Shown here in pieces: positions 1 to 64,000 of a stretch of DNA of 64,000 nt. Positions within the stretch are counted from its first letter, which is position 1; the number at the start of each line of letters is the position of its first letter. The notes under the pieces were generated by a model. The model was not told where the DNA came from, ran no database searches, and saw only the letters and a program-made list of their open reading frames with translations. This DNA comes from Bacillota bacterium (GTDB lineage: Bacteria; Armatimonadota; HRBIN16). Both the position numbers and the translations under genes were made by a program. The stretch lies in NCBI GenBank assembly GCA_023511455.1, contig JAIMBJ010000004.1, positions 62,001-126,000 on the forward strand, written 5' to 3'.

Positions 1-1588
1 GCTTCGGGATGACGCCGCCCACGATGCGGTCCTCAAACAGGAACTCGCCATCGGGATACGGCTCTATCTCGATCCAGCAATCGCCGTACTGCCCACGACC
101 ACCGGTCTGCTTCTTATGTTTGCCCTGCGCCTGCGCCTTGCTGCGGATGGTCTCGCGATACGGGATGCGCAGCTCCTCGGTGGTTACCTCCGTGCCGAAC
201 TTGCGCTTCATTCGCTCGATGACCACGTCCAGATGCGATTCGCCCATGCCCGAAATCACCGTCTGCCCCGTTTCCGGGTCGCGATAGAACCGGAAGGTGG
301 GGTCTTCTTCCGCCAACCGGCTGAGGGCAGGTCCCAGACGATCTTCATCCGCCTTGCTCTTGGCGCGGATGGCGATACTGTACACCGGGCTGGGGAACTC
401 GATACCCGGCAGTAGGATGGGCTTCGCCCTGTCGGTGAGAGTGTCACCGGTGCTGGTTTCCTGCAGCTTGGCAATGGCGCCGATGTCACCTGCATGTACC
501 GCGGGCGTCGGCTCCTGCTGTTTGCCGCGCAAGAAGAAAATCTGCCCAACGCGCTCTTCGCGTTCTTTATTGGCGTTCCACACATGGCTATCTGAACGCA
601 GCACTCCCGACATCACGCGGAAGTAGGTCAGTTTGCCCACGTATGGGTCTGCCATGGTCTTGAACACAAACGCCGCCAGCGGCTCGCTGTCTTCCGGTCT
701 GCGCGTCTCCTCCTGACCTGTCTGCGGGTTAATGCCCTTCACCGGCGGGATGTCCGCTGGCGAGGGGAACTCGCCAATGATGAAATCCAGGAAGGCGGTC
801 AATCCGTTGAGATTACTTGCCGAGCCGCACACCACAGGAATTAATTTCCCACTGGCGATGCCTGCCTTCAGCCCGCGCTGTATCTCCTCGCTGGTCAGGG
901 GTTCGCCCTCCAGGTACTTCAGCGTGAGTTCATCATCGCCCTCGGCGGCAGATTCTTCCAGCCATTCGTGATAGCGGTTCACCTGCTCCTGCATGGATGC
1001 TGGCACGTCGTCCTCGGTTGCCTTTGCCCCTGTACCACGCACTGCGCGCATGGAAATCAGGTTCACCACACCTTCATACGCTGCTTCCGCGCCAATCGGT
1101 ACAATCACCGGCACCACGCGAGAGCCGAACCGCTCACGCAGCTCCTTCAAGCGCGCCTCGAAGTCGGCGTTCTCGCGGTCCATCTTGCTGATGAACACGG
1201 CTCGCGCAATGCCCCGTTTCTCGATATACTCCAAGGCGATATCAAAGCCCACCTCCGGGGCATTCTGCGCCGGGGTAACAAGCACCGCCGCGTCCGCGAC
1301 GTGCAGCGCACCCACCATATCACCGATAAAGTCCAGATAGCCGGGGGCGTCGATAATGTTAATCTTGTGCTCTTTCCACTCGACCGGCACCACAGAGGCG
1401 TTGATGCTAATTTTGCGCTTGACCTCATCGGCGTCAAAGTCCGAGACGGTATTGCCATCTTCCACTTTGCCCATGCGGTCGATACCGCCGGTAATGAACA
1501 GCAACGCCTCCGTCAGGCTGGTTTTCCCCGAGCCTCCGTGTCCCACGAACGCCACGTTGCGTATCGCCTTAATGCCCACCTGTTTCAC
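1..1588 (-). CDS. Elongation factor G-like GTPase (EF-G2 type), C-terminus beyond window
   Basis: The first 529 codons of an EF-G-type translational GTPase; the C-terminal domains run off the left edge. The start is GTG at 1588, eight bases after AGGAGG. Visible motifs are the P-loop GHGGSGKT (residues 16-23), the G3 box DAPGY, the G4 box SKMD and GMGESHLDVV in the middle domains. The switch-I segment RERGIT of true EF-G is replaced by KRKISI. This matches the EF-G2 or 'EF-G-like' paralogs known beside canonical EF-G in Thermus and mycobacteria, whose role is not settled. The canonical fusA is at 9569-11665 in the same block, so this is not the only EF-G. It starts 49 bases after rplE, where rpsN would be expected, and is probably cotranscribed with the ribosomal genes. 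Family assignment is confident; function is not. Confidence 0.9.
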   Translation of the reverse strand, partial: MKQVGIKAIRNVAFVGHGGSGKTSLTEALLFITGGIDRMGKVEDGNTVSDFDADEVKRKISINASVVPVEWKEHKINIIDAPGYLDFIGDMVGALHVADAAVLVTPAQNAPEVGFDIALEYIEKRGIARAVFISKMDRENADFEARLKELRERFGSRVVPVIVPIGAEAAYEGVVNLISMRAVRGTGAKATEDDVPASMQEQVNRYHEWLEESAAEGDDELTLKYLEGEPLTSEEIQRGLKAGIASGKLIPVVCGSASNLNGLTAFLDFIIGEFPSPADIPPVKGINPQTGQEETRRPEDSEPLAAFVFKTMADPYVGKLTYFRVMSGVLRSDSHVWNANKEREERVGQIFFLRGKQQEPTPAVHAGDIGAIAKLQETSTGDTLTDRAKPILLPGIEFPSPVYSIAIRAKSKADEDRLGPALSRLAEEDPTFRFYRDPETGQTVISGMGESHLDVVIERMKRKFGTEVTTEELRIPYRETIRSKAQAQGKHKKQTGGRGQYGDCWIEIEPYPDGEFLFEDRIVGGVIPK

Positions 1589-1637
1589 CGAAACGCCCTC
1601 CTGTCGTAAATTCTCCGGTCACGCCCGATGACGGTGT

Positions 1638-2207
1638 TTATCGCTGTCGGAAGGGCATGCCCAGAGCTGTCAACAATGCGCGTGCCTCTTCGTCGGTGCG
1701 CGCAGTGGTCACGATGCAGATGTCCATTCCCCGAATGCGGTCAACCTGATCGTATACGATTTCGGGGAACACCAGCTGCTCGCGCATTCCCATCGAGAAG
1801 TTTCCGCGCCCATCGAAAGAGTTGGGCGACACTCCCTGAAAGTCACGCACGCGCGGCAGCACGATGTTCATCAGTTTATCCAGAAAGTCGTACATACGGT
1901 CGCCGCGCAGGGTGACCTTCGCGCCGATGCGGTGCCCCTGCCGGATGCGGAAGTTCGAGATCGATTTGCGCGCACGGGTAATCACCGGTTTTTGACCGGA
2001 GATTGCCGCCAGGTCGCGCACCGCCCCATCCAGCTGCTTCGGGTCTTGCTCGCCCTGTCCCACGCCCATGTTGATGACGACTTTCACCAGGCGTGGCACC
2101 TGCATGATGGACTTATACCCGAACTGTTGCATCAGCTGGGGAACCACTTCCTGATAGTATTTTTCTTTGAGCCTCGGTACATACCGGGTTTGCGTCGTTT
2201 CGCTCAT
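1638..2207 (-). CDS. rplE: 50S ribosomal protein L5
   Basis: Large-subunit protein L5 binds 5S rRNA in the central protuberance. It has 189 residues, close to the usual ~180. Recognisable segments are [31 protein letters not shown] and [18 protein letters not shown] 2207 was chosen: it follows GGAGTGG at a loose spacing, whereas the in-frame ATG at 2225 has no ribosome-binding site. It is the last ribosomal protein gene of the block inside the window. The gene that normally follows, rpsN (S14), is absent at this position. Confidence 0.95.
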
Positions 2208-2250
2208 CGCTTCACACCACTCCATAACCGCCTGATGCGGCGGATACTAT

Positions 2251-2637
2251 CTACACCGAGTCGATGTACTCCTTGCACTTCTTACACGTGCGAACCCGCT
2301 TGCCGTCCGTGGTGAACGAGATGGCGATGCGCGTTCGCTGGTTACAGCGCGGGCACACCAGCATCACTTTCGACACGTGCAAAGGGGCCGGTTTCACCAC
2401 GCGCCCCGTCTGCGTTTGCGGGGTAGCGCGGCTGGTGGTGGGGCGTGCCTTCTGGTGGCGTGTCACCAGGTTTATCCCATCCACCACCACGCGGTTTTCG
2501 CGCGGGATGGTACGGATCACCTTGCCCCGCTTGCCCCGGTCCTTGCCCACAATGACCTCTACCGTGTCGTTTTTGCGTATCTTCAGCGGGCGCACCGCTC
2601 GCCCGCTCTGTTTTTTCCTGGCAGTTGCAGTGCTCAT
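2251..2637 (-). CDS. rplX: 50S ribosomal protein L24
   Basis: L24 initiates 50S assembly and binds 23S rRNA through a KOW fold. Here it has 128 residues: a basic N-terminus, the KOW segment VIVGKDRGKRGKVIRT, and a C-terminal CPRC...CKKC pair that could bind zinc, as in the cysteine-containing L24 variants. The start is ATG 2637, after a GGAGAGG-type site. The open frame upstream to 2724 overlaps rplN and has no L24 similarity. It lies between rplN (13 bases away) and rplE. Confidence 0.95.
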   Translation of the reverse strand: MSTATARKKQSGRAVRPLKIRKNDTVEVIVGKDRGKRGKVIRTIPRENRVVVDGINLVTRHQKARPTTSRATPQTQTGRVVKPAPLHVSKVMLVCPRCNQRTRIAISFTTDGKRVRTCKKCKEYIDSV

Positions 2638-2650
2638 GGGTGCTCCTCTC

Positions 2651-3019
2651 CTACAGCACTTCCGGTGCCAGCGAGATGATGCGCATGAAGTTGCGCTCGC
2701 GCAGCTCGCGGGCGACCGGTCCAAAGATACGTGTGCCGCGAGGCTCCAGGCTATTGGTAACCACTACGGCGGCGTTCTCGTCGAAGCGCAGCGTCGAGCC
2801 GTCGGGACGGCGGATCGGCTGCTTGGTGCGAACGACCACCGCTTTCACGATGTCACTCTTCTTCACCGGCATTCCGGGCGTTGCCGACTTGACCACAGCC
2901 ACGATGACATCCCCCACACGGGCATAGCGCGTGTTGGAGCCTTTCAGTACACGGATACACATCAGCTCACGCGCGCCAGAGTTGTCGGCAGCCTTTAGCC
3001 GGGTGTATATCTGAATCAT
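2651..3019 (-). CDS. rplN: 50S ribosomal protein L14
   Basis: L14 sits at the subunit interface and contacts 16S rRNA helix 14. It has 122 residues, exactly the family length. It begins [17 protein letters not shown] and contains the conserved segment [18 protein letters not shown] and the C-terminal [16 protein letters not shown]. It lies 15 bases after rpsQ and 13 before rplX in the conserved spc order, and nothing about it is unusual. Confidence 0.97.
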
Positions 3020-3034
3020 TGCCTGATACCTCCC

Positions 3035-3307
3035 CTATTGTGCTTTCTGGATCACGCGGGCAACGCGCCATCGCTTGGTCCTGCTCAGGGGTCGCGTCTC
3101 CATAATCTCCACCACATCGCCCACCCGGCACTCGTTGTTTTCATCGTGTGCGTGGAACTTCTTGGTGCGCTTGACCGTTTTGCCGTACAGGGGGTGGCGC
3201 ATCATACGCTCTACTGCCACCACTACCGTTTTATCCATGCGGTCGCTCACCACCGTTCCAACGCGCACCTTGCGTCGCCCACGCGTGACTACCTCATTTT
3301 CCGCCAT
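3035..3307 (-). CDS. rpsQ: 30S ribosomal protein S17
   Basis: S17 is a small OB-fold primary binder of 16S rRNA. It has 90 residues, containing [37 protein letters not shown] and a C-terminal [21 protein letters not shown] 3307 was chosen because it follows a GGGGGGA ribosome-binding site at about six bases. The earlier in-frame ATG (3322) overlaps that site and cannot use it. It lies 18 bases after rpmC. Confidence 0.96.
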
Positions 3308-3325
3308 TGATGTTCCCCCCATCCA

Positions 3326-3538
3326 TTACGCGCTCTTCTGCGCGCGCTGCTTTTCGGTGATAATGGTGTGCAGGCGCGCGATGTTATGCCGCGTGATGCG
3401 GATGCTTGCCGTATCACTCAACTTCCGCATCGCCTTGTTCTGTCGGAGCTGGAACAGCCTCTCCATCTCCTGCTGCAACCTCTGTTGCAGCTCCGGCAGG
3501 CTCAGCTTGCGGAGTTCCTCCGGTTTCAACGGTTTCAT
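3326..3538 (-). CDS. rpmC: 50S ribosomal protein L29
   Basis: L29 is a small helical protein near the peptide exit tunnel. It has 70 residues beginning [13 protein letters not shown], with the typical [17 protein letters not shown] helix. ATG 3538 follows GAGGGAGAAT. Its first 41 codons lie inside rplP in the +1 frame relative to that gene. Both frames are open without interruption and both proteins are recognisable, so the overlap of 125 bases appears real. Its translation is probably coupled to ribosomes finishing rplP. Confidence 0.93.
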
Positions 3539-3959
3539 ATTCTCCCTCGAAATCTCGTCTTGTGACGAATTTGGTAGCAATTGGTAGTTTGTGCGACGCC
3601 AGTCGCATCGCTTCGCGTGCCAGTTCTTCGGGCACGCCAGCCATCTCGAACAGAATGCGTCCCGGTTTGACCACTGCTACCCATCCCGCCGGCGCACCCT
3701 TGCCGCTTCCCATGCGGGTCTCAGCGGGTTTCTTGGTGTAGGGCTTATCGGGAAAGACCCGAATCCAGATTTTTCCACCACGGCGCACGTGGCGGGTCAT
3801 TGCGATACGAGCCGCTTCAATCTGGTTGCTGGTCAACCAGCAGGATTCCAGCGCCTGCAGCCCGTACTCGCCGAAATCCAGCCTGGTCGCGCCGGACGCC
3901 TTGCCTTTGCGCCGCCCGCGATGCTGCCGGCGATACTTAACTCGTTTCGGCATCAGCAT
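3414..3959 (-). CDS. rplP: 50S ribosomal protein L16 with acidic C-terminal extension
   Basis: L16 helps organise the A-site region of the 50S subunit. Residues 1 to about 139 match the family ([15 protein letters not shown] at the start, [32 protein letters not shown] and [13 protein letters not shown]). Most L16 proteins end there at 136-145 residues. This one continues to residue 181 with an acidic Ala/Glu/Pro/Thr-rich tail that has no L16 counterpart. The tail is encoded in the same bases as the first 41 codons of rpmC. The start overlaps the end of rpsC by 23 bases. The extension may simply come from loss of the ancestral stop codon; whether it stays on the ribosome cannot be seen. Confidence 0.95.
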
Positions 3960-4767
3960 TGCCGCGTTGCCTCCTTCCTCCCCGGCGACCCCGGCGACGG
4001 CGCCCGGCGGGACGCTCGCCCTCTTGCGGGACGATCGGCGTCACCTCCCGGCTTTCCTCCTCTACCTTCTGTCCGGGCAGGATATCGCCCCGGTAAATCC
4101 ACACCTTCACGCCGATGTTGCCGTAGGTCGTGGGTGCTTCTGCAAATCCATAGTCCACATCAGCACGTATCGTTTGCAACGGAATCTTGCCCATCTTGTC
4201 CACTTCGGAGCGCGCCATCTCCGCGCCGGCCAGTCGCCCAGCCACGCGCACTTTGATACCCAGTGCTCCTGCACGCATCGTGCGCAGGATAGCCTGACGC
4301 ATGGCGCGCTTGTAGGACACACGGCGCGAGATCTGCTGCGCGATGTTCTCTGCCACCAGCTGCGCGTCCTTATCGGGCTCGTTCACCTCCTGCACGTGCA
4401 CATGCACGTCCACGTTGGGACGGGCTTCCTTCTCACGTGCCGCACGCCAGCGGTAGGTCGGGTCCAGCAGGTGCACCAGAGCCTGGCGTATCTCCTCCAG
4501 TCCTCTCCCCTGCCGACCGATAAGGATACCCGGACGCGCCGAAAAGATAGTGACCTCTACCCGATTGGCTGCGCGCTCGATATCCACGCGCGAAATCGCT
4601 GCCGACGCCAGGTCAGGACGACGCTTGGGCAGATCCTTCTTTAAGAAGCGACGTATCTTGTAGTCTTCGTGTACCCACTTCGCGTAGTCCTTCGCCGAGT
4701 ACCAGCGACTGTCCCAGTCGCGGATAATACCCACGCGAAAACCGATTGGATGAATCTTCTGTCCCAA
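3937..4767 (-). CDS. rpsC: 30S ribosomal protein S3
   Basis: S3 lies at the mRNA entry of the 30S subunit. It has 276 residues and begins [23 protein letters not shown] domain carries the [14 protein letters not shown] loop, followed by the C-terminal domain with [20 protein letters not shown] and [15 protein letters not shown]. The last ~40 residues form an Arg/Gly-rich tail ([15 protein letters not shown]), longer than in E. coli S3 (233 residues). It overlaps rplP by 23 bases and follows rplV by 26 bases. Confidence 0.96.
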
Positions 4768-4793
4768 ACTGAACCTCCTCCGGTTCTCTCACG

Positions 4794-5213
4794 CTAACTT
4801 TCGCTCGTCGGTGCTGTGGGCGCAGTTCCGCTACCACGTCGTGCTCGTCGCCCTGCGGGCTGTGGGCGCGGTACCTCCTGCACCTCCACCCGGATGTGGC
4901 AGGTCGGCTTGATGATAGGATAGGCGCGTCCCATCGCACGCGGGCGATAACGCTTCAAACGGGGACCCTCGTCGACGACGGCGTGCACTATTTTCAGAGC
5001 GTCCTCGTCGACGGTTCCGCCATCGCGCTCCGCCAGGAACACCGCGTTCGCTGCCGCCGATTGAACCACCTTCAGGATGGGGCGGGCAGCACGCTGGGGC
5101 GAAAAGCGCAGAAACGCAATCGCTTCCGGTACATACTGCCCCCGTATCGCCTCTATCAGCAACCGCGCTTTACGCGGCGATACACGCACGTACTTTGCTA
5201 TTGCGTGTGCCAT
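4794..5213 (-). CDS. rplV: 50S ribosomal protein L22
   Basis: L22 lines the peptide exit tunnel with a long beta-hairpin. It has 139 residues: MAHAIAKYVRVSPRKARLL at the start, an NAVFLAERDGG centre and the hairpin RYRPRAMGRAYPIIK. Beyond the normal end (~115 residues) there is an Arg/Pro/Ala/Thr-rich tail of about 25 residues. It starts nine bases after the rpsS stop. Confidence 0.95.
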   Translation of the reverse strand: MAHAIAKYVRVSPRKARLLIEAIRGQYVPEAIAFLRFSPQRAARPILKVVQSAAANAVFLAERDGGTVDEDALKIVHAVVDEGPRLKRYRPRAMGRAYPIIKPTCHIRVEVQEVPRPQPAGRRARRGSGTAPTAPTSES

Positions 5214-5222
5214 CTTTATGCC

Positions 5223-5510
5223 TCACTTCTTGCGTGTTGTGCGGTCGGTATGGTGCCCCGGATGCCCCCGGAAGGTGCGCGTCGGGGCGAACTCACCCAG
5301 CTTATGCCCGATCATGTTCTCTGTGATGAACACCGGCACGTGCTTTCTGCCATCATGCACCGCGATGGTGTGTCCTACCATCGCTGGCAGGATTGTGGAC
5401 CGACGCGACCAGGTTTTGATAATCCGCTTCTCGCCGGTGGCGTTGAGCGCCTGGATTTTCTTCATCAGCTTCGGGTCGACATACGGTCCCTTCTTAATCG
5501 AACGTGACAT
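5223..5510 (-). CDS. rpsS: 30S ribosomal protein S19
   Basis: S19 forms a complex with S13 in the head of the 30S subunit. It has 95 residues, the normal length: [19 protein letters not shown], then [19 protein letters not shown] and [18 protein letters not shown]. It lies 30 bases after rplB and nine before rplV. Confidence 0.97.
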
Positions 5511-5540
5511 ACCAACGCTCCTCCAGTCGCCATCTTCAGA

Positions 5541-6368
5541 TTACTTGCGCCGCCGTACGATGAACTTATCCGACGGCTTGCGACGGCGGGTCTTCTTGCC
5601 CAGGGTCGGCTTACCCCAGGGCGTGACCGGTCCACCACGCCGACCGATCGGCGCTTTGCCTTCGCCACCGCCGTGCGGGTGGTCGCGCGGTGTCATCGCC
5701 GAGCCTCGCACATGCGGGCGTCTGCCCAGATAACGGCTCTTACCAGCCTTACCTAGCGATTCGTTCTCATGCTCGGCGTGCCCGACCTGACCAATGGTCG
5801 CCTTGCACTCGAGGTGCACCATGCGCACCTCACCGGAGGGCAGACGTATTTGCGCATACTTGCCCTCTTTGGCGACCAGCTGCGCCGCCGTGCCCGCACT
5901 GCGCACCAGCTGTCCACCCTTGCCCGGCACGAGCTCGATATTGTGTATCACTGTGCCCAGCGGAATCGCACGCAACGGCAGGGCGTTGCCCGGCTTGATG
6001 TCGGCGTTCTCACCGCTGAGCACCTGGTCGCCTACCTTCAGCCCATCCGGGCAGAGGATGTACCGCTTCTCGCCATCGACATATTGTATCAAAGCGATGC
6101 GCGCCGACCGGTTGGGGTCGTATTCGATGCTGACCACCTTGCCCGGCACGCCGATTTTGTCGCGCTTGAAATCGATAATCCGGTAGCGTCGCTTGTTGCC
6201 GCCCCCTCTGAAGCGTGTGGTGATCCTTCCCTGATTGTTGCGTCCACCGCTCTTCTTCAACGGCGCGAGCAGCGACTTCTCGGGTTCCTCGCGCGTAATC
6301 TCCTCAAAGGTCGATACCGCCATAAAGCGGCGACCCGGAGAGGTCGGTTTTAACTGTCGTATAGGCAT
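5541..6368 (-). CDS. rplB: 50S ribosomal protein L2
   Basis: L2 is a core 23S rRNA binder needed for subunit joining and peptidyl-transferase activity. It has 275 residues (family ~275). Seen are [34 protein letters not shown], and the C-terminal [17 protein letters not shown] containing the conserved histidine associated with the peptidyl-transferase region. Conserved S10-operon position between rplW (29 bases) and rpsS (30 bases). Confidence 0.97.
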
Positions 6369-6397
6369 GGCTTACTCCTTTGCGCCTCCTATTGCCA

Positions 6398-6688
6398 CTA
6401 CGTGACCTCGAACGCTTCAATGCGCTGCCCCGGTTGAACTGTGACGATGGCTTTCTTCCAGCCAGCGGTCTCGCCTGCTGGCATCCGTCCGAGACGGCGT
6501 CGCTTGCCCCGCACGTTCATTACGTTCACTTTCAGCACATTGACCCGGTAGATAGCCTCCACCGCCTGCTTGATTTCAATCTTGTTGGCATCCGGCGCCA
6601 CCGCGAAGGTGTATCGTCCCATACGGGCGTTGTCGGTGCTTCGCTCGGTAATCACCGGATGCAGGATAACCTCGTATGGCGATTTCAT
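6398..6688 (-). CDS. rplW: 50S ribosomal protein L23
   Basis: L23 sits at the tunnel exit and docks trigger factor and SRP. It has 96 residues beginning MKSPYEVILHPVITERS and ending with the GRRPRL-like loop region (KRRRLGRMPAGET) and KKAIVTVQPGQRI. ATG 6688 was chosen because it overlaps the rplD stop as ATGA and stands about eight bases after GGAGGAGGTG. A GTG three codons upstream lies too close to that site. Confidence 0.95.
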   Translation of the reverse strand: MKSPYEVILHPVITERSTDNARMGRYTFAVAPDANKIEIKQAVEAIYRVNVLKVNVMNVRGKRRRLGRMPAGETAGWKKAIVTVQPGQRIEAFEVT

Positions 6689-7317
6689 CGGGCGCACACC
6701 TCCTCCAGCTTTTGCAGTGCCTCCGGGGTGGTAATCACCCGGCGCGCTATCAGCATATCCCGAACCGACACCGCCGGTGAGATGCGCACCTCCACGCCCG
6801 GCAGGTTACGGAAGCTTTTCCACACCACCTCGTCGTGCTGGGGCAGCAATATCAGCACGCGCTTCGGGTCATCGATGTTCAATCCCTTCAGGAACTGCAC
6901 GGCATGGCGCGTCTTTATCTCGTCAAAGTGGATGTTCTCCACCGTGACGATGGCGTTCTCTTCCAGTTTGGCGGTGAGTGCACTGCGCATGGCTGCACGG
7001 CGCATCTTCTTGGGCAGCCGCTGGCTGTAGTCACGCGGATGCGGACCGAACACCACGCCGCCATGTCGCCAGTGCGGGGCGCGAATAGACCCCTGTCTCG
7101 CACGCCCGGTACCCTTCTGGCGCCAGGGCTTACGCCCACCGCCTCGCACCTCGCCGCGCGTTTTGGTGTCCGCCGTACCCAGCCGGGCGTTTGCCTGTTC
7201 GGCGACCACTGCCGCGTGCATCAGGTCGGGTCGCACTTCGGCAGCAAACACCACGTCGGATAGGTCTATCTCTCGCACGGGCTGTCCCGTTTTATCGTAC
7301 ACGCTCACCTTTGGCAT
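6685..7317 (-). CDS. rplD: 50S ribosomal protein L4
   Basis: L4 reaches into the exit tunnel, and in E. coli it also autoregulates the S10 operon. It has 210 residues. The tunnel loop contains TRGEVRGGGRKPWRQKGTGR and RAPHWRHGGVVFGPHPRDYS; the C-terminal Rossmann-like part holds KRVLILLPQHDEVV. It starts four bases after the rplC stop and overlaps rplW by four bases. No L4-type leader hairpin could be defined by eye before rpsJ. Confidence 0.96.
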   Translation of the reverse strand: MPKVSVYDKTGQPVREIDLSDVVFAAEVRPDLMHAAVVAEQANARLGTADTKTRGEVRGGGRKPWRQKGTGRARQGSIRAPHWRHGGVVFGPHPRDYSQRLPKKMRRAAMRSALTAKLEENAIVTVENIHFDEIKTRHAVQFLKGLNIDDPKRVLILLPQHDEVVWKSFRNLPGVEVRISPAVSVRDMLIARRVITTPEALQKLEEVCAR

Positions 7318-7321
7318 CGCC

Positions 7322-7954
7322 TTACCCCCTCTCGTCCCTGGCGATAATCAGCAGTCCGCCGTTGGCGCCGGGAACAGCTCCGCGCACCAGCAACAGGTTG
7401 CGTTCCGCGTCTACACGCACCACAGTAAGCCCCTTCTGCGTGACGCGCTCTGCTCCCATGTGCCCCGGCTTCTTGACACCCTTAAAGGTGCGAGCGGCGT
7501 CGGTAGCGCCACTGGACTGAGGCTTGCGGTGTATCATCGAGCCATGCGACTGCGGACCACCGTGAAAGTGGTGCCGCTTCACCACGCCCTGAAAGCCTCG
7601 CCCCTTGGATGTGCCGGTCACTTTAACCTTGTCGCCCGGCTTGAACACATCGGCGACATGGATTGTTGTGCCTACCGACAGATTGCTGATGTCATCTACC
7701 GGCACCTCGCGCAGATAGCGCATGGGTGGCACGTTTGCTTTCTTAAAGTGCCCTTTCATGGGCTTGTTGACCCGCTTCGGGGAAATCTCCCCGAAGCCCA
7801 CCTGTACGGCGACATACCCATCCTTCTCCGGGGTCTTTACCTGCGTCACCACGCAGGGACCCGCTTCTATGACCGAGACCGGGATGGCCTGTCCAGTCTC
7901 ATCGAAGATCTGGGTCATGCCGATTTTTTTGCCTAAAATCGCCTGTACCGCCAT
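7322..7954 (-). CDS. rplC: 50S ribosomal protein L3
   Basis: L3 is an early assembly protein whose central loop reaches the peptidyl-transferase centre. It has 210 residues: MAVQAILGKKIGMTQIFDE at the start, VTGTSKGRGFQGVVKRHHF in the middle, and the loop GPQSHGSMIHRKPQSSGATD with the conserved glutamine region. It follows rpsJ by 13 bases and precedes rplD by four. Confidence 0.97.
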   Translation of the reverse strand: MAVQAILGKKIGMTQIFDETGQAIPVSVIEAGPCVVTQVKTPEKDGYVAVQVGFGEISPKRVNKPMKGHFKKANVPPMRYLREVPVDDISNLSVGTTIHVADVFKPGDKVKVTGTSKGRGFQGVVKRHHFHGGPQSHGSMIHRKPQSSGATDAARTFKGVKKPGHMGAERVTQKGLTVVRVDAERNLLLVRGAVPGANGGLLIIARDERG

Positions 7955-7967
7955 CTTGTGGTTGCTC

Positions 7968-8285
7968 CTACTTGATTTCGATATCTACACCGCTGGGAAG
8001 GTCCAGCCGCATGAGCGCGTCGATGGTTTTGGGTCCGGCATCCAGAATATCGATGAGCCGCTTGTGCGTGCACAGTTCAAAGTGCTCCATCGATTCTTTA
8101 TCGATATGGGGTCCGCGGATAACGCAAAACCGGTTGCGCTCTGTCGGCAGTAACACAGGTCCCGAAATGCGGGCTCCCGTGCGACGCGCCGTATCCACTA
8201 TCTTCTGAACCGACTGGTCCAGCACTCGATGGTCGTACGCGCGCAAGCGGATTCGAACCTTGTTTTGAAAGTCTCGACGCGCCAT
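7968..8285 (-). CDS. rpsJ: 30S ribosomal protein S10
   Basis: S10 is a 30S head protein and, as NusE, part of antitermination complexes. It has 105 residues: [40 protein letters not shown] and [20 protein letters not shown]. The start is ATG 8285 after AGGAGGCAGC. The open frame upstream to 8336 runs into tuf and is not S10-like. It follows the tuf stop by 19 bases, joining the str and S10 clusters without a visible terminator. Confidence 0.96.
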
Positions 8286-8304
8286 AACCTGCTGCCTCCT
8301 GCTC

Positions 8305-9507
<1,203 letters not shown>

Positions 9508-9568
9508 TTAGTGCTGACCTCCTGATACTCCTTTTTGTCGTTTTTTTAAGGGTTAAACTCCCTCAGCC

Positions 9569-11665
9569 TTACAGGTTTACCAGCTGCTTGCCCTGCACAC
9601 GGGCAATCAGTTCCTGCGCAATGTGTGACGGTACCTCTTCGTAGTGTGAAGGTTGCATCACGTATGTGGCACGCCCCTGCGTCAACGAGCGCAGGGCGGT
9701 CGCATAGCCAAACATCTCCGCCAGCGGCACGTGAGCCCGGATGGTCTGTGTGCCGCCGGGTCCCGGCTCGATGCCTTCGATTCGTCCACGCCGCGAGTTC
9801 AGGTCGCCGATGACGTCACCCAGGAACTGCTCCGGCGTGACAATCTCCACCGCCATGATGGGTTCTTTGATAGTGGGGTTCGCCTTCTGCATTGCCGCTT
9901 TGAATGCCAGCGAACCGGCTATCTTGAACGCCATTTCGGAGGAGTCTACTTCATGGTATGAACCGTCCACGACGGCGACGCGCACGTCTACCACAGGATA
10001 TCCCGCGATAACGCCGGTGTCCATTGCCTCGTGCACGCCGCCTTCTATGGCGGGAATGAACTCCTTGGGTATCACTCCGCCCACAATCTTGTTCACGAAC
10101 TCGAAGCCCTGCCCCGGCGGCAGCGGTTCGATCTCCAGAATGCAGTGCCCGTATTGACCGCGTCCACCGGTCTGGCGCACGTAGCGTCCCTCGCCGCGCG
10201 CCGGCTGGCGAATCGCTTCGCGATAAGCCACCTGCGGGCGTCCAACGTTCGCTTCCACCTTGAACTCCCGCATCAGGCGGTCCACGATGATTTCCAGATG
10301 CAGTTCACCCATGCCCGAGATAATGGTCTGTCCCGTTTCGGGGTCCGTGCTGATTCGGAAGGTGGGGTCTTCCACAGCCAGGCGGCTGAGCGCGATGCCC
10401 AGCTTATCCTGGTCGGCTTTGGTTTTCGGCTCGATAGCCACCGAAATCACGGGGTCGGGGAACTGCATTGCTTCCAGAATGATGGGCGCTTTCTCATCGC
10501 AAAGCGTATCGCCCGTCGTCGTCTCGTTCAAGCCCACTGCTGCCGCAATCTCTCCGGCATACACCACTTCCACGTCCTCGCGGTGGTTGGCGTGCATTCG
10601 CACAATCCGCCCGATGCGTTCTTTCTTGTCTTTCGATGCGTTATACACGTAGGAGCCTTTGCTGAGGGTACCGGAGTAGACGCGGAAGTAGGTGAGCTTG
10701 CCCACAAAGGGGTCGGACATAATCTTAAAGGCGAGGGCGGTAAAGGGTTCATTATCGGAGGGGTAACGCGCTTCTGGAGCACCGGTACGGGGATTCGTCC
10801 CCTTCACCGCGCCGATATCTATGGGCGAGGGCAGGTAGTCCACAATAGCGTCGAGCAGAGGCTGTACGCCCTTGTTCTTAAAAGAGGAGCCACACGTTAC
10901 GGGGACAATCTTGTTCTGAAGTGTGCCACGACGCACGGCGCGCACAATCTCCTCCGCGGTAATCGGCTCGCCCTCCAGGTATTTCTCGATCAGCGTATCG
11001 TCCACATCCGCTGCCGCTTCTATCAGCACCTCGCGCCAGTGCGATGCCATTTCGTGCATCTCGGCAGGGATTTCCATCTCTTCGTACTCCTTGCCGAGGT
11101 CATCTTTGTAGACTATCGCCTTCATATGCACGAGGTCGATGATACCGCGAAAATCGCTTTCTGCACCGATAGGCAGCTGGATGGGCACCGCGTTGGCGCC
11201 GAGGCGGTCTTTCATGCGCTGCACCACGCGGTAAAAGTCCGCGCCCAGGCGGTCCATCTTATTCACGTAGGCAATGCGGGGTACGTGGTATCGGTTCGCC
11301 TGCCGCCACACCGTTTCCGACTGGGGCTGAACGCCGCCTACCGCGCAGAAGATAGCCACCACACCATCCAGGACGCGCAACGACCGTTCCACCTCTACGG
11401 TGAAGTCCACGTGACCGGGCGTATCGATAATATTGATACGATGCCCTTTCCAGAAGCAGGTGGTGGCGGCAGAAGTGATGGTGATACCGCGCTCCTGCTC
11501 CTGTTCCATCCAGTCCATCGTGGCGGCGCCATCGTCCACCTCACCGATGCGATGGATGCGTCCTGTATAGTACAGGATGCGTTCGGTGGTAGTGGTCTTC
11601 CCCGCGTCGATGTGCGCGGCGATACCGATATTTCGAGTTTGTTCTAGAGTGTACTCACGTGCCAT
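9569..11665 (-). CDS. fusA: Elongation factor G
   Basis: EF-G catalyses ribosomal translocation and, with RRF, subunit recycling. It has 698 residues with P-loop AHIDAGKT near residue 17, switch I ERGITI, G3 DTPGHVDF, G4 NKMDR, domain IV with the [12 protein letters not shown] segment, and C-terminal [14 protein letters not shown]. This is the canonical copy in the usual str-operon place between rpsG (67 bases) and tuf (61 bases). Compare the divergent paralog at 1-1588. Confidence 0.98.
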
Positions 11666-11732
11666 CAGTTGGTTATTTCCTCCCAGACCTGCACCTGCAG
11701 ATCCCCGTTACCCCAGCCTATAGTAGACGACA

Positions 11733-12203
11733 TTACCAGCGATAGTGTGCAAACGCCTTGTTCGCTTCCGCCATGCGGTGAGTATCTTCGCGCTTCTTCA
11801 CCGCGGCGCCCTGATTGTTGGCGGCGTCCATAATCTCCGCTGCCAGTTTCTCGATCATGGTGCGCCCACCACGCTTGCGTGCGGAGGTAACCAGCCAGCG
11901 AATTCCCAGCGAAATCCTTCGCTCGGGACGCACTTCCATCGGCACCTGGTAGGTGGCACCGCCCACGCGGCGCGGGCGCACTTCCAAAACAGGCATGACG
12001 TTCTTCAGTGCCTGATGAAACACTTCCAGCGGGTTGCGCTTCGTGCGCTCACCCACAATCTCCATCGCGCGGTAGAAAATCTTTTCGGCAACACTCTTTT
12101 TCCCGCAGACCATCAGGCGGTTAATGAACCGCTGTACCAATACATCATTATACACCGGGTCTGGCGGTATCACACGGCGCGGAGCCGGTCCTTTTCTGGG
12201 CAT
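11733..12203 (-). CDS. rpsG: 30S ribosomal protein S7
   Basis: S7 nucleates assembly of the 30S head and represses the str operon in E. coli. It has 156 residues, the family length: [20 protein letters not shown], a [20 protein letters not shown] beta-hairpin region and C-terminal [11 protein letters not shown]. It follows rpsL by 18 bases. Confidence 0.97.
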
Positions 12204-12221
12204 TGCTCTCTTCCCTCCCGC

Positions 12222-12593
12222 TTACTTCGGTCGCTTCGTACCGTATTTGGAACGGCTGCTCTTGCGGTTCTGCGTACCCGCCGCGTCCAGCGTGCCACGC
12301 ACCACATGATAGCGCACGCCCGGCAGGTCCTTCACACGTCCGCCACGCACCAGAACCACCGAGTGTTCCTGCAGATTGTGCCCAATCCCCGGGATGTAAG
12401 CCGTGACTTCCACACCGTTGCTCAGGCGTACACGTGCGACCTTACGCAGTGCCGAGTTGGGCTTCTTCGGCGATACGGTACGCACCACCAGGCACACTCC
12501 CCGCTTCTGCGGGCACCCTCTCAGAGCAGGGCTCTTGCTTTTCTTGCGTATGGGCTGACGCCCTTTACGTACTAACTGGTTGAATGTCGGCAT
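12222..12593 (-). CDS. rpsL: 30S ribosomal protein S12
   Basis: S12 lies at the decoding centre. It has 123 residues beginning [20 protein letters not shown]. The streptomycin-relevant loop reads [13 protein letters not shown] and the second loop [20 protein letters not shown]. Both keep the residues found in drug-sensitive wild types, so no classic streptomycin-resistance change is seen. It is the first gene after the consensus promoter at 12830-12858, behind a leader of about 230 bases. Confidence 0.97.
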
Positions 12594-12822
12594 CTCGCGT
12601 ATTTTCCTCCGTCACCGTCTCTGGGCGAAACACAACCCCTTCGCCGCACACGAAGGCGAAGGGGCTGGTCATTCGACATCCCGCTATGTCACTCCCCGAT
12701 GGAGGGGAAAAGAACCGAGCGTTTCTGGCGCCCTCTCGCCTCCTTTGCTCCGTGTTTGGTCTATACAGTTATCTTCCGCATCTCTCGCGGAAGCGATTCG
12801 CTTGTTCGGTGGGCTTACCCAA
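12594..12822 (-). promoter_or_regulatory. Structured leader of the rpsL-rpsG-fusA-tuf transcript
   Basis: This is the untranslated space between the predicted transcription start and rpsL; no gene is visible in it. It contains a perfect 10-bp inverted repeat, CCCCTTCGCC (12636-12645) with GGCGAAGGGG (12655-12664) and a nine-base loop, and a 7-bp hairpin, CTTCCGC (12774-12780) with GCGGAAG (12788-12794). A weaker 5-bp stem lies around 12691-12706. The large hairpin is followed on the minus strand by GTTGTGTTT rather than a run of T, so it looks more like an attenuator or a protein-binding leader than a strong terminator. S7-type autoregulation is known for the str operon in E. coli; a link here is inference. 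Confidence 0.5.
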
Positions 12823-12829
12823 CCGAAGT

Positions 12830-12858
12830 ATTATACTGGAAAGTGTCCAGAATGTCAA
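12830..12858 (-). promoter_or_regulatory. Consensus sigma-70 promoter for the str/S10 block
   Basis: On the minus strand TTGACA (12858-12853) is followed, after exactly 17 bases, by TATAAT (12835-12830). Both hexamers match the consensus perfectly. It lies between the rpoC stop and rpsL, so the ribosomal genes can be transcribed independently of rpoBC. Confidence 0.9.
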
Positions 12859-12892
12859 CCTTTTTTGTGTGCCAACCCCACTTTTTTGGTTC

Positions 12893-15800
12893 TTACTGCT
12901 CCTCACCGAAGGTGAGCGGGTCAATGTCCTCCTCATCGTGAGGAGAAACGATGGGGGGTTCCTCTTCAAAAGGCGTCTCTCCCAGTATGTCCTCGTCCGG
13001 TGTAATCTCGTCCTCTTCGAAGAGACCCTCCTCACCCGGCAGGAGCACCTCGCCCGCTTCCACGACCGGTATCTCACCGCGCTCGATAATCTCCGGCAGC
13101 GGTGGCTCTATCTCGCGATGCAGTACCGGGTCGTACGCCTCCAGCGGTATCTCCGCGCCCTCCGCCAGCGGCTGAGGCTCCAGTTCGCGGTAGGCGGCAT
13201 AGCCCGTGCCGGCGGGGATGAGCCGTCCGATGATGACGTTCTCTTTCAACCCCACCAGTTCGTCTTTCTTGCCGCGCACCGCCGCCTCGGTCAGCACGTG
13301 CGTGGTGCGCTCGAACGACGCGGCGGACAGGAAGCTCTCGGTGGTCAGCGCGGCTTCGGTGATACTTTGCAGTACCCACTCTGCCGTTGCCTCACGCCCG
13401 CCCTGCCGACGCACGCGCTCGTTCTCTGCCTCAAAGATGAATTTGTCCACGATGCTGCCCGGCAGGAAGCGCGTATCGCCCGGGTCCACCACGCGCCGTT
13501 TCTTCAGCATCTGGCGCACGATAATCTCGATGTGCTTGTCGTGGATATCCACGCCCTGTTGCTTGTATACTTTCTGGATTTCCTGCACTAGATACCCCTG
13601 CACCGCACGCACGCCCTTCAGCCTCAGCAGCTCGCGCGGCTGCAGCAAGCCCTCGGTGAGAGCATCCCCAGGCTCCACCATATCGCCCACTTTCACCTTC
13701 AGCTCGCCGCGTCCGGGCACCGGGTATACCTTGATGACCTGCACCTCTTCGATGCCCGCCTCTAGCAGCCGCTCCAGATGCTCGGCAGTGATTCTCTCCC
13801 CTTCGCGTACGATGACGGCATCCGGGTCGCCCTCCGGCAACGACGGGTCGATGACGGTGTTGGCAGACACTTCGTCCAGCAGACCTTCGCCCGTCTCCGT
13901 CACCGCCACCGGCACATGCAGTATCACCTGGCGCATCAGCTCGTGGCTCTCGATGGCAGCCACCACGCCTGCGTGCTCGGACATGATGGCGCGCCCCTTC
14001 AACGCTTCGGTCGCCATGAAGAGCTCGATAACGCGCGGCAGGCTACCGGCAGGAGTGATATAGGTATCCATCAGCTCGCGGAGCTGCTTCGCGCTCAGCG
14101 AAATGCCTTCTTCGCCGCTTTCGCCTTCCTGTTCCACCTGCGCCCGGCGGCGTTCTTCGTACCGTCCGACGTCACGGCGCAGCTCCTCCAGCAACTGCAT
14201 GCGGACGTTGGCAAACTGCTTGCCCCCCGTGATGTAGGTACCTGCGACGCCTCCCGTATGGAAGGTGCGCATGGTCAGCTGCGTGCCGGGTTCACCAATA
14301 GACTGCGCGGCGATAATGCCGACCGCTGTGCCAATCTCGACCAGCTTGCCGGTTGCCATATCGCGCCCGTAACACTTGGCGCAGACGCCGCGATGGTGCT
14401 CGCAGGTAAGCGGAGAACGCACCAGCACACCGCGATCGCGCATCAGGCGGAAGTGCTCCAGCGCCTGCGCATCGGTCGCCTGCTCGGCGATACTGTCCAG
14501 GTCGCTCAGGATGGTATCAATACGCTGTGCCGCTTCGTCGCTGATGAGCTCGCCCGCCTGCGCCAGCAGTTCGCCCGTTACCGGGTCGCGGATATCCTCC
14601 AGCGCGGTGCGTGCACGGATGCGCTCCGCCACCGTCTCCACCAGACTGGACAGGTCTTCTACCGGCTTGATGGTGATGCCGTTGGTAGTGCCGCAGTCAT
14701 AGGCGCGCACAATCACGTCCTGCGCGGCATCCACCAGACGGCGGGTCAGATAACCGGCGTCCGCCGTTCGCAGGGCGGTGTCGGACATTCCCTTGCGCGC
14801 ACCGTGCGTGGAAACGAAGTACTCCAGCACCGACAAGCCTTCATGGAAGTTGGACTTAATCGGCAGTTCCTCCATCAGGTTGCCGCGCGAGTCGGCGAAC
14901 AATCCGCGCATTCCCGCCAGCTGCGACAGCTGCTTGGTGGAACCACGTGCCCCTGACGCAGTGATAATATACAGCGGGTTGAAGCGGTCGATAGACTGTA
15001 CAATCGCTTCGCCAATGTCCTCGCTGGCTTTCTGCCATGCCTGAATGACACGCTGTTTGCGCTCGCCCAGTGTCAGCTGACCGCGCCGATACTGCTGATT
15101 CAGCCTCTCCACCGCGCGCATGGTGTCCGCCAGAATCCTGTCGCGGTCTTCGGGGCTTTCCATGTCGGTGATGGCGATGGTCGTTCCCGATGTGGTGGCG
15201 TAGCGGAAGCCCAGGTCCTTCAGGTCATCCAACAGCTTCACCGTCCGCTCCTGCCCGTGCATACGGAAGCAGGTAAGGATCAGGCTCGCGAGAGCCTTCT
15301 TGTCCATCACCATGTTCAGGTACTCGTCGGTGTAGGCGATGCCTTCCGGCAGGATTTCATGGAAGATAAGCCGCCCGACCGTGGTGGTGACCACTTCGCG
15401 CCTGCCGTTGCGCTCCAGCCGCACCAGAATCGGGTCGTGCAGAGCAATCAGCTTGTGCTCCAGCGCCATGCGCGCTTCCTCGATGTCGCGGAAAGGCAGC
15501 CAGCGCTTCTCACCGTTAACCTGCATCTGCTCGATACCACGAGGCTCCTGCTCCTTGGCGATGGTCAGGTAGTAGGCTCCCAGCACGATATCCTGCGTGG
15601 GCGCAACGATAGCGCGTCCATCCGCCGGCGAGAACAGGTTCTGGGTGGATAGCATCAGCACCCGCGCCTCTGCCTGCGCCAGCGGGCTCAGCGGCACGTG
15701 TACCGCCATCTGGTCGCCGTCAAAGTCGGCATTGTAGGCGGGGCACACCAGCGGGTGGATCTGGATTGCCTTGCCGTCCACCAGCACTGGCTCGAATGCC

Positions 15801-17382
15801 TGAATGCCCAGACGGTGCAGAGTGGGCGCGCGGTTCAACAGCACCGGGTGTTCGTGGATCACAGCGTCGAGGGCGTCCCACACCTCGTCCCTCATGCGCT
15901 CGATGAGGCGTTTCGCGGTCTTAATGTTCTGCGCCGCTTCGCTGTCCACCAGCCGCTTCATCACGAAGGGCTTGAACAGTTCCAGCGCCATCTCTTTCGG
16001 AAGACCGCACTGATGCAGCTTCAGGTTAGGCCCCACCACGATGACCGAACGGCCGGAGTAGTCCACGCGCTTACCCAGCAGGTTCTTGCGGAAGCGACCC
16101 TCTTTGCCCTTGAGCATATCAGAGAGAGACTTGAGGGCGCGTCCGTTCGTGCCCACCACGGGGCGCGCGCGTCGTCCGTTATCGATCAGCGCGTCCACCG
16201 CTTCCTGAAGCAGTCGCTTTTCGTGGTTGATAATGCTCTCCGGCGCACGGATTTCGATGATTTTCTTCAGGCGGTTATTGCGGTTGATGATGCGCCGGTA
16301 CAGGTCGTTCAGGTCGGAGGTGGCGAACCGTCCGCCGTCCAGCTGCACCATCGGGCGCAATTCGGGCGGAAGCACAGGGATGCACTCCAGAATCATCCAC
16401 TCCGGACGGTTCTTGGAGTTGATGAACGCCTCCACAATCTCCAGACGCTTAATAGCACGGATGCGTGCCTGTCCCTGAGTGTTCTGGATTTCCTGGCGCA
16501 GCTCGCGTGCCAGTGCTTCGAGGTCGATCTCCTTAAGCAGGTCGCGGATGGCTGCGCCGCCCATGCCTGCCTTCACCAGACCGGTATAATCCTTGCCCGT
16601 GTGGCGCGAGACCTGATACAGCAACCGCTCGATGGCGCGCCACTCCTCGTCGTTAATCAGCATCCGCTTCTCGATGCGCTCCAAACAGGCGTTGCTGTTC
16701 GGGCGGGACAGAGCCTCGTTCAGCTCGGTGATACGCGCCTCCGCCTCCTCGTACTCTTGCTGGATACGCCGCTCCAGATAAGCTCGCTTCTCCGCGATAG
16801 TGGCTTCGTCCCACGGTTCCGAGCTATCGGGGCCATGCTCCCTCAGCTGCTTATTGAACTCGCGGCGCATCCGCGCGACCTCTTCCTCTGCCTGCTTGCG
16901 GATGTTTTCGGTAATTTCACGCAGGGCGTCGCGGATGGTGTCCAGCTCCTGATTGATGGTCGCACGGTCCACGTGCGTGACGATGTACGAGGCAAAGTAG
17001 ATGACCTTCTCCAGCAGGCGCGAGGACATGTCCAGAATCAGAGCCAGCGGAGAGGGCATCGCCTTCAGGTACCAGATGTGGCATACGGGCGACGCCAGCT
17101 CGATATGTCCCATACGACTGCGGCGCACCCGCGCACGAGTTACCTCCACGCCACAGCGGTCGCAGATGGTGCCCTTGTACTTCATCTTGCGGTAGCGACC
17201 ACAGTGACACTCCCAATCCTTGACCGGCCCGAAGATGCGCTCGCAGAACAAACCGTCCCGCTCCGGCTTGAAGGTACGATAGTTGATGGTCTCCGGTTTC
17301 TTAACCTCACCATGCGACCACTGCCGGATGTCATCCGGCGATGCGATACTGATGCGTATCTTGCTGAACGCGCTGGCGTCTA

Positions 17383-17386
<4 letters not shown>
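12893..17386 (-). CDS. rpoC: RNA polymerase subunit beta'
   Basis: The beta' subunit forms half of the RNA polymerase active-site cleft. It has 1497 residues. The N-terminal zinc finger holds [13 protein letters not shown] and CDRCGVEVT; the catalytic magnesium loop [12 protein letters not shown] lies near residue 550; a second zinc site carries [19 protein letters not shown], followed by the trigger-loop region with [17 protein letters not shown] long acidic C-terminal tail (Asp/Glu/Pro-rich, about 60 residues) follows the conserved [14 protein letters not shown] segment. The start ATG overlaps the rpoB stop (ATGA) and stands behind AGGAGGTG, so the two subunits are translationally coupled. 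Confidence 0.98.
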
Positions 17387-21606
<4,220 letters not shown>

Positions 21607-21640
21607 TCGGGTACCCTCCTACGCTTGCACACGAATTATT

Positions 21641-21669
21641 AGTATGGCACAATCTTGCAGTTTTGTCAA
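21641..21669 (-). promoter_or_regulatory. Sigma-70 promoter of rpoBC
   Basis: On the minus strand TTGACA (21669-21664), a 17-base spacer, then CATACT (21646-21641), which matches four of six positions of the -10 consensus. The predicted start leaves a leader of only about 28 bases before rpoB, containing AGGAGGG. Confidence 0.75.
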
Positions 21670-21709
21670 CCCTGTCGGCGGCGATCTCGGGAAGATTTTT
21701 GTGTAAATC

Positions 21710-22339
21710 TCACGCGTCCGAAGTCGGAACCGTCTGCAATGGAGTGATACCCCACTGCTCCAGCATGGCACAAAGTCGGGAGACCGGCAAACCAACCACG
21801 TTAAAGTAGCAACCCTCGATGCGTTCAATCAGGGTGGAACCGTATCCCTGCGCCCCGTACGCCCCCGCTTTATCCATCGGCTCGCCTGTGTCCACGTACC
21901 GCCGTAGATGTTCCTCACTGACCTGTCGGAACCACACCCGCGTGCAAACGGCGTCGCACTGCTCCCGCACCACCCTGCCATCCACTGTATCCAGCAGGGC
22001 TATTCCTGTAACCACCTGATGTTCGCGACCGTTCAACCGACGGAGCATGGCAAAAGCCTCTTGCTTGTCTTGCGGTTTTCCCAGAATCTCTCCATCGACT
22101 ACCACAATCGTGTCCGCGCCGATAACAATCCCACTGCTCTGGCGGCGTGCTACCGCCAGAGCCTTCTCACGAGCCAGAGCTTTCGCTATCTCGTCGGGAG
22201 AATGTCCATCTGGAGGCACTTCATCGATATCAGCAGGGTCCACCCGGAAAGGAATACCCAGCAATGCCACCAACTGCCGCCTGCGCGGTGAGGCGGACGC
22301 CAGAACGAGAGAACAAACCGGCACAGATGCTCTTACCAT
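21710..22339 (-). CDS. maf: Maf-family nucleotide pyrophosphatase
   Basis: Maf proteins hydrolyse non-canonical or UTP/dTTP-type nucleotides to monophosphates (house cleaning) and influence division when overproduced. It has 209 residues with the family signatures LASASPRRRQLVALLG near the N-terminus, EIAKALAREKALA, GADTIVVVDGEILGKP (catalytic Asp) and HQVVTGIAL. ATG 22339 gives the family length, although the best ribosome-binding site (GGAGGATG) is rather far upstream; the open frame continues to 22483 without Maf similarity. It runs in the same direction as, and ends just upstream of, the rpoB promoter. Confidence 0.92.
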   Translation of the reverse strand: MVRASVPVCSLVLASASPRRRQLVALLGIPFRVDPADIDEVPPDGHSPDEIAKALAREKALAVARRQSSGIVIGADTIVVVDGEILGKPQDKQEAFAMLRRLNGREHQVVTGIALLDTVDGRVVREQCDAVCTRVWFRQVSEEHLRRYVDTGEPMDKAGAYGAQGYGSTLIERIEGCYFNVVGLPVSRLCAMLEQWGITPLQTVPTSDA

Positions 22340-22440
22340 CAGTGATAGGGCGATGAAACATCCTCCGTAATATTGTACCCCAACTACTTGCCAGTTGCGA
22401 GGATGAACGGTACCGCGGCTGATAATGCGGATTTCAGTAA

Positions 22441-22502
22441 CCACCTCCATGAAGGTGGCAGTGATGCAAGAATCAGGGGGCAATCTCGCCAGAGATTGCC
22501 CC
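22441..22502 (-). terminator. Two hairpins after the prepilin gene
   Basis: GGGGCAATCTC (22477-22487) pairs perfectly with GAGATTGCCCC (22492-22502) around a four-base loop, starting ten bases after the prepilin stop. A second hairpin, CCACCT (22441-22446) with AGGTGG (22453-22458), follows downstream. The run after the first stem on the minus strand is only CTGATTCTT, so if it is a terminator its T-tract is poor. Confidence 0.6.
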
Positions 22503-22511
22503 TTCTCGCTA

Positions 22512-23393
22512 TCAGTAACCGTACAGCCCCCAGAGCGCCCAGTCGCCGACCCAGGTGGGCTGCCGATTGACCGTCCATGCCATGCCGCTTGGGAATTCGT
22601 TGCGCGGGTTTGGCTGATATTCCTGCGCCGTCGGGCACTTAGCCAGGAACTCGCGGATGTTCATCCACTTGGCATGCCCATCCACGTAGGTGATAATCAT
22701 GCCTTCCGAGTGCGGGGCATTGTTCTTGTTCAACACGCCGTTCTGGTAGAACCACCTCTCCCACAGATGGCGATGTGCCATCGGGTAGATGGTCTGGATG
22801 GGCTGCGGTCCATACACATAGTGGCGCACACCGGGGAAGCGGTCTTCCATCAGTATCATGGTCTCTGCGGGTCGCTGTACGCCAGCCAGCGTGCCGCCCA
22901 GGAAAGAGTTGCGGATTTGCTGGGCGTTGCCTGTGCGGTTCCAGGTGTTCAACGCGCCCGTGATGTGCAGCGCGAGCGAGTAGCCGCCGTCGAAAATCTC
23001 GGCGTTCTGCTGCCATGCCTGCTGGTCAAACTGGCGGCTGGGACAGAAGAAAATCTGGATGTTCTTCACGTAGGGGTAAATCCAGTACTGCCACTTGTAG
23101 TGGTTCACGCGCTGCCCGTAAGTGGGACCGCTGCAGCCTACCGCGGTGGGCTGATAGGGCACGACGTTGGGCGCGATGCAATCGTCGTTGCGGGGGAAGG
23201 TCTCATCGTAGTCGCTGACGTACATCGCGATGCCCAGCCCAATCTGCTTGCAGTTGGACAAGCAGGTGGTCTGACGCGCCTTATCGCGCGCCTGGGCAAA
23301 AACAGGGAACAGAATCGCTGCCAGTATCGCGATTATCGCGATAACCACCAGCAGCTCGATAAGCGTGAAGGCGTTACGTTTCAAAGTTGACAT
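22512..23393 (-). CDS. Type II/IV prepilin-like protein with H-x9-DG motif
   Basis: A secreted pseudopilin-type protein of about 293 residues. The N-terminus carries a short basic leader and the prepilin motif [20 protein letters not shown], with cleavage expected before FTLIE by a prepilin peptidase. [20 protein letters not shown] follows, and near the C-terminus [13 protein letters not shown] fits the H-x9-DG motif of 'processing-associated' prepilins, common in planctomycetes and Armatimonadota. Such proteins often occur in many paralogs of unknown role. Start choice: ATG 23393 stands only one base after GGAGG; a TTG at 23384 has nine-base spacing and would give [10 protein letters not shown], which looks more natural. 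It begins 25 bases after glnB and is probably cotranscribed with it. Confidence 0.9.
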
Positions 23394-23418
23394 TCCTCCT
23401 TGTCTATATTTGAGTGTG

Positions 23419-23772
<354 letters not shown>

Positions 23773-23794
23773 CCCCGTTGGAAAGGTTCCCTGC

Positions 23795-23815
23795 CTTAAC
23801 AATTGCTTAACAATT
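23795..23815. promoter_or_regulatory. 11-bp-period direct repeat CTTAACAATT x2
   Basis: CTTAACAATT occurs at 23795-23804 and again at 23806-23815, one helical turn apart. It lies about 25-50 bases upstream of the glnB -10 element and between glnB and the divergent gene at 23987. The spacing and the TTAACA core resemble PhoP/Pho-box half-sites of Gram-positive bacteria; the true regulator is unknown. The rest of the 23758-23986 gap shows no gene. Confidence 0.5.
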
Positions 23816-23986
23816 CCCACAAAGGCTACGTCCGCCGGATCTAATACAACTCGCTTTTCGCTGCGGTATTCCTGTAAATATTGCTCCTCGCGGGGCACAC
23901 AGGTACCCAAGCGGGTACTGAAGGATACCGGTTCCCCATCAGAGTAACCTTGAAGTGTCATTCCATTCTGCGGTGAGGAGACGAAG

Positions 23987-26551
23987 ATGAAAGCACGAAG
24001 AACCCTTCTCGCGCTGTGCACATTGCTGACAATAGTTGCTGCCGTTCCGTCCGTTGCCGGTGACGACAGTGCGCCACTCATGGACCCTACCCGTCCCGTC
24101 ACGCGCATTACGCGCACCAGCTTTACACTGCAGTACTTCACGCAGCAGCCGTGCGAAACGAGGGTGCAGGTGCGTGAGGGCGACATCCCGATGATTGCGT
24201 GGCGACCGGAAGGCAAAAAGACCGACTTCTGGTCGCAGCCAAATGTGCGTGTGGTACGTGTTGCCGGTTCACGACAATGGCATACCGTGACCGTCGATGG
24301 TCTCAAGCCGGGCAAGCGGTATTTCTATCGCATCTACGACCCCGGCGCCGTGCCCACTCCGGAGGAGAAACGCTGGGGTGCAGAGCCACCCTGGCGGCGC
24401 GAGTACGCTGTCTCCACCCAGGCGCCCAAGGGCTACAAGACCGTTATCCACGTGCCGGTGAAGGTTCTGATTATGCCCAACGTCATCAACGTGGCTTCGG
24501 CACACGACGCCACCGGGGTCATCGCGCCGCGTCCGCAGAAACTGACATCGGAGCAGATAGACCTTATCCGAAAAGAGTATGAGGTGGCGTCGCGCTTCTT
24601 CTGGGTGAACAGCGGGATGCGCTTCTGGGTCGACTTCCAGATTTTCATCGACGACCGCTGGCAGCGATGGGGACCAGAACCCGACAATGCCGACCCGTTC
24701 TACAAGGGTTGGCCCGTATGCCGCAGCTATCCGGGTGAAGACTTTCGTGGTCCTGGCGGCGGCGATTTTACCATTGTGGACACGAAGGACATCACGCGTG
24801 CGAACAAAGAACCAGTCTACGAAGAACGTCCCTACCCTGGACAGATCGAGCAGGCGTTTCCCCGCCGATGGAACCCCCGCACGAGCAAATGGGAGTTTTA
24901 CAACTCGGGTGGGGGCACCTACGGAGTGGATGAGTTGCCCAACGGCATCCCTGCGCGTTCGCAATATCTGGGGGGAGGCGACACCGCATGGCTAGCGACA
25001 CACGAGTTCCACCACCAGATGGAGTCGTTTGGAGCCTTCTCGCTGGCGCACCGTGAGGATGACCGCATCGTGTTTAACCATCCCGACCCCCGCCACCGCC
25101 GCACCAATCCCGATGGCAGCGTCTCTGAAGTAACCTGGAACACCGCAGGACGACACGGTGAACACTGGCAATGCATGGCATACTGGGACCGAACACTGAC
25201 CGATGCCCAGTGGCTGCGCATGTACATCGGCTATACGGTGACCGTGCGTGACGCCGACGAGGACGGCGTGCCCGATGACGACCCGCGCCTGCCACTCGAC
25301 GAGAAGCGGTTCGGGAGCAACCCGCGCAAGCGTTCCACCGACGGAAGAATCACCGACCTGCAAAAGGTGATGCTCAGCACGTGGGCACACACGCATCTGC
25401 AGAATAGCTTCAATAAACCACCTGCCCAGTATATTAAGCCAAACCCCATCAGCCCCGACACCGACGGAGACGGACTGACCGACGACATCGACCCTTACCC
25501 CCTGTACCCCTGGCAGCCGTTCATCTATGCCTATCGTGCTACAGTGGACGGCAATGACAGCGAGTGGACGAGTATACCCCCTGCCGGGGAGACGGAGGAA
25601 GGCGGCATCCGCTTTACCTTCAAACAGGCGCATGACGAGAACGCCTACTACGGGCTGTTCACCGTGAAGGGCAACTGGAAACGTATCTACGCGGTGTACG
25701 ATGGCGAAGGCAAAGGCGTCTTTTCGCGCGAGGGCATTCAGACCATTGAGGTGTTGAACGGCGAAACACTCACCGTCCGTTCCGCCTGGGCGCCTGCGCC
25801 AGGTTTGAAGTGGAAGTCGTCGCGCAAAGCGGACGGCACCACCGTTATCGAGTTCAGCCTGCCGAATCGCGGGGAAGGCATATGGTTCTGGACGCGCGGG
25901 GGACGCGAGGTTGGCGCATCGATCGATGTCATCGCCGCCGACGACAAGGCGTACTCCGTGTACGAGCCGTATCACCTGTTCTACGCCCTGATGCTGGAAC
26001 CCAACGGCCGCTTCCCCCTGCCCGCCAACGCCCCAACAGAGCTGAGCCGCGAATCCGCCACCCGCGTTTTTCTGCCGGACGACCCTGCGCTCAAGTTCAC
26101 CGGCAGCGGCTGGAAGTTGGAGAACGGCGTTCTGCGCCATTCCGGACATGAGGAGTCGGTGGTTTACATCGACGGGTTGAACGCGCTGGAGTTCGACCTG
26201 TGGGCACAGGTCGAGGCGAAGCAGGACGGTATCCTGGGCGCGTTCCTGCTGGGCACACCGCAGATGAACGCAGGGGTGGACTATATTGCCTTTGTGGGCG
26301 GCTACGGCAACACTATTACCCGGTTCCGCCTCTTCGGGCGCGAGGAGGGCGACGGCGAGGTGATGATGACACCGGGCAAGCACAGCCTGCAGCTGTCGCG
26401 ACGAGGTGGTGAAGTGTGGCTGCTGGTGGACGGCAAGCCGGTTCTCTACGCCGCCGACCCCAACCCGAAACAGCCGGTTAACCGCCTTGCCGTCATCGGT
26501 GGCTACGGGGGCGATCAGGTGCTGTATGAGATACGGATACGGGTGCCGTAA
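23987..26551 (+). CDS. Secreted HExxH metalloprotease-like multidomain protein
   Basis: 854 residues from ATG 23987 behind GGTGAGGAG. A signal peptide (residues 1-25, ending PSVAG) is followed by a fibronectin-III-like domain (about 34-145; ARG-rich strands ending KRYFYRIYDPG). A large central region holds HEFHH at residues 339-343, a zincin-type HExxH motif. Two Asp-rich calcium-type segments follow (DADEDGVPDDDPRLP; DTDGDGLTDDIDPYP), as in thrombospondin type 3 repeats. The C-terminal half has a DOMON/carbohydrate-binding-like part and a concanavalin/DUF1080-like domain (VVYIDGLNALEFDLWAQ ... LVDGKPVLYA). The third zinc ligand cannot be assigned, so protease activity is likely but not proven. 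Divergent from glnB; convergent with the Rhs array. Confidence 0.8.
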   Translation: MKARRTLLALCTLLTIVAAVPSVAGDDSAPLMDPTRPVTRITRTSFTLQYFTQQPCETRVQVREGDIPMIAWRPEGKKTDFWSQPNVRVVRVAGSRQWHTVTVDGLKPGKRYFYRIYDPGAVPTPEEKRWGAEPPWRREYAVSTQAPKGYKTVIHVPVKVLIMPNVINVASAHDATGVIAPRPQKLTSEQIDLIRKEYEVASRFFWVNSGMRFWVDFQIFIDDRWQRWGPEPDNADPFYKGWPVCRSYPGEDFRGPGGGDFTIVDTKDITRANKEPVYEERPYPGQIEQAFPRRWNPRTSKWEFYNSGGGTYGVDELPNGIPARSQYLGGGDTAWLATHEFHHQMESFGAFSLAHREDDRIVFNHPDPRHRRTNPDGSVSEVTWNTAGRHGEHWQCMAYWDRTLTDAQWLRMYIGYTVTVRDADEDGVPDDDPRLPLDEKRFGSNPRKRSTDGRITDLQKVMLSTWAHTHLQNSFNKPPAQYIKPNPISPDTDGDGLTDDIDPYPLYPWQPFIYAYRATVDGNDSEWTSIPPAGETEEGGIRFTFKQAHDENAYYGLFTVKGNWKRIYAVYDGEGKGVFSREGIQTIEVLNGETLTVRSAWAPAPGLKWKSSRKADGTTVIEFSLPNRGEGIWFWTRGGREVGASIDVIAADDKAYSVYEPYHLFYALMLEPNGRFPLPANAPTELSRESATRVFLPDDPALKFTGSGWKLENGVLRHSGHEESVVYIDGLNALEFDLWAQVEAKQDGILGAFLLGTPQMNAGVDYIAFVGGYGNTITRFRLFGREEGDGEVMMTPGKHSLQLSRRGGEVWLLVDGKPVLYAADPNPKQPVNRLAVIGGYGGDQVLYEIRIRVP

Positions 26552-26617
26552 GCTGCCAGGCGGAAGCAAAGAATCTCTGTGCCAGATTCGTCGCAGGGCG
26601 TGCACGAACCGACCTCT

Positions 26618-27001
26618 TCATTCTGCGCAGAAGCCGTTCGTCCGATGCCCGCGCACGGCGCGATACACCCGGCTCAGAAGGTCTGACAGACTCAACTGCT
26701 CACACACCGTTTCGTCGTCGCCTAACCGGGAGAGGAAGCGGAGCAGCGACCTTCTGAGGTCGTCGCGGTGTGCCGGTTCCTGCTCCGCCCCTACAACCTG
26801 CACGACCGGGACACGTATCCTCGGGAATCGCCCGCTTACGACCTCCTTGCACCGAAGGTTCAGCAAGCGGCCCTCTGAATCGTAGGCGACATATTCATTC
26901 TGCTGCACGTCGGTGGGCTCTACATACTGCTCAAGGTCCTGAACAGCATCGAAGACCTCGATGTCGCCTGCGCTATCTACCAAAACAAATGGTGGACGCA
27001 T
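26618..27001 (-). CDS. Candidate immunity protein of orphan Rhs tip 3
   Basis: 127 residues, acidic, with no membrane segment. It contains EPTDVQQNEYVAYDSEGRLL, a pattern ('...NEY..YDxEGRLL') I associate with small proteins found beside polymorphic toxins, but the family cannot be named with certainty. ATG 27001 lies 29 bases inside the end of the tip-3 frame, an overlap typical of toxin-immunity pairs. The ribosome-binding site is weak, consistent with coupled translation. The last gene of the Rhs array; it converges on the HExxH gene with a 66-base gap that holds nothing recognisable. Confidence 0.55.
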   Translation of the reverse strand: MRPPFVLVDSAGDIEVFDAVQDLEQYVEPTDVQQNEYVAYDSEGRLLNLRCKEVVSGRFPRIRVPVVQVVGAEQEPAHRDDLRRSLLRFLSRLGDDETVCEQLSLSDLLSRVYRAVRGHRTNGFCAE

Positions 27002-27293
27002 TGCTTAAAACCTGTGCCAAAACGACCTGGAGGTTAGTAAGCTCATCAAACCAGTCATCCCCACTCGGATCCACACAATTAACCGGCTCGTGCTCGCAAT
27101 ACAGATACGGATGCTCGCTCAGCACCGCATCCCGCGAGATACACCGCCCCACCCGCGGGTCGTGGTAGCGCGCCCCGACGTGTAGCAAGCCCGTATCGCT
27201 GTCAGCTACCGTATTACCCAGATGGGGGTTAGGGCTCCCTCTGCCCAAAGCGTCTGCTAGTCCAACACCAGTATCCAATGGTTGGTATCCCAA
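26973..27293 (-). pseudogene. Orphan Rhs C-terminal tip 3
   Basis: A displaced 3' end of an Rhs gene without the rest of the protein. Rhs-core similarity begins near 27230 (NTVADSDTGLLHVGARYHDP) and continues RVGRCISRDAVLSEHPYLY to the core boundary CEHEPVNCVDPSG. The tip after DPSG has only 28 residues (DDWFDELTNLQVVLAQVLSN, then eight more). The frame stays open back to 27293, overlapping the 2TM gene at 27229-27483, where it is not Rhs-like. No start codon with a good ribosome-binding site is seen, so it is probably silent unless recombined with a full rhs gene. Confidence 0.75.
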
Positions 27294-27483
27294 GCATTAT
27301 TGCCATACCAACCGGATCTTTGAAGAACGGGTTGTGATAGGATGGGTCGAACCTGCTGTAGATGAAACTTGCGACGATAATACTAACCATCCCTCCTAAC
27401 CATGTTCCTACGTCTCGCCAAAATCTATGGGTTTTGCTTTCCCTGCTTTGCACCTCCGCCACCTCCACCTCCGAGAGCAGCAC
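27229..27483 (-). CDS. Small two-helix membrane protein, candidate immunity (tip 2 cassette)
   Basis: Up to 84 residues; two hydrophobic segments (WLGGMVSIIVASFIYSRF and GMAIMLGIPTIGYWCW) separated by DPSYHNPFFKDPV. It is a paralog of the protein at 28785-29057: both share 'SYxNPFFxDxxGxAIxxGxPT'. GTG 27483 overlaps the tip-2 stop (TAGTG). A later GTG at 27453, eight bases after GGAGGTGGCGGAG, may be the true start. The position directly behind a tip suggests an immunity role; this is inferred from context. Confidence 0.6.
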   Translation of the reverse strand: MLLSEVEVAEVQSRESKTHRFWRDVGTWLGGMVSIIVASFIYSRFDPSYHNPFFKDPVGMAIMLGIPTIGYWCWTSRRFGQREP

Positions 27484-27920
27484 TACAAGCCCAATTCATC
27501 GAGCATGGCGTTGTACATCTTCAGCTTTTCCAGCTTTCCACGCAGACCGGTCCAGGCATCTTTCACGATATCGTAGAGTTGTTCGCCTCCCTCCCAGATC
27601 TGGTCTCCTATCCACACGCCTACCGCGCCGCCCAGTCCCATGCCAATCCATGCACCGGGTGGGCTAGCTACTACTCCGCCGATATCGCCCCCTATACCAG
27701 CACCAATACCACCCCAGAACCAGTCCCAGTAGTCCTTGAACGGTCTGTATCCACTCGGGTCCACGCTACTAACCGGCTCATGCTCGCACTACAGATACGG
27801 ATGCTCAGAAAGCACCGCGTCCCGGCTGATGAACCGCCCCACCTGCGGGTCATAGTAGCGTGCCCCGACGCGGAGCACACTCGCATCACCGTCATCGTCG
27901 TAGATCGCGAGTACTACACA
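27483..27920 (-). pseudogene. Orphan Rhs C-terminal tip 2, interrupted by a stop codon
   Basis: Rhs-core similarity starts near 27910 (IYDDDGDASVLRVGARYYDP, QVGRFISRDAVLSEHPYL). A TAG then stands where tip 3 has the Tyr of YLYCEHEPVN, and the frame continues CEHEPVSSVDPSG into the tip. The tip (86 residues after DPSG, to 27483) is rich in glycine and hydrophobic residues: GGIGAGIGGDIGGVVASPPG followed by AWIGMGLGGAVGVWIG, then an amphipathic Lys/Glu end. This resembles glycine-zipper pore-forming peptides. The nonsense change and the missing upstream core make it a silent remnant or reservoir. Confidence 0.75.
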
Positions 27921-28249
27921 TAATTCACACTCGCCGGCGTATCCTTCCGACCAGTTACATCACCCATCAAAGCGAGGCCTATCAGTTTGTGGAATAACAT
28001 CAATGTGCCTCGCTGCAACTTGGGGTACACCAGCGACACTACAAGCCAGGCGGTCAGGGTTTTAAAATAGTATTCACCGAATTCTTGTCCCAGCCATGTC
28101 CACATAGAAGGTCCACCTGTCGCCTGGTACCATACACTAAGAATCAATCCGCCCAGCAATGTTGTGAAAGCACTGAAAAGCACAGCTGCTAGTATCCAGC
28201 GCCACATCAAGAAGCCCACTGTCCGGATTGCCGCACGCATATCCCTCAT
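27914..28249 (-). CDS. Three-helix membrane protein, candidate immunity (tip 1 cassette)
   Basis: About 111 residues from ATG 28249 (ATG 28240 is also possible) near GGAGGGG. Three hydrophobic stretches: WILAAVLFSAFTTLLGGLIL, TLTAWLVVSLVY and LFHKLIGLALMG. No family recognised. It follows orphan tip 1 by 58 bases, and its stop is exactly where Rhs-core similarity of tip 2 resumes. Context alone suggests it protects against the tip-1 product. Base composition looks more A/T-rich than that of the flanking operons. Confidence 0.55.
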   Translation of the reverse strand: MRDMRAAIRTVGFLMWRWILAAVLFSAFTTLLGGLILSVWYQATGGPSMWTWLGQEFGEYYFKTLTAWLVVSLVYPKLQRGTLMLFHKLIGLALMGDVTGRKDTPASVNYV

Positions 28250-28307
28250 CCCCTCCAGATGCAATACTGCTGCACTGTGCTCTAAACACCGTGCCGCTGC
28301 GGTTATT

Positions 28308-28790
28308 TCATCTGACCCAAACGGGAGGATGGTCGGCGTAGTATGCTGCCATCTCACGCGCGGTGCGCTTTATCCAGTTCCACAATCTGCTGGCGTCGCC
28401 CTCCTCCCATGCAACTCCTACTGCAGCCAGTGCTCCAGCTACCGCGCCTGGTAGTCCTCCCAGCAGTACACCTCCACCACCGAGCACGATAAGGTTAACG
28501 ACAAATGTTTCCACCTTAAAATACCCACTCGGATCCACATGATTGACCGGGTCATCCTCGCAATACAGATACCGGTTCAACGACAATGGGCGATACAGGT
28601 TGCCCAGCCACTTGTCCGCGCTCGTCCACCTGCCTACCGCCGGCTCGTAGTAGCGCGCGCCGATATACAGCAGCCCCGCATCGCCATCATCGCGGTAGCC
28701 CCATGCGCCCGCAAAGCGATAGGGGTTGCCGCTGCTGCCCCACTGCGCCACCGGGTTGCCGAAGGCTTCGGTTGTGACAGTCGCTCAGTC
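28308..28790 (-). pseudogene. Orphan Rhs C-terminal tip 1
   Basis: An open Rhs 3' end without an N-terminus. It starts after an in-frame TGA at about 28792 with TVTTEAFGNPVAQWGSSGNP, continues with YRDDGDAGLLYIGARYYEP and SLNRYLYCEDDPVN up to HVDPSG. The 71-residue tip begins YFKVETFVVNLIVLGGGGVL and contains LGGLPGAVAGALAAVGVAW. The core part is nearly identical at DNA level to the same part of the main rhs gene (30352-30520). An 8-bp tandem repeat CAGTCGCT (28778-28785 and 28786-28793) sits exactly at the junction with the preceding gene, like a recombination scar. No usual start is present. Confidence 0.75.
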
Positions 28791-29057
28791 GCTCAAACGA
28801 CGTCGCCAGCGGGCAATTCGCCCCCAGAACGCTTCAGCATCTCTCAGATGTCCACCTTTGCGCCATCGCAACAAATAAAACATCATCGTCGGAAAGCCTA
28901 TCACGATTGCTATCCCATCCCAGTCGTCAAAGAATGGATTGTTATAGGATGGAAAGAAGTGCGCACCAATGAAGTTGCCAGCGATGATGCCAATCATGGC
29001 TGCTACCCATTCTATCAAACAATACGAGACGCTCTGTTTTTTCGACACGTGTATCAT
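28785..29057 (-). CDS. Small two-helix membrane protein, candidate immunity (main rhs cassette)
   Basis: 90 residues from ATG 29057, with GAGGAGGAC seven bases upstream. Two hydrophobic segments, LIEWVAAMIGIIAGNFIGAH and GIAIVIGFPTMMFYLL, flank PSYNNPFFDDWD; the C-terminus is strongly basic (RIARWRRRLSD). It is a paralog of the 27229-27483 protein. Its last codons lie in the 8-bp tandem repeat that marks the junction to orphan tip 1. No known family was recognised. Confidence 0.65.
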   Translation of the reverse strand: MIHVSKKQSVSYCLIEWVAAMIGIIAGNFIGAHFFPSYNNPFFDDWDGIAIVIGFPTMMFYLLRWRKGGHLRDAEAFWGRIARWRRRLSD

Positions 29058-29103
29058 TTTAGTCCTCCTCGGGATGTCCTCACGATAGCGAACATGGATC
29101 GTT

Positions 29104-29472
29104 CTATCGCATCGACGTAAACACGAGTAAAGCCACTGCAACAAAGAGCGTGACCGATACCCCCTGCAGGAAACCAGAGAACCATGTATTGCGTTCGCGG
29201 TCGTTCCATATGCAGACATGCGACCCACTGAGGGTTAAACCAATAAACGCAGTCAGCAGGGGAAGCTGCGACGCATAGAGCGGGATTCCTTCGGCCAGCC
29301 TGACCACCACGTAGCCGGCCAGAGACGCAGCAGTGAGAACATCGCCCCAGATAGCCCTTACCATCTTCGGGTCGTGTAAAGAAGCACGCTCACGGATGTG
29401 CCATGCGGCGGATGTCAGTAGCAGTACCGCGGCAATCAACAATACCCCCAGCTCAGCCATCTGTAACGCCAT
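29104..29472 (-). CDS. Four-helix membrane protein of unknown function
   Basis: 122 residues from ATG 29472 behind AGAGGTGAG; four hydrophobic segments (LGVLLIAAVLLLTSAAW, LTAASLAGYVVVRLA, LPLLTAFIGLTLSGSHV, VSVTLFVAVALLVF). The start is five bases after the stop of the TPR gene, so the two are cotranscribed. It belongs to the cassette directly behind the main rhs gene. It may take part in immunity against the main tip, but nothing in the sequence proves it. Confidence 0.6.
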   Translation of the reverse strand: MALQMAELGVLLIAAVLLLTSAAWHIRERASLHDPKMVRAIWGDVLTAASLAGYVVVRLAEGIPLYASQLPLLTAFIGLTLSGSHVCIWNDRERNTWFSGFLQGVSVTLFVAVALLVFTSMR

Positions 29473-29477
29473 AAGTC

Positions 29478-29924
29478 TCACCTCTGCGTAGACTGCTCTC
29501 GTTGTATTTCCGACAATTTGCTCTTAATCTCAGCCAGCTTGGAGGGTGCGTATTTGGTGTCTCCCAGGTCCGCGGATTTGCGAAACGCCTGGGACGCCCC
29601 TTCAAGGTCGCCTGTGTGCAGGTAACACGCGCCGATGCGGTTATAAACTGCGATTTGCGCACGTAAACTTAAATCAGAAGGCAGGTTTCCGGTATGTGGC
29701 AACGCCGAAAGATAACCATCTATCGCCTCTTTGTAGTGTCCTCGCCGTTCCATCTCCAAAGACCGTTGCATGATTGCAGAGTATGTATATATACTGTCAG
29801 AAAATTTCCGTTGTGTCCAAACTGCGCGGAGCTGATATGCATGTTCGACGGTGAGTGCCAACAGCAACATCAGGACTGCGGTTAATACAGCCCCTCTCAA
29901 CGTGTCACAGGCATTGCCTTTCAT
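29478..29924 (-). CDS. Membrane-anchored TPR-like protein
   Basis: 148 residues from ATG 29924 (GAGGAGGT at six bases). An N-terminal membrane segment (GAVLTAVLMLLLALTVEHAY) is followed by two to three TPR-like helical pairs (HYKEAIDGYLSALPHTGNLP; AVYNRIGACYLHTGDLEGAS). The C-terminus is a charged helix. TPR modules bind proteins; the partner is unknown. It is the first gene after the main rhs gene, separated by a 201-base gap, and leads a cassette of three genes (29924 down to 28785). Confidence 0.65.
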   Translation of the reverse strand: MKGNACDTLRGAVLTAVLMLLLALTVEHAYQLRAVWTQRKFSDSIYTYSAIMQRSLEMERRGHYKEAIDGYLSALPHTGNLPSDLSLRAQIAVYNRIGACYLHTGDLEGASQAFRKSADLGDTKYAPSKLAEIKSKLSEIQREQSTQR

Positions 29925-30049
29925 TGCGATACCTCCTCTTCCGAATCTCTTTTTCAGTTGCAGAGGTTACCGCTTGAGAGTAAAACGAATTTTCTTCTGG
30001 ACAGACTCAGCACCTAGCCTATATGATACAGTTCACGACATTAAGGAGA

Positions 30050-30113
30050 AGCAGGCTTCAAAGATGCACAGCATTCACTGCCCGGCTCTTCAGCCTGCTG
30101 GGAAAAGCCTGCT
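30050..30113. repeat. Competing inverted repeats after rhs
   Basis: AGCAGGCT (30050-30057) can pair with either of two AGCCTGCT copies, at 30092-30099 or 30106-30113; the second pairing extends by one base (AAGCCTGC with GCAGGCTT). The two stems exclude each other. It lies in the 29925-30125 gap between the rhs stop and the TPR gene and may be a processing or termination structure; there is no T-run. Confidence 0.4.
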
Positions 30114-30125
30114 CCTCCCCTCCTT

Positions 30126-31959
30126 TCACGGTCCCTTGTAATCAGGGTCACTCAGCCGTTCCATCATCCTAATCTGGTGTTCGTGGCTTCTACCATACAC
30201 TCCTCCCCAAGAGTGTCCCTCCTCCCGCTCTTTCGACCCCATCCACTCCGCAAACTCTCTTGCAGCCAGTATGGCAAGGATGCCAATAGTTACAGCGATG
30301 CTTATACCACGAAGCCATGGCCATAGCCTATTAGGCCGCCTGCCTGTGGGATCTACGCTGTTAACCGGGTCATCTTCGCAATACAGATACCGGTTGAGCG
30401 ACAGCGGGCGATAGATATCCCCCAACCACTTGTCCGCGCTCGTCCAGCGACCCACCGCCGGCTCATAGTAGCGCGCCCCGATATATAGCAGCCCCGCATC
30501 CCCATCGTCGCGGTAGCCCCAATCGCCGGCTAAGGTGTATGCCGTGCGGAAACCGGCGTCCAGCCGCTCCCCAAAGGCGGTGAAGTAACCGATGTAGGTC
30601 ACCCAACCGCCAGTTTCGTCGGTGTGTACCCGCGCCGAACCCAGACGGTCACCGCCACTCCACCACTGGTCGCCCCACAGGATGTTTACCGCGTTCACCA
30701 TGCCCCCCGCCCAGGTATACTTCCAGTCCATCATCAGATGGTTGTTTGGGTTGGGGTTATTCCACTGCTCGCGAAGCAGCGCGTCCCCCGCGAAGCGGTA
30801 AACAACCGAACGAGACGCACCCGAGTCGCTTACCCACCGGAAGAACCGGCGCCCGAGACCGTCATAGTTATAAAGGTGCGTGAAAATCATTTGACCTGCT
30901 ACTGAGCGAACAATTCGCTGCAGGCGGTCCTCCTCGTCGTAGCCAAAGGTGATGGTCACGCCATCCACCGTGCGCGACACCATGTTACCGTTGGCATCCC
31001 ACGCATAGGTGACCGAACCCGCACTCAGCAACCGGTTGTCATCATCGTAAGTGTAGTTCGTGACCACGCCATCCCGCACCTGTTGCACCCGGTTGCCTGC
31101 CGCGTCATACACCCAGTGCATCTCATACGCGACATACCCCTCCACTCGCCAACGGCAAAGCGCACACCCGTCAGTTTATTGCCGGTATACTGGAGTTGAA
31201 TCGCCCGCCCCGATGGGTCGCTGACTTGGGTTAGCAGCCCATTGGAATCGTAGGTAAGGGCAATGGCGTTGCCGTTAGTGTCTACGATGCGAGAAAGCCG
31301 ATAGTGGTTAATCACATTGGTGGGTTCGAACTCCAGCCGCACCTGCGACTTCAGGGTGAGCGCGTAGCTGTTTCCCGAAGCAGATAGTCGGTCGCGATAG
31401 CCATCACGCGGAACCCACTGTCCGCCCTGCAGGTCGAACAGCTGTATGGTTTGATGCCCCCACACCACGACAGCACGGTTCTGCTGGGGGTGGACGTTCA
31501 GATGCGTATCATAGGTGTGGCTCCACTTGGCGCCGATGGCAGGGTTGGTATACGCTGCCTTGCTATTGTGGTGCAGGCTAAACGATACCGGTAGCCCCCC
31601 ACGTGCTCGCCAGCTCACCAGAGGAATGTCCGTCTGCTTTGCTCGGGAGACGGCGTTGATGCCTGCCACACTTGCCTGCCACGAGTGCCCCGAACCGGAA
31701 CCCGCGGCGTCACCATCGTCCGGGGCAGGTGGAAGCACCTGTGACGCCATGACGGCGGTTGCCAGCGTATAGTTGGCATGGAGGTGCAGTTGAGTGGCAT
31801 AAGCGGAGACGGTGTTGGCGAGGATAATCCCCAGCGAGGCAGCTGCCGCGAGGATACTACTAAGCGCGGTTACCCCCCCGCCGCTTTTGTAAGCAGGAAT
31901 ACGACAGAAAGAGCCAATGCGAGGGGTTTGGTCAAGAAGCGTTTGCGAACACGGTTCAT
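30126..31959 (-). pseudogene. Rhs-repeat polymorphic toxin gene with two frame breaks
   Basis: The natural start is ATG 31959 behind AAGGAGGA, giving signal-like MNRVRKRFLTKPLALALSVV. The frame stops after a G7 run (31873-31879). One more G would join it to the long frame that continues ALSSILAAAASLGIILANTV. That frame holds the Rhs N-terminal region (GLPVSFSLHHNSKAAYTNPA, TNGNAIALTYDSNGLLTQVS) and breaks again at a G4 run (31137-31140). Adding one G gives a continuous EWRGYVAYEMHWVYDAAGNR. The last frame holds Rhs repeats, GLLYIGARYYEP, RYLYCEDDPVN and the boundary SVDPTG. The tip (70 residues) has one membrane segment (ISIAVTIGILAILAA). About 610 codons is short for an Rhs protein. Both breaks are single-base deficits in homopolymers, so sequencing error is possible. 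Confidence 0.8.
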
Positions 31960-32100
31960 GACGTTGTTCCTCCTTAGTGTGACGTCGTGTTTTGCGGGTA
32001 TTATGCACCGCAAGTGCGCACTGATGCACGATGGTTAAGCGATAAACTGTTTGAAAATTTCAAGGTTTTTTACGAGGGTTGCTGCATTGCGATGCACCTG

Positions 32101-33315
32101 TTACACCATCTCCAGCGGCACCGCCGTCACCCCCGGCGCAAGCGGAAGCACATGGGTGCCCAGATGCACCAGCCAGCCTCTGTCCGCACGGTGCGGGTAA
32201 TCGCGCAGGAAAGCCTGTAACCCCGATGCCATCCCCGGGCGAGGGGTAGCAGTTGCCTTCACCTCTATCGGAACGAGCTTGCCGTCCTGCTCTAACAGCA
32301 GGTCTACCTCTTGCCCAGAGGCGGTACGCCAGAACGTTACACGGGGCTCTTCCCCGCGGTGCCAGAGCCGTTTCACTACCTCTGAAATCACCGCCGTCTC
32401 CACAATCGCCCCTGCTATGGGACTGGCGATGGCGTGCTCCACCGAGCGCAATCCCACCAGATAGCACAACAACCCTGTATCCACGAAATACACTTTGGGC
32501 GTTTTAACCAGTCGCTTGCCAACGTTTTCGTGGTAGGGGCGCAGCACAATTACCTGATGGGTTGCCTCCAGTACCGACAACCACGCCTTCGCGGTGTTGA
32601 CCGATATTCCCAGGTCGCGCGAAATATCCGACAAGTTGAGCAGCTGCCCGCTGCGAGCCGCCAGCACACGCAGGAAGGTCTGGTAGGACAATAAATCGCC
32701 CACCTGGCGCAAAGCGCGCACATCACGCTCCAGGTAGGTCTGTACGTAGCTGGCATACCACAGGGTGAGATCGCGTTGCTCATCCAGAGCGATTTCAGGG
32801 TAGCTTCCGCGCAGGAACCACTGCCACCACTGTGCGATGGAAAATGCAGCTGGCTCCGCAGACGGCTCCCTTTCCCAGATGAAATCAGTTTGCGGTTCCC
32901 CCTTTCTCTCGGCGAAGGAGAAAGGCATCAGTTGCAGTATGGCACACCGCCCCGCCAGCGTTTCAGAGACACGCTGCATCATGAGCAGGTTTTGCGAGCC
33001 GCTTAGGATGTATTGTCCCTTCCGCTCGCGATGCGAGTCAATATCCTCCTTGATATACGGCAAGAGCTCAGGAGCGTTCTGCACCTCATCCAGAATGAGC
33101 GGAGGCGCATACAACTGCAGAAAACCGCGCGGGTCGGATCGAACAGCAGCTAGGACATCCGGGGTTTCGAGGGAAACGTACCGGTAGCGGTCGCCGAACA
33201 GGTGCTTGAGCAGGGTTGTTTTGCCAGTTTGCCGTGCCCCTGTGAGTACGACCGCCGGAAACTCACGCGCCGCCCGTTGCAAAACTGGTTCGAGACCTCT
33301 CGGCAGATACTCCAT
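32101..33315 (-). CDS. AAA ATPase with DUF4143 domain
   Basis: 404 residues. An N-terminal AAA_14-type ATPase has Walker A GARQTGKTTLL (about residue 24) and Walker B LILDEVQNAPEL, plus sensor-like ILSGSQNLLMM. A C-terminal DUF4143 domain contains YVQTYLERDVRAL, a winged-helix-like ISRDLGISVNTAKAWLSVL and the nuclease-like end TASGQEVDLLLEQDGKLVPIEVK. Family members are widespread in prokaryotes and their cellular role is not established. ATG 33315 was chosen from the family start MEYLPRGLEPVL; the upstream frame is not similar. A palindrome and a sigma-70-type promoter stand directly before it. It ends 142 bases before the rhs start. Confidence 0.9.
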   Translation of the reverse strand: MEYLPRGLEPVLQRAAREFPAVVLTGARQTGKTTLLKHLFGDRYRYVSLETPDVLAAVRSDPRGFLQLYAPPLILDEVQNAPELLPYIKEDIDSHRERKGQYILSGSQNLLMMQRVSETLAGRCAILQLMPFSFAERKGEPQTDFIWEREPSAEPAAFSIAQWWQWFLRGSYPEIALDEQRDLTLWYASYVQTYLERDVRALRQVGDLLSYQTFLRVLAARSGQLLNLSDISRDLGISVNTAKAWLSVLEATHQVIVLRPYHENVGKRLVKTPKVYFVDTGLLCYLVGLRSVEHAIASPIAGAIVETAVISEVVKRLWHRGEEPRVTFWRTASGQEVDLLLEQDGKLVPIEVKATATPRPGMASGLQAFLRDYPHRADRGWLVHLGTHVLPLAPGVTAVPLEMV

Positions 33316-33332
33316 ACACACGCCTCGATGCG

Positions 33333-33371
33333 ATTTTGCATTATGATTGCAAAATTGCACGAATTTGTCAA
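33333..33371 (-). promoter_or_regulatory. Promoter with overlapping operator-like palindrome
   Basis: On the minus strand TTGACA (33371-33366), 17 bases, then AATCAT (33348-33343, four of six). ATTTTGCA (33333-33340) and TGCAAAAT (33348-33355) form a perfect 8-bp inverted repeat with a seven-base spacer that covers the -10 element and the expected start. This geometry suits repression of the DUF4143 ATPase gene. The rest of the 33356-33467 gap shows no feature. Confidence 0.55.
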
Positions 33372-33467
33372 GAGCCGCGGGAGGGCACGACTCGCGCGGC
33401 GCCAACCCCCTACCCGCGCACAGGTCGCTCCGCACAGTGCTGCGTCAAAGAGAGGGTTGCGACCGTG

Positions 33468-34805
33468 TCACAAATATCCCCCCGCGTAGCCTACGTTGAA
33501 CTGCAGGATGGTTTCCTGCGCGTCGTCCAGACGGACGTTTGCCTCCACGTTGCGGTGCATCAGGTTCTCGGTAATCACTGTGCGATCGGCGTTGACCAGC
33601 TCGATACCGACGCGGTTCTCCTGAAACTCATTTTTGCGGATGGTGTGGTCGTGCGGGCGCGGTGCGGTTGGTTCCCCTTCTTTGACCTCCAGCGGACGGA
33701 TGCCGTGGTCCTGGTTCGCCGCGATACGCACTCCCTTGCCACAGCGCGTGAAGATGTTCTCCTCGATGAGCCACTCGCAGCTGGTATCGTTCTGCGGGGC
33801 GGAGCGGGCAAACTCGGGCACATACTTGCTCCAGAGCAGGATACCATGTCCGCACGCCTGAAACGTGTTGCGCCGCACGGTAAACCCCACGCCGTTTTCC
33901 ACCGCGATGCCCGCCTGCCGGTTGTGCAACATGCGGTTGTCCTCTATCACGAACTCGCGCGAAAAGCCCAGCCAGAAGCCATAGTTGCAGTAGTTGGCGA
34001 AGTTGTTGCGGTACACGTTGCCGCGGCTGAAGGTGGCTTCAAAGGCGATGTTGGGGCTATAAGAGCCGTCGTTTTCCTCAAACAGGTTGTCATCGCAGCC
34101 AACCAGTTCCATTTGTGGGGTCATGCCCGCAAGGAAAAAGCCGTCGCCCCCCAGACGGGCATAGTTACGCCGGAAGATGTTTCGGCAGGATTTGTAGACT
34201 ATCAGGAAGCCCGTGGCATCCGCGCCCATGTGTCCGTAGCGCTCCCCGCGCGGCTCATAGCGGCAGCAGAAGTCTGCATAGTTGTGCTCATACAGGCTGT
34301 CACTGGTGTCATACAGGTGGAACCCGAAGCCGCTGCAGTAGTTGGCGACGTTGCCTCGCACGGTCAGATGGCGACAATGGTAAGCCAGCAAGCCGGTCAT
34401 CTGGTGCTGCAGGTCGTTGTCGGCAATCAGGCTCTCCTCCACCCGGCACAGCAGGATACCCCCGCCATAAGCTTTTTCCACAGGCAGCCAGATGTCGAGA
34501 AAGATGGTATTGGGTTCCACTTCTGCAGTGGAAGTGACCTGACAGGCGGTGATAGTCAGCGACTTGCAGTCGGTAGCGCGGATGCCGTGATAGTACTCGC
34601 GCAGGTGCAGCCGTTTGATGGTCACGCCCTGCCGTCCTTCCACACGCACGCCTACCCCAGTGCGGTTGTTGCCGACCAGAATCGCTCCGTTGCCGTCCAG
34701 CGTCACACCATCGGCAGCAAGGGTGATGCCGTTCGGCAGGTAGTACACACCCGGCTCGAGCACGGTATCCTGAGTAATGACCATCCCATCGGTGGGAACA
34801 ACCAT
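33468..34805 (-). CDS. Right-handed parallel beta-helix repeat protein
   Basis: 445 residues from ATG 34805 behind GAGGAGGAG. It begins MVVPTDGMVITQDTVLEPGV and then shows about ten to twelve coils of NosD/pectate-lyase-like repeats, for example GVTIKRLHLREYYHGIRATD, SLIADNDLQHQMTGLLAYHC and FVIEDNRMLHNRQAGIAVEN, with regular Asn ladders. There is no signal peptide, so it is probably cytoplasmic, or secreted by an unknown route. The fold is clear; a substrate (often polysaccharide) cannot be named. It follows the TauE-like gene by 11 bases. Confidence 0.8.
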   Translation of the reverse strand: MVVPTDGMVITQDTVLEPGVYYLPNGITLAADGVTLDGNGAILVGNNRTGVGVRVEGRQGVTIKRLHLREYYHGIRATDCKSLTITACQVTSTAEVEPNTIFLDIWLPVEKAYGGGILLCRVEESLIADNDLQHQMTGLLAYHCRHLTVRGNVANYCSGFGFHLYDTSDSLYEHNYADFCCRYEPRGERYGHMGADATGFLIVYKSCRNIFRRNYARLGGDGFFLAGMTPQMELVGCDDNLFEENDGSYSPNIAFEATFSRGNVYRNNFANYCNYGFWLGFSREFVIEDNRMLHNRQAGIAVENGVGFTVRRNTFQACGHGILLWSKYVPEFARSAPQNDTSCEWLIEENIFTRCGKGVRIAANQDHGIRPLEVKEGEPTAPRPHDHTIRKNEFQENRVGIELVNADRTVITENLMHRNVEANVRLDDAQETILQFNVGYAGGYL

Positions 34806-34816
34806 GTTTCTCCTCC

Positions 34817-35590
34817 TCAGCCAATAATTAACTTGACGGCAGCGATTGCCGCCAGTATCAGAACCACTTCGTCGAACAGTTTCTGTGGGATGCGCGGCAG
34901 CAACCACCTGCCCACATATACCCCCGCCACAATCACCGGTATCGCCGTCACGTTGAACAGCAGGCTTCGCACAGTGATGATGGGCTTTTCAGGGTTTATC
35001 AGGCTCAGTACGATGAATACCGGCAGTTTGGAGAGGTTCACTGCAAAGTAATACCATGCCGAAGTGCCCATGAACTGCTCTTTGGGCAGCCGCAGGCTCG
35101 TCAGGTAGATACCCATGATGGGACCTGCGGCATTAGAGACAGTGGTCGCAAATCCCGCGGCGGTACCGGTGGAGGCGATACCCACAGGGGAGTGGGGTGA
35201 CAGACGCTCTCCCCACCGCTGGCGCAGCAGGTGTATCGCCAGCATCACCAGCACCAGCGTACCGATGATTGGCTCCAGCAGGTCGCGGCTGGTGGGCATT
35301 TCCCCCAAACGCCATAGCACATACGCCCCCAGCGCCATGCCCACCAGCACCCATGGGATAAGCTCGACGAGACGTTTCCATTGCGTATGTTGACGGTACC
35401 ACCGTACCGCAAAGATGTCACCCACGATGAGCATGGGAAGCATAGTGCCAACGGAAGCTCTACCTCCAAAGGCGGCAGCTAGCAACGGAACCACCAGAAT
35501 ACCGATACCCGGCACACCCGTTTTGGAGACACCGATAAGGAAAGCAGCCGCAGATGCCAGTGCTATTTGCCACGTCTCGTACGGTAACAC
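34817..35590 (-). CDS. TauE/SafE-family membrane transporter
   Basis: 257 residues, about eight membrane helices. It starts MLPYETWQIALASAAAFLIG, has the family's repeated half (GIASTGTAAGFATTVSNAAG, PIMGIYLTSLRLPKEQFMGT) and ends LILAAIAAVKLIIG. TauE/SafE proteins export sulfite, sulfoacetate or related anions; the substrate here is unknown. GTG 35590 begins one base after the stop of the upstream coiled-coil gene, indicating an operon. Confidence 0.88.
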   Translation of the reverse strand: MLPYETWQIALASAAAFLIGVSKTGVPGIGILVVPLLAAAFGGRASVGTMLPMLIVGDIFAVRWYRQHTQWKRLVELIPWVLVGMALGAYVLWRLGEMPTSRDLLEPIIGTLVLVMLAIHLLRQRWGERLSPHSPVGIASTGTAAGFATTVSNAAGPIMGIYLTSLRLPKEQFMGTSAWYYFAVNLSKLPVFIVLSLINPEKPIITVRSLLFNVTAIPVIVAGVYVGRWLLPRIPQKLFDEVVLILAAIAAVKLIIG

Positions 35591-35591
35591 C

Positions 35592-36533
35592 TCAGCGCGT
35601 CGCCCTACCGGAGACCAATAGAGTGCCTTCCACCTGTTCTCCGCGATGGTTCACCAGACCGATGCCCACGGCACGGACTACCTCGACAGTCGGTTCGTCG
35701 AAACGCATGGCGAACACATAAGGAAGGTAAGGCGGAGTATAACCTGACTCTTGCAGCCTGCGCTGATAGTTCCTGGACTGCACCCGCTGCGCCCAGCGAT
35801 AGACATCTTTTGTGCCGAGGCGGTGCTTCACCTCCACGACTACCGTTACGTCCTGACCGTTTGGATCGGTCGCCCGCAAGATGACATCAACCTCGCCGTT
35901 GATGAGAGCGGATTGCACCGACTTGTGGATGACATAGCCGCGCTTTTTTAACACCCACCCCACCATGTCTTCCGCCTCATCCTCAACGGTCATACCTATC
36001 GTGTTGGACAGGTTGCGCACTTCTTTCTGCAGACGTTCGAAAGCCACTTCCAGACGTTGCTGCCCTCGCTCCAGTCGGTCTAGGCGAGCATCTGTCTGTT
36101 GCCTGTATCGTGCGAACTCCTCCTCCGTGCGACGCTGCGCCTCCGCGAGTTCCTGGATCGCTTGCTCCAGACGGTTGAAACGCTCTTCTGCGTAGGCGCG
36201 GTACCGTGCGAACTCCTCCTCCGTGCGACGCTGCGCCTCGGCTAAAGCACGAACCTCTGCTGCCAGTTCCGCGAAACGACGGTCTGTCTCCTCGCGGTAA
36301 GAGGCAAACTGCTCCTCGAGGCGACGGTGTGCCTGTGCCAGGGCGCGTACTTCTGCGGAAAGGGCAGCAATTTCGGCTTCGGTGCGTTTCTGCGCTTCGA
36401 TAAGCTCACGAACCTGCTGGGGTAACGACAGGAATTCGTCACCCAGCAGTGCGCCAAGCAGCTCCGCCCGCCACTCCGGTCGCTGGCGCAGTATCTCCAG
36501 TAAATCGCGGAAATCCTCAACCGTGAATGCCAT
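35592..36533 (-). CDS. Coiled-coil protein with PD-(D/E)XK nuclease-like domain
   Basis: 313 residues from ATG 36533 (GAGGTGAAAG upstream). Residues ~40-170 are a long coiled coil with near-repeats (ALAEAQRRTEEEFARYR occurs twice in close variants). The C-terminal ~120 residues show LINGEVDVILRA followed by VVVEVKHRL, the ExD...ExK pattern of PD-(D/E)XK folds, and end GIGLVNHRGEQVEGTLL. It resembles DUF3782-type proteins that occur in high copy in cyanobacteria and thermophiles; their role is unknown. Repeat-rich DNA at 36090-36240 encodes the coil. First gene of a trio with the TauE-like and beta-helix genes. Confidence 0.8.
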   Translation of the reverse strand: MAFTVEDFRDLLEILRQRPEWRAELLGALLGDEFLSLPQQVRELIEAQKRTEAEIAALSAEVRALAQAHRRLEEQFASYREETDRRFAELAAEVRALAEAQRRTEEEFARYRAYAEERFNRLEQAIQELAEAQRRTEEEFARYRQQTDARLDRLERGQQRLEVAFERLQKEVRNLSNTIGMTVEDEAEDMVGWVLKKRGYVIHKSVQSALINGEVDVILRATDPNGQDVTVVVEVKHRLGTKDVYRWAQRVQSRNYQRRLQESGYTPPYLPYVFAMRFDEPTVEVVRAVGIGLVNHRGEQVEGTLLVSGRATR

Positions 36534-36561
36534 CCACTTTCACCTCATCCATTATACCGTA

Positions 36562-37602
36562 TTACTCAGAATGCATCTGCACGAACGCTTTCACCACGCC
36601 GTCCTGATAATGAAACGCGGTCTCGAACGCCTGCTGACACTGTTCCTTCGGGAAAGTGTGCGTCGCCAAACGGGCAAGGGGAACCCTGCCCTGTAGCACC
36701 AGCCGCATCGCCCGCTGCAGGGTCAACCGCGAACGGCGCACCATCAGGATGCTCAAGCCCTTGCGACGCGCGGCGGAGCCTTCCAGCCGAACATGTCCTG
36801 TCGGATTGGTTCCTATCATCATACATTTCGCGCCGGGGGCGGCTATCTGCGCTGTTTGCCACTGCGTATCATCTACTCCCGCACACTCGAAGACGTAGTC
36901 AAAGCCTCTGCCGCCGGTGAAACGTCGCGCCTCCGCCACCACGTCTGCCTGTGCGGCGTGGACCGCTTCGTCTGCTCCCAGCTCGTGCGCCAGTTTTAGC
37001 CGGTAACCGAGCACGTCTGTGCAGAATATCGGATGGATGCCCATCTGCTTCAACACCATGAGCACACACAACCCCAGCGTGCCGCAACCCAGTATCGCTG
37101 CCGACCTCCCTGTGCGCAGCTTGCCCAGGTCCACCGCATGGAGTGCAATCGCCAGCGGTTCCAGCAGTACTCCCTCTGCATCGCTGAGGCTGTCGGGCAG
37201 CGGCTCCAGCAGGTGCGCGGGATGGGCGATGAACTCCTGCATCGCCCCTGCCTCAGGAGGCAAACCGAGAAAGAAGTGGTTCGGACACAGGTTCAGGTCA
37301 CCGCGCAGGCAGAACTCGCAGCGCAGACAGGGTATCGCCGGCTCTATCGCCACCCGTCTGCCCACAAGGTGCGCATATTCGGGGGAGGTAACCTCCTCTA
37401 CCACGCCCATCGCCTCGTGTCCCAGCACGAAAGGCAGTGATGCCCGCGCTTCGCCAATCGCCCCGTCGCGGAACAGGTGCAGGTCGGAACCGCAGATGCC
37501 CACCTGCAGCACTCTTACCAGCGCGTCGCCTGCCTGCAACGACGGCTCGGATGCGGAGAGGCACTCCACCCTCCTGATACTGGTTAAACACACCGCTTGC
37601 AT
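36562..37602 (-). CDS. Zinc-dependent medium-chain alcohol/polyol dehydrogenase
   Basis: 346 residues. Catalytic zinc ligands include C37 in GICGSDLH and the GHEAMG histidine-glutamate pair. The structural zinc loop is CLRCEFCLRGDLNLC. The NAD-binding Rossmann motif is GCGTLGLCVLMVLKQMG, followed by a D-terminated strand (FCTDVLGYR), favouring NAD(H). Relatives are sorbitol, threonine and galactitol dehydrogenases; the substrate cannot be fixed. It starts 12 bases after the M20 peptidase gene. Confidence 0.9.
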   Translation of the reverse strand: MQAVCLTSIRRVECLSASEPSLQAGDALVRVLQVGICGSDLHLFRDGAIGEARASLPFVLGHEAMGVVEEVTSPEYAHLVGRRVAIEPAIPCLRCEFCLRGDLNLCPNHFFLGLPPEAGAMQEFIAHPAHLLEPLPDSLSDAEGVLLEPLAIALHAVDLGKLRTGRSAAILGCGTLGLCVLMVLKQMGIHPIFCTDVLGYRLKLAHELGADEAVHAAQADVVAEARRFTGGRGFDYVFECAGVDDTQWQTAQIAAPGAKCMMIGTNPTGHVRLEGSAARRKGLSILMVRRSRLTLQRAMRLVLQGRVPLARLATHTFPKEQCQQAFETAFHYQDGVVKAFVQMHSE

Positions 37603-37614
37603 GGTTTGCCCTTT

Positions 37615-38994
37615 CTACTGTGCCAGTTCGTAGAGGATACGTGCGTAGATGAGCGTGATTTTCTGCAGCGTGCTCACCGCGATGCGCTCGTCGGGTTCAT
37701 GCGCCGCGCCGTCGCCCTCAAATCCCGTGCCGATGGCCACGATGTTCTGTGTGGCACGGGCGTAGGTACCGCCGCCCATCGTTTGGGGAGGCTTATCGTC
37801 GCCAGTCTCCTCGCGGTACACGCGCAGGATGGTCTGCAGAAAGGGAGTCTCCAGCGGTATGTACAGCGGCGCAATCCCAAAATGGTTCGTCAGGGCGAAC
37901 CCCTGCGGCTCTATGACGGCTTTCAGCCTCTCCAGCAGCGCGTCCAGCGTCCATGTGACCGGGTAGCGCACGTTGATGGTGCACTGCACCCGCGCGCCGT
38001 TATAATCGAAGACGCCGAGATTGGCGGTCAGCGCACCGGAGGCCTCGTCGCTGTGCGCGATGCCGATAGCGGCGCCGTCGGTGCTCTGTGCCCACTCGCG
38101 CAGGGTGCTCAGCCAGTGGCGGTTTTCAGGCAACCCCAGCAGCTCCAGCGCGCTGAGCAGTTTCGTCACGGCGTTCACGCCCTCATTGGGAGAGCTGCCG
38201 TGCGCCGATTTGCCCCGCGCCACCACCAGCACCCCCCTGTCCTCCGAGGTGGTTACGATGTCCTCGATGCCTGCCAGCGCGCACTGGATGGCGTCGATCT
38301 GTTCGCCTTTCGCTTCCAGAAAGGCTTCCGCCCGGTCAGGGACCATATTTGGACGCTCACCGCCGCGCGCCCAGACGATGCGTGGCAGCTGTTCTGCGGG
38401 AGACGCGCTCTTTTCTATCTGCAGATTCACAATACCCTTTTCGGCGTAGATGAGCGGCCAGCCGCCATCCGGCGTAAAGCCGCAGCACGGTCGCTCCGGT
38501 TCATGCTGGAAATAGTATCTCATGCACTCCCAGCCGCTTTCCTCATCTCCGCCCACAATCAGGCGGATGCGTCGGCGCACCGGCAAGCCCAGTTCCCGGA
38601 TGGCTCGCGCCGCGTAAAGCACCGCGATGGTGGGACCCTTGTCGTCCTGCGCTCCGCGTGCATAGATATATCCGTCGCGCAGCACCCCCTCAAAGGGTGG
38701 AACGCTCCAGCCGTTGCCCGGCGGCACCACATCCACATGGCTGAGTGTGCCGACAATCTCGTCCCCTTCGCCGATTTCCAGATGCAGTGCGTATCCATTG
38801 TAGTCCTTTACTCGAAAGCCGTAACGCCCGCCCAGCTCCAGCAGGGTATCGAATGCCGCACGAACGCCCAGCCCAAAAGGCGCCATCGGCAGCGGCTCGC
38901 TTTTGACGCTTTCGCACTGCAACAGCGCGCGCAAATCGACGACCATCTCGTCGGTGTGTTCTTCTATCCAGCGTTGTAAAGCCTCACGTGCCAT
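37615..38994 (-). CDS. M20-family dipeptidase (PepV-like)
   Basis: 459 residues. Two-zinc M20 peptidase: GTLSHVDVVPPG (first ligand His and general Asp), YARGAQDDKGPTIAVLYAAR (bridging Asp), GGDEESGW (catalytic Glu and ligand), a lid domain with SAHGSSPNEGVNAV, and GGGTYARATQNIVAIG plus a C-terminal EPDERIAV histidine region. PepV-type enzymes hydrolyse dipeptides, including beta-Ala-His. ATG 38994 was chosen because it stands nine bases after AGGAGGG; earlier ATGs at 39003 and 39021 are too close or upstream of the site. Operon with the downstream dehydrogenase. Confidence 0.9.
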   Translation of the reverse strand: MAREALQRWIEEHTDEMVVDLRALLQCESVKSEPLPMAPFGLGVRAAFDTLLELGGRYGFRVKDYNGYALHLEIGEGDEIVGTLSHVDVVPPGNGWSVPPFEGVLRDGYIYARGAQDDKGPTIAVLYAARAIRELGLPVRRRIRLIVGGDEESGWECMRYYFQHEPERPCCGFTPDGGWPLIYAEKGIVNLQIEKSASPAEQLPRIVWARGGERPNMVPDRAEAFLEAKGEQIDAIQCALAGIEDIVTTSEDRGVLVVARGKSAHGSSPNEGVNAVTKLLSALELLGLPENRHWLSTLREWAQSTDGAAIGIAHSDEASGALTANLGVFDYNGARVQCTINVRYPVTWTLDALLERLKAVIEPQGFALTNHFGIAPLYIPLETPFLQTILRVYREETGDDKPPQTMGGGTYARATQNIVAIGTGFEGDGAAHEPDERIAVSTLQKITLIYARILYELAQ

Positions 38995-39057
38995 ACTGTG
39001 CATCCCTCCTGTGCTTGCCATTTGGGCAGAGGCACGGCGTTTCCCTGCCGCGTCCGT

Positions 39058-40095
39058 TCAGTTTCCGCGCAACAGCCTGCCTACCGCCTCTATACGCCGC
39101 GTGTCTGGTTTTCCGTTCGCGCCCAGTGTCGGGCACAACCAGCCTCCCTCATCGTGCTCGTTCCAAGCATAGGCGATAAGCGTATCCGCCTCGCAGCGGT
39201 CGCGATGAGCGCGCACGAAGTCCAGAGCCTCCTTCAAAGCGAGCGCGCATTGCTCGGGGGTGAACGTTTTGTAGTGCTCAGGACCCGGCTGGTACCAGGG
39301 AACCGGGGTATCCACGCGCGGTCGCGGGTCCCATCCCCAGGACACCAGCGGTATTGCCTGACCGACCTCTACCATCTGCTGCCACAGTTGGTGCATCTCT
39401 TTCAGAGCCAGTTCAAAGGGCGCGCCTTCCCGCGTGCCGCCGGGTAGCGCGTATGCAGAGATGGCATCCGCGCCTATCGCACGACGTATCCGCTCCGTCT
39501 CGTGGGGGGAAAAATACATCACCGCGATATAGGGATTGCCTGCTCCGGTGCGCACCGAGACGGAGCGGAGAGAATCTATGGTGCGCTGAAAGGCATCGAT
39601 GCTTCGCCACTGTTGTAACACCCACCGGCTCTCATGCGCCAGCAGATAGACGAGCGGACGGTTGTCCAGCACGCGCTGGTAATGCGGTCGGGCAAAATAA
39701 CCGACCAGCCGACGCACCATACGGTGATACTCATCCGGTCCGCCAAAACGCTCCCACTCCACGATGTTGCAAAAGCGCAACCCGTGTTTGGGAGTCATGT
39801 CCACGAAACGGCGCAGGGGAAGAGAAAGCGGATGGTCTTCCGGATATGTGACAAACGCCCAGTAGTCCAGTCCAGCCCTGCGCGCGTAGACAATCTCCTG
39901 TTCCAACACGCCTGGAAGGTCTCCACGGATGCGGATGGTACCATCCCTCCGCACCCGCGCAAACCACGGCAAACGAAAGCGGTACTGCGGAGGAGATAGG
40001 GTCTTTTCCACCGACTTACCGACCTCGCTGAGTTCACCATGCCAGGCGTCCCATCGGATGGCACCCACGAGTGCCCTGTGTTGCATGGCAGGCAT
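39058..40095 (-). CDS. GH99-like / WbsX-type glycoside hydrolase-like protein
   Basis: 345 residues, no signal peptide. Features typical of the GH99-like fold are GAIRWDAWHGELS at the start, GLDYWAFVTYPEDHP, RPLVYLLAHESRWV, PLVSWGWDPRPRVDTPVPWY and the C-terminal YAWNEHDEGGWLCPT, where the family has WNEWxEG. Relatives act on mannan-type polysaccharides or lie in surface-polysaccharide loci; the substrate here is unknown. ATG 40095 follows GGAGGTGAT by six bases. It begins 11 bases after the amidotransferase fragment. Confidence 0.75.
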   Translation of the reverse strand: MPAMQHRALVGAIRWDAWHGELSEVGKSVEKTLSPPQYRFRLPWFARVRRDGTIRIRGDLPGVLEQEIVYARRAGLDYWAFVTYPEDHPLSLPLRRFVDMTPKHGLRFCNIVEWERFGGPDEYHRMVRRLVGYFARPHYQRVLDNRPLVYLLAHESRWVLQQWRSIDAFQRTIDSLRSVSVRTGAGNPYIAVMYFSPHETERIRRAIGADAISAYALPGGTREGAPFELALKEMHQLWQQMVEVGQAIPLVSWGWDPRPRVDTPVPWYQPGPEHYKTFTPEQCALALKEALDFVRAHRDRCEADTLIAYAWNEHDEGGWLCPTLGANGKPDTRRIEAVGRLLRGN

Positions 40096-40106
40096 ACATC
40101 ACCTCC

Positions 40107-40352
40107 TCAACGGGCTGTCAGCACTTCTCGGAAGAAGTTTTCCAGGATACGCTTACCATCCGGAAATCTGTCGGTATACTGCTCCGGATGGAACTGCACG
40201 CTCACGATTGGGCGACGCCGATGCCGCATGGCCTGAATCCGGCATTCCGGCGTCGATGCCAGCAGTTTGAAACCCGGCGGCAGCTTTTTAATCTCACACT
40301 GCCACTCGCCCGGGTAGAAAAGCACACGTAGATTAGCATGGACTATCCCCTG
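40107..40352 (-). pseudogene. C-terminal remnant of a class I glutamine amidotransferase
   Basis: About 70-80 codons are open. LPPGFKLLASTPECRIQAMR and RPIVSVQFHPEQY carry the conserved 'GVQFHPE' histidine-glutamate pair of class I amidotransferases, followed by DGKRILENFFREVL. The catalytic cysteine domain is missing: a TGA closes the frame at about 40365 and no upstream frame shows the rest. A possible GTG start is at 40325. It is probably a truncated relic whose end is still read into the GH99-like gene. Confidence 0.7.
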
Positions 40353-40677
40353 TCCTGCACTTCACTCCGGTGGTTCGCCAAAATCGACTTGAATCCTTTC
40401 CGTACCTCACGAAGTCTACTGTCATCTTTATCACATAAAATGTTATTTTCAGGTAATCTTTTAAGCCTCTATCTTTTTTATACAAAAATTTCGTGAAATT
40501 TTACACGAAGCCTTAGCAAAACCTCTGTTTTGGCACGGATTATGCATATATAGTAAGTGGCATAGTTGTTTCCACCTGGAGAATATGCCGGGATGCAAGG
40601 GGGCAGGGACCTGTATACTGACCCCTGGTGCCGGGGTGAGTTGCAAGCGACGCCCCGAAAACAGGGAGGTAATTTCA
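40353..40677. other. A/T-rich divergent intergenic region before the subtilase gene
   Basis: No gene is seen. The stretch is much richer in A/T than its neighbours. It holds an 18-bp palindrome, AAAATTTC-GT-GAAATTTT (40485-40502), and the sigma-54-type promoter at 40530-40547. A variant of CACGAAG occurs twice (about 40409 and 40505). A minus-strand promoter for the GH99-like operon should also lie here but could not be placed. Confidence 0.6.
40530..40547 (+). promoter_or_regulatory. Sigma-54-type promoter of the subtilase gene
   Basis: TTGGCACG (40530-40537), four bases, then ATGCAT (40542-40547). The invariant GG (40532-40533) and GC (40544-40545) are separated by exactly ten bases, as required for the -24/-12 class, and the -24 element matches the consensus fully. 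Only the first T of TTGC differs. A TATAGT at 40549 could serve sigma-70, but no -35 element fits it. Confidence 0.6.
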
Positions 40678-43600
40678 ATGAAGAACAACCGCAACTGGCT
40701 TCTGCCTGCGGTTTGGTTGGCGAGTCTGCTGCTCTTCGGCGTGTCACCGTCGCTGCTGGCACAGCAGGCGAGGAAGCCGAATCTGGACACGGGAGCGTTC
40801 TCCTGTCTCCTTCCGGGCAGCCCGCTGGATATGCTCCTCGCCGCGCCCGGAACACAACCCCCTCTTCAGTACGAGACCTCGGTGGCACACACCCGCCCCG
40901 AGAAAGCCAACTCTAACCGTCCCGTCGGTCAGGCGTACCTGCGGGGAGGGCTGGCGCTGGGCAATGAGGGCGTGGTGGACGCCGGTTGCTTTCCTTTGCC
41001 TTTCGGCACCAAAGGCGAGAAGGTCGCACTGGCGTTTTTGAGCGGAGAGTATGTGCCCCCCGAGGGCGAGAAACTGCAGCCCGCTCTGGTGAGACTGGCG
41101 CAGCAACGCTCCGCGCAACTCTCCGCGCTTGGCTCCAGCGCAAAACCCGCCGTGTATGCGCTTATCCTGCTCAACAACAGGCTGGACGACGCACTGCAGG
41201 CGCGGCTGGAGGAGCGCGGGGTGGAGCTGTATGGGTTCTATCCGTATCGCGCCTACCAGGCGCGCATTCCGGTAGACGCGCTGAACACCGTGGCGGCGCA
41301 TCCGCAGGTGCGCTGGGTCGGTCAGCCCAATCCGGTGCAGAAACTGGATCCGGAACTGCTGTACTTTATGGGTGACCAGAGCGGCGAGCGCATCTGGCTC
41401 TACGTGAACCTGTTCGCCCCCGATGAAGCAGCACGTGACGTCATCTCCAGCATGGTGACGCAAACCGGCGTGTGGGATTCGTCACTGAGCGTGCTTGCCG
41501 TCGTTGCGGACGCCGCTACCGTCAACCGCCTGCTGGATATGGATGCGGTGCTGTTCGTGGAGCCGATACGCCCGTCGCACGTCATGCACACCGAGTCGCA
41601 GGCATCCATTGATGCCGACCTCTTGTGGCATTACCAGCATGACGGACGCCCCGAGGGCGGCCGCCCTATCAAGGTGGGCGTGATGGACACTGGCGTGCGC
41701 ATCTCGCACTGGGATTTCGCCAATATCCTTGGAGGCACTGCGGGTTACAATCGCACCGATGAGGGCAGCTGGTGGGAGGACCTGCATGGACACGGCACAC
41801 ACGTCTCCGGTACCTTCATGGGTGAGGGACGAGCACAGTTCCGCTATCGGGGCACGGCATCCGGATTGCGTGATACCAACGTCGACGGCTGGGACTTTAT
41901 CTTCAGCAAGGTGTTCCGCTCGGATGGATATTCACAGGGTGACTCGATTTATCAGGGCTTGCTGGACATGCAGGGCAGAGAGACCCGCTACAGACGGCAG
42001 GTGTTCAACTTCAGCGGCGGCGCAGACGGCAGCTATCTCGTCGGCACGGACACCAATTCCCGCAAGGTGGATGAGATGTTCCGGCAGAACATCGTGCCGG
42101 TGATAGCTGCGGGCAACGCGGGTCCCAATGAGGGCACCGTTGGCTCGCCGGGCGTGGCGAAGGGCGCGTTCACCGTAGGTTCCATCTACGACGATGGTGT
42201 GGGAACCTTAGACCAGATGCGCTCCACTTCCTCACGCGGACCCACCGGAGATGGTCGTGTAAAACCGGACGTGGTCGCTCCGGGCATCTCGATAGACTCG
42301 TGCGGTAAGGACAGTGATACCGACTACGCCTACGGCTGGAGCGGCACCTCCATGGCAGCGCCCCACGTCGCGGGACTGGTAGCAGGCTTCATTGGGCACT
42401 ACAACACCCCTGCCTGGGCAACCAAGTCCACCATCCTCGTCAATGCCATTAACCTGGGGCACGCCGCCACGGCTCAGGGACGAGGCAAGGTAGATGGCAT
42501 GCTGTCGCATTACAACATAGACGGTTGGTGGTCCACCTGGTGGGACAGCAATGGAGGCACGGGAAGCCTGAAAACCATCGATTTCAACCTGTCTCAAAAC
42601 GCTGCCCTGTTGCGCATCGTGCTGGTGTACCCGGATGCGCCTGCCCCGTCTGGTGGTAGCGTTGCGCTCAAGAACGACCTGGACCTCTACCTGGACAAAG
42701 AGCCTTTCACTAGTGGAGCCAGCGGCGAGTGGTGGTCTGTCTCTTCCAGAGACAACATAGAGGTCATCAATGTCGCGAACGCCACCGCGGGGAACTATCG
42801 CATCAAGGTGTACACCTATAACCAGAACGAGGGTTCCACGCAGGCGTGGGCAGTGACGGCGCGCGCCTTTTACGGCGATGTCACCCCGAACGTCACCATC
42901 ACATTCACCGCACCGGTGGCGGTGAAACCCAACGTGAACTTCGAGGTGACCGGCTCGGCACGCGCGGATTCTTATGTCGCCTCCGGAGTGCTGGGCGACA
43001 TCAACCTTTTAACCTCCGGTGTAGTGCTGAACGGGCTGACCTACGTGCGCTACGCCCCGGACGGTGCAGAAGAAAGCGTGTATTTTGCGAGCAGGGAGAG
43101 CATGAATCAGGGCAACATCCCTGCCGGCTACTGGCGACGGCTGGTTTGGAGCCTGAAGGGAACCACCGAGGGCTCCAAAAGCATCCGTTACGACATCCAG
43201 TCCATCAACGGCGGCACCGCCTCCGTCACCCGCACGGTGATTGTGGACGGTACCAACCCCACCAACTGGCAGGGCTTTCTACCAGACTGGACGAACGACC
43301 CGACGCCGAACTGCTCTATCCAGGTACAGGACGCCCTGTCAGGGCTGAACACCAGCGAACTGTACTACTGGTACTGGACTGCTGCCACAGGGACGCGGGG
43401 ACCGTTCGCGTGCACCACCAGTGCCGCCAACGGCTCCACCGCGCTCGAGCGCATCACCGCAACGGACGTGCCGTTCAATCAGGAAGGCAGCACCGGGCAA
43501 AATCAGGTCTATTTCCGCGCCTACGACCGTGCGGGCAACTCCAGCGACAGCGGCTGGAAAACGGTGAAGATCGACCTCACCGCCCCGCAGGACTGGCAGA

Positions 43601-44943
43601 ACTTCACTGTGACCAGCGTGGGCAGCACAGGACTGACGCCAACCTGCACTGTGCAGGTACGCGACTTGCTGTCAGGGCTGAGCATCTCCGCTGGAGCCTA
43701 TTACCGCTATTCGAAAGATGGCGGCAGCACGTGGAGCACCTGGCAGCTGGGAACCCTCACCGGTTCAGATGGCACCCCCGCTTTCCAGACCCTCACCGCT
43801 ACCAACGTGCCCTTCAACCAGCAGAACGCAACGCTGAACAAAATCCAGTTTGCTGCGCGTGACGTAGCAGGCACATGGGGCTACAGTCCCCAGTACACCG
43901 TAGCCACCAAATACACCACCTATCTCGACCTGCAGAACGCTTCCGGCACTATCGGACAAACGGCAACTCTGCAGGCAACACTGCGTCGCGTCTCGGACAA
44001 CGCCGTGTTGTCCAGCAAGACGGTGAGCTTCAGCGTGGAAGGCTCGTCTGTTGGCTCTGCGACTACCGACGCCTCCGGCGTTGCCAAGCGGACGTGGACG
44101 GTGACCGCCGGTATACTGGGTGACGTGCCGATGAGCGCATCGTTTGCCGGAGACAGCACGTACCATCCCAGCTCAGACACAGCCACCTTCCGCCGCTACG
44201 CCGATACCGTCGTCTCTGTCTCGAACGTATCCGGCAGGCGAGGCGAAACCGTTACCCTGACCGCGAAACTGACGCGCAAGCACGATGGTGCGCTGATCAT
44301 TAACCGCATGCTTAGATTCAAGGTGGACGGTATCGTTGTCGGCAATGCGCTGACCAATATCGGCGGTGTTGCCAGCGTGGCTTACACCATCCCCAACGAT
44401 GCCTCCATCGGGGCGCACCAGATTCTGGTAGAGTTCGCCGGGGACGATCCCCTGAATCCCAGCAAGGGCACCGGCACACTCCACGTTGCTCCAACCATTC
44501 ACGTGGTCAGCGGGCGTGTGTATCTGCAGGATTACATCGCAGACCCGACCGATACCTCGGTCACCATTGAAATCCGCGAACCAGGCAGCACCACACCGGT
44601 GGAAACGCACATTGTGCTGCTCGACGGCAACCTGTACGCCTTCGGCACCACGCTGGAGGGAACGTACGACCTCGCTGCCAAAGCCTCGCACTGGCTGAGA
44701 CAAACCCGACAACGAATCGCTATCCGGGGCGATGTGACGGTGAACTTCAGCCTGATCAACGGCGACGTGGATGGCGATAACGAAGTAACGCTGTTTGATT
44801 TCGGCGAGCTGGTCGCGGCGTTTGGCAGTCTGCCGGGCGACAGCAACTGGAACGCCAATGCCGATCTGGACGGAGATGAGGAGGTCACCCTCTTTGACTT
44901 CGGCATCCTCGTGCGCAACTTCGGTTTGATTGGCGACGATTAA
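40678..44943 (+). CDS. Secreted subtilisin-like protease with Ig-like and dockerin-like domains
   Basis: 1421 residues from ATG 40678 behind GGGAGGT. Signal peptide (about 1-29, ending SLLA). A long N-terminal pro-region precedes the S8 domain with catalytic Asp337 (GVMDTGVR), His372 (GHGTHVSG) and Ser558 (GTSMAAPHVAG). A P-domain-like beta-sandwich, two Thr/Ser-rich repeats (NWQGFLPDWTNDPTPNCSIQ and a later NFTVTSVGSTGLTPTCTVQ copy) and two bacterial Ig-like domains (GTIGQTATLQATLRR; GRRGETVTLTAKLTR) follow. The end (residues ~1360-1420) is a dockerin type I-like pair, GDVDGDNEVTLFDFGELV and ADLDGDEEVTLFDFGILV. No cohesin is in the window. It ends ten bases before a strong hairpin. Confidence 0.92.
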   Translation: MKNNRNWLLPAVWLASLLLFGVSPSLLAQQARKPNLDTGAFSCLLPGSPLDMLLAAPGTQPPLQYETSVAHTRPEKANSNRPVGQAYLRGGLALGNEGVVDAGCFPLPFGTKGEKVALAFLSGEYVPPEGEKLQPALVRLAQQRSAQLSALGSSAKPAVYALILLNNRLDDALQARLEERGVELYGFYPYRAYQARIPVDALNTVAAHPQVRWVGQPNPVQKLDPELLYFMGDQSGERIWLYVNLFAPDEAARDVISSMVTQTGVWDSSLSVLAVVADAATVNRLLDMDAVLFVEPIRPSHVMHTESQASIDADLLWHYQHDGRPEGGRPIKVGVMDTGVRISHWDFANILGGTAGYNRTDEGSWWEDLHGHGTHVSGTFMGEGRAQFRYRGTASGLRDTNVDGWDFIFSKVFRSDGYSQGDSIYQGLLDMQGRETRYRRQVFNFSGGADGSYLVGTDTNSRKVDEMFRQNIVPVIAAGNAGPNEGTVGSPGVAKGAFTVGSIYDDGVGTLDQMRSTSSRGPTGDGRVKPDVVAPGISIDSCGKDSDTDYAYGWSGTSMAAPHVAGLVAGFIGHYNTPAWATKSTILVNAINLGHAATAQGRGKVDGMLSHYNIDGWWSTWWDSNGGTGSLKTIDFNLSQNAALLRIVLVYPDAPAPSGGSVALKNDLDLYLDKEPFTSGASGEWWSVSSRDNIEVINVANATAGNYRIKVYTYNQNEGSTQAWAVTARAFYGDVTPNVTITFTAPVAVKPNVNFEVTGSARADSYVASGVLGDINLLTSGVVLNGLTYVRYAPDGAEESVYFASRESMNQGNIPAGYWRRLVWSLKGTTEGSKSIRYDIQSINGGTASVTRTVIVDGTNPTNWQGFLPDWTNDPTPNCSIQVQDALSGLNTSELYYWYWTAATGTRGPFACTTSAANGSTALERITATDVPFNQEGSTGQNQVYFRAYDRAGNSSDSGWKTVKIDLTAPQDWQNFTVTSVGSTGLTPTCTVQVRDLLSGLSISAGAYYRYSKDGGSTWSTWQLGTLTGSDGTPAFQTLTATNVPFNQQNATLNKIQFAARDVAGTWGYSPQYTVATKYTTYLDLQNASGTIGQTATLQATLRRVSDNAVLSSKTVSFSVEGSSVGSATTDASGVAKRTWTVTAGILGDVPMSASFAGDSTYHPSSDTATFRRYADTVVSVSNVSGRRGETVTLTAKLTRKHDGALIINRMLRFKVDGIVVGNALTNIGGVASVAYTIPNDASIGAHQILVEFAGDDPLNPSKGTGTLHVAPTIHVVSGRVYLQDYIADPTDTSVTIEIREPGSTTPVETHIVLLDGNLYAFGTTLEGTYDLAAKASHWLRQTRQRIAIRGDVTVNFSLINGDVDGDNEVTLFDFGELVAAFGSLPGDSNWNANADLDGDEEVTLFDFGILVRNFGLIGDD

Positions 44944-44952
44944 GCGAACAAA

Positions 44953-44976
44953 GGGGTGCTCCGTACGGAGCACCCC
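44953..44976 (+). terminator. Terminator hairpin after the subtilase gene
   Basis: GGGGTGCTCC-GTAC-GGAGCACCCC is a perfect 24-base palindrome (10-bp stem plus a self-complementary GTAC centre). Only TTGAC follows, so there is no real T-run; the strength of the stem makes termination likely anyway. Confidence 0.65.
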
Positions 44977-45004
44977 TTGACAAACAGCCTTCCCCCAAGA
45001 TAAC
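44977..45004 (+). promoter_or_regulatory. Sigma-70 promoter of the Gly/Pro-rich protein gene
   Basis: TTGACA (44977-44982) abuts the preceding hairpin. After 16 bases comes GATAAC (44999-45004), four of six matches to the -10 consensus. The gene starts 50 bases downstream behind AGGGAGG. Confidence 0.6.
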
Positions 45005-45054
45005 ATGCTAATAGAAGTACGGTACGACCGTCGACCAGAAAGGGAGGTCTCCCG

Positions 45055-45486
45055 ATGCGAAGTTCCAGAAAGGGGTTTGAGCTCGACCCCATTACCCTGG
45101 GCACCATCGCGCTGGGCATCGTGCTGGTGGTGGTGTTCATCGTTATCGGCAATAACCGGATGCCTCAACCGGTATCGCCTTCCTATGCCAGTACCTCTGC
45201 CGGTACGGGCGGAATGGGCGGCGCGCCATCGTATGGCGGAGCCCCCTATGGAGCTGGCCCCGGTGGTGGCATGCCCTATGGTGCGCCAACCGGTCCCTAC
45301 GGAGGATACGGTGCTCCGCCGGGAATGCCGCCCGGTATCCCTCCGGGTGTTGGTGCTCCCACCTCTGGAGCCTATCGCCCGCCGGGCCCCATGATGAGTG
45401 GTCCCTCCGCGGCACCCTCCGGTGGAGCAGGAACGATGGGCGGACTGGGAGGCAGAAGAGGCGACGTGGGACTGGAGGAAGATTAA
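45055..45486 (+). CDS. Small membrane protein with Gly/Pro/Tyr-rich tail
   Basis: 143 residues from ATG 45055 (AAAGGGAGGTCTCCCG before it). A short cytoplasmic start, one membrane helix (LGTIALGIVLVVVFIVIG), then ~110 residues of low complexity built from Gly, Pro, Ala, Ser and Tyr (YGGAPYGAGPGGGMPYGAP). The end is charged (GRRGDVGLEED). No family recognised. It is a single-gene unit with its own promoter and a rho-independent terminator. Confidence 0.75.
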   Translation: MRSSRKGFELDPITLGTIALGIVLVVVFIVIGNNRMPQPVSPSYASTSAGTGGMGGAPSYGGAPYGAGPGGGMPYGAPTGPYGGYGAPPGMPPGIPPGVGAPTSGAYRPPGPMMSGPSAAPSGGAGTMGGLGGRRGDVGLEED

Positions 45487-45503
45487 CCTGCTCTTCCTCG
45501 CCG

Positions 45504-45533
45504 AGCGGCTGCCGACAGAGCAGCCGCTTTTTT
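45504..45533 (+). terminator. Rho-independent terminator
   Basis: AGCGGCTGC (45504-45512) pairs perfectly with GCAGCCGCT (45520-45528) around a seven-base loop, and a run of six T follows. The clearest intrinsic terminator in the window; it closes the 45055-45486 unit. Confidence 0.92.
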
Positions 45534-45616
45534 ATCCTGCGGTTTTGGGGTGGAACCTGTTTATCCTCGCTCGCCGTATGAAAAACAAAACACACGAAGT
45601 GAAAGGAGGAGGTTTT

Positions 45617-46690
45617 ATGCATCGCTGGCAGAAGGCAGTGGCAGTTGTTCTGGTGCTGACGGGCATCTTCACTGGAGCGTTGTGGTTCACCGGCAACCTG
45701 TTTGCAGACCCATTGCCTCAGGGACGCTCTGCACCCGACTTTACTTTACCGGATCAAGATGGTAAACGGCATCGGCTTTCCGCGTACCGCGGTAAGACGG
45801 TAGTGCTCGCCTTTTATCCCGCAGATATGACGCCCGGCTGCACGATGGAGATGCGCTCGCTGAACGCATCGCTGCCTCAGTTCAAAGAGATGGGCGTGCA
45901 GGTTTTCGGTATCAGCGCGCAGGACGTGAAGTCCAAGCGTGAGTTTTGCGACAGAGAAGGTCTGCAGTTCCCCCTGCTGGCAGATGTCGGTGGGAAGGTT
46001 GCACGTCAATACGGCGTGCTCGCCCCGGCGGGGATTGCCCAGCGCGTGACGTTCATCATCAATCCGAAGGGACAAATCGCCAGCGTCATTACCAATGTGA
46101 ACGTCAATGCACATGGCGAGCAGGTGCTGGCGATGCTCAAGCAACAACCCTCCGCGCAAGCCTCTGCCAACTGGAAGGCCCAGCTGGGACAGCTGGTGCC
46201 TGACTTCCAGCTTCCCCGAGCGGATAACGGCAAGATGGAATCGGTATACGGCGACCGCAAGCAGAAGGCAACGGTGGTCATGTTCATCGCCACCCGATGC
46301 CCCATCTCCAACGCCTACAATGAGCGTATGCGTACCATCGCACAGGAATACATGGCAAAGGGCGTTCGATTCGTCGGCATCAACTCCAACGTCATCGAGC
46401 CGACCCCAGAAGTGGCGGAACATGCCAAGCAAAATGGCTTCCCCTTCCCTGTCCTGAAAGACGAGGGTAACAAAATTGCCGACCGCTTCAACGCGCAGTT
46501 CACCCCTGAAATCTTCGTCATGGATGCGAATGGCGTTCTGCGCTATCACGGGCGGATCGACGACAGCCAGAACCCGGCAAACATCACCTCTCATGACCTG
46601 CGAGATACCCTGGACGCGCTGCTGGCAGGAAAGAACCCGCCTCGCGCGGAAACCAAAGCCTTCGGATGCACGATTAAGAGAGTGAGGTAA
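45617..46690 (+). CDS. Exported protein with two tandem peroxiredoxin/redoxin domains
   Basis: 357 residues from ATG 45617 behind GGAGGAGG. An N-terminal signal or anchor (VAVVLVLTGIFTGALWF) is followed by domain 1 (about 35-175), BCP-like with FYPADMTPGCTMEM, where the peroxidatic Cys is present. The usual resolving Cys five residues on is replaced; another Cys stands in KREFCDREG. Domain 2 (about 190-345) is redoxin-like with FIATRCPISNAYNERM and a single Cys. The tandem arrangement suggests internal relay or division of labour, acting outside the cytoplasm. First gene of an operon with the TlpA-like, DUF58 and BatA-like genes (gap six bases). Confidence 0.88.
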   Translation: MHRWQKAVAVVLVLTGIFTGALWFTGNLFADPLPQGRSAPDFTLPDQDGKRHRLSAYRGKTVVLAFYPADMTPGCTMEMRSLNASLPQFKEMGVQVFGISAQDVKSKREFCDREGLQFPLLADVGGKVARQYGVLAPAGIAQRVTFIINPKGQIASVITNVNVNAHGEQVLAMLKQQPSAQASANWKAQLGQLVPDFQLPRADNGKMESVYGDRKQKATVVMFIATRCPISNAYNERMRTIAQEYMAKGVRFVGINSNVIEPTPEVAEHAKQNGFPFPVLKDEGNKIADRFNAQFTPEIFVMDANGVLRYHGRIDDSQNPANITSHDLRDTLDALLAGKNPPRAETKAFGCTIKRVR

Positions 46691-46696
46691 GAGAGG

Positions 46697-47194
46697 GTGT
46701 TCGCACATCGGTTCGGCTCGGTCGTCGTACTGTTGAGCATCGCGCTGCTGGCACAGGCAGCGGCAAAAGTACCGCAGGTAGACGGCGACGGTTTCAAAAA
46801 GGAGCTGGCGAAACGCAAAGGCAAGGTGGTGGTCGTCAACCTGTGGGCAACATGGTGTGCGCCCTGCCGCGCTGAGTTCCCTGCGCTGGTTAAGCTGTAT
46901 AACACCTACCGCAACCGCGGCGTGGATGTCCTCGTCATCTCGGTGGATGATGTGGCGGACGAGGCGAAGGTGGCGCAGTTCCTGCAGCAGCAGAAAGCGA
47001 AAATGCCCGCGTTTATCAAGAAACCGGGCGATTCCGAGAAGTTCATCAATGCGGTGGACCGCGATTGGCGCGGGGCAATCCCGTACACGATAGTGTACGA
47101 CCGTAACGGCAAACCGTTTGCCAGAATGCTGGGCGACCACACCTTCGCTGAATTTGAAGCCACGGTGAAAAAGGCTCTTGCCAAACGCAAATGA
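46697..47194 (+). CDS. TlpA-like thioredoxin-fold protein
   Basis: 165 residues from GTG 46697. Signal peptide (VVVLLSIALLAQAAA) and a thioredoxin fold with the active site WCAPC (residues 53-57) in NLWATWCAPCRAEFPALV; cis-Pro region AIPYTIVYDRNGKP. An extracytoplasmic thiol-disulfide oxidoreductase, plausibly the reductant for the upstream redoxin. It overlaps the DUF58 gene start by four bases (ATGA). Confidence 0.9.
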   Translation: MFAHRFGSVVVLLSIALLAQAAAKVPQVDGDGFKKELAKRKGKVVVVNLWATWCAPCRAEFPALVKLYNTYRNRGVDVLVISVDDVADEAKVAQFLQQQKAKMPAFIKKPGDSEKFINAVDRDWRGAIPYTIVYDRNGKPFARMLGDHTFAEFEATVKKALAKRK

Positions 47195-48081
47195 CCCCCG
47201 TATCCGAAAACCCTTTGCTGGAGGCGTCGTTTCTGCTACGCCTCCAGCGTTTGCAACTGCTGGTCCGGCGGCCACTGCCGGGTCAGTGGAAGGGAGAACA
47301 TCGTTCGCCCAAACGTGGTTACAGTGTGGAGTTCGCCGATTTCCGCGAGTATTCGCCCGGAGACGACCTGCGCTACGTGGACTGGAAAGCCTACGGCAGG
47401 TTAGAACGCCTCTATCTGAAGCAATACGTGGAGGAGGAAGATATCTACGTCTTGCTGCTGGTGGACTGCAGCCGCTCCATGCAGTTCGGACAACCCACGA
47501 AACTGCTGTTTGCTCTGCAGGTGGCTGCAGCTCTTGGCTACATCGCGCTGAGCCGCTTTCACCGCGTGGGTGCGGGGCTGATAGCCGACGGCAGTGTGTT
47601 CTGGATGCGCCCGGTGCGCGGCAGGCAGTCTCTGATTCCTTTGCTGCGCTTTCTGGGCAACCCACCCGATGCGCGAAGCACTGCACTCGCCGAAGCAGCG
47701 CGGCAGGTGGTCAACAGCTGGAAACACCGCGGGGCGGTATACCTGCTGACCGACCTGATGGATGAACACTGGCAGGGCGCCCTGCGCCAACTCCTTTCCC
47801 GTCGCCACGAACTCACCCTCATCCATACCCTCACTCCACAGGAATTACATCCCGACCTGATGGGTGACCTGCTGCTGGTGGATAGCGAGACAGGCGAGGC
47901 GCGCGAGGTCAGCCTTTCCGCTCACGCCCTGAACCTGTACCAGCGTGCCCTGCACCAGCTCTTTAATGACGCCTCCGCCCTGTGCGGACACTTCGGCGGC
48001 AACTACCTGCTGGCGGATACCTCGCAACCGCTGGAGCAGTTCGTGCTGCGGGAGATGCGAACAAGGGGGGTGCTGGCATGA
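47191..48081 (+). CDS. DUF58 / VWA-like protein
   Basis: 296 residues. The DUF58 signature GYSVEFADFREYSPGDDLR and VDWKAYGRLERLYLKQY precede a VWA-like fold with a MIDAS-type DCSRSM at residue 92. DUF58 proteins usually work with a MoxR ATPase in metal- or chaperone-linked complexes. No moxR gene is adjacent. Stop and the next start overlap as ATGA. Confidence 0.9.
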   Translation: MTPVSENPLLEASFLLRLQRLQLLVRRPLPGQWKGEHRSPKRGYSVEFADFREYSPGDDLRYVDWKAYGRLERLYLKQYVEEEDIYVLLLVDCSRSMQFGQPTKLLFALQVAAALGYIALSRFHRVGAGLIADGSVFWMRPVRGRQSLIPLLRFLGNPPDARSTALAEAARQVVNSWKHRGAVYLLTDLMDEHWQGALRQLLSRRHELTLIHTLTPQELHPDLMGDLLLVDSETGEAREVSLSAHALNLYQRALHQLFNDASALCGHFGGNYLLADTSQPLEQFVLREMRTRGVLA

Positions 48082-49916
48082 GATTCCTTGCCGCGTGGAA
48101 CCTGCTATGGTTTTTGCCCATTGGCGGCGCGATTGTCGCGCTCTACATCCTGCGCCTGCGTCGCCGTCGCGTGGAGGTTCCCGCCGTTCTGCTCTGGACG
48201 CAGGTATTGCAGGACTTTCAGGCGAACGTGCCGTGGCAACGGCTGCGCAAGCACTGGCTGTTGCTGGTGCAGCTGCTGGCTGCGCTGTTACTGGTACTGG
48301 GGGTGGCACAGCCTTACACCCGCGCATGGGTCTACTCTGGCGAGGCGCATGTGCTGGTGCTAGACGGAAGCGCAAGTATGCTGGCAACCGACGTGGCGCC
48401 CAATCGTTTCGAACAGGCAAAGGCTCTGGCGCGAGAGTATATCCAGAAAATGCCGCAGGGTGACCAGGCAGCCATCGTGCTGGCGGGGGCACGCCCTCGC
48501 GTGCTTTGCGGACTGACGTATAACCGTTCGGAGTTGCTGCGTGCCCTGAAAAACGCCCTGCCCGCTGAAACCGGCGTGAACATGGCAGAAGCGGTGGCGC
48601 TCGCCTCGGCAATCCTCGCGCCCTTCGCTGCCCCAACGATTGAAGTGTTCACCGACGGAGGCTTTCCCGAACCGCGGGATATCGACACAGGAAGAGCGCG
48701 ACTTCAGTACCATATGGTGGGCACTCGTGCGGAGAACGCAGGTATCGTGGCGGTAGACCTGCGCGAAGACCACGACGCTCCCGCGCGGTTTGACCTCTTT
48801 GTGGCGGTGCGTCATAATAGCAATAGGGAAAAGCGTTACACGGTGGAGCTCTGGCGCGGCGATAATCTGACAGATGCTCAGGAGGTGGTAGTGCCCGCCA
48901 AATCGGAAGTTCCCGTGTTGTTCCGCCAGCTGATACCAGCCGACCAACCGGAGGAGTTGCGCGTTCGGCTGGACACACGCGACGCCCTCGCCTGCGACAA
49001 CGCCGCTTACGCCGTACTGCACCCGGTGCGCCCGCTAAAGGTATTGCTGGTGAGCAAAGGTAATCTCTTTCTGGAAACCGCCCTGCAGTTAGATGCTCGC
49101 ACCACCGTACAGAGAACAACATCGCCGCCGACTGCCGAGGCATCCGCCCAATTTGACGTGGTGGTCTACGACAATATAGAGCCCGCCTCCCCTCCTTCTG
49201 GTCATGCTGTAATCGTCGGGGTCATCCCGCGATGGTTCCCTGTTGTCCCTCTTCAGGCTATAGAGAACAGTGTGGTGGTGGACTGGAATCACACCCATCC
49301 TGTGATGCGCTACGTCGACCTCGCTTCGGTACGGCTGAGCAAAGTCACCCCCGTTGTGCCTCAGGCGGGCACGGCAACCTTAGCCGAAGTCAGCGAAGGG
49401 GCTGTGATGGTGTCCGTATCCAAGCCAGACAAACGCTGGATGCTCATCACTTTCGACGTGGGGGCGACAGACCTGCCGTTGCGCGTGGCGTTTCCGGTGA
49501 TGATGCTGAACGCCCTGCGCTGGTTAACTGCGCCGTCGGAGGGGGCAGAACGTGGATTGATACCGGCAGGCGGTCTGGCAGTTATCCCCGTGCCGGGCGA
49601 CCTTGACAGGATAGCAGTGCGCCTGCCCAGCGGCAAAACGAAGGAAATGAGCGTGCAGGATGGAACCGCTCCCTTTGAGGACACCGTGCAAACCGGTATT
49701 TATCGATGCCCGGAGACAGGCTATCTGTTCGCCGTGAATCTCGCACAGCGCGAAGAGACCGATCTGGCAGTGAATCAGTACGGTACTCCCGCGTCAACCG
49801 GCACATCTGCCGGCGTCAGGAAGGTTCTGGCACGGCGAGAGTGGTGGCACTGGCTGGCAGGAGTGCTCCTCGCGGTGATGTTGCTGGAATGGGTGATATA
49901 CCATAGAAGGTGGTGA
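48078..49916 (+). CDS. BatA-like membrane protein with VWA domain
   Basis: 612 residues. An N-terminal BatA domain has two helices (NLLWFLPIGGAIVALYILRL; WLLLVQLLAALLLVLGVAQP), then a VWA domain with MIDAS DGSASM at residue 96, an Ig-like middle part (VELWRGDNLTDAQEVVVPAK), a second glutamine-amidotransferase-like half, and a C-terminal helix (WLAGVLLAVMLLEWVIYH). It completes the DUF58-BatA pair. An A7/T7 hairpin lies 37 bases after the stop. Confidence 0.88.
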   Translation: MRFLAAWNLLWFLPIGGAIVALYILRLRRRRVEVPAVLLWTQVLQDFQANVPWQRLRKHWLLLVQLLAALLLVLGVAQPYTRAWVYSGEAHVLVLDGSASMLATDVAPNRFEQAKALAREYIQKMPQGDQAAIVLAGARPRVLCGLTYNRSELLRALKNALPAETGVNMAEAVALASAILAPFAAPTIEVFTDGGFPEPRDIDTGRARLQYHMVGTRAENAGIVAVDLREDHDAPARFDLFVAVRHNSNREKRYTVELWRGDNLTDAQEVVVPAKSEVPVLFRQLIPADQPEELRVRLDTRDALACDNAAYAVLHPVRPLKVLLVSKGNLFLETALQLDARTTVQRTTSPPTAEASAQFDVVVYDNIEPASPPSGHAVIVGVIPRWFPVVPLQAIENSVVVDWNHTHPVMRYVDLASVRLSKVTPVVPQAGTATLAEVSEGAVMVSVSKPDKRWMLITFDVGATDLPLRVAFPVMMLNALRWLTAPSEGAERGLIPAGGLAVIPVPGDLDRIAVRLPSGKTKEMSVQDGTAPFEDTVQTGIYRCPETGYLFAVNLAQREETDLAVNQYGTPASTGTSAGVRKVLARREWWHWLAGVLLAVMLLEWVIYHRRW

Positions 49917-49952
49917 ACCAGCGTATTTCGTGGTGCTTATAGCAAAAGTGGC

Positions 49953-49972
49953 AAAAAAACTGATGTTTTTTT
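49953..49972 (+). terminator. A/T hairpin with T-run after the batA-like gene
   Basis: AAAAAAAC (49953-49960) pairs with GTTTTTTT (49965-49972) around TGAT. The stem is weak (one G-C pair), but it ends in a run of seven T, so it may act as a terminator for either strand. Confidence 0.45.
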
Positions 49973-49995
49973 CTTACAAAACCGTGCAAAACCCC

Positions 49996-50016
49996 TTGAA
50001 CGGCACGCAACTTGCG
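49996..50016 (+). promoter_or_regulatory. Possible sigma-54 promoter of the PEP-CTERM-like gene
   Basis: CGGCACG (50001-50007), four bases, then TTGCG (50012-50016): GG and GC are separated by exactly ten bases and the -12 TTGC is perfect. The same stretch also allows a sigma-70 reading: TTGAAC (49996-50001), 18 bases, TAGAAT (50020-50025). Sequence alone cannot decide between them. Confidence 0.5.
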
Positions 50017-50068
50017 TTGTAGAATATCAGCAGATGTCGGACAGGAGTAAGAGAGGAGAGGGTTCGCA

Positions 50069-50296
50069 ATGAAAAAGTGGCTTTTGCTCGCGGCGGCGGC
50101 AGGGTTGCTGATGGTCTGGCGAGCGGCAGATGCACAATCGCTCGGCAGGCGAGATAACACCCCGAACCGCCAGCCAGGTAATGTGGTGACTCAGAGCTCG
50201 CCAGCCGTCCCGGACGCAAGTACTCTGGTATTGTTCGCATCCGGAGCCGCGCCGGTCGCCCTGTATGTGCTGAGGAGACATCGAGGCAAGAAATAG
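50069..50296 (+). CDS. Small exported protein with PEP-CTERM-like sorting signal
   Basis: 75 residues from ATG 50069 (GAGAGGAGAGGG upstream). Signal peptide (WLLLAAAAGLLMVWRAADA), about 25 polar residues, then VPDASTLVLFASGAAPVALY followed by a basic end (VLRRHRGKK). The P-D-A-S-T-L, hydrophobic helix and Arg/Lys tail have the layout of PEP-CTERM exosortase signals, with Asp-Ala in place of Glu-Pro. The mature part is very short. No exosortase is in the window. Confidence 0.7.
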   Translation: MKKWLLLAAAAGLLMVWRAADAQSLGRRDNTPNRQPGNVVTQSSPAVPDASTLVLFASGAAPVALYVLRRHRGKK

Positions 50297-50298
50297 AA

Positions 50299-50335
50299 GT
50301 CGCGGCTCTTTGGGAGGGCTCCCCTCCGCCGCGAC
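50299..50335. terminator. Hairpin between convergent genes
   Basis: GTCGCGGC (50299-50306) pairs perfectly with GCCGCGAC (50328-50335), with an inner GGGAG/CTCCC stem. No T-run on either side. It lies just after the PEP-CTERM-like gene and before the end of the BsuPI gene on the other strand. The rest of the gap to 50432 is empty. Confidence 0.5.
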
Positions 50336-50431
50336 CGCCCCATGAACGGCGAAACGCAAGGTGAGCCGAATGTCTTCATACCTTTTTTCTCACGAGGTGG
50401 TCGCGGCACGAGAGAAGCGTCGAATACCGTA

Positions 50432-51220
50432 CTAACGATGCGAGGCAGGTAATACCTGCTTCGCCGCTACGTACATCCGCCCATCTCGGGTACGTCGTAG
50501 TGCGCCATCCACAAACACTGTTTGTCCCCGCGTGCTTGCAGGTGCCCAAGCGCCGGTCACATAGATGCACCCTGTATCGTCGCGCAAGACCCAGTCGCTG
50601 CGGGTTACCGGCGGACCGCCTGCACACATCGGGCAGTTCGGGTCCGGCGTCCATCCCTCGTTCCGTCCCACCAAAAATACCTGCTCTCCTGCCCAGCGTT
50701 CGGGATTCCGGATGATGTCGCGGATGCGCAGGTTACCATAACGACGCGGCGTGCGGATGGTGAAGGACGCGGAAGCCTTTATCTCCTCGCGACGTCCTTG
50801 CGGAGCTGCCAGCAGCAGTATCGCCTCCACGCGGTACTCGCCCGGAGGTACCTGCCTGCCGTCGTTGTCTTTCTGGTTCCACTCCACCCGAAACCGCCTG
50901 ACCTCGCCGAAGTTCAACCGCAGGGAAGAAAATGCCATCGTGAACGCCTTGCCCCGGCTCCACTGCCACCGCTCGCTCCACTCGCCCTGCTTGTAGACCA
51001 GCACGTCAAACTGCTTGCCGGACGAGAAGCGCAGCTCCAGCGGCGCGCCGCTCACGTTGCGCACCTCCAGAATGAACACCACCGGATTACCCACCTCTAC
51101 CACACGTTGCTCGGGCACAACCTGCCACTGCACCGCCTGCTGCAGACGAACAGGCTTCTGCGCTCCCGCGGACAACGCAACTGCCAGAACCATGAGACTC
51201 AGCCACACCAGACGCCTCAT
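50432..51220 (-). CDS. Exported BsuPI-domain protein
   Basis: 262 residues from ATG 51220 behind AGGAGGTC. Signal peptide (LVWLSLMVLAVALSAGA), then a BsuPI-like beta-sandwich (about 30-145: NPVVFILEVRNVSGAPLELR, WQWSRGKAFTMAF, VPPGEYRVEAILLL). The C-terminal part is OB-like with NCPMCAGGPPVTRSDWVLRD and GCIYVTGAW. BsuPI was described as an intracellular proteinase inhibitor in Bacillus; most exported relatives have no known role. It follows mazG by 56 bases. Confidence 0.8.
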   Translation of the reverse strand: MRRLVWLSLMVLAVALSAGAQKPVRLQQAVQWQVVPEQRVVEVGNPVVFILEVRNVSGAPLELRFSSGKQFDVLVYKQGEWSERWQWSRGKAFTMAFSSLRLNFGEVRRFRVEWNQKDNDGRQVPPGEYRVEAILLLAAPQGRREEIKASASFTIRTPRRYGNLRIRDIIRNPERWAGEQVFLVGRNEGWTPDPNCPMCAGGPPVTRSDWVLRDDTGCIYVTGAWAPASTRGQTVFVDGALRRTRDGRMYVAAKQVLPASHR

Positions 51221-51276
51221 CGCAGACCTCCTGTGCGCTACCGAGTACCCTTTGGACGCTTCGGCACCCTCGCAGG

Positions 51277-52761
51277 TTACTTCCCTTCTTGCGAGTTGCG
51301 CTTGGCGGCTTCCCACAGGGCGTCCCATTCCTCCAAACTCAGCTGCTCCAGCGGCTTGCCCTGCTCGCGCGCCATCGCCTCCATCTGCTGGAACCGCCCG
51401 ATAAACCGCCGCACCATCGCGTGTAACGCCTGCTCCGCATCTACCTTCAGATGCCGCGCGATGTTCACCAGCGTGAACAGTAAATCGCCGATTTCCGCCT
51501 CGATGCGCGACCTGTCTCCCTGCGCAATGGCTTCCGCCAGCTCCTCCTGCTCCTCCCGAAACTTGTCCAGCACACCGTTCAGGTCGGGCCACTCGAAGCC
51601 CACCTTCACCGCCCGCTTCGAGACCTCCATCGCGAACACCAGCGCGGGCAGTGACGGAATCACCCCATCCATCACCGACTGCTTCGGCGCATGGCGGTTC
51701 TCCTCTGCTTTGATGCGCTCCCAGTTGCGCAAGACCTCGTCGCTGTCCGCCACCTGCACCTCGCCAAACACGTGCGGATGCCGGCGCACCAGCTTCTCAC
51801 ACTGCGACGAAACCACGTCCTGAATATCGAAACGGCTCTCCTCCTGCGCCAGCTGCGCGTGCAGCACCACCTGTAGCAGCACGTCGCCCAGCTCCTCGCA
51901 CAGCTTGGCATCGTCGCCCGTGTTGATGGCGTCCAGCACCTCGTATGCTTCCTCCAGCAGGTAGGGACGCAGCGTCTCGTGCGTCTGCTCACGGTCCCAG
52001 GGGCACCCTCCGGGTCCGCGCAAGCGCGCCACCACATGCACCAGCCCGGCGAAATCGCGTCGGCTGTCGGGGGCAAGGGGTGGCACATGCACGCTAGTCA
52101 GGTGGTCTACCGGCACGCGGTCCAGCTGATAAAGAGGTATCGTCTCCACCCGCTGCTGCCCTTTCACACCTGCTGCGCGTACGACGTCGACCGGGTGGTC
52201 TTCGGGATAGTAGCGCATCAGCAGCAGCTTCAAATCAGATGCCACAAAACGGTCGTACACCTGATAATACAGCACGTGCATCCACTGGTCGGGCACGAAG
52301 CGCGTCGCGCTCAGAGCATCGATGAGCTGAACGCCGTCGGTAAGGCACAATCCCAGCGCTTCCAGCGTCGGCTCCAGAAAGCTGCTGCTGCCGACCACCT
52401 GCACGGCAACGCCCTGCGCGCGGGCGCGCTCCAGCAGCAGGCGCACGCTCTCCTCTGCCACCAGCGGATGCCCCGGCACCGCATACACGATGTCCCCCTT
52501 CTGCGCCTGCGTCAACAGCTCTTCCACCATCTGCGCATAGAGGGCGTCGAAACTCTCTGCCCGCTCGTACAGCGCGTCAAACGATTGAAAGGCAATTCCC
52601 GCCTCGCGCAGGGCATCCACCGTCGGATGTATCGCCGTGCGCAGCCACACCGGCTGCCCCGAACGCAATGCTTCCCATGCCCGCGCAGACAAAGCAGCGG
52701 GGTCACCTGCCCCCAGACCGACTATGGTAATCATGACCGTTCGACCTGTAACCTCCCGCAT
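51277..52761 (-). CDS. mazG: YabN-type fusion of tetrapyrrole methylase-like and MazG domains
   Basis: 494 residues. Residues ~10-215 form a tetrapyrrole (corrin/porphyrin) methylase-like domain (ITIVGLGAGDPAALSARAW, YAVPGHPLVAEESVRLLLE). Residues ~235-480 form a MazG nucleotide pyrophosphohydrolase with GGCPWDREQTHETLRPYLLE, the EEAYEVLDAI and CEELGDVLLQV metal-binding helices and a second, shorter MazG half (EEQEELAEAIAQ, EIGDLLFTLVNIAR). The order and length match Bacillus YabN. ATG 52761 follows GAGGGG by eight bases; ATG 52734 starts directly at the methylase domain and remains possible. Confidence 0.92.
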   Translation of the reverse strand: MREVTGRTVMITIVGLGAGDPAALSARAWEALRSGQPVWLRTAIHPTVDALREAGIAFQSFDALYERAESFDALYAQMVEELLTQAQKGDIVYAVPGHPLVAEESVRLLLERARAQGVAVQVVGSSSFLEPTLEALGLCLTDGVQLIDALSATRFVPDQWMHVLYYQVYDRFVASDLKLLLMRYYPEDHPVDVVRAAGVKGQQRVETIPLYQLDRVPVDHLTSVHVPPLAPDSRRDFAGLVHVVARLRGPGGCPWDREQTHETLRPYLLEEAYEVLDAINTGDDAKLCEELGDVLLQVVLHAQLAQEESRFDIQDVVSSQCEKLVRRHPHVFGEVQVADSDEVLRNWERIKAEENRHAPKQSVMDGVIPSLPALVFAMEVSKRAVKVGFEWPDLNGVLDKFREEQEELAEAIAQGDRSRIEAEIGDLLFTLVNIARHLKVDAEQALHAMVRRFIGRFQQMEAMAREQGKPLEQLSLEEWDALWEAAKRNSQEGK

Positions 52762-53077
52762 TCGTCGTCCCCTCAGATTTTAGCACAATATGAGGCAGTA
52801 TACCTCTGGTAGGCGGTTACGCAGCTGAGAGGCTGTTCATCGGTTCGCGAGAACGAGCGACATCATCTGTCATTGTGAGCTGAGCGAAGAATCTCTTCTA
52901 ACGGGCTGAGATGCTTCACTTGCGTTCAGCATGACAGAAAGGCGTCTCTGCAATTACTGAACTGGCACGACGCGCTGCGTGACCATCGCAACTGCGTAAC
53001 TCCTACTTTGGGCACCACATATCTGTAGAGGAATGCCCAAACCGTATCACGAAAAAGGTTCTGGAGGTGAATCACTA
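52762..53077. other. Intergenic gap with a repeat element
   Basis: Divergent space between mazG and the HsdR-like gene. It contains the 71-bp inverted repeat at 52867-52937 and otherwise no gene or clear promoter. GGAGGTGA, the ribosome-binding site of the following gene, lies at its right end. Confidence 0.6.
52867..52937. repeat. 71-bp imperfect inverted repeat (MITE-like intergenic element)
   Basis: It begins CTGTCATTGTGAGCTGAGCG and ends with the complement-type TTCAGCATGACAG. The outer seven bases CTGTCAT/ATGACAG are perfect and the arms (AGAATCTC with GAGATGCT) pair over most of 29 bases. It resembles the dispersed 'TGTCATTCTGAGC...GAAGAATCTC' intergenic repeats seen in many environmental genomes. 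No gene is inside. Confidence 0.6.
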
Positions 53078-54121
53078 GTGCCCGACGACAAGTGCCGGCA
53101 ACAGATACTGGCAAGCATTGCTCAACTGAAAAAAACGCTGGGGGAAAAGACGCCGCCAAATGAGCGCACCACCTGCATCTGGGTTATCGAGCCGCTGCTG
53201 GAAGCGGCGGGATACAGCCGTTTCGACTGGATTGCCGAGGGCACCGACGCCACCGGCAACAAACCCGATTACCGCGTGTTGCCTTACAGCCCCCACCAGT
53301 GGCTGGTCGAGGCGAAAGCCTGGAACCACACCCTGTCGGACGCGGATGCCAACCAGCTCACCTCCTACGCCAACACGAATCACATCCGCTGGGCGGTGCT
53401 GACTAACGGGCAGGAATGGCGGCTGTATGACGCCAGCATCTTCGGCACGGTGCAGGAACGGCTGATGGCGCAGGCGGGGCTGGATGAACCAGAGGTACTG
53501 GCGAACCTGCTGTGCGCCCTGCGCAAAGATGCCGTGCAGTCTGACGAGACCGAACGCGTCGCCCGTCGGCTGCGCATGGAGCGGGAGATGAGAGCGCAAC
53601 TATGTGACGAAAACAGCCCGATGGTCCACACGATAGCCCAACAGTTAGGGCAGCGCACGAAAGTGGAATACACCGTTCAGGAAGTAGTACAGTTTTTTCA
53701 CAAACTGATCGGGTGCGGCAATGGACCTGACCTGCGATGGTATCCGCTAGATGAACTGGCACGAAACGCGAGGGAGCTGGCGATGGGCAAAAAGCCTGCT
53801 CTCGTTCAATTCCCGGATGGTCGCGAGGAACGGGTTTCCACATGGAAGGAATTGACCATAGCCGTGTTGCAGTGGTTCGGCGACCGGCTGCCGCCACCGC
53901 CACAGCCGCACACCAAAGGCAGTAAGCGGTGTCTGTATCACGAAAAACCGGAGCACGGGCGTACACCGATGATTAGCCCATATGCAATAAGCATCGCAGG
54001 CAGGCGCTTGTATGTAGAGATGAGCGTAAGTTCCGCAGAGACGTTAGCTGCCTTAGCCTACCTGTGCGAATGCGTCGGCGAGTCGCCCTCTGGCTTTCGA
54101 ATCGCTATCGGTGAACGTTGA
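53078..54121 (+). CDS. Type I restriction HsdR N-terminal-like nuclease-fold protein
   Basis: 347 residues from GTG 53078, which stands about eight bases after GGAGGTGA. Residues ~30-150 carry the restriction-endonuclease-like core: CIWVIEPLLEAAGYSRFDWI, NKPDYRVLPYSPHQWLVEAK (Asp and ExK catalytic pattern), NQLTSYANTNHIRWAVLTNG and EWRLYDASIFG. The remainder is less typical, with a basic, Pro-rich stretch and a C-terminal alpha/beta part. There are no helicase motifs, so it is not a full HsdR subunit, and no hsdM/hsdS is nearby. Probably a solitary protein; activity uncertain. Confidence 0.78.
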   Translation: MPDDKCRQQILASIAQLKKTLGEKTPPNERTTCIWVIEPLLEAAGYSRFDWIAEGTDATGNKPDYRVLPYSPHQWLVEAKAWNHTLSDADANQLTSYANTNHIRWAVLTNGQEWRLYDASIFGTVQERLMAQAGLDEPEVLANLLCALRKDAVQSDETERVARRLRMEREMRAQLCDENSPMVHTIAQQLGQRTKVEYTVQEVVQFFHKLIGCGNGPDLRWYPLDELARNARELAMGKKPALVQFPDGREERVSTWKELTIAVLQWFGDRLPPPPQPHTKGSKRCLYHEKPEHGRTPMISPYAISIAGRRLYVEMSVSSAETLAALAYLCECVGESPSGFRIAIGER

Positions 54122-54194
54122 CAGTGCGAAGTGTCGGGCAAATCCCATCAGGTGCCTCGTAGAAAAGCGAGGCTCCTGCCGGGCCGTAAACTCC

Positions 54195-55319
54195 TCACCG
54201 CCCCACGGGCATCGCCCACCGCATCTGCGCGGAACCATGCCTGGCACGTGCAGGGTCTATCTCCGAAAGCCCGAGCACCAGATCCCACTGCCCGCTGCGG
54301 TAAGCCACCTGCCACTCTCGACGCGGCAGGGTAAGCAGAAACCAGTATCTTTCGGAGGCGTAGCCCAGCGTATACTCCCATCCCGCATCCTGTGCGGCAA
54401 GCAGAAGCCACGCGCCCGCGTCGCCGCGACGTGCCAGCCCCAGCGTCACCCGCCGCCGCAGGGAGAGCTCGCGCGAGGGATAGTCTATTCGCCCTGACAG
54501 CAACGGTGCGGCGTGCAGGAAGCCGTCAGCGTCGGGAACAACCGTGTTGGTCAGCACCCGCGCGGTGATGCGCTGCATCTTGCGCTGCCGCACGTGCCCC
54601 AGCAGGTTCTCGCCCCAGAAGGCAAAGCACCACTCCTCCGACAGCGGCACACCCAGCGCCAGATGGAACCCTACCCCCACGCTGCGCGTGTCGACAGGCT
54701 CCAGCCCGCGCGTGGTGTCCAGCAACAGGTTGCCGTCGAACCGCGCGTTCTGCCAGAGGCCGCTCAAAGTGCCCTGCTGCACCCGTCTGGTAAGATACAG
54801 GCTTCCCGCTACGAGAAGCCAGCCCTGTTGTTGACCGCGATGGATGGGTGTCACGTGCTCCAGCGTCCAGCGGTTCACCGCCGAGCGGTTCATCGTCGCG
54901 GAGACTGCGGTATCCGATAGGGGAAACTGGCTCAGGTTGCTGCCGCCCAGATAGAGCTGCACAGCCCCCATGTCGCCCTCAAAGCGGTCCGCGACACCGA
55001 AAGCATACCGGAGTTTCCAGCGCGGCAGGCTGAGCCCAAGCTCGCTGAGCGCGGCAAAACGATAGTAGCCTTGGTCACCGGTGTAGAGAAACTCGCCGTC
55101 TGCCTTTCGCAGCAACGGCTGCACGTTGGTGCTGGCTTGCACGAGGTGTCCTATTTCCAGCTGGCGAGGTTCGTTGGTGGGGCGGACAGTCAGCTGTTGC
55201 ACCTGATGCCCTGTCGACCACACAGGCGGCAGGACGAGCGGCTCCGCCCACGCGACCGCCGTCACACAGCAAAGCACGAGCGAACCGCTCGCGAGAACCT
55301 TGTTTCTCCTGCGCCTCAT
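54195..55319 (-). CDS. Exported beta-rich, outer-membrane barrel-like protein
   Basis: 374 residues from ATG 55319. Signal peptide (VLASGSLVLCCVTAVAWA, cut before EPLVLPPVW). The mature part shows many alternating hydrophobic/polar strands separated by Arg/Gly turns (GLSLPRWKLRYAFGVADRF, SVGVGFHLALGVPLSEEWCF, WEYTLGYASERYWFLLTL), as in outer-membrane barrels; it ends AQMRWAMPVGR without the classical terminal Phe. Its open frame extends to a GTG at 55364, directly after the lipoprotein stop, so coupling is possible. No family recognised. Confidence 0.6.
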   Translation of the reverse strand: MRRRRNKVLASGSLVLCCVTAVAWAEPLVLPPVWSTGHQVQQLTVRPTNEPRQLEIGHLVQASTNVQPLLRKADGEFLYTGDQGYYRFAALSELGLSLPRWKLRYAFGVADRFEGDMGAVQLYLGGSNLSQFPLSDTAVSATMNRSAVNRWTLEHVTPIHRGQQQGWLLVAGSLYLTRRVQQGTLSGLWQNARFDGNLLLDTTRGLEPVDTRSVGVGFHLALGVPLSEEWCFAFWGENLLGHVRQRKMQRITARVLTNTVVPDADGFLHAAPLLSGRIDYPSRELSLRRRVTLGLARRGDAGAWLLLAAQDAGWEYTLGYASERYWFLLTLPRREWQVAYRSGQWDLVLGLSEIDPARARHGSAQMRWAMPVGR

Positions 55320-55366
55320 CACGATGTCCGGTTCGCCCGTGCCTGCGTGTTCCCCTGCTGTCACGG

Positions 55367-57540
55367 CTACGGCATAAGCGACTGCAGTGTCTCGAAAGTG
55401 CCGTCACGGTACTTCACGATGCCGGCGTCCCCCAGGTCGGGAATACCCAGCAAACGGGCTTCGCCAAGGTCGGCTATCTTGGTGCCGCTTGCGGTCTTAA
55501 TGGTACCGGCTGGAGCCTGATCCCACTCGCCGGCGATTTCCACTTTCATACCCGACGGAGAATGGGTCATCGTGAAGGTGGTCACAGCGGGATACACCCC
55601 ATCTACTTCGTTTTCTGCCAGCTGCATATCGAGGTTCGCCTGCATACTCTCCGCACCGTAGGTGAATGTCGCGCTGACCGTAGCTTTGGGCGGCGAGGCT
55701 TTGGGGCGAGTGGTAATCGTAATATCCACCGCCGCCGGTTTGCCAATGGCGGGCGTCATGTTGCCTTTGATATGGATAGTACCCTGCGGGTAAGTAGACA
55801 GGCGATGCCCCGCCCCGGAAACGCGCTCAAAGGGCACGGGGTTATCCCATGTGCCGCTGATCTCGCCGCTCAGAGAGAGCCTGTCAGAGGCAAAGTTCAT
55901 CTTACCGCTGAGCGTCTTGATGACGCCGCTGCCCTTGCCGTTCACTGGATCGCGGTACTCGACGAACGTGCCGTTGATCTGTGAGATAGTCAAACTGATC
56001 TGCTTACTGTTCTCGTCGCGACCGGTGACCTGCAAGGTATTCACCGTAATGCTCACGGGCGAGGTGCCTCCACCCTGCAATTTCATGAAGGGTACATCCA
56101 CCCCCTGCAGGCTGAGCGAGAGCGGTCTGGCGGTGATTTGCGCCTGCAGGCTGTCCAGACGAATGCGCTTGAGAGAGTCCTCCGCGCTGGAGTCGGGGTC
56201 GAACTCTGCCCGCAGGTTGTTCACCTGTGCGTTGCCGAACTGCGAGCTGAAGCTGCCGTTAAAGGTAGCGCTTGTCGCGCGTGGGCCGTTGGTCATTTCC
56301 ACGCTCGCCAGCGTCATCTGCAGCGTGCCGTTGAAGGTGATGGGCTGGCTGAGTGCGCTATCCTGCAGGTTGATGGAAGCGGTCAGCTGCGCCGTGCGGT
56401 TCGCTTCGTTGATGGTGGGCGTCAGCGTTGCGCTGTAGTTCACACCGCTCCCGGTAGCGGTAATCCGGAACGTGCCCGCCGCAGGGTCAAAGTGGAAGGC
56501 TTCCATCACCGCGTTGTCCACCACGACCGTCAGCACCAGCCCGTTCGATGGCCCCTCCACCTGAGAGGTCACCTTCCATGTCCTGTTGTTCGCGCTTGCC
56601 CTGACGTACTCCAGCTCATACAACTCGTAGTACCCGTGCGCGTGGCGCACCAGCCGATACTCACCGGGGCGTGGTCGTAGAGGCGGTCAATGATCCGCAT
56701 CATGATGCCGAATCGCTCGCCAAACGCTTCGGCAGCGGACAGCTGAGCGTCCAGCGCACGTTCAGTCAGGTTGAGCGCGGTATCGATGGCGGTGTCTTCC
56801 ATGCGCCCGTTTCCAACCACCGTGCCCATCATGTCGCGCATGGTCTGCATCATGCCCCGCGCCCGATCCACATCGGCATCTCCGGTGGAACCTTTCAACG
56901 CGCCTTTATGCTGCTGGATGACGTTTTGCACAGTGTCATGCAGTGCCGGGTCGGTCAAGCCGCCGCCAATCTGGGAGGACAGCACGGAGGCTAGGTCGCC
57001 GTCCCACGACCCCAGCTGCTCACGGATACGATTTACGACCGTAGCCACGCCTCCGGCAGACAGGTCGCTGAGCCCCTCCTGCTCGCGGACGCGCGCTATC
57101 TCCTCGAAAGCGAAGGTGGTCACATAGTCCAGGTTGACGTTGCTTCTTCCCTCCGCAGGCACATCGGGACTGACCGTTGCCACCCGAACCACCTTGTCGC
57201 CGACCTGTTTGGTAGCGACCACCACAATGTCCTTGCCCGCAGCGGTCTCCGGCAGTGTCAGCACATAGTGCCCGCTGGAATCGGTGGTGCCCTGCGCAAT
57301 TGCATTCTCGAAGTCGGGCCAGATGTAAGCCTTGACGGTGGCATTCGCCAGCGGGGTGCCACCTCCCACCTGCCGCGTGGTGCCGCCGGGTATCAGCACA
57401 TCACCGCTCAGGGTCAGCAGGCTTCCGCCGCCTCCTGCTCCTCCGCCGCCGCAGCCCACCAGGGACAGTACGACGAATGCCGCGAGGCACACACCCCACC
57501 ACGCGAGGGAAACCCTGTGCTGCCGTAGCGAGAATCTCAT
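55367..57540 (-). CDS. Lipoprotein gene split by a one-base frame break
   Basis: Together about 724 codons. The first frame (ATG 57540, AAAGGAGG upstream) has a lipoprotein signal: AAFVVLSLVGC, then a Gly-rich linker. A carboxypeptidase-regulatory-like domain (TPLANATVKAYIWPDFENAI, DSSGHYVLTLPE) and a helical region follow. It leaves frame at a C4 run (plus-strand G 56666-56669). One extra C makes DRLYDHAPGEYRLVRHAHGY continuous with the second frame, a long beta-rich region (GTLQMTLASVEMTNGPRATS, GVIKTLSGKMNFASDRLSLS). The join is smooth, so this is either one gene with a sequencing or true frameshift, or a recently broken one. The barrel-like gene follows immediately. Confidence 0.75.
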
Positions 57541-57578
57541 GGTTACGAACCTCCTTTATCCTGGTTCACAGGGGAACC

Positions 57579-57627
57579 GTGAGTATACTCACTATCCTAT
57601 TATAGGAATCTGTGAAGGTCCTCACTA
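57579..57627 (-). promoter_or_regulatory. Promoter and palindromic operator of the lipoprotein gene
   Basis: On the minus strand TAGTGA (57627-57622, three of six), 17 bases, TATAAT (57604-57599, perfect), then the perfect 14-bp palindrome GTGAGTATACTCAC (57592-57579) about where transcription starts. TGAG-TATA-CTCA symmetry is like that of GntR-type operators. No matching regulator gene is in the window. Confidence 0.55.
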
Positions 57628-57699
57628 GGGCAACCGTTTGCCAAGAAATCGCAAAAGTGGTATCCTTTTGGTGCATCATAGCTGCGTGAGGAGGTCGTA

Positions 57700-58902
57700 T
57701 TGTTACGGGCAAAGGTTAGCATCGCGGGGTATTACTTTCTGTTGTTCGCGGCGGTGGCGTTCACCCATCCCTTCTTTCCGGTGTTTTTGCGCGAGCGCGG
57801 CTTCTCCTATGGACAGGTGGGAGCGGTGCTGTCGGTGTTTTCGCTGACAGGGGCGATAGCAAGCATTTTGCTTGGGTGGCGGTCGGACCAGGCACGCCGT
57901 CGTCGCCGGTATATCGTGGGCACGATGCTGGTGGGCGCAGCAGGGTATTTGCTGTTTCCCTACGTCTACTCCTTCGGTTTTGCGCTGTTGCTGGCAGCGG
58001 TGCTCGGCGGATGCATCATGTCCAGCCAGTCGGTGATGATGGCGCTGGTGGTAGACCTTTTCCGCCATCAGGGCACTGCCGGGTCGTTCGGGCAACTGCG
58101 CGTGTTTGGCACGATTGGTTATCTGCTGGTGCTGCTGACACTGGTGCTCTGGCAAAACTCTCCCTTGCTGGAGCCCTCCCGGATGTTCAGCAGCGTGGCG
58201 CTGTTGCTGGCGATCTCCGCGCTGGTAGTGCTGCTGGCTCCGGAAAACCCCGAGGCGGTGGAAGAGTCCGCTCACCTCACGGTGAACGAGGTGGTCTACC
58301 TGTTACGCCGGCGTGACATCGCGCTTCATATCGTGGCGCACTTCTGCTTCGTGGGTGCGCTGATGACCGCCACCGCCAACCTCAGCCTCTACCTGCAGTG
58401 GATGCAGGCGTCAAAGTCTTTTATCAGCCTCGCCTACATGACCAGCGCGCTGTTCGAGATGCCCTTCATGATTGCGATGGGAAAACTATCCGACCGCATC
58501 GGGCGCACGCGCGTGCTGGCAATCGCTTTCATCGCCCTGCCGATACGCCTGTTGCTGCTGGCGCTCTCTCGCGCGCCGGTGCCCGTACTGCTCACCCAGA
58601 CCATGCACGGGCTGACCTTCAGCATCATTACAGCGGTGTCGATGGCATTCATCGCAGACAGGGTGGAACCTCGCCTGCGGGCGAGCGGGCAGGGCTTGCT
58701 GATGGCGGCAGCGTCACTCGCTTCGGCAACCATGCCCGTTGTGGCAGGCTTGATTGCCGATGGCTGGGGATTGCCCGCCTTATACGGCACACTGCTGACC
58801 CTATCGCTCATCGGAGCGGCTGTTTTCTTCACGCTGGCGCGGCACACAGCCCCTGCGGAAGCGAGCGTGCGGACCGCCGCGCCAACAGGAGGGCAGGCAT
58901 GA
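57700..58902 (+). CDS. MFS transporter (LacY/nucleoside permease-like branch)
   Basis: 400 residues from TTG 57700, six bases after GAGGAGG. Twelve membrane segments; loop motif [17 protein letters not shown] between helices 2 and 3 and [17 protein letters not shown] in the second half are the conserved MFS A-motifs. The N-terminus [20 protein letters not shown] resembles the MFS_1-like/LacY-NHS group (sugars or nucleosides). Its stop overlaps the next start as ATGA, and the SD AGGAGGG for that gene lies inside this one. Confidence 0.9.
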
Positions 58903-60500
58903 ACAACTCTTTCCGTCAAGAACTGGAAACATTGATCCGGGCACGCTATCCGATTGTGTATCTCATCTCCTCCGAGGAACAGCGCGTGGAAGAGGAACTG
59001 CGCAGTGTTACCGCACGGCTGAATAAGCGGCTGTACACCTGGAGCCTCACCAGAGGACTGGTAGAACATCCGGGGCAAACCGACACCACAACCCTGCGAC
59101 CGATAGAGGTGCTTCTCAGTATCGAGCGCCTGCCTCAGCACTCAGTGGTGCTGCTCAAGGATTTTCATACCGCGCTGAACGACAGCGTGGTGAAGCGACG
59201 CCTGCGTGACCTGAGCCTTGCGCTGCGTCGAACGTATACCTCTATCTTCATTCTCGGGCCTGTGCTGGTGCTGCCGCCGGAACTGGAAAAAGAGATTACG
59301 GTCATCGATGTGCCTCTGCCCACTGCCGAAGAGATTGGCGAGATGCTGGACCGCGTGATCGAATCGGTGAAGGACAATCCCAACGTGGATGTCTCGCTCA
59401 CCCCCGAACAGCGCGAGATGTTGCTCAAGGCAGCTACCGGGCTGACCCTGATGGAGGCGGAGAACGTGTTCGCCCGCTCGCTGGTGCAAAAGCGGCGGCT
59501 GGACGTGGAAGTGGTGCTGTGGGAGAAGGAACAGATTATCCGCAAGTCGGGCATTCTGGAGTACTACCGCGCGACGGAAGCCTTCGAGAACGTGGGCGGT
59601 CTGGATTTGCTGAAGGACTGGATTCGCAAGCGCACTCGCGCCTTCACCGACGAGGCTCAAAGATTCGGTTTGCCCGCTCCGAAAGGGGTGCTGCTGATTG
59701 GCGTGCAGGGATGCGGCAAGAGTCTGGCAGCGCGGGCTATCGGCTCGCTCTGGAAGCTGCCTGTGCTGCGGATGGACGTGGGACGCATCTTTGCCGGTCT
59801 GGTGGGTGCGTCGGAAGAGAACATGCGCCGCGCCATCCGCACCGCCGAATCGGTCGCGCCTGCCGTGCTGTGGATCGACGAACTGGAAAAAGGCTTCGCC
59901 GGTTCGCAATCCTCTGGCTTTTCGGATGGCGGCACCACCGCCCGGGTGTTCGCCTCGTTCCTCACCTGGCTGCAGGAAAAGCAATCGCCGGTATTCGTGG
60001 TGGCTACCGCCAACGATGTGAGCGCACTACCCCCGGAGCTGCTGCGCAAAGGACGCTTCGACGAGATTTTCTTCATCGACCTGCCCAGCCAGAAAGAGCG
60101 CGAGGAGATTTTCACCATCCACCTGCGCAAGCGTGGACGCGACCCAAAGAAGTTCAACGTGACCGCCCTCGCCCGCGCTGCCGAGGGCTTCAGTGGCGCG
60201 GAGATCGAGCAGGCGATTATCTCCGCACTGTACGACGCTTTCCATCAGGGCAAGGAGCTGGACGACGAGACCATCCTGCAGGAGATTCAGCGCACGGTGC
60301 CCCTGTCGCGCACCATGCGCGAGCACATCGCTGCCTTACGGATGTGGGCAGCCGACCGCGCGCGCCCCGCCTCATCGCCGCCCGGAGCCGCGGCTCCTGT
60401 TACAGTACCGACGGAAGCTCCTGCCGCGGCACCGTCCACAGTCCGTCGGCGCCGCACATCCACTACCTCCCCACGCAAAACACCTGAGGACAAGAGATAA
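58899..60500 (+). CDS. Ycf46-like AAA ATPase
   Basis: 533 residues. N-terminal ~240 residues: [20 protein letters not shown] and [20 protein letters not shown], as in Ycf46 proteins of cyanobacteria and plastids. AAA module: Walker A GVQGCGKS (268-275), Walker [13 protein letters not shown], sensor [20 protein letters not shown] and the [10 protein letters not shown] arginine-finger region. The C-terminus has a Pro/Ala/Thr-rich basic tail. Ycf46 has been linked to regulation of carbon uptake in cyanobacteria; elsewhere its role is unknown. The four-base overlap with the transporter suggests linked function. Confidence 0.88.
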
Positions 60501-60512
60501 GGGAGAAGCAAG

Positions 60513-61574
60513 TTGCAGACACGCATCGAGCGGAACCAACGATTCCTCACCAGCCTGTTCGCTGGAGAGTTTCACGGGCACGCCCTCATTTTCGACCCCG
60601 AGCCACCGGAATACGACTGGGCAAGCGGCGGTCTGGCGTCTTCCCCACGTCCTGTGAAGGACTTTATCCCCGCCCTCGTACAGTTCTACGAACGACGCTG
60701 CCGGATTCTGGAGCAGCTGGATGACGACAGTGTACCCTATGCCCCGCTCTGGACCGGTACGGAGGTTTTTGCCTCTGCTTTTGGATGCCAGGTATATATA
60801 CCGCCGGGCAGTTTGCCCGCTGCACGTCCTCTGGTGCGCACGGCGGAAGAGGCAGATGCGCTTGAAGTGCCTTCTTTACATGTGCGACCACTGGAGCGAA
60901 TCTTCGAGGCAGCGCAGCTGTTAGTCGAACGACTAGGCAAAGATGTTATTATCGGCGTGCCGGACATTCAGAGTCCCTTCGATGTGGCAGCGCTGATATG
61001 GGAGAAACAAAGCTTCTACCTCGCCCTCATCGAACAACCGGATGCGGTGAAGCGGCTGGTAGCAAAGTGCCGGACGCTAATCGAGAACTTCCTGCAGGAA
61101 TTCCTGCGGCAAGTGCCCAATCCCAATCTCTGCCACTGCCCGTATGCCTGGGCGCCACCAGAACTGGGATGCTGGCTCTCAGAAGACGAAGCTGGCAGCA
61201 TGAGTGCAGGGATGTTCGAAGAGTTCTGTTTACCGGAGTTGAAACACCTGAGCCAGAAATTCGGCGGACTGTTCATGCACTGCTGTGCTACCGCCGACCA
61301 TCAGTACCCGAATTTCCTCAAAATCCCCAACCTGCGCGGGATCAACCGCGTGTTTCAGGCACCCGGTCCCCGCCCCGCCATTGAGGCGTTTTCGGGGAAA
61401 ACCGTGTTGATGATGGCGTGGATAGATGAAGCAACCGCCCATCAGCTGCTGGACATGGCTTTGCCGAACACCCGATTCCTGTTCAACACGCCGTATCAGC
61501 CCATTGACGAAGCAAAGCGAACCTATGAACGCCTGCGAGCGCGATGCCCTCGCAAGACAGAGGAGGAGGTATGA
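60513..61574 (+). CDS. Uroporphyrinogen decarboxylase-like (URO-D superfamily) protein
   Basis: 353 residues from TTG 60513 behind GGGAGAAG. URO-D superfamily TIM-barrel features: VIIGVPDIQSPFDVAALIWE, a CP-linked helix region (LCHCPYAWAPPELGCWLSED), EEFCLPELKHLSQKFGGLFM followed by HCC, and PRPAIEAFSGKTVLMMAWID. The N-terminus lacks the RQAGR substrate motif of true HemE, so it is not heme-biosynthetic. Relatives include methyltransferases MtaA/CmuA and proteins of sugar-degradation loci. It lies 12 bases after the AAA gene and overlaps the next gene by four. Confidence 0.85.
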   Translation: MQTRIERNQRFLTSLFAGEFHGHALIFDPEPPEYDWASGGLASSPRPVKDFIPALVQFYERRCRILEQLDDDSVPYAPLWTGTEVFASAFGCQVYIPPGSLPAARPLVRTAEEADALEVPSLHVRPLERIFEAAQLLVERLGKDVIIGVPDIQSPFDVAALIWEKQSFYLALIEQPDAVKRLVAKCRTLIENFLQEFLRQVPNPNLCHCPYAWAPPELGCWLSEDEAGSMSAGMFEEFCLPELKHLSQKFGGLFMHCCATADHQYPNFLKIPNLRGINRVFQAPGPRPAIEAFSGKTVLMMAWIDEATAHQLLDMALPNTRFLFNTPYQPIDEAKRTYERLRARCPRKTEEEV

Positions 61575-63787
61575 CACGAAGCCGGACTTTGCTTTTGCTG
61601 TGTGCTACTGCTCTGGTCAGGTGCGTATCCGCTGCGCCTGCCGAGGAGATTCGTTCCGAGCTGTTGCAGGGGGTGACGGAGATTGCCGCGCCCGGTATCC
61701 CCGGTCCGATGGTCATTACTTCGCCGAACGCGATACCGGTAGTGTGTGCCCGAGCCGGCGAAGCGGTTTTCGAGCCGGTGGTTGTGGCAGCGCAATGGGG
61801 GAAGGCGCGCGTTGTGGCGTTGGGTCACCCCGGTTACTTCGGCGCGGAAGCACTCCGCACCGCTGACACCGGCAAGATGGTTCTGAACGCCGCGCGCTGG
61901 CTGAGCGGAGGCAAATCAGATGCCGCAGTCGGAGTGTATCGCCAGCCGGAGCTGCTTGCGTTCCTGCAGGAGCATCGCGTGCGCCCTCTGTCGCTCGACG
62001 GAGGCGACTGGACAAAGAGACTGGGAACCGTTGACGTATTGTGTTGCTCGCCGGCATCACTGGACAGGCGCGAGATAGAAACCGTGCGAGCCTGGGCACG
62101 ACGCGGCAAAGGCTTGCTGCTGGCAGATTTGGGATGGGGCTGGCTACAGCTGAACCCCGGCAAGCAAATCACCGACCACCACGGCAATCTGTTACTGGCA
62201 GACGCAGGCATCTACTGGGCAGACGGTTACCTGTCTACCACCTCACCGCGGGGATACCGTACCGACATTACCCCACCAGCGGAGTGTCACGCGCTGGTGG
62301 CATTGCATACGCTGCGGCAATCCCCTCCCTCTTCCGAACCCACGGCGCAGAAACGGCTGCTTCAGGCGGAGTGGACACTGGAACAAGCGTTGCGCACGGT
62401 TCCTTCCTCGCAAAAGCGATTTCTCTCCGAACTGCAGAAAGCCTGTGCGCGGGTACCCCAGGAGCTGATGTCCCTGAGCAAACCCGTAACGCAGGCGGAG
62501 CCGCTAGCCCGCCTTGCCATCGCAGTGCAGACGGAGCAGATAAAGCGCTTGCCGCCAGAAAAGGTGAAAGCGCATCCTTCCGCGCAGACTTTTCCAGGTG
62601 CCGTTCCTCCAGACGTGCCCCGAGTGGAACGCACCATCTCCGTTGATACGCGCATTCCCCGATGGCACAGCACCGGTTTATACGCCGCCCCCGGTGAAGT
62701 CATCACTGTGGAGATACCTTCATCTGCTGCGGACAAGGGACTCTCGTTACGTATCGGCGTGCATACCGATACGCTGTGGCACCTGCCAAAGTGGGAACGT
62801 GCTCCCGAAATCAGTTTCAGCTTCCCGCTGAAATCGGCAATTACTCGCGCCGCGAGCGCGTTCGGCGGCACCATCGTGATAGAAGTACCTGAAGGATGTT
62901 CGCTCGGCAGGATAACCACCACCATTCGTGGCGCAGTGGAAGCCCCTTATTTCGTGCGGGGCAAAACCGGTCTGGAAGAGTGGAAACGCTCTATCCGCTA
63001 CGCCCCTGCGCCCTGGGCAGAGTTGCAGGGTAAGCGCGTGATACTCAGCGTGCCGTCGCGCGTGGTACGCACCCTGGATGACCCTGAAAGCTTGCTGGCA
63101 TTCTGGGACGCGGTCGTCGATGCCTGCGCCGATTTAGCGGGTATCCCTGCGGAACGCCCCTTCCCCGAGCGATACGTCTGTGACAGGCAGATTTCCGCTG
63201 GCTATATGCACTCCGGCTATCCCATCATGACGTGGATGGATGTGGCGGATCTGGTGGTTGACCTGCCGCGTCTGCGTCGGGAAGGCTCGTGGGGACATTT
63301 CCATGAAATGGGGCATAACCATCAGAGTCCCGACTGGACTTTTGAAGGCACCGGTGAAGTCACGGTGAACCTCTTCTCTATGTACATCTACCATAAGGTG
63401 CTGGGTCAGCCGTTTGACCAGGGGCACCCCGCCATCCGCGACCGCGAGAAGCGGTTACAGCGCGTGAAGGAATACCTGGCGCGCGGCGCGCGTTTCGAGG
63501 AATGGAAAAACGACCCGTTCCTGGCGTTGACCATGTACATCCATGTCATCGAGGCTTTCGGCTGGGAACCCATGAAACAGGTGATCGCGGAATACCGGCA
63601 GCTGCCAGCGCAGGAGCGTCCGCACACGGACGACCAGAAACGCGACCAGTGGATGATACGCCTGTCGAGGGCGGTGGGGAGAAACCTCGCGCCGTTCTTT
63701 GACCTGTGGGGAGTACCCATTTCGCAACAGGCGCGCGATGCGGTTCAACACCTCCCTGTGTGGTTACCGCCGGAGCTGCAGGGCTGA
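61571..63787 (+). CDS. Exported M60-like (enhancin/mucinase-type) metallopeptidase
   Basis: 738 residues from ATG 61571 (GAGGAGGT). A signal peptide (LLLLCATALVRCVSA) precedes a ThuA/GATase-like N-terminal region (VVAAQWGKARVVALGHPGYF; RRGKGLLLADLGWGWLQ). The M60 domain begins near residue 360 (IPRWHSTGLYAAPGEVITVE), has GYPIMTWMDVADLVVDL and the zinc motif HEMGHNHQ (His578, Glu579, His582) followed by GTGEVTVNLFSMYIYH. M60-like peptidases cut glycoproteins such as mucins in animal-associated bacteria; in this setting the target is unknown. Last gene of the operon. Confidence 0.92.
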   Translation: MTRSRTLLLLCATALVRCVSAAPAEEIRSELLQGVTEIAAPGIPGPMVITSPNAIPVVCARAGEAVFEPVVVAAQWGKARVVALGHPGYFGAEALRTADTGKMVLNAARWLSGGKSDAAVGVYRQPELLAFLQEHRVRPLSLDGGDWTKRLGTVDVLCCSPASLDRREIETVRAWARRGKGLLLADLGWGWLQLNPGKQITDHHGNLLLADAGIYWADGYLSTTSPRGYRTDITPPAECHALVALHTLRQSPPSSEPTAQKRLLQAEWTLEQALRTVPSSQKRFLSELQKACARVPQELMSLSKPVTQAEPLARLAIAVQTEQIKRLPPEKVKAHPSAQTFPGAVPPDVPRVERTISVDTRIPRWHSTGLYAAPGEVITVEIPSSAADKGLSLRIGVHTDTLWHLPKWERAPEISFSFPLKSAITRAASAFGGTIVIEVPEGCSLGRITTTIRGAVEAPYFVRGKTGLEEWKRSIRYAPAPWAELQGKRVILSVPSRVVRTLDDPESLLAFWDAVVDACADLAGIPAERPFPERYVCDRQISAGYMHSGYPIMTWMDVADLVVDLPRLRREGSWGHFHEMGHNHQSPDWTFEGTGEVTVNLFSMYIYHKVLGQPFDQGHPAIRDREKRLQRVKEYLARGARFEEWKNDPFLALTMYIHVIEAFGWEPMKQVIAEYRQLPAQERPHTDDQKRDQWMIRLSRAVGRNLAPFFDLWGVPISQQARDAVQHLPVWLPPELQG

Positions 63788-63870
63788 TACGTGGACTGCG
63801 GCTCAGCGGGAGCCTCGCCCTCCAGCTCCGGGATGCCCCTATCAGGCACCGCTGCTATTTTTGATACTCG
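63788..63870. other. Short convergent intergenic region
   Basis: 83 bases between the M60-like gene and the stop of the partial DUF1080 gene. A 5-bp GGAGC/GCTCC stem lies at about 63809-63826 and TATTTTTGAT near 63857; no confident terminator. Confidence 0.35.
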
Positions 63871-64000
63871 CTAGCCTTCGTCGTAGCCCTTCAGCGGGCG
63901 ATACCAGATGTTGCGGTAACGCACCAGGTCGCCGTGGTCCTGCAGGCGGAGCGGGCCTGTCGGCGGATGCGGCGTGTACGAGGGCAGAATGCGATGCTGT
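63871..64000 (-). CDS. C-terminal end of a DUF1080 (3-keto-disaccharide hydrolase-like) protein, partial
   Basis: The last 42 codons of a gene that enters from the right edge. [20 protein letters not shown], followed by YRPL, is the characteristic end of DUF1080 domains (concanavalin-like fold, often in secreted carbohydrate-active proteins). The stop is TAG at 63873-63871. Nothing more can be said from this window. Confidence 0.8.

Follow-up and report, generated by a model that had tools for sequence, protein, structure and literature searches.

Can small membrane proteins encoded among the Rhs cassettes of a bacterial genome be immunity proteins for particular toxin tips? The question is raised by a window of 64,000 nucleotides (the whole stretch of DNA analyzed here), in which two such proteins, A (27229–27483) and B (28785–29057, 90 aa), are encoded on the reverse strand. 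A sequence-only reading had described them as two-helix paralogs in different Rhs cassettes, one behind tip 2 and the other in the cassette of the main rhs gene, and had proposed that they are immunity proteins whose diverged ends track tip variation. Below, G-numbers denote genomes and L-numbers denote loci within the analyzed set.

A and B are genuine paralogs, with 43% identity across 54 aa (50.8 bits, E 4e-15). Their Smith-Waterman score is 124, compared with a mean of 25.8 (sd 4.8, maximum 54) for 5000 plain shuffles and a maximum of 74 for another 5000 shuffles that kept the pattern of hydrophobic and other residues. The shared pattern SYxNPFFxDxxGxAIxxGxPT is matched exactly in both proteins; however, it extends into the second helix and is not confined to the stretch between the helices, where it had been placed. 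The ends have indeed diverged: only the core is clearly shared, and neither the N-terminus of A nor the C-terminus of B is matched in the other protein. By hydropathy, A and B have two membrane segments each, in agreement with the two-helix description, and every complete member of the wider family is 77–90 aa long with two hydrophobic segments. Judged by their sequences, A and B thus have the size (about 70–100 aa) and the two membrane helices of the Tsi5 and CdiI types of immunity protein. A low-confidence structure model of A (pLDDT 66.5, pTM 0.36) puts helices at residues 2–45 and 57–79, with the NPFF turn in between, and only P-F-F plus one G are invariant across the wider family. Translated from the GTG at 27483, A has 84 aa; from the GTG at 27453 it would have about 74 aa, and the latter is probably the true start, since the ATG of the G003 relative aligns there. 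B is preceded by a strong ribosome-binding site, GAGGAGGACTAAAATG. A and B are the only two clear copies of the hairpin in the genome that holds the window.

A single-sequence search of 101 genomes matched five of them. A profile built from seven alignment rows was then run against 291 genomes of the phylum and matched 13 of them at E ≤ 0.01. Eight places in six of the 291 genomes are clear (E ≤ 5.2e-6), and with leave-one-out profiles all seven alignment members were recovered at 4e-12 or better. The seven weaker places (E 6.8e-5 to 0.0095), whose fetched loci contain no Rhs RYYxP-type motif, seem to be chance hits in other proteins; several of them resemble what we take to be parts of pilus-assembly membrane proteins. 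All eight clear places are Rhs loci, and in seven of them the hairpin lies directly 3′ of one kind of Rhs tip, a glycine zipper marked by WDWFWG. These seven are A in the window, one in G003, two in G005, one in G002, one in G006, where the contig end cuts the gene so that the hairpin is partial, and one in G059, a member of a different family of the same phylum. The neighborhoods are therefore those that had been predicted for immunity proteins, and the outcome named beforehand as speaking against immunity, homologs mostly away from toxin loci, was seen at none of the eight places. Pattern scans for the hairpin over 84,980 species, which reach close relatives only, gave no further homolog, nor did one scan of viral contigs or a tblastn search with A against plasmids. 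The family is rare, small and new, and of an already known kind. As for the phylum itself, a prepilin signature at 22512–23438 makes Armatimonadota the probable one.

The cassette that contains A is the simplest to interpret. Displaced Rhs tip 2 (27483–27758, reverse strand) is a putative glycine-zipper toxin tip of the form PSG...YWDWFWG, and ahead of it lies an Rhs core remnant (27758–27920, reverse strand) that is interrupted by an in-frame stop; because of this stop, tip 2 is probably silent at its present position. A directly follows tip 2, as had been noted, with its start within 30 bases of the stop of the tip. The components of an orphan Rhs cassette are present here: a displaced tip with a core remnant, apart from a full carrier, and then a candidate immunity gene. 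Tip 2 very probably has its immunity protein in A. Structure models of tip 2 reached a pLDDT of 83.3 in one of five cases and 58–65 in the other four.

What kind of toxin would tip 2 and its relatives be? In each except the cut tip on contig 2 of G005, the Rhs core is followed by a DPSG-type end, the WDWFWG stretch and then a long glycine zipper. There are 8–17 GxxxG motifs in each of five WDWFWG tips, and glycine makes up 23–26% of their residues, so by sequence these tips have the repeated GxxxG motifs and the membrane-insertable segment expected of a glycine-zipper pore toxin. When the same 291 genomes were searched with a profile of the tip, seven clear places were found (E ≤ 7.8e-19), with a hairpin behind the tip at all seven; they are the same places as the seven tip-linked hairpins. 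One weak match occurred in G198 (E 7e-4). Because the tip alignment was built from tips that precede known hairpins, the tip search depends in part on the hairpin search. The tip and the cut-off hairpin of G006 were recovered even though the profiles contained neither. None of the seven WDWFWG tips in the 291 genomes is carried on a full-length Rhs protein, and their open frames are 86–211 aa long, so that in these genomes the toxin is nowhere met in a working state. Between the stop of the tip and the start of the hairpin lie about 0–40 bases in the window, G003, contig 5 of G005 and G006, and about 140 bases in G059.

Could the hairpin be a general companion of Rhs tips? The genus contains 142 Rhs core matches across 10 genomes. 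Of 69 tip starts, four were set aside because the tip had fewer than 15 residues or lacked a stop. The remaining 65 tips, at 64 loci, make up the survey, which covers nearly all of the 142 core matches plus the G059 locus; it omitted one near-duplicate pair on contig 9 of G003, and the broken tips of G002 and contig 2 of G005 were missed by it. Five of the 65 tips are of the WDWFWG type. A hairpin lies behind all four of those with room downstream and behind none of the 60 others (Fisher 1.6e-6, a value that is indicative only, because related tips recur and independence is overstated). The fifth, in G006, was dropped from the test with less than 200 bases downstream, though a partial hairpin is present there. 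A and six other members, but not B, are found directly behind a tip, and the pairing of the family, again with the exception of B, is specific to one tip type.

The correspondence extends to subtypes. Long tips (contig 5 of G005, G059 and the broken one of G002) are paired with hairpins that have no GxPT motif, and short tips (the window and G003) with hairpins that bear it. The proposal that the partners track tip variation is therefore supported for A and its orthologs, with their matched tip and hairpin subtypes, but not for B, which has no matching tip or remnant. Between the window and G003, dN/dS is 0.48 for A (73% identity) and 0.25 for its tip (88%), and between the hairpins of G005 contig 5 and G002 it is 0.32; all these values rest on short sequences. 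In G002 the hairpin frame is open and the tip is broken, and on contig 2 of G005 only the second half of the tip is left and the hairpin frame contains a stop.

Both hairpin and tip fall outside the curated families of the libraries tested. Pfam, NCBIfam and PADLOC gave only sub-threshold matches for the two proteins and for the tips, as did PHROGs, which was searched with A, B and tip 2; the Pfam glycine-zipper models scored below their cut-offs on the tips. In profile searches of solved structures, the hairpin had chance-level matches only, the best at E 0.3, and the tip had weak low-complexity ones, the strongest of them (E 0.012) to a haemolysin component. Foldseek with the low-confidence model of A produced one unconvincing match (E 5.5). 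The tip and hairpin pair was not found in literature searches; these sought parallels, and absence of the pair from print is unproven.

Several known systems are similar in their features. Tse5 of Pseudomonas aeruginosa is a pore toxin formed by a membrane-active Rhs C-terminal tip, and it is neutralized by Tsi5, a membrane immunity protein with two predicted transmembrane helices (PMC9637101), to which tip 2 and A are comparable in these features. As a difference, Tse5, a type VI effector, starts with a PAAR-like segment; the carriers here appear, by eye, to start with a segment resembling a secretion signal, and their tips are found in displaced cassettes. The CdiI proteins of CDI ionophore toxins are highly polymorphic hydrophobic two-helix hairpins of 72–100 aa with both ends cytoplasmic, and the toxin has a putative glycine zipper (PMC11630599); Imm-CdiI is likewise listed with two transmembrane helices in a catalogue of polymorphic toxins (PMC3482391). 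The likeness to CDI, drawn from features, lies in the size and helices of the immunity hairpin and in the putative glycine zipper of the toxin (PMC11630599), but the carrier there is CdiA rather than Rhs, and A and B have no Pfam or NCBIfam match above cut-off. In Staphylococcus aureus, EsxX is a depolarizing glycine-zipper toxin countered by the membrane proteins ExiCD, and orphan membrane immunity genes are described in antitoxin islands (PMC12744356). This combination of glycine-zipper toxin, membrane immunity and orphan immunity genes resembles what is proposed for the window, although EsxX is a type VII LXG toxin and its immunity consists of a polytopic protein pair plus a soluble pair. 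Finally, the layout of the cassettes in the window is that of the orphan rhs modules of Salmonella, in which a displaced tip and a downstream immunity gene lie behind the main rhs gene, the tip frame having no initiation signals until recombination (PMC3967940); the window differs in having a bank of several cassettes, a broken main carrier and membrane-type tips. The closest working parallels of A and tip 2 are the Tse5/Tsi5 pair and the CdiI hairpins that accompany CDI ionophores.

The position of B is less simple. The main rhs gene (30126–32029, reverse strand) was compared with the 1085-aa Rhs protein of G005: its downstream piece (30126–31145) aligns to residues 754–1018, and its upstream piece (31025–32029), in another frame, to residues 9–258, so that about 495 middle residues are missing in addition to the frame change. 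By this alignment, therefore, the main carrier of the window is broken, and the cassettes remain. Long Rhs frames occur elsewhere in the genome, e.g., one of 1022 aa on contig 19, with a core 98% identical to the query core. The main tip (30126–30341, reverse strand, 71 aa) has one hydrophobic helix. Behind it, a tight run on the same strand comprises a TPR protein with a hydrophobic N-terminal segment (29924–29478), a 125-aa multi-helix membrane protein (29481–29104) and B (29057–28785). B is thus in the cassette of the main rhs gene, as had been stated, in the sense of belonging to this run, but it is the third gene, and two others intervene.

No glycine-zipper tip or WDWFWG remnant was found before B in 28740–30130 (best E 1.8), and a DNA search with the B region across the genus matched only the shared core junction. 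One match of tip 2 at 30642–30713 (E 0.003) falls inside the Rhs core and was judged to be chance. The 125-aa protein, probably a second immunity gene, has relatives near an Rhs core or cassette in three other genomes of the genus: in G009 the relative lies behind the end of another membrane-type tip, and the relatives in G008 and G001 follow another gene that probably confers immunity. In G009 and G008 it is followed by an Rhs core without B, and no relative of B was found beside any of the three. Since there is no tip remnant ahead of B and no B relative beside the 125-aa relatives, the stretch 28785–29481 looks like two immunity genes retained without their toxins. B is best read, from its sequence context, as an orphan immunity gene, either stranded or extra, rather than the partner of the main tip, and it appears to have lost its matching tip. 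Viewed by locus, the 125-aa relatives at L097, L086 and L129 are all near Rhs cores, two of the three behind other probable immunity genes, suggesting that they may be stored tip-less immunity genes.

In our opinion, the reading that A and B belong to a small inner-membrane, two-helix immunity family against WDWFWG pore tips, with A the partner of tip 2 and B a tip-less orphan, is likely to be correct. Its direct support comes from the paralogy, the membrane-hairpin sequences, the exclusive linkage to one tip type and dN/dS values below 1. For such a system we infer toxicity, pore formation, protection and a switch by recombination, as follows. The cognate toxin would be an Rhs C-terminal tip of 90–110 residues, beginning with WDWFWG and continuing into the long glycine zipper; fused to Rhs, it would insert into the cytoplasmic membrane of a neighbor and form an ion-leaking pore. 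The hairpin, residing in the same membrane, would pack against the toxin helices and block insertion or assembly. The cassette of tip 2 and A would become active only once recombination across the common Rhs core has moved the tip onto a carrier, and B would be a paralog without a tip, kept or drifting in the cassette bank as an orphan immunity gene.

Other explanations should be weighed against this reading. B might instead protect against the main tip, either by itself or in an immunity operon with the TPR and 125-aa proteins, given its place in the tight same-strand run, its strong ribosome-binding site and a main tip that is short, with a hydrophobic helix, and hence a candidate membrane inserter. 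However, every other member of the family adjoins a glycine-zipper tip, and the main tip does not resemble those tips; B is third in line, and in G009 and G008 the 125-aa relative precedes an Rhs core with B absent. No other genome of the genus has the main tip, and relatives therefore give no reading of its true partner. On balance we consider this role for B unlikely. That the whole array is a decayed graveyard, in which both A and B are now functionless, seems about equally improbable: the main rhs gene is broken, the core ahead of tip 2 has a stop and decayed pairs exist in G005 and G002, but the frames of A and B are open, dN/dS is below 1 in two pairs (short sequences), and the genome has long open Rhs frames elsewhere, such as that on contig 19.

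The strict one-to-one linkage behind the tip would be equally expected if the hairpins were helpers of the tip, e.g., membrane chaperones or insertion partners that form the pore together with the tip, and not immunity proteins. Yet a hairpin frame stays open in G002 despite the broken tip, and B exists without any tip; in addition, known Rhs and CDI pore tips neighbor two-helix immunity proteins in the systems described above (PMC9637101, PMC11630599). We regard the helper role as very improbable. Compared with these alternatives, the immunity reading, with A as the partner of tip 2 and B as an orphan, is preferred, and it supplies a compact, testable toxin-immunity pair from a little-studied lineage, whose tip and hairpin are both without a curated family. 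The matched subtypes, together with the stranded paralog B, could be used to gauge how far a hairpin can diverge before protection ends.

More speculatively, the stretch from the main tip to tip 1 may be a polyimmunity bank, in which the genes of the 125-aa protein and B are stored without their toxins and guard against the pore tips of sister species, tips being swapped among carriers elsewhere via the Rhs core; we put this forward as a tentative idea, somewhat more doubtful than not. If it were true, the NPFF hairpin would represent an undescribed immunity family, and the Rhs glycine-zipper pore tips to which it is specific would be an equally undescribed class, both from a phylum in which systems of this type have received little study.

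The array also contains other displaced cassettes on the reverse strand. Tip 1, with its Rhs core (28308–28751; tip 28308–28547), is glycine-rich, ends in YADHPPVW and represents a second kind of glycine-rich, predicted membrane tip. A related tip lies on contig 19 of this genome (L078), and a hydrophobic protein is encoded behind both; the one in the window (27914–28357) is the probable partner of tip 1. Tip 3, with its Rhs core remnant (26973–27293), contains DDWFDxLTNLQVVL and is followed by a 127-aa protein (26618–27001). Tip and partner recur almost unchanged, in the same order, at L123 of G007; there the core match is part of an open frame of 1008 aa. Judging from the two loci, the tip 3 module (26618–27293) seems to sit in a displaced cassette in one species and on a carrier in the other. 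Many other tips of the genus (L012, L078, L086, L098 and others) are glycine-rich or strongly hydrophobic and predicted to be membrane-active, and the next genes behind many tips encode membrane proteins. From these sequences, the genus may favor pore-type Rhs tips. In addition, the Rhs carriers (31025–32029, reverse strand, in the window, and L011:4605–7862) begin, as judged by eye, with a signal-peptide-like segment and not with a PAAR domain, which, if true, would mean export by a route other than type VI.

What the first reader, a model, noticed from the sequence alone, without database searches (positions are those of the whole stretch)
27483..28520. Glycine-rich hydrophobic Rhs tips that look membrane-active
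Tip 2 contains GGIGAGIGGDIGGVVASPPG and more small-residue spacing; tip 1 contains LGGLPGAVAGALAAVGVAW; the main tip has a single helix ISIAVTIGILAILAA. Rhs tips are more often nucleases, deaminases or ADP-ribosyltransferases of 100-150 residues. Short glycine-zipper tips paired with multi-helix membrane partners suggest pore formation, as with bacteriocins. This is inference from composition.
Basis: inference. Interest (0 to 1): 0.6.

Follow-up and report, generated by a model that had tools for sequence, protein, structure and literature searches.

The report
Silent Rhs membrane-toxin cassettes with immunity partners
The stretch holds spare, currently silent toxin tips for a large secreted bacterial protein; at least one looks like a small membrane-inserting "glycine zipper" warhead that always travels with the same membrane protein, probably its antidote, which would be a new example of a known kind of bacterial weapon.

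Summary
The quoted peptides are all present, but tips 1 and 2 are displaced ("orphan") Rhs C-terminal cassettes, not tips of a working protein. A TAG stop cuts tip 2 from its core, tip 1 has only a short core fragment, and the window's main Rhs gene is frameshifted and internally deleted. The membrane reading is best supported for tip 2. Its family (WDWFWG, five glycines spaced by four, GD..W..GE) occurs in 6 of 291 genomes of the phylum, and in all seven loci the same family of small proteins with two hydrophobic segments follows it. The tip's C-terminal end changes between subfamilies while zipper and partner family persist. Sequence change is under purifying selection. AlphaFold2 gives low-confidence helical hairpins; no enzymatic family is hit. 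Best reading: small membrane-permeabilising Rhs toxins with two-helix membrane immunity proteins, working like CDI ionophores or Tse5/Tsi5 but without detectable homology to them, in a genome without a T6SS sheath gene. Tip 1 is weaker; the main tip is unsupported. Toxicity is untested. In passing: this Rhs class begins with a conserved signal-peptide leader ending in a variable poly-G tract that joins two reading frames, suggesting a phase-variable start.

The parts
27486..27764 (-). Tip 2: orphan Rhs tip, glycine-zipper hairpin (DPSG..WDWFWG, G every 4 residues, GD..W..GE, then a variable end)
27765..27923 (-). Remnant Rhs core of tip 2, with in-frame TAG at 27789-27791 that cuts it from the tip
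27229..27453 (-). Tip-2 partner, candidate immunity protein with two hydrophobic segments. The open frame extends to a GTG at 27483 that overlaps the tip-2 stop (TAGTG); a GTG at 27453 is the likelier start because it aligns with the ATG of the G006 copy
28308..28538 (-). Tip 1: orphan Rhs tip, hydrophobic glycine-rich hairpin plus conserved EEG..W.W.K..HPP.W end
28539..28751 (-). Remnant Rhs core of tip 1 (first frame-2 stop before it at about 28785)
27914..28249 (-). Tip-1 neighbour, small hydrophobic protein (open frame to GTG 28357; likelier ATG at 28249), candidate immunity protein
28785..29057 (-). Second member of the tip-2 partner family, without a tip-2 next to it (orphan immunity candidate)
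26973..27293 (-). Third orphan Rhs core with a 28-residue tip (DDWFDELTNLQVVLAQVLSNASTICFGR) that also ends a 1008-residue Rhs open frame in species G007
26618..27001 (-). Soluble ORF overlapping the end of the third tip, possible partner
30126..31145 (-). 3' part of the main Rhs gene: last YD repeats, core and main tip (tip 30126-30353, one hydrophobic helix)
31025..31871 (-). 5' part of the main Rhs gene (DUF6531, first repeat) in another frame; frameshift and deletion junction near 31,140
31873..31959 (-). Conserved signal-peptide leader of the Rhs gene (MNRVRKRFLTKPLALALSVVFLLTKAAGG), ending in a tract of 7 G (31873-31879) after which the Rhs frame continues out of phase

Best explanation
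The region is an array of silent Rhs tip/immunity cassettes. Tip 2, and probably tip 1, are small all-helical membrane-active toxin domains. Loaded onto a full-length, signal-peptide-bearing Rhs protein by recombination in the shared core (inferred), the glycine-rich hairpin would insert into a target cell's cytoplasmic membrane, pack through its glycine faces and let ions leak (inferred). The small membrane protein encoded directly downstream would block insertion or assembly in the producer (inferred). Shown here: cassette structure, recurrence, co-occurrence of tip 2 with one partner family, conserved glycine spacing, past purifying selection, no recognisable enzymatic domain. Not shown: membrane insertion, toxicity, protection. 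As assembled, neither tip can be made as part of a full-length Rhs protein.
For: Tip-2 and partner profiles hit the same 6 of 291 genomes (plus marginal extras), adjacent in all 7 loci, one of them in another family of the phylum. Glycines 37/41/45/49/53 are invariant. The tip's last 30 residues differ between subfamilies while zipper and partner family persist. dN/dS: tip 2 0.22-0.23, tip 1 0.09, partners 0.32-0.54. Helix-only models. No enzyme family. Partners of 70-90 residues with two hydrophobic segments resemble the 72-100-residue two-helix CdiI proteins of CDI ionophores (PMC11630599) and two-TM Tsi5 (PMC9637101). Orphan tip/immunity arrays with functional products are known (PMC3150448).
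Against: No toxicity data. Window tip 2 has low hydropathy (1.10), an Asp in the zipper and non-significant GxxxG spacing on its own. Membrane neighbours are common beside non-TM tips in this genome, and the strongest zipper tip has a soluble neighbour. No tip-2 copy was found on a full-length Rhs gene. The tip-1/neighbour link rests on one adjacency. Models have low confidence (pLDDT 71-73).
Confidence: 0.6

Rival explanations
1. The glycine-rich segment is a pre-toxin or entry region that permeabilises the target membrane to carry a C-terminal domain across, as in Tde1; the short tips here carry a small C-terminal effector or have lost it.
For: Tde1's N-terminal zipper serves translocation of a DNase domain (PMC10240207). 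In this genome C14:6350 combines 15 GxxxG with a further C-terminal stretch and a soluble neighbour. Tip 2 and tip 1 keep conserved non-zipper ends within their subfamilies.
Against: Only about 30 residues follow the hairpin in tip 2, they differ between subfamilies, and the partner family stays with the hairpin.
Confidence: 0.2
2. The modules are decaying gene fragments without present function; hydrophobic open frames survive by chance or recent origin.
For: Stop in the tip-2 core, frameshifted and deleted main gene, truncated or interrupted copies in G001, G005:C2 and G006.
Against: Tip and partner frames are mostly open and were under purifying selection; glycine positions are invariant between families of the phylum.
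Confidence: 0.13
3. Tip and downstream membrane protein are not toxin and antidote but act together, for example as a surface-anchoring pair for the Rhs protein.
For: Neither protein has a known family, both look membrane-associated, and some other tips of this class carry a lipobox-like motif.
Against: Exchangeable tips in orphan arrays, each with its own kind of neighbour, are the signature of toxin/immunity modules (PMC3150448).
Confidence: 0.07

Closest known systems
CDI ionophore toxins with CdiI immunity proteins (E. coli CdiA-CT groups, PMC11630599)
   Same: Exchangeable C-terminal membrane-depolarising domain, putative glycine zipper, immunity proteins of 72-100 residues forming two-helix membrane hairpins
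   Different: CdiA/CdiB delivery, five-helix ionophore plus a separate entry domain; the tips here are shorter and no homology was detected
Tse5/Tsi5 of Pseudomonas aeruginosa (PMC9637101, PMC10684867)
   Same: Rhs protein with a membrane-pore-forming C-terminal tip and an immunity protein with two predicted transmembrane regions
   Different: T6SS delivery, DPXGL-(18)-DPXGL autoprotease motif and a 149-residue tip; here no T6SS sheath gene, a signal-peptide-like leader and tips of 71-88 residues
Glycine-zipper LXG toxins TelE and EsxX (PMC10434224, PMC12744356)
   Same: Extended GxxxG motif near the C terminus, membrane damage or depolarisation, dedicated immunity proteins
   Different: T7SS LXG carriers in Gram-positive bacteria; TelE immunity is a DUF5085 protein; no detectable homology
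CdzC/CdzD with CdzI of Caulobacter (PMC5380434)
   Same: Glycine-zipper proteins of 84-86 residues with a small membrane immunity protein
   Different: Free two-peptide bacteriocins exported by a type I system, not Rhs tips
Tde1 N-terminal glycine zipper (PMC10240207)
   Same: Repeated GxxxG segment that permeabilises the membrane
   Different: There the zipper serves entry of a DNase domain; no such domain follows in tip 2

Membership tests
Orphan Rhs-CT/immunity cassette (PMC3150448) | Rhs core end directly upstream of the tip | tested here: met
   TIGR03696 matches 44-64 bits over the cut-off at the orphan cores
Orphan Rhs-CT/immunity cassette (PMC3150448) | No full gene upstream; fragment of core only | tested here: met
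   Core fragments of 50-75 residues, stop codons upstream
Orphan Rhs-CT/immunity cassette (PMC3150448) | A cognate ORF follows each tip and recurs with it | tested here: met
   Tip 2: 7 of 7 loci. Tip 1: only one adjacency
Orphan Rhs-CT/immunity cassette (PMC3150448) | Tip toxic and neutralised by the ORF | not testable with these tools
   needs experiment
Glycine-zipper pore-forming toxins (TelE, EsxX, Cdz, CDI ionophores) | Repeated GxxxG beyond composition | tested here: met
   Family: relatives p<=0.0006, invariant G37/41/45/49/53; window copy alone p=0.10
Glycine-zipper pore-forming toxins (TelE, EsxX, Cdz, CDI ionophores) | Sequence or fold homology to a characterised member | tested here: not met
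   Pfam glycine-zipper hit below cut-off (14.5 of 25 bits), no PDB sequence or fold match
Glycine-zipper pore-forming toxins (TelE, EsxX, Cdz, CDI ionophores) | Membrane depolarisation or permeabilisation | not testable with these tools
   needs experiment
T6SS Rhs pore-forming effector (Tse5 type) | T6SS in the genome | tested here: not met
   No VipB sheath match in a 99% complete genome; control E. coli positive
T6SS Rhs pore-forming effector (Tse5 type) | DPXGL-(18)-DPXGL autoprotease motif before the tip | tested here: not met
   This class has SRDAVLSE or SADKWLG then a single VDP[ST]G, by reading the translations
T6SS Rhs pore-forming effector (Tse5 type) | PAAR-type N-terminus | tested here: not met
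   N-terminus is a signal-peptide-like leader followed by DUF6531; no PAAR hit

The most novel reading that the evidence does not exclude
A minimal glycine-zipper hairpin of about 50 residues is an exchangeable Rhs warhead with a dedicated two-helix immunity family, carried by Sec-exported Rhs proteins whose expression is switched by a hypermutable poly-G tract inside the signal peptide.
Probability: 0.3. Interest if true: 0.65.

Novelty: new member of a known kind. Interest (0 to 1): 0.45.

Why it matters
If true it adds a very small membrane-acting warhead and its antidote family to the Rhs repertoire, in a genome without a T6SS sheath gene. It is a compact pair for testing whether a glycine hairpin alone can depolarise cells and how a two-helix membrane protein blocks it. 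The poly-G leader, if it is a switch, would be a way to turn such a toxin on and off that I did not find described for Rhs proteins.

Tried and rejected
(1) Known families for tips and partners: Pfam, NCBIfam, PADLOC, PDB sequences and Foldseek gave only sub-threshold hits. PHROGs was not run. (2) Sequence link between the tip-1 partner and the neighbour of its C19 relative: not significant (255 and 39 of 1000 shuffles reach the score). (3) Remnant of partner 1 behind tip 1 in G003: no convincing match. (4) Plasmid search with a tip-2 relative: none; phages were not searched. The genome-contig scan found one contig, JANWYZ010000060.1, which corresponds to G003:C425 already in hand. (5) Partner-family matches in G266 and G270 (E 1e-4 to 9e-4) rejected: about 37 residues inside longer open frames (351-359 aa). 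(6) Common origin of tip 2 and the hairpin tip of the long C19 Rhs frame: the profile comparison aligns only the DPSG end, 27 columns, so left open. (7) T6SS delivery: rejected for this genome.

Full report
What is there. On the minus strand of 26.6-32.0 kb lies one main Rhs gene followed by three orphan Rhs core/tip modules and their neighbours. The genome (3.85 Mb, 99% complete) has 35 Rhs core-end matches, mostly in such arrays; two other species of the genus have 36 and 51. The nearest named record is a contig of 'bacterium isolate SKYG83'; the tools did not name the phylum.

State of the genes. The main gene is broken: N-terminal DUF6531 plus a first repeat in one frame, the last repeats, core and main tip in another, joined at about 31,140 where most YD repeats are missing (compare the 1022- and 1094-residue open frames elsewhere). 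Tip 2 is separated from its core by an in-frame TAG (27789-27791). The core fragments are repeats: the tip-1 core is 84% identical to the main gene's core, the tip-2 core 81% to the third orphan core. Recombination could in principle load tips, as proposed for orphan CDI and Rhs modules (PMC3150448). None of the seven tip-2 copies found sits on a full-length Rhs gene.

Tip 2 and its partner. Profiles of the tip and of the partner, run over 291 genomes of the phylum, return the same six genomes, plus marginal extras (G266 and G270 for the partner, G038 for the tip). In all seven loci the partner follows the tip within about 200 bases. One locus (G013) is in another family of the phylum and has the full pattern: VDPTG..WWDWFWG, a zipper, then a small hydrophobic ORF. 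The same tip occurs behind different core types (RDAVLSEHPYL and SADKWLG), so the cassette moves between cores. Within the family the glycines at 37/41/45/49/53 and the GD..W..GE end of the hairpin are invariant (W57 is missing in one interrupted copy). The last 30 residues fall into unrelated types while the partner family remains, so what the partner recognises is most likely the hairpin. The window's own copy is not significant for GxxxG spacing alone. G038 has a similar WDYFWGG glycine tip followed by a different hydrophobic ORF.

Tip 1 and the main tip. Tip-1 relatives exist in G003 (75%) and on contig C19 of the same genome (45%), with a conserved EEG...W.W.K...R.M..Y..HPP.W end. Its neighbour has one homologue, in G003, away from the tip. 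This is suggestive only. For the main tip no relatives were sought and I make no claim.

Selection and structure. Nei-Gojobori dN/dS: tip 2 0.23 and 0.22, tip 1 0.09, partners 0.32-0.54. These frames were maintained as proteins in the past, which says nothing about expression today. AlphaFold2 (two sequences for tip 2, one for tip 1) predicts helices only, mean pLDDT 71-73, without significant PDB match. Only sequences of the window and of the search for related loci record were folded.

Calibration inside the genome. A table of the tips shows modules with nuclease-type tips (Tox-REase-9, 30.8 bits; DUF4258, 24.3 bits, just under its cut-off) and mostly soluble neighbours, but also many multi-TM neighbours beside tips without hydrophobic helices. 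One tip (C14:6350) has the strongest zipper of all, yet a further C-terminal stretch and a soluble neighbour. Composition plus a membrane neighbour therefore does not prove pore formation. For tip 2 the argument rests on strict co-occurrence and on which part of the tip stays constant.

Mechanism. Best supported: membrane-inserting zipper toxin plus two-helix immunity protein, working like CDI ionophores (PMC11630599), Tse5/Tsi5 (PMC9637101), TelE and EsxX (PMC10434224, PMC12744356) and CdzCD/CdzI (PMC5380434). Membership in any of these sequence families is not claimed: no homology was detected, and T6SS and the DPXGL autoprotease motif are absent. The main rival is an entry segment as in Tde1 (PMC10240207).

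A side finding on expression. Rhs genes of this class in the genus begin with a conserved leader, MNRVRKRF[VL]TKPLA..LS.VFLLT..., with a purine-rich ribosome-binding-site-like stretch upstream. It runs into a poly-G tract of 5, 6, 6, 6, 7, 7, 9, 10 and 18 G in nine copies from five genomes. After the tract the Rhs protein continues in a different frame. Substitutions favour third codon positions on both sides, each in its own frame (80/38/152 before, 207/113/303 after). The frames join only if n = 2 mod 3 (n counted without the G of a preceding GCG/GCA; the C19 copy, GCGAGGGGG, needs one more G), and none of the nine assemblies is in phase. This looks like a phase-variable or slippage-dependent start. 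Short-read assembly of G runs is a caveat, and relatedness of the copies means nine is not nine independent observations. Paper searches for phase-variable Rhs toxins found nothing direct.

Noticed in passing
window 31873-31959 (minus), and L086-L089, L091-L094: Conserved Rhs signal-peptide leader ending in a poly-G tract of variable length (5-18) that joins two reading frames; all nine assembled copies are out of phase. Possible phase-variable or slippage-dependent start of an Rhs toxin gene.
   Followed up: partly
window 26973-27071; L115 (G007:C293): A 28-residue tip (DDWFDELTNLQVVLAQVLSNASTICFGR) of an orphan core here also ends a 1008-residue Rhs open frame in another species: an unusually short conserved tip.
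   Followed up: no
L032 9342-9039, L116 main Rhs gene, L117 near 4079: Some tips begin with a hydrophobic stretch and a lipobox-like motif (LLGGC, LPGC) followed by Pro-rich or Asp-rich repeats: possible lipoprotein-like tips.
   Followed up: no
window 28785-29057: A second member of the tip-2 partner family without any tip 2 beside it: an orphan immunity-like gene.
   Followed up: partly
L033 (C14:1-14000): Two pairs of identical Rhs modules about 6.5 kb apart (tips at 1358/7837 and 3645/10124): segmental duplication or an assembly repeat.
   Followed up: no
L058, L060, L031: Another recurring tip family (..IAEE[VI]YI.YV....RMR.ML..W....Y[RK]VRP) is followed by a TM plus ankyrin-repeat ORF in several genomes.
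   Followed up: no
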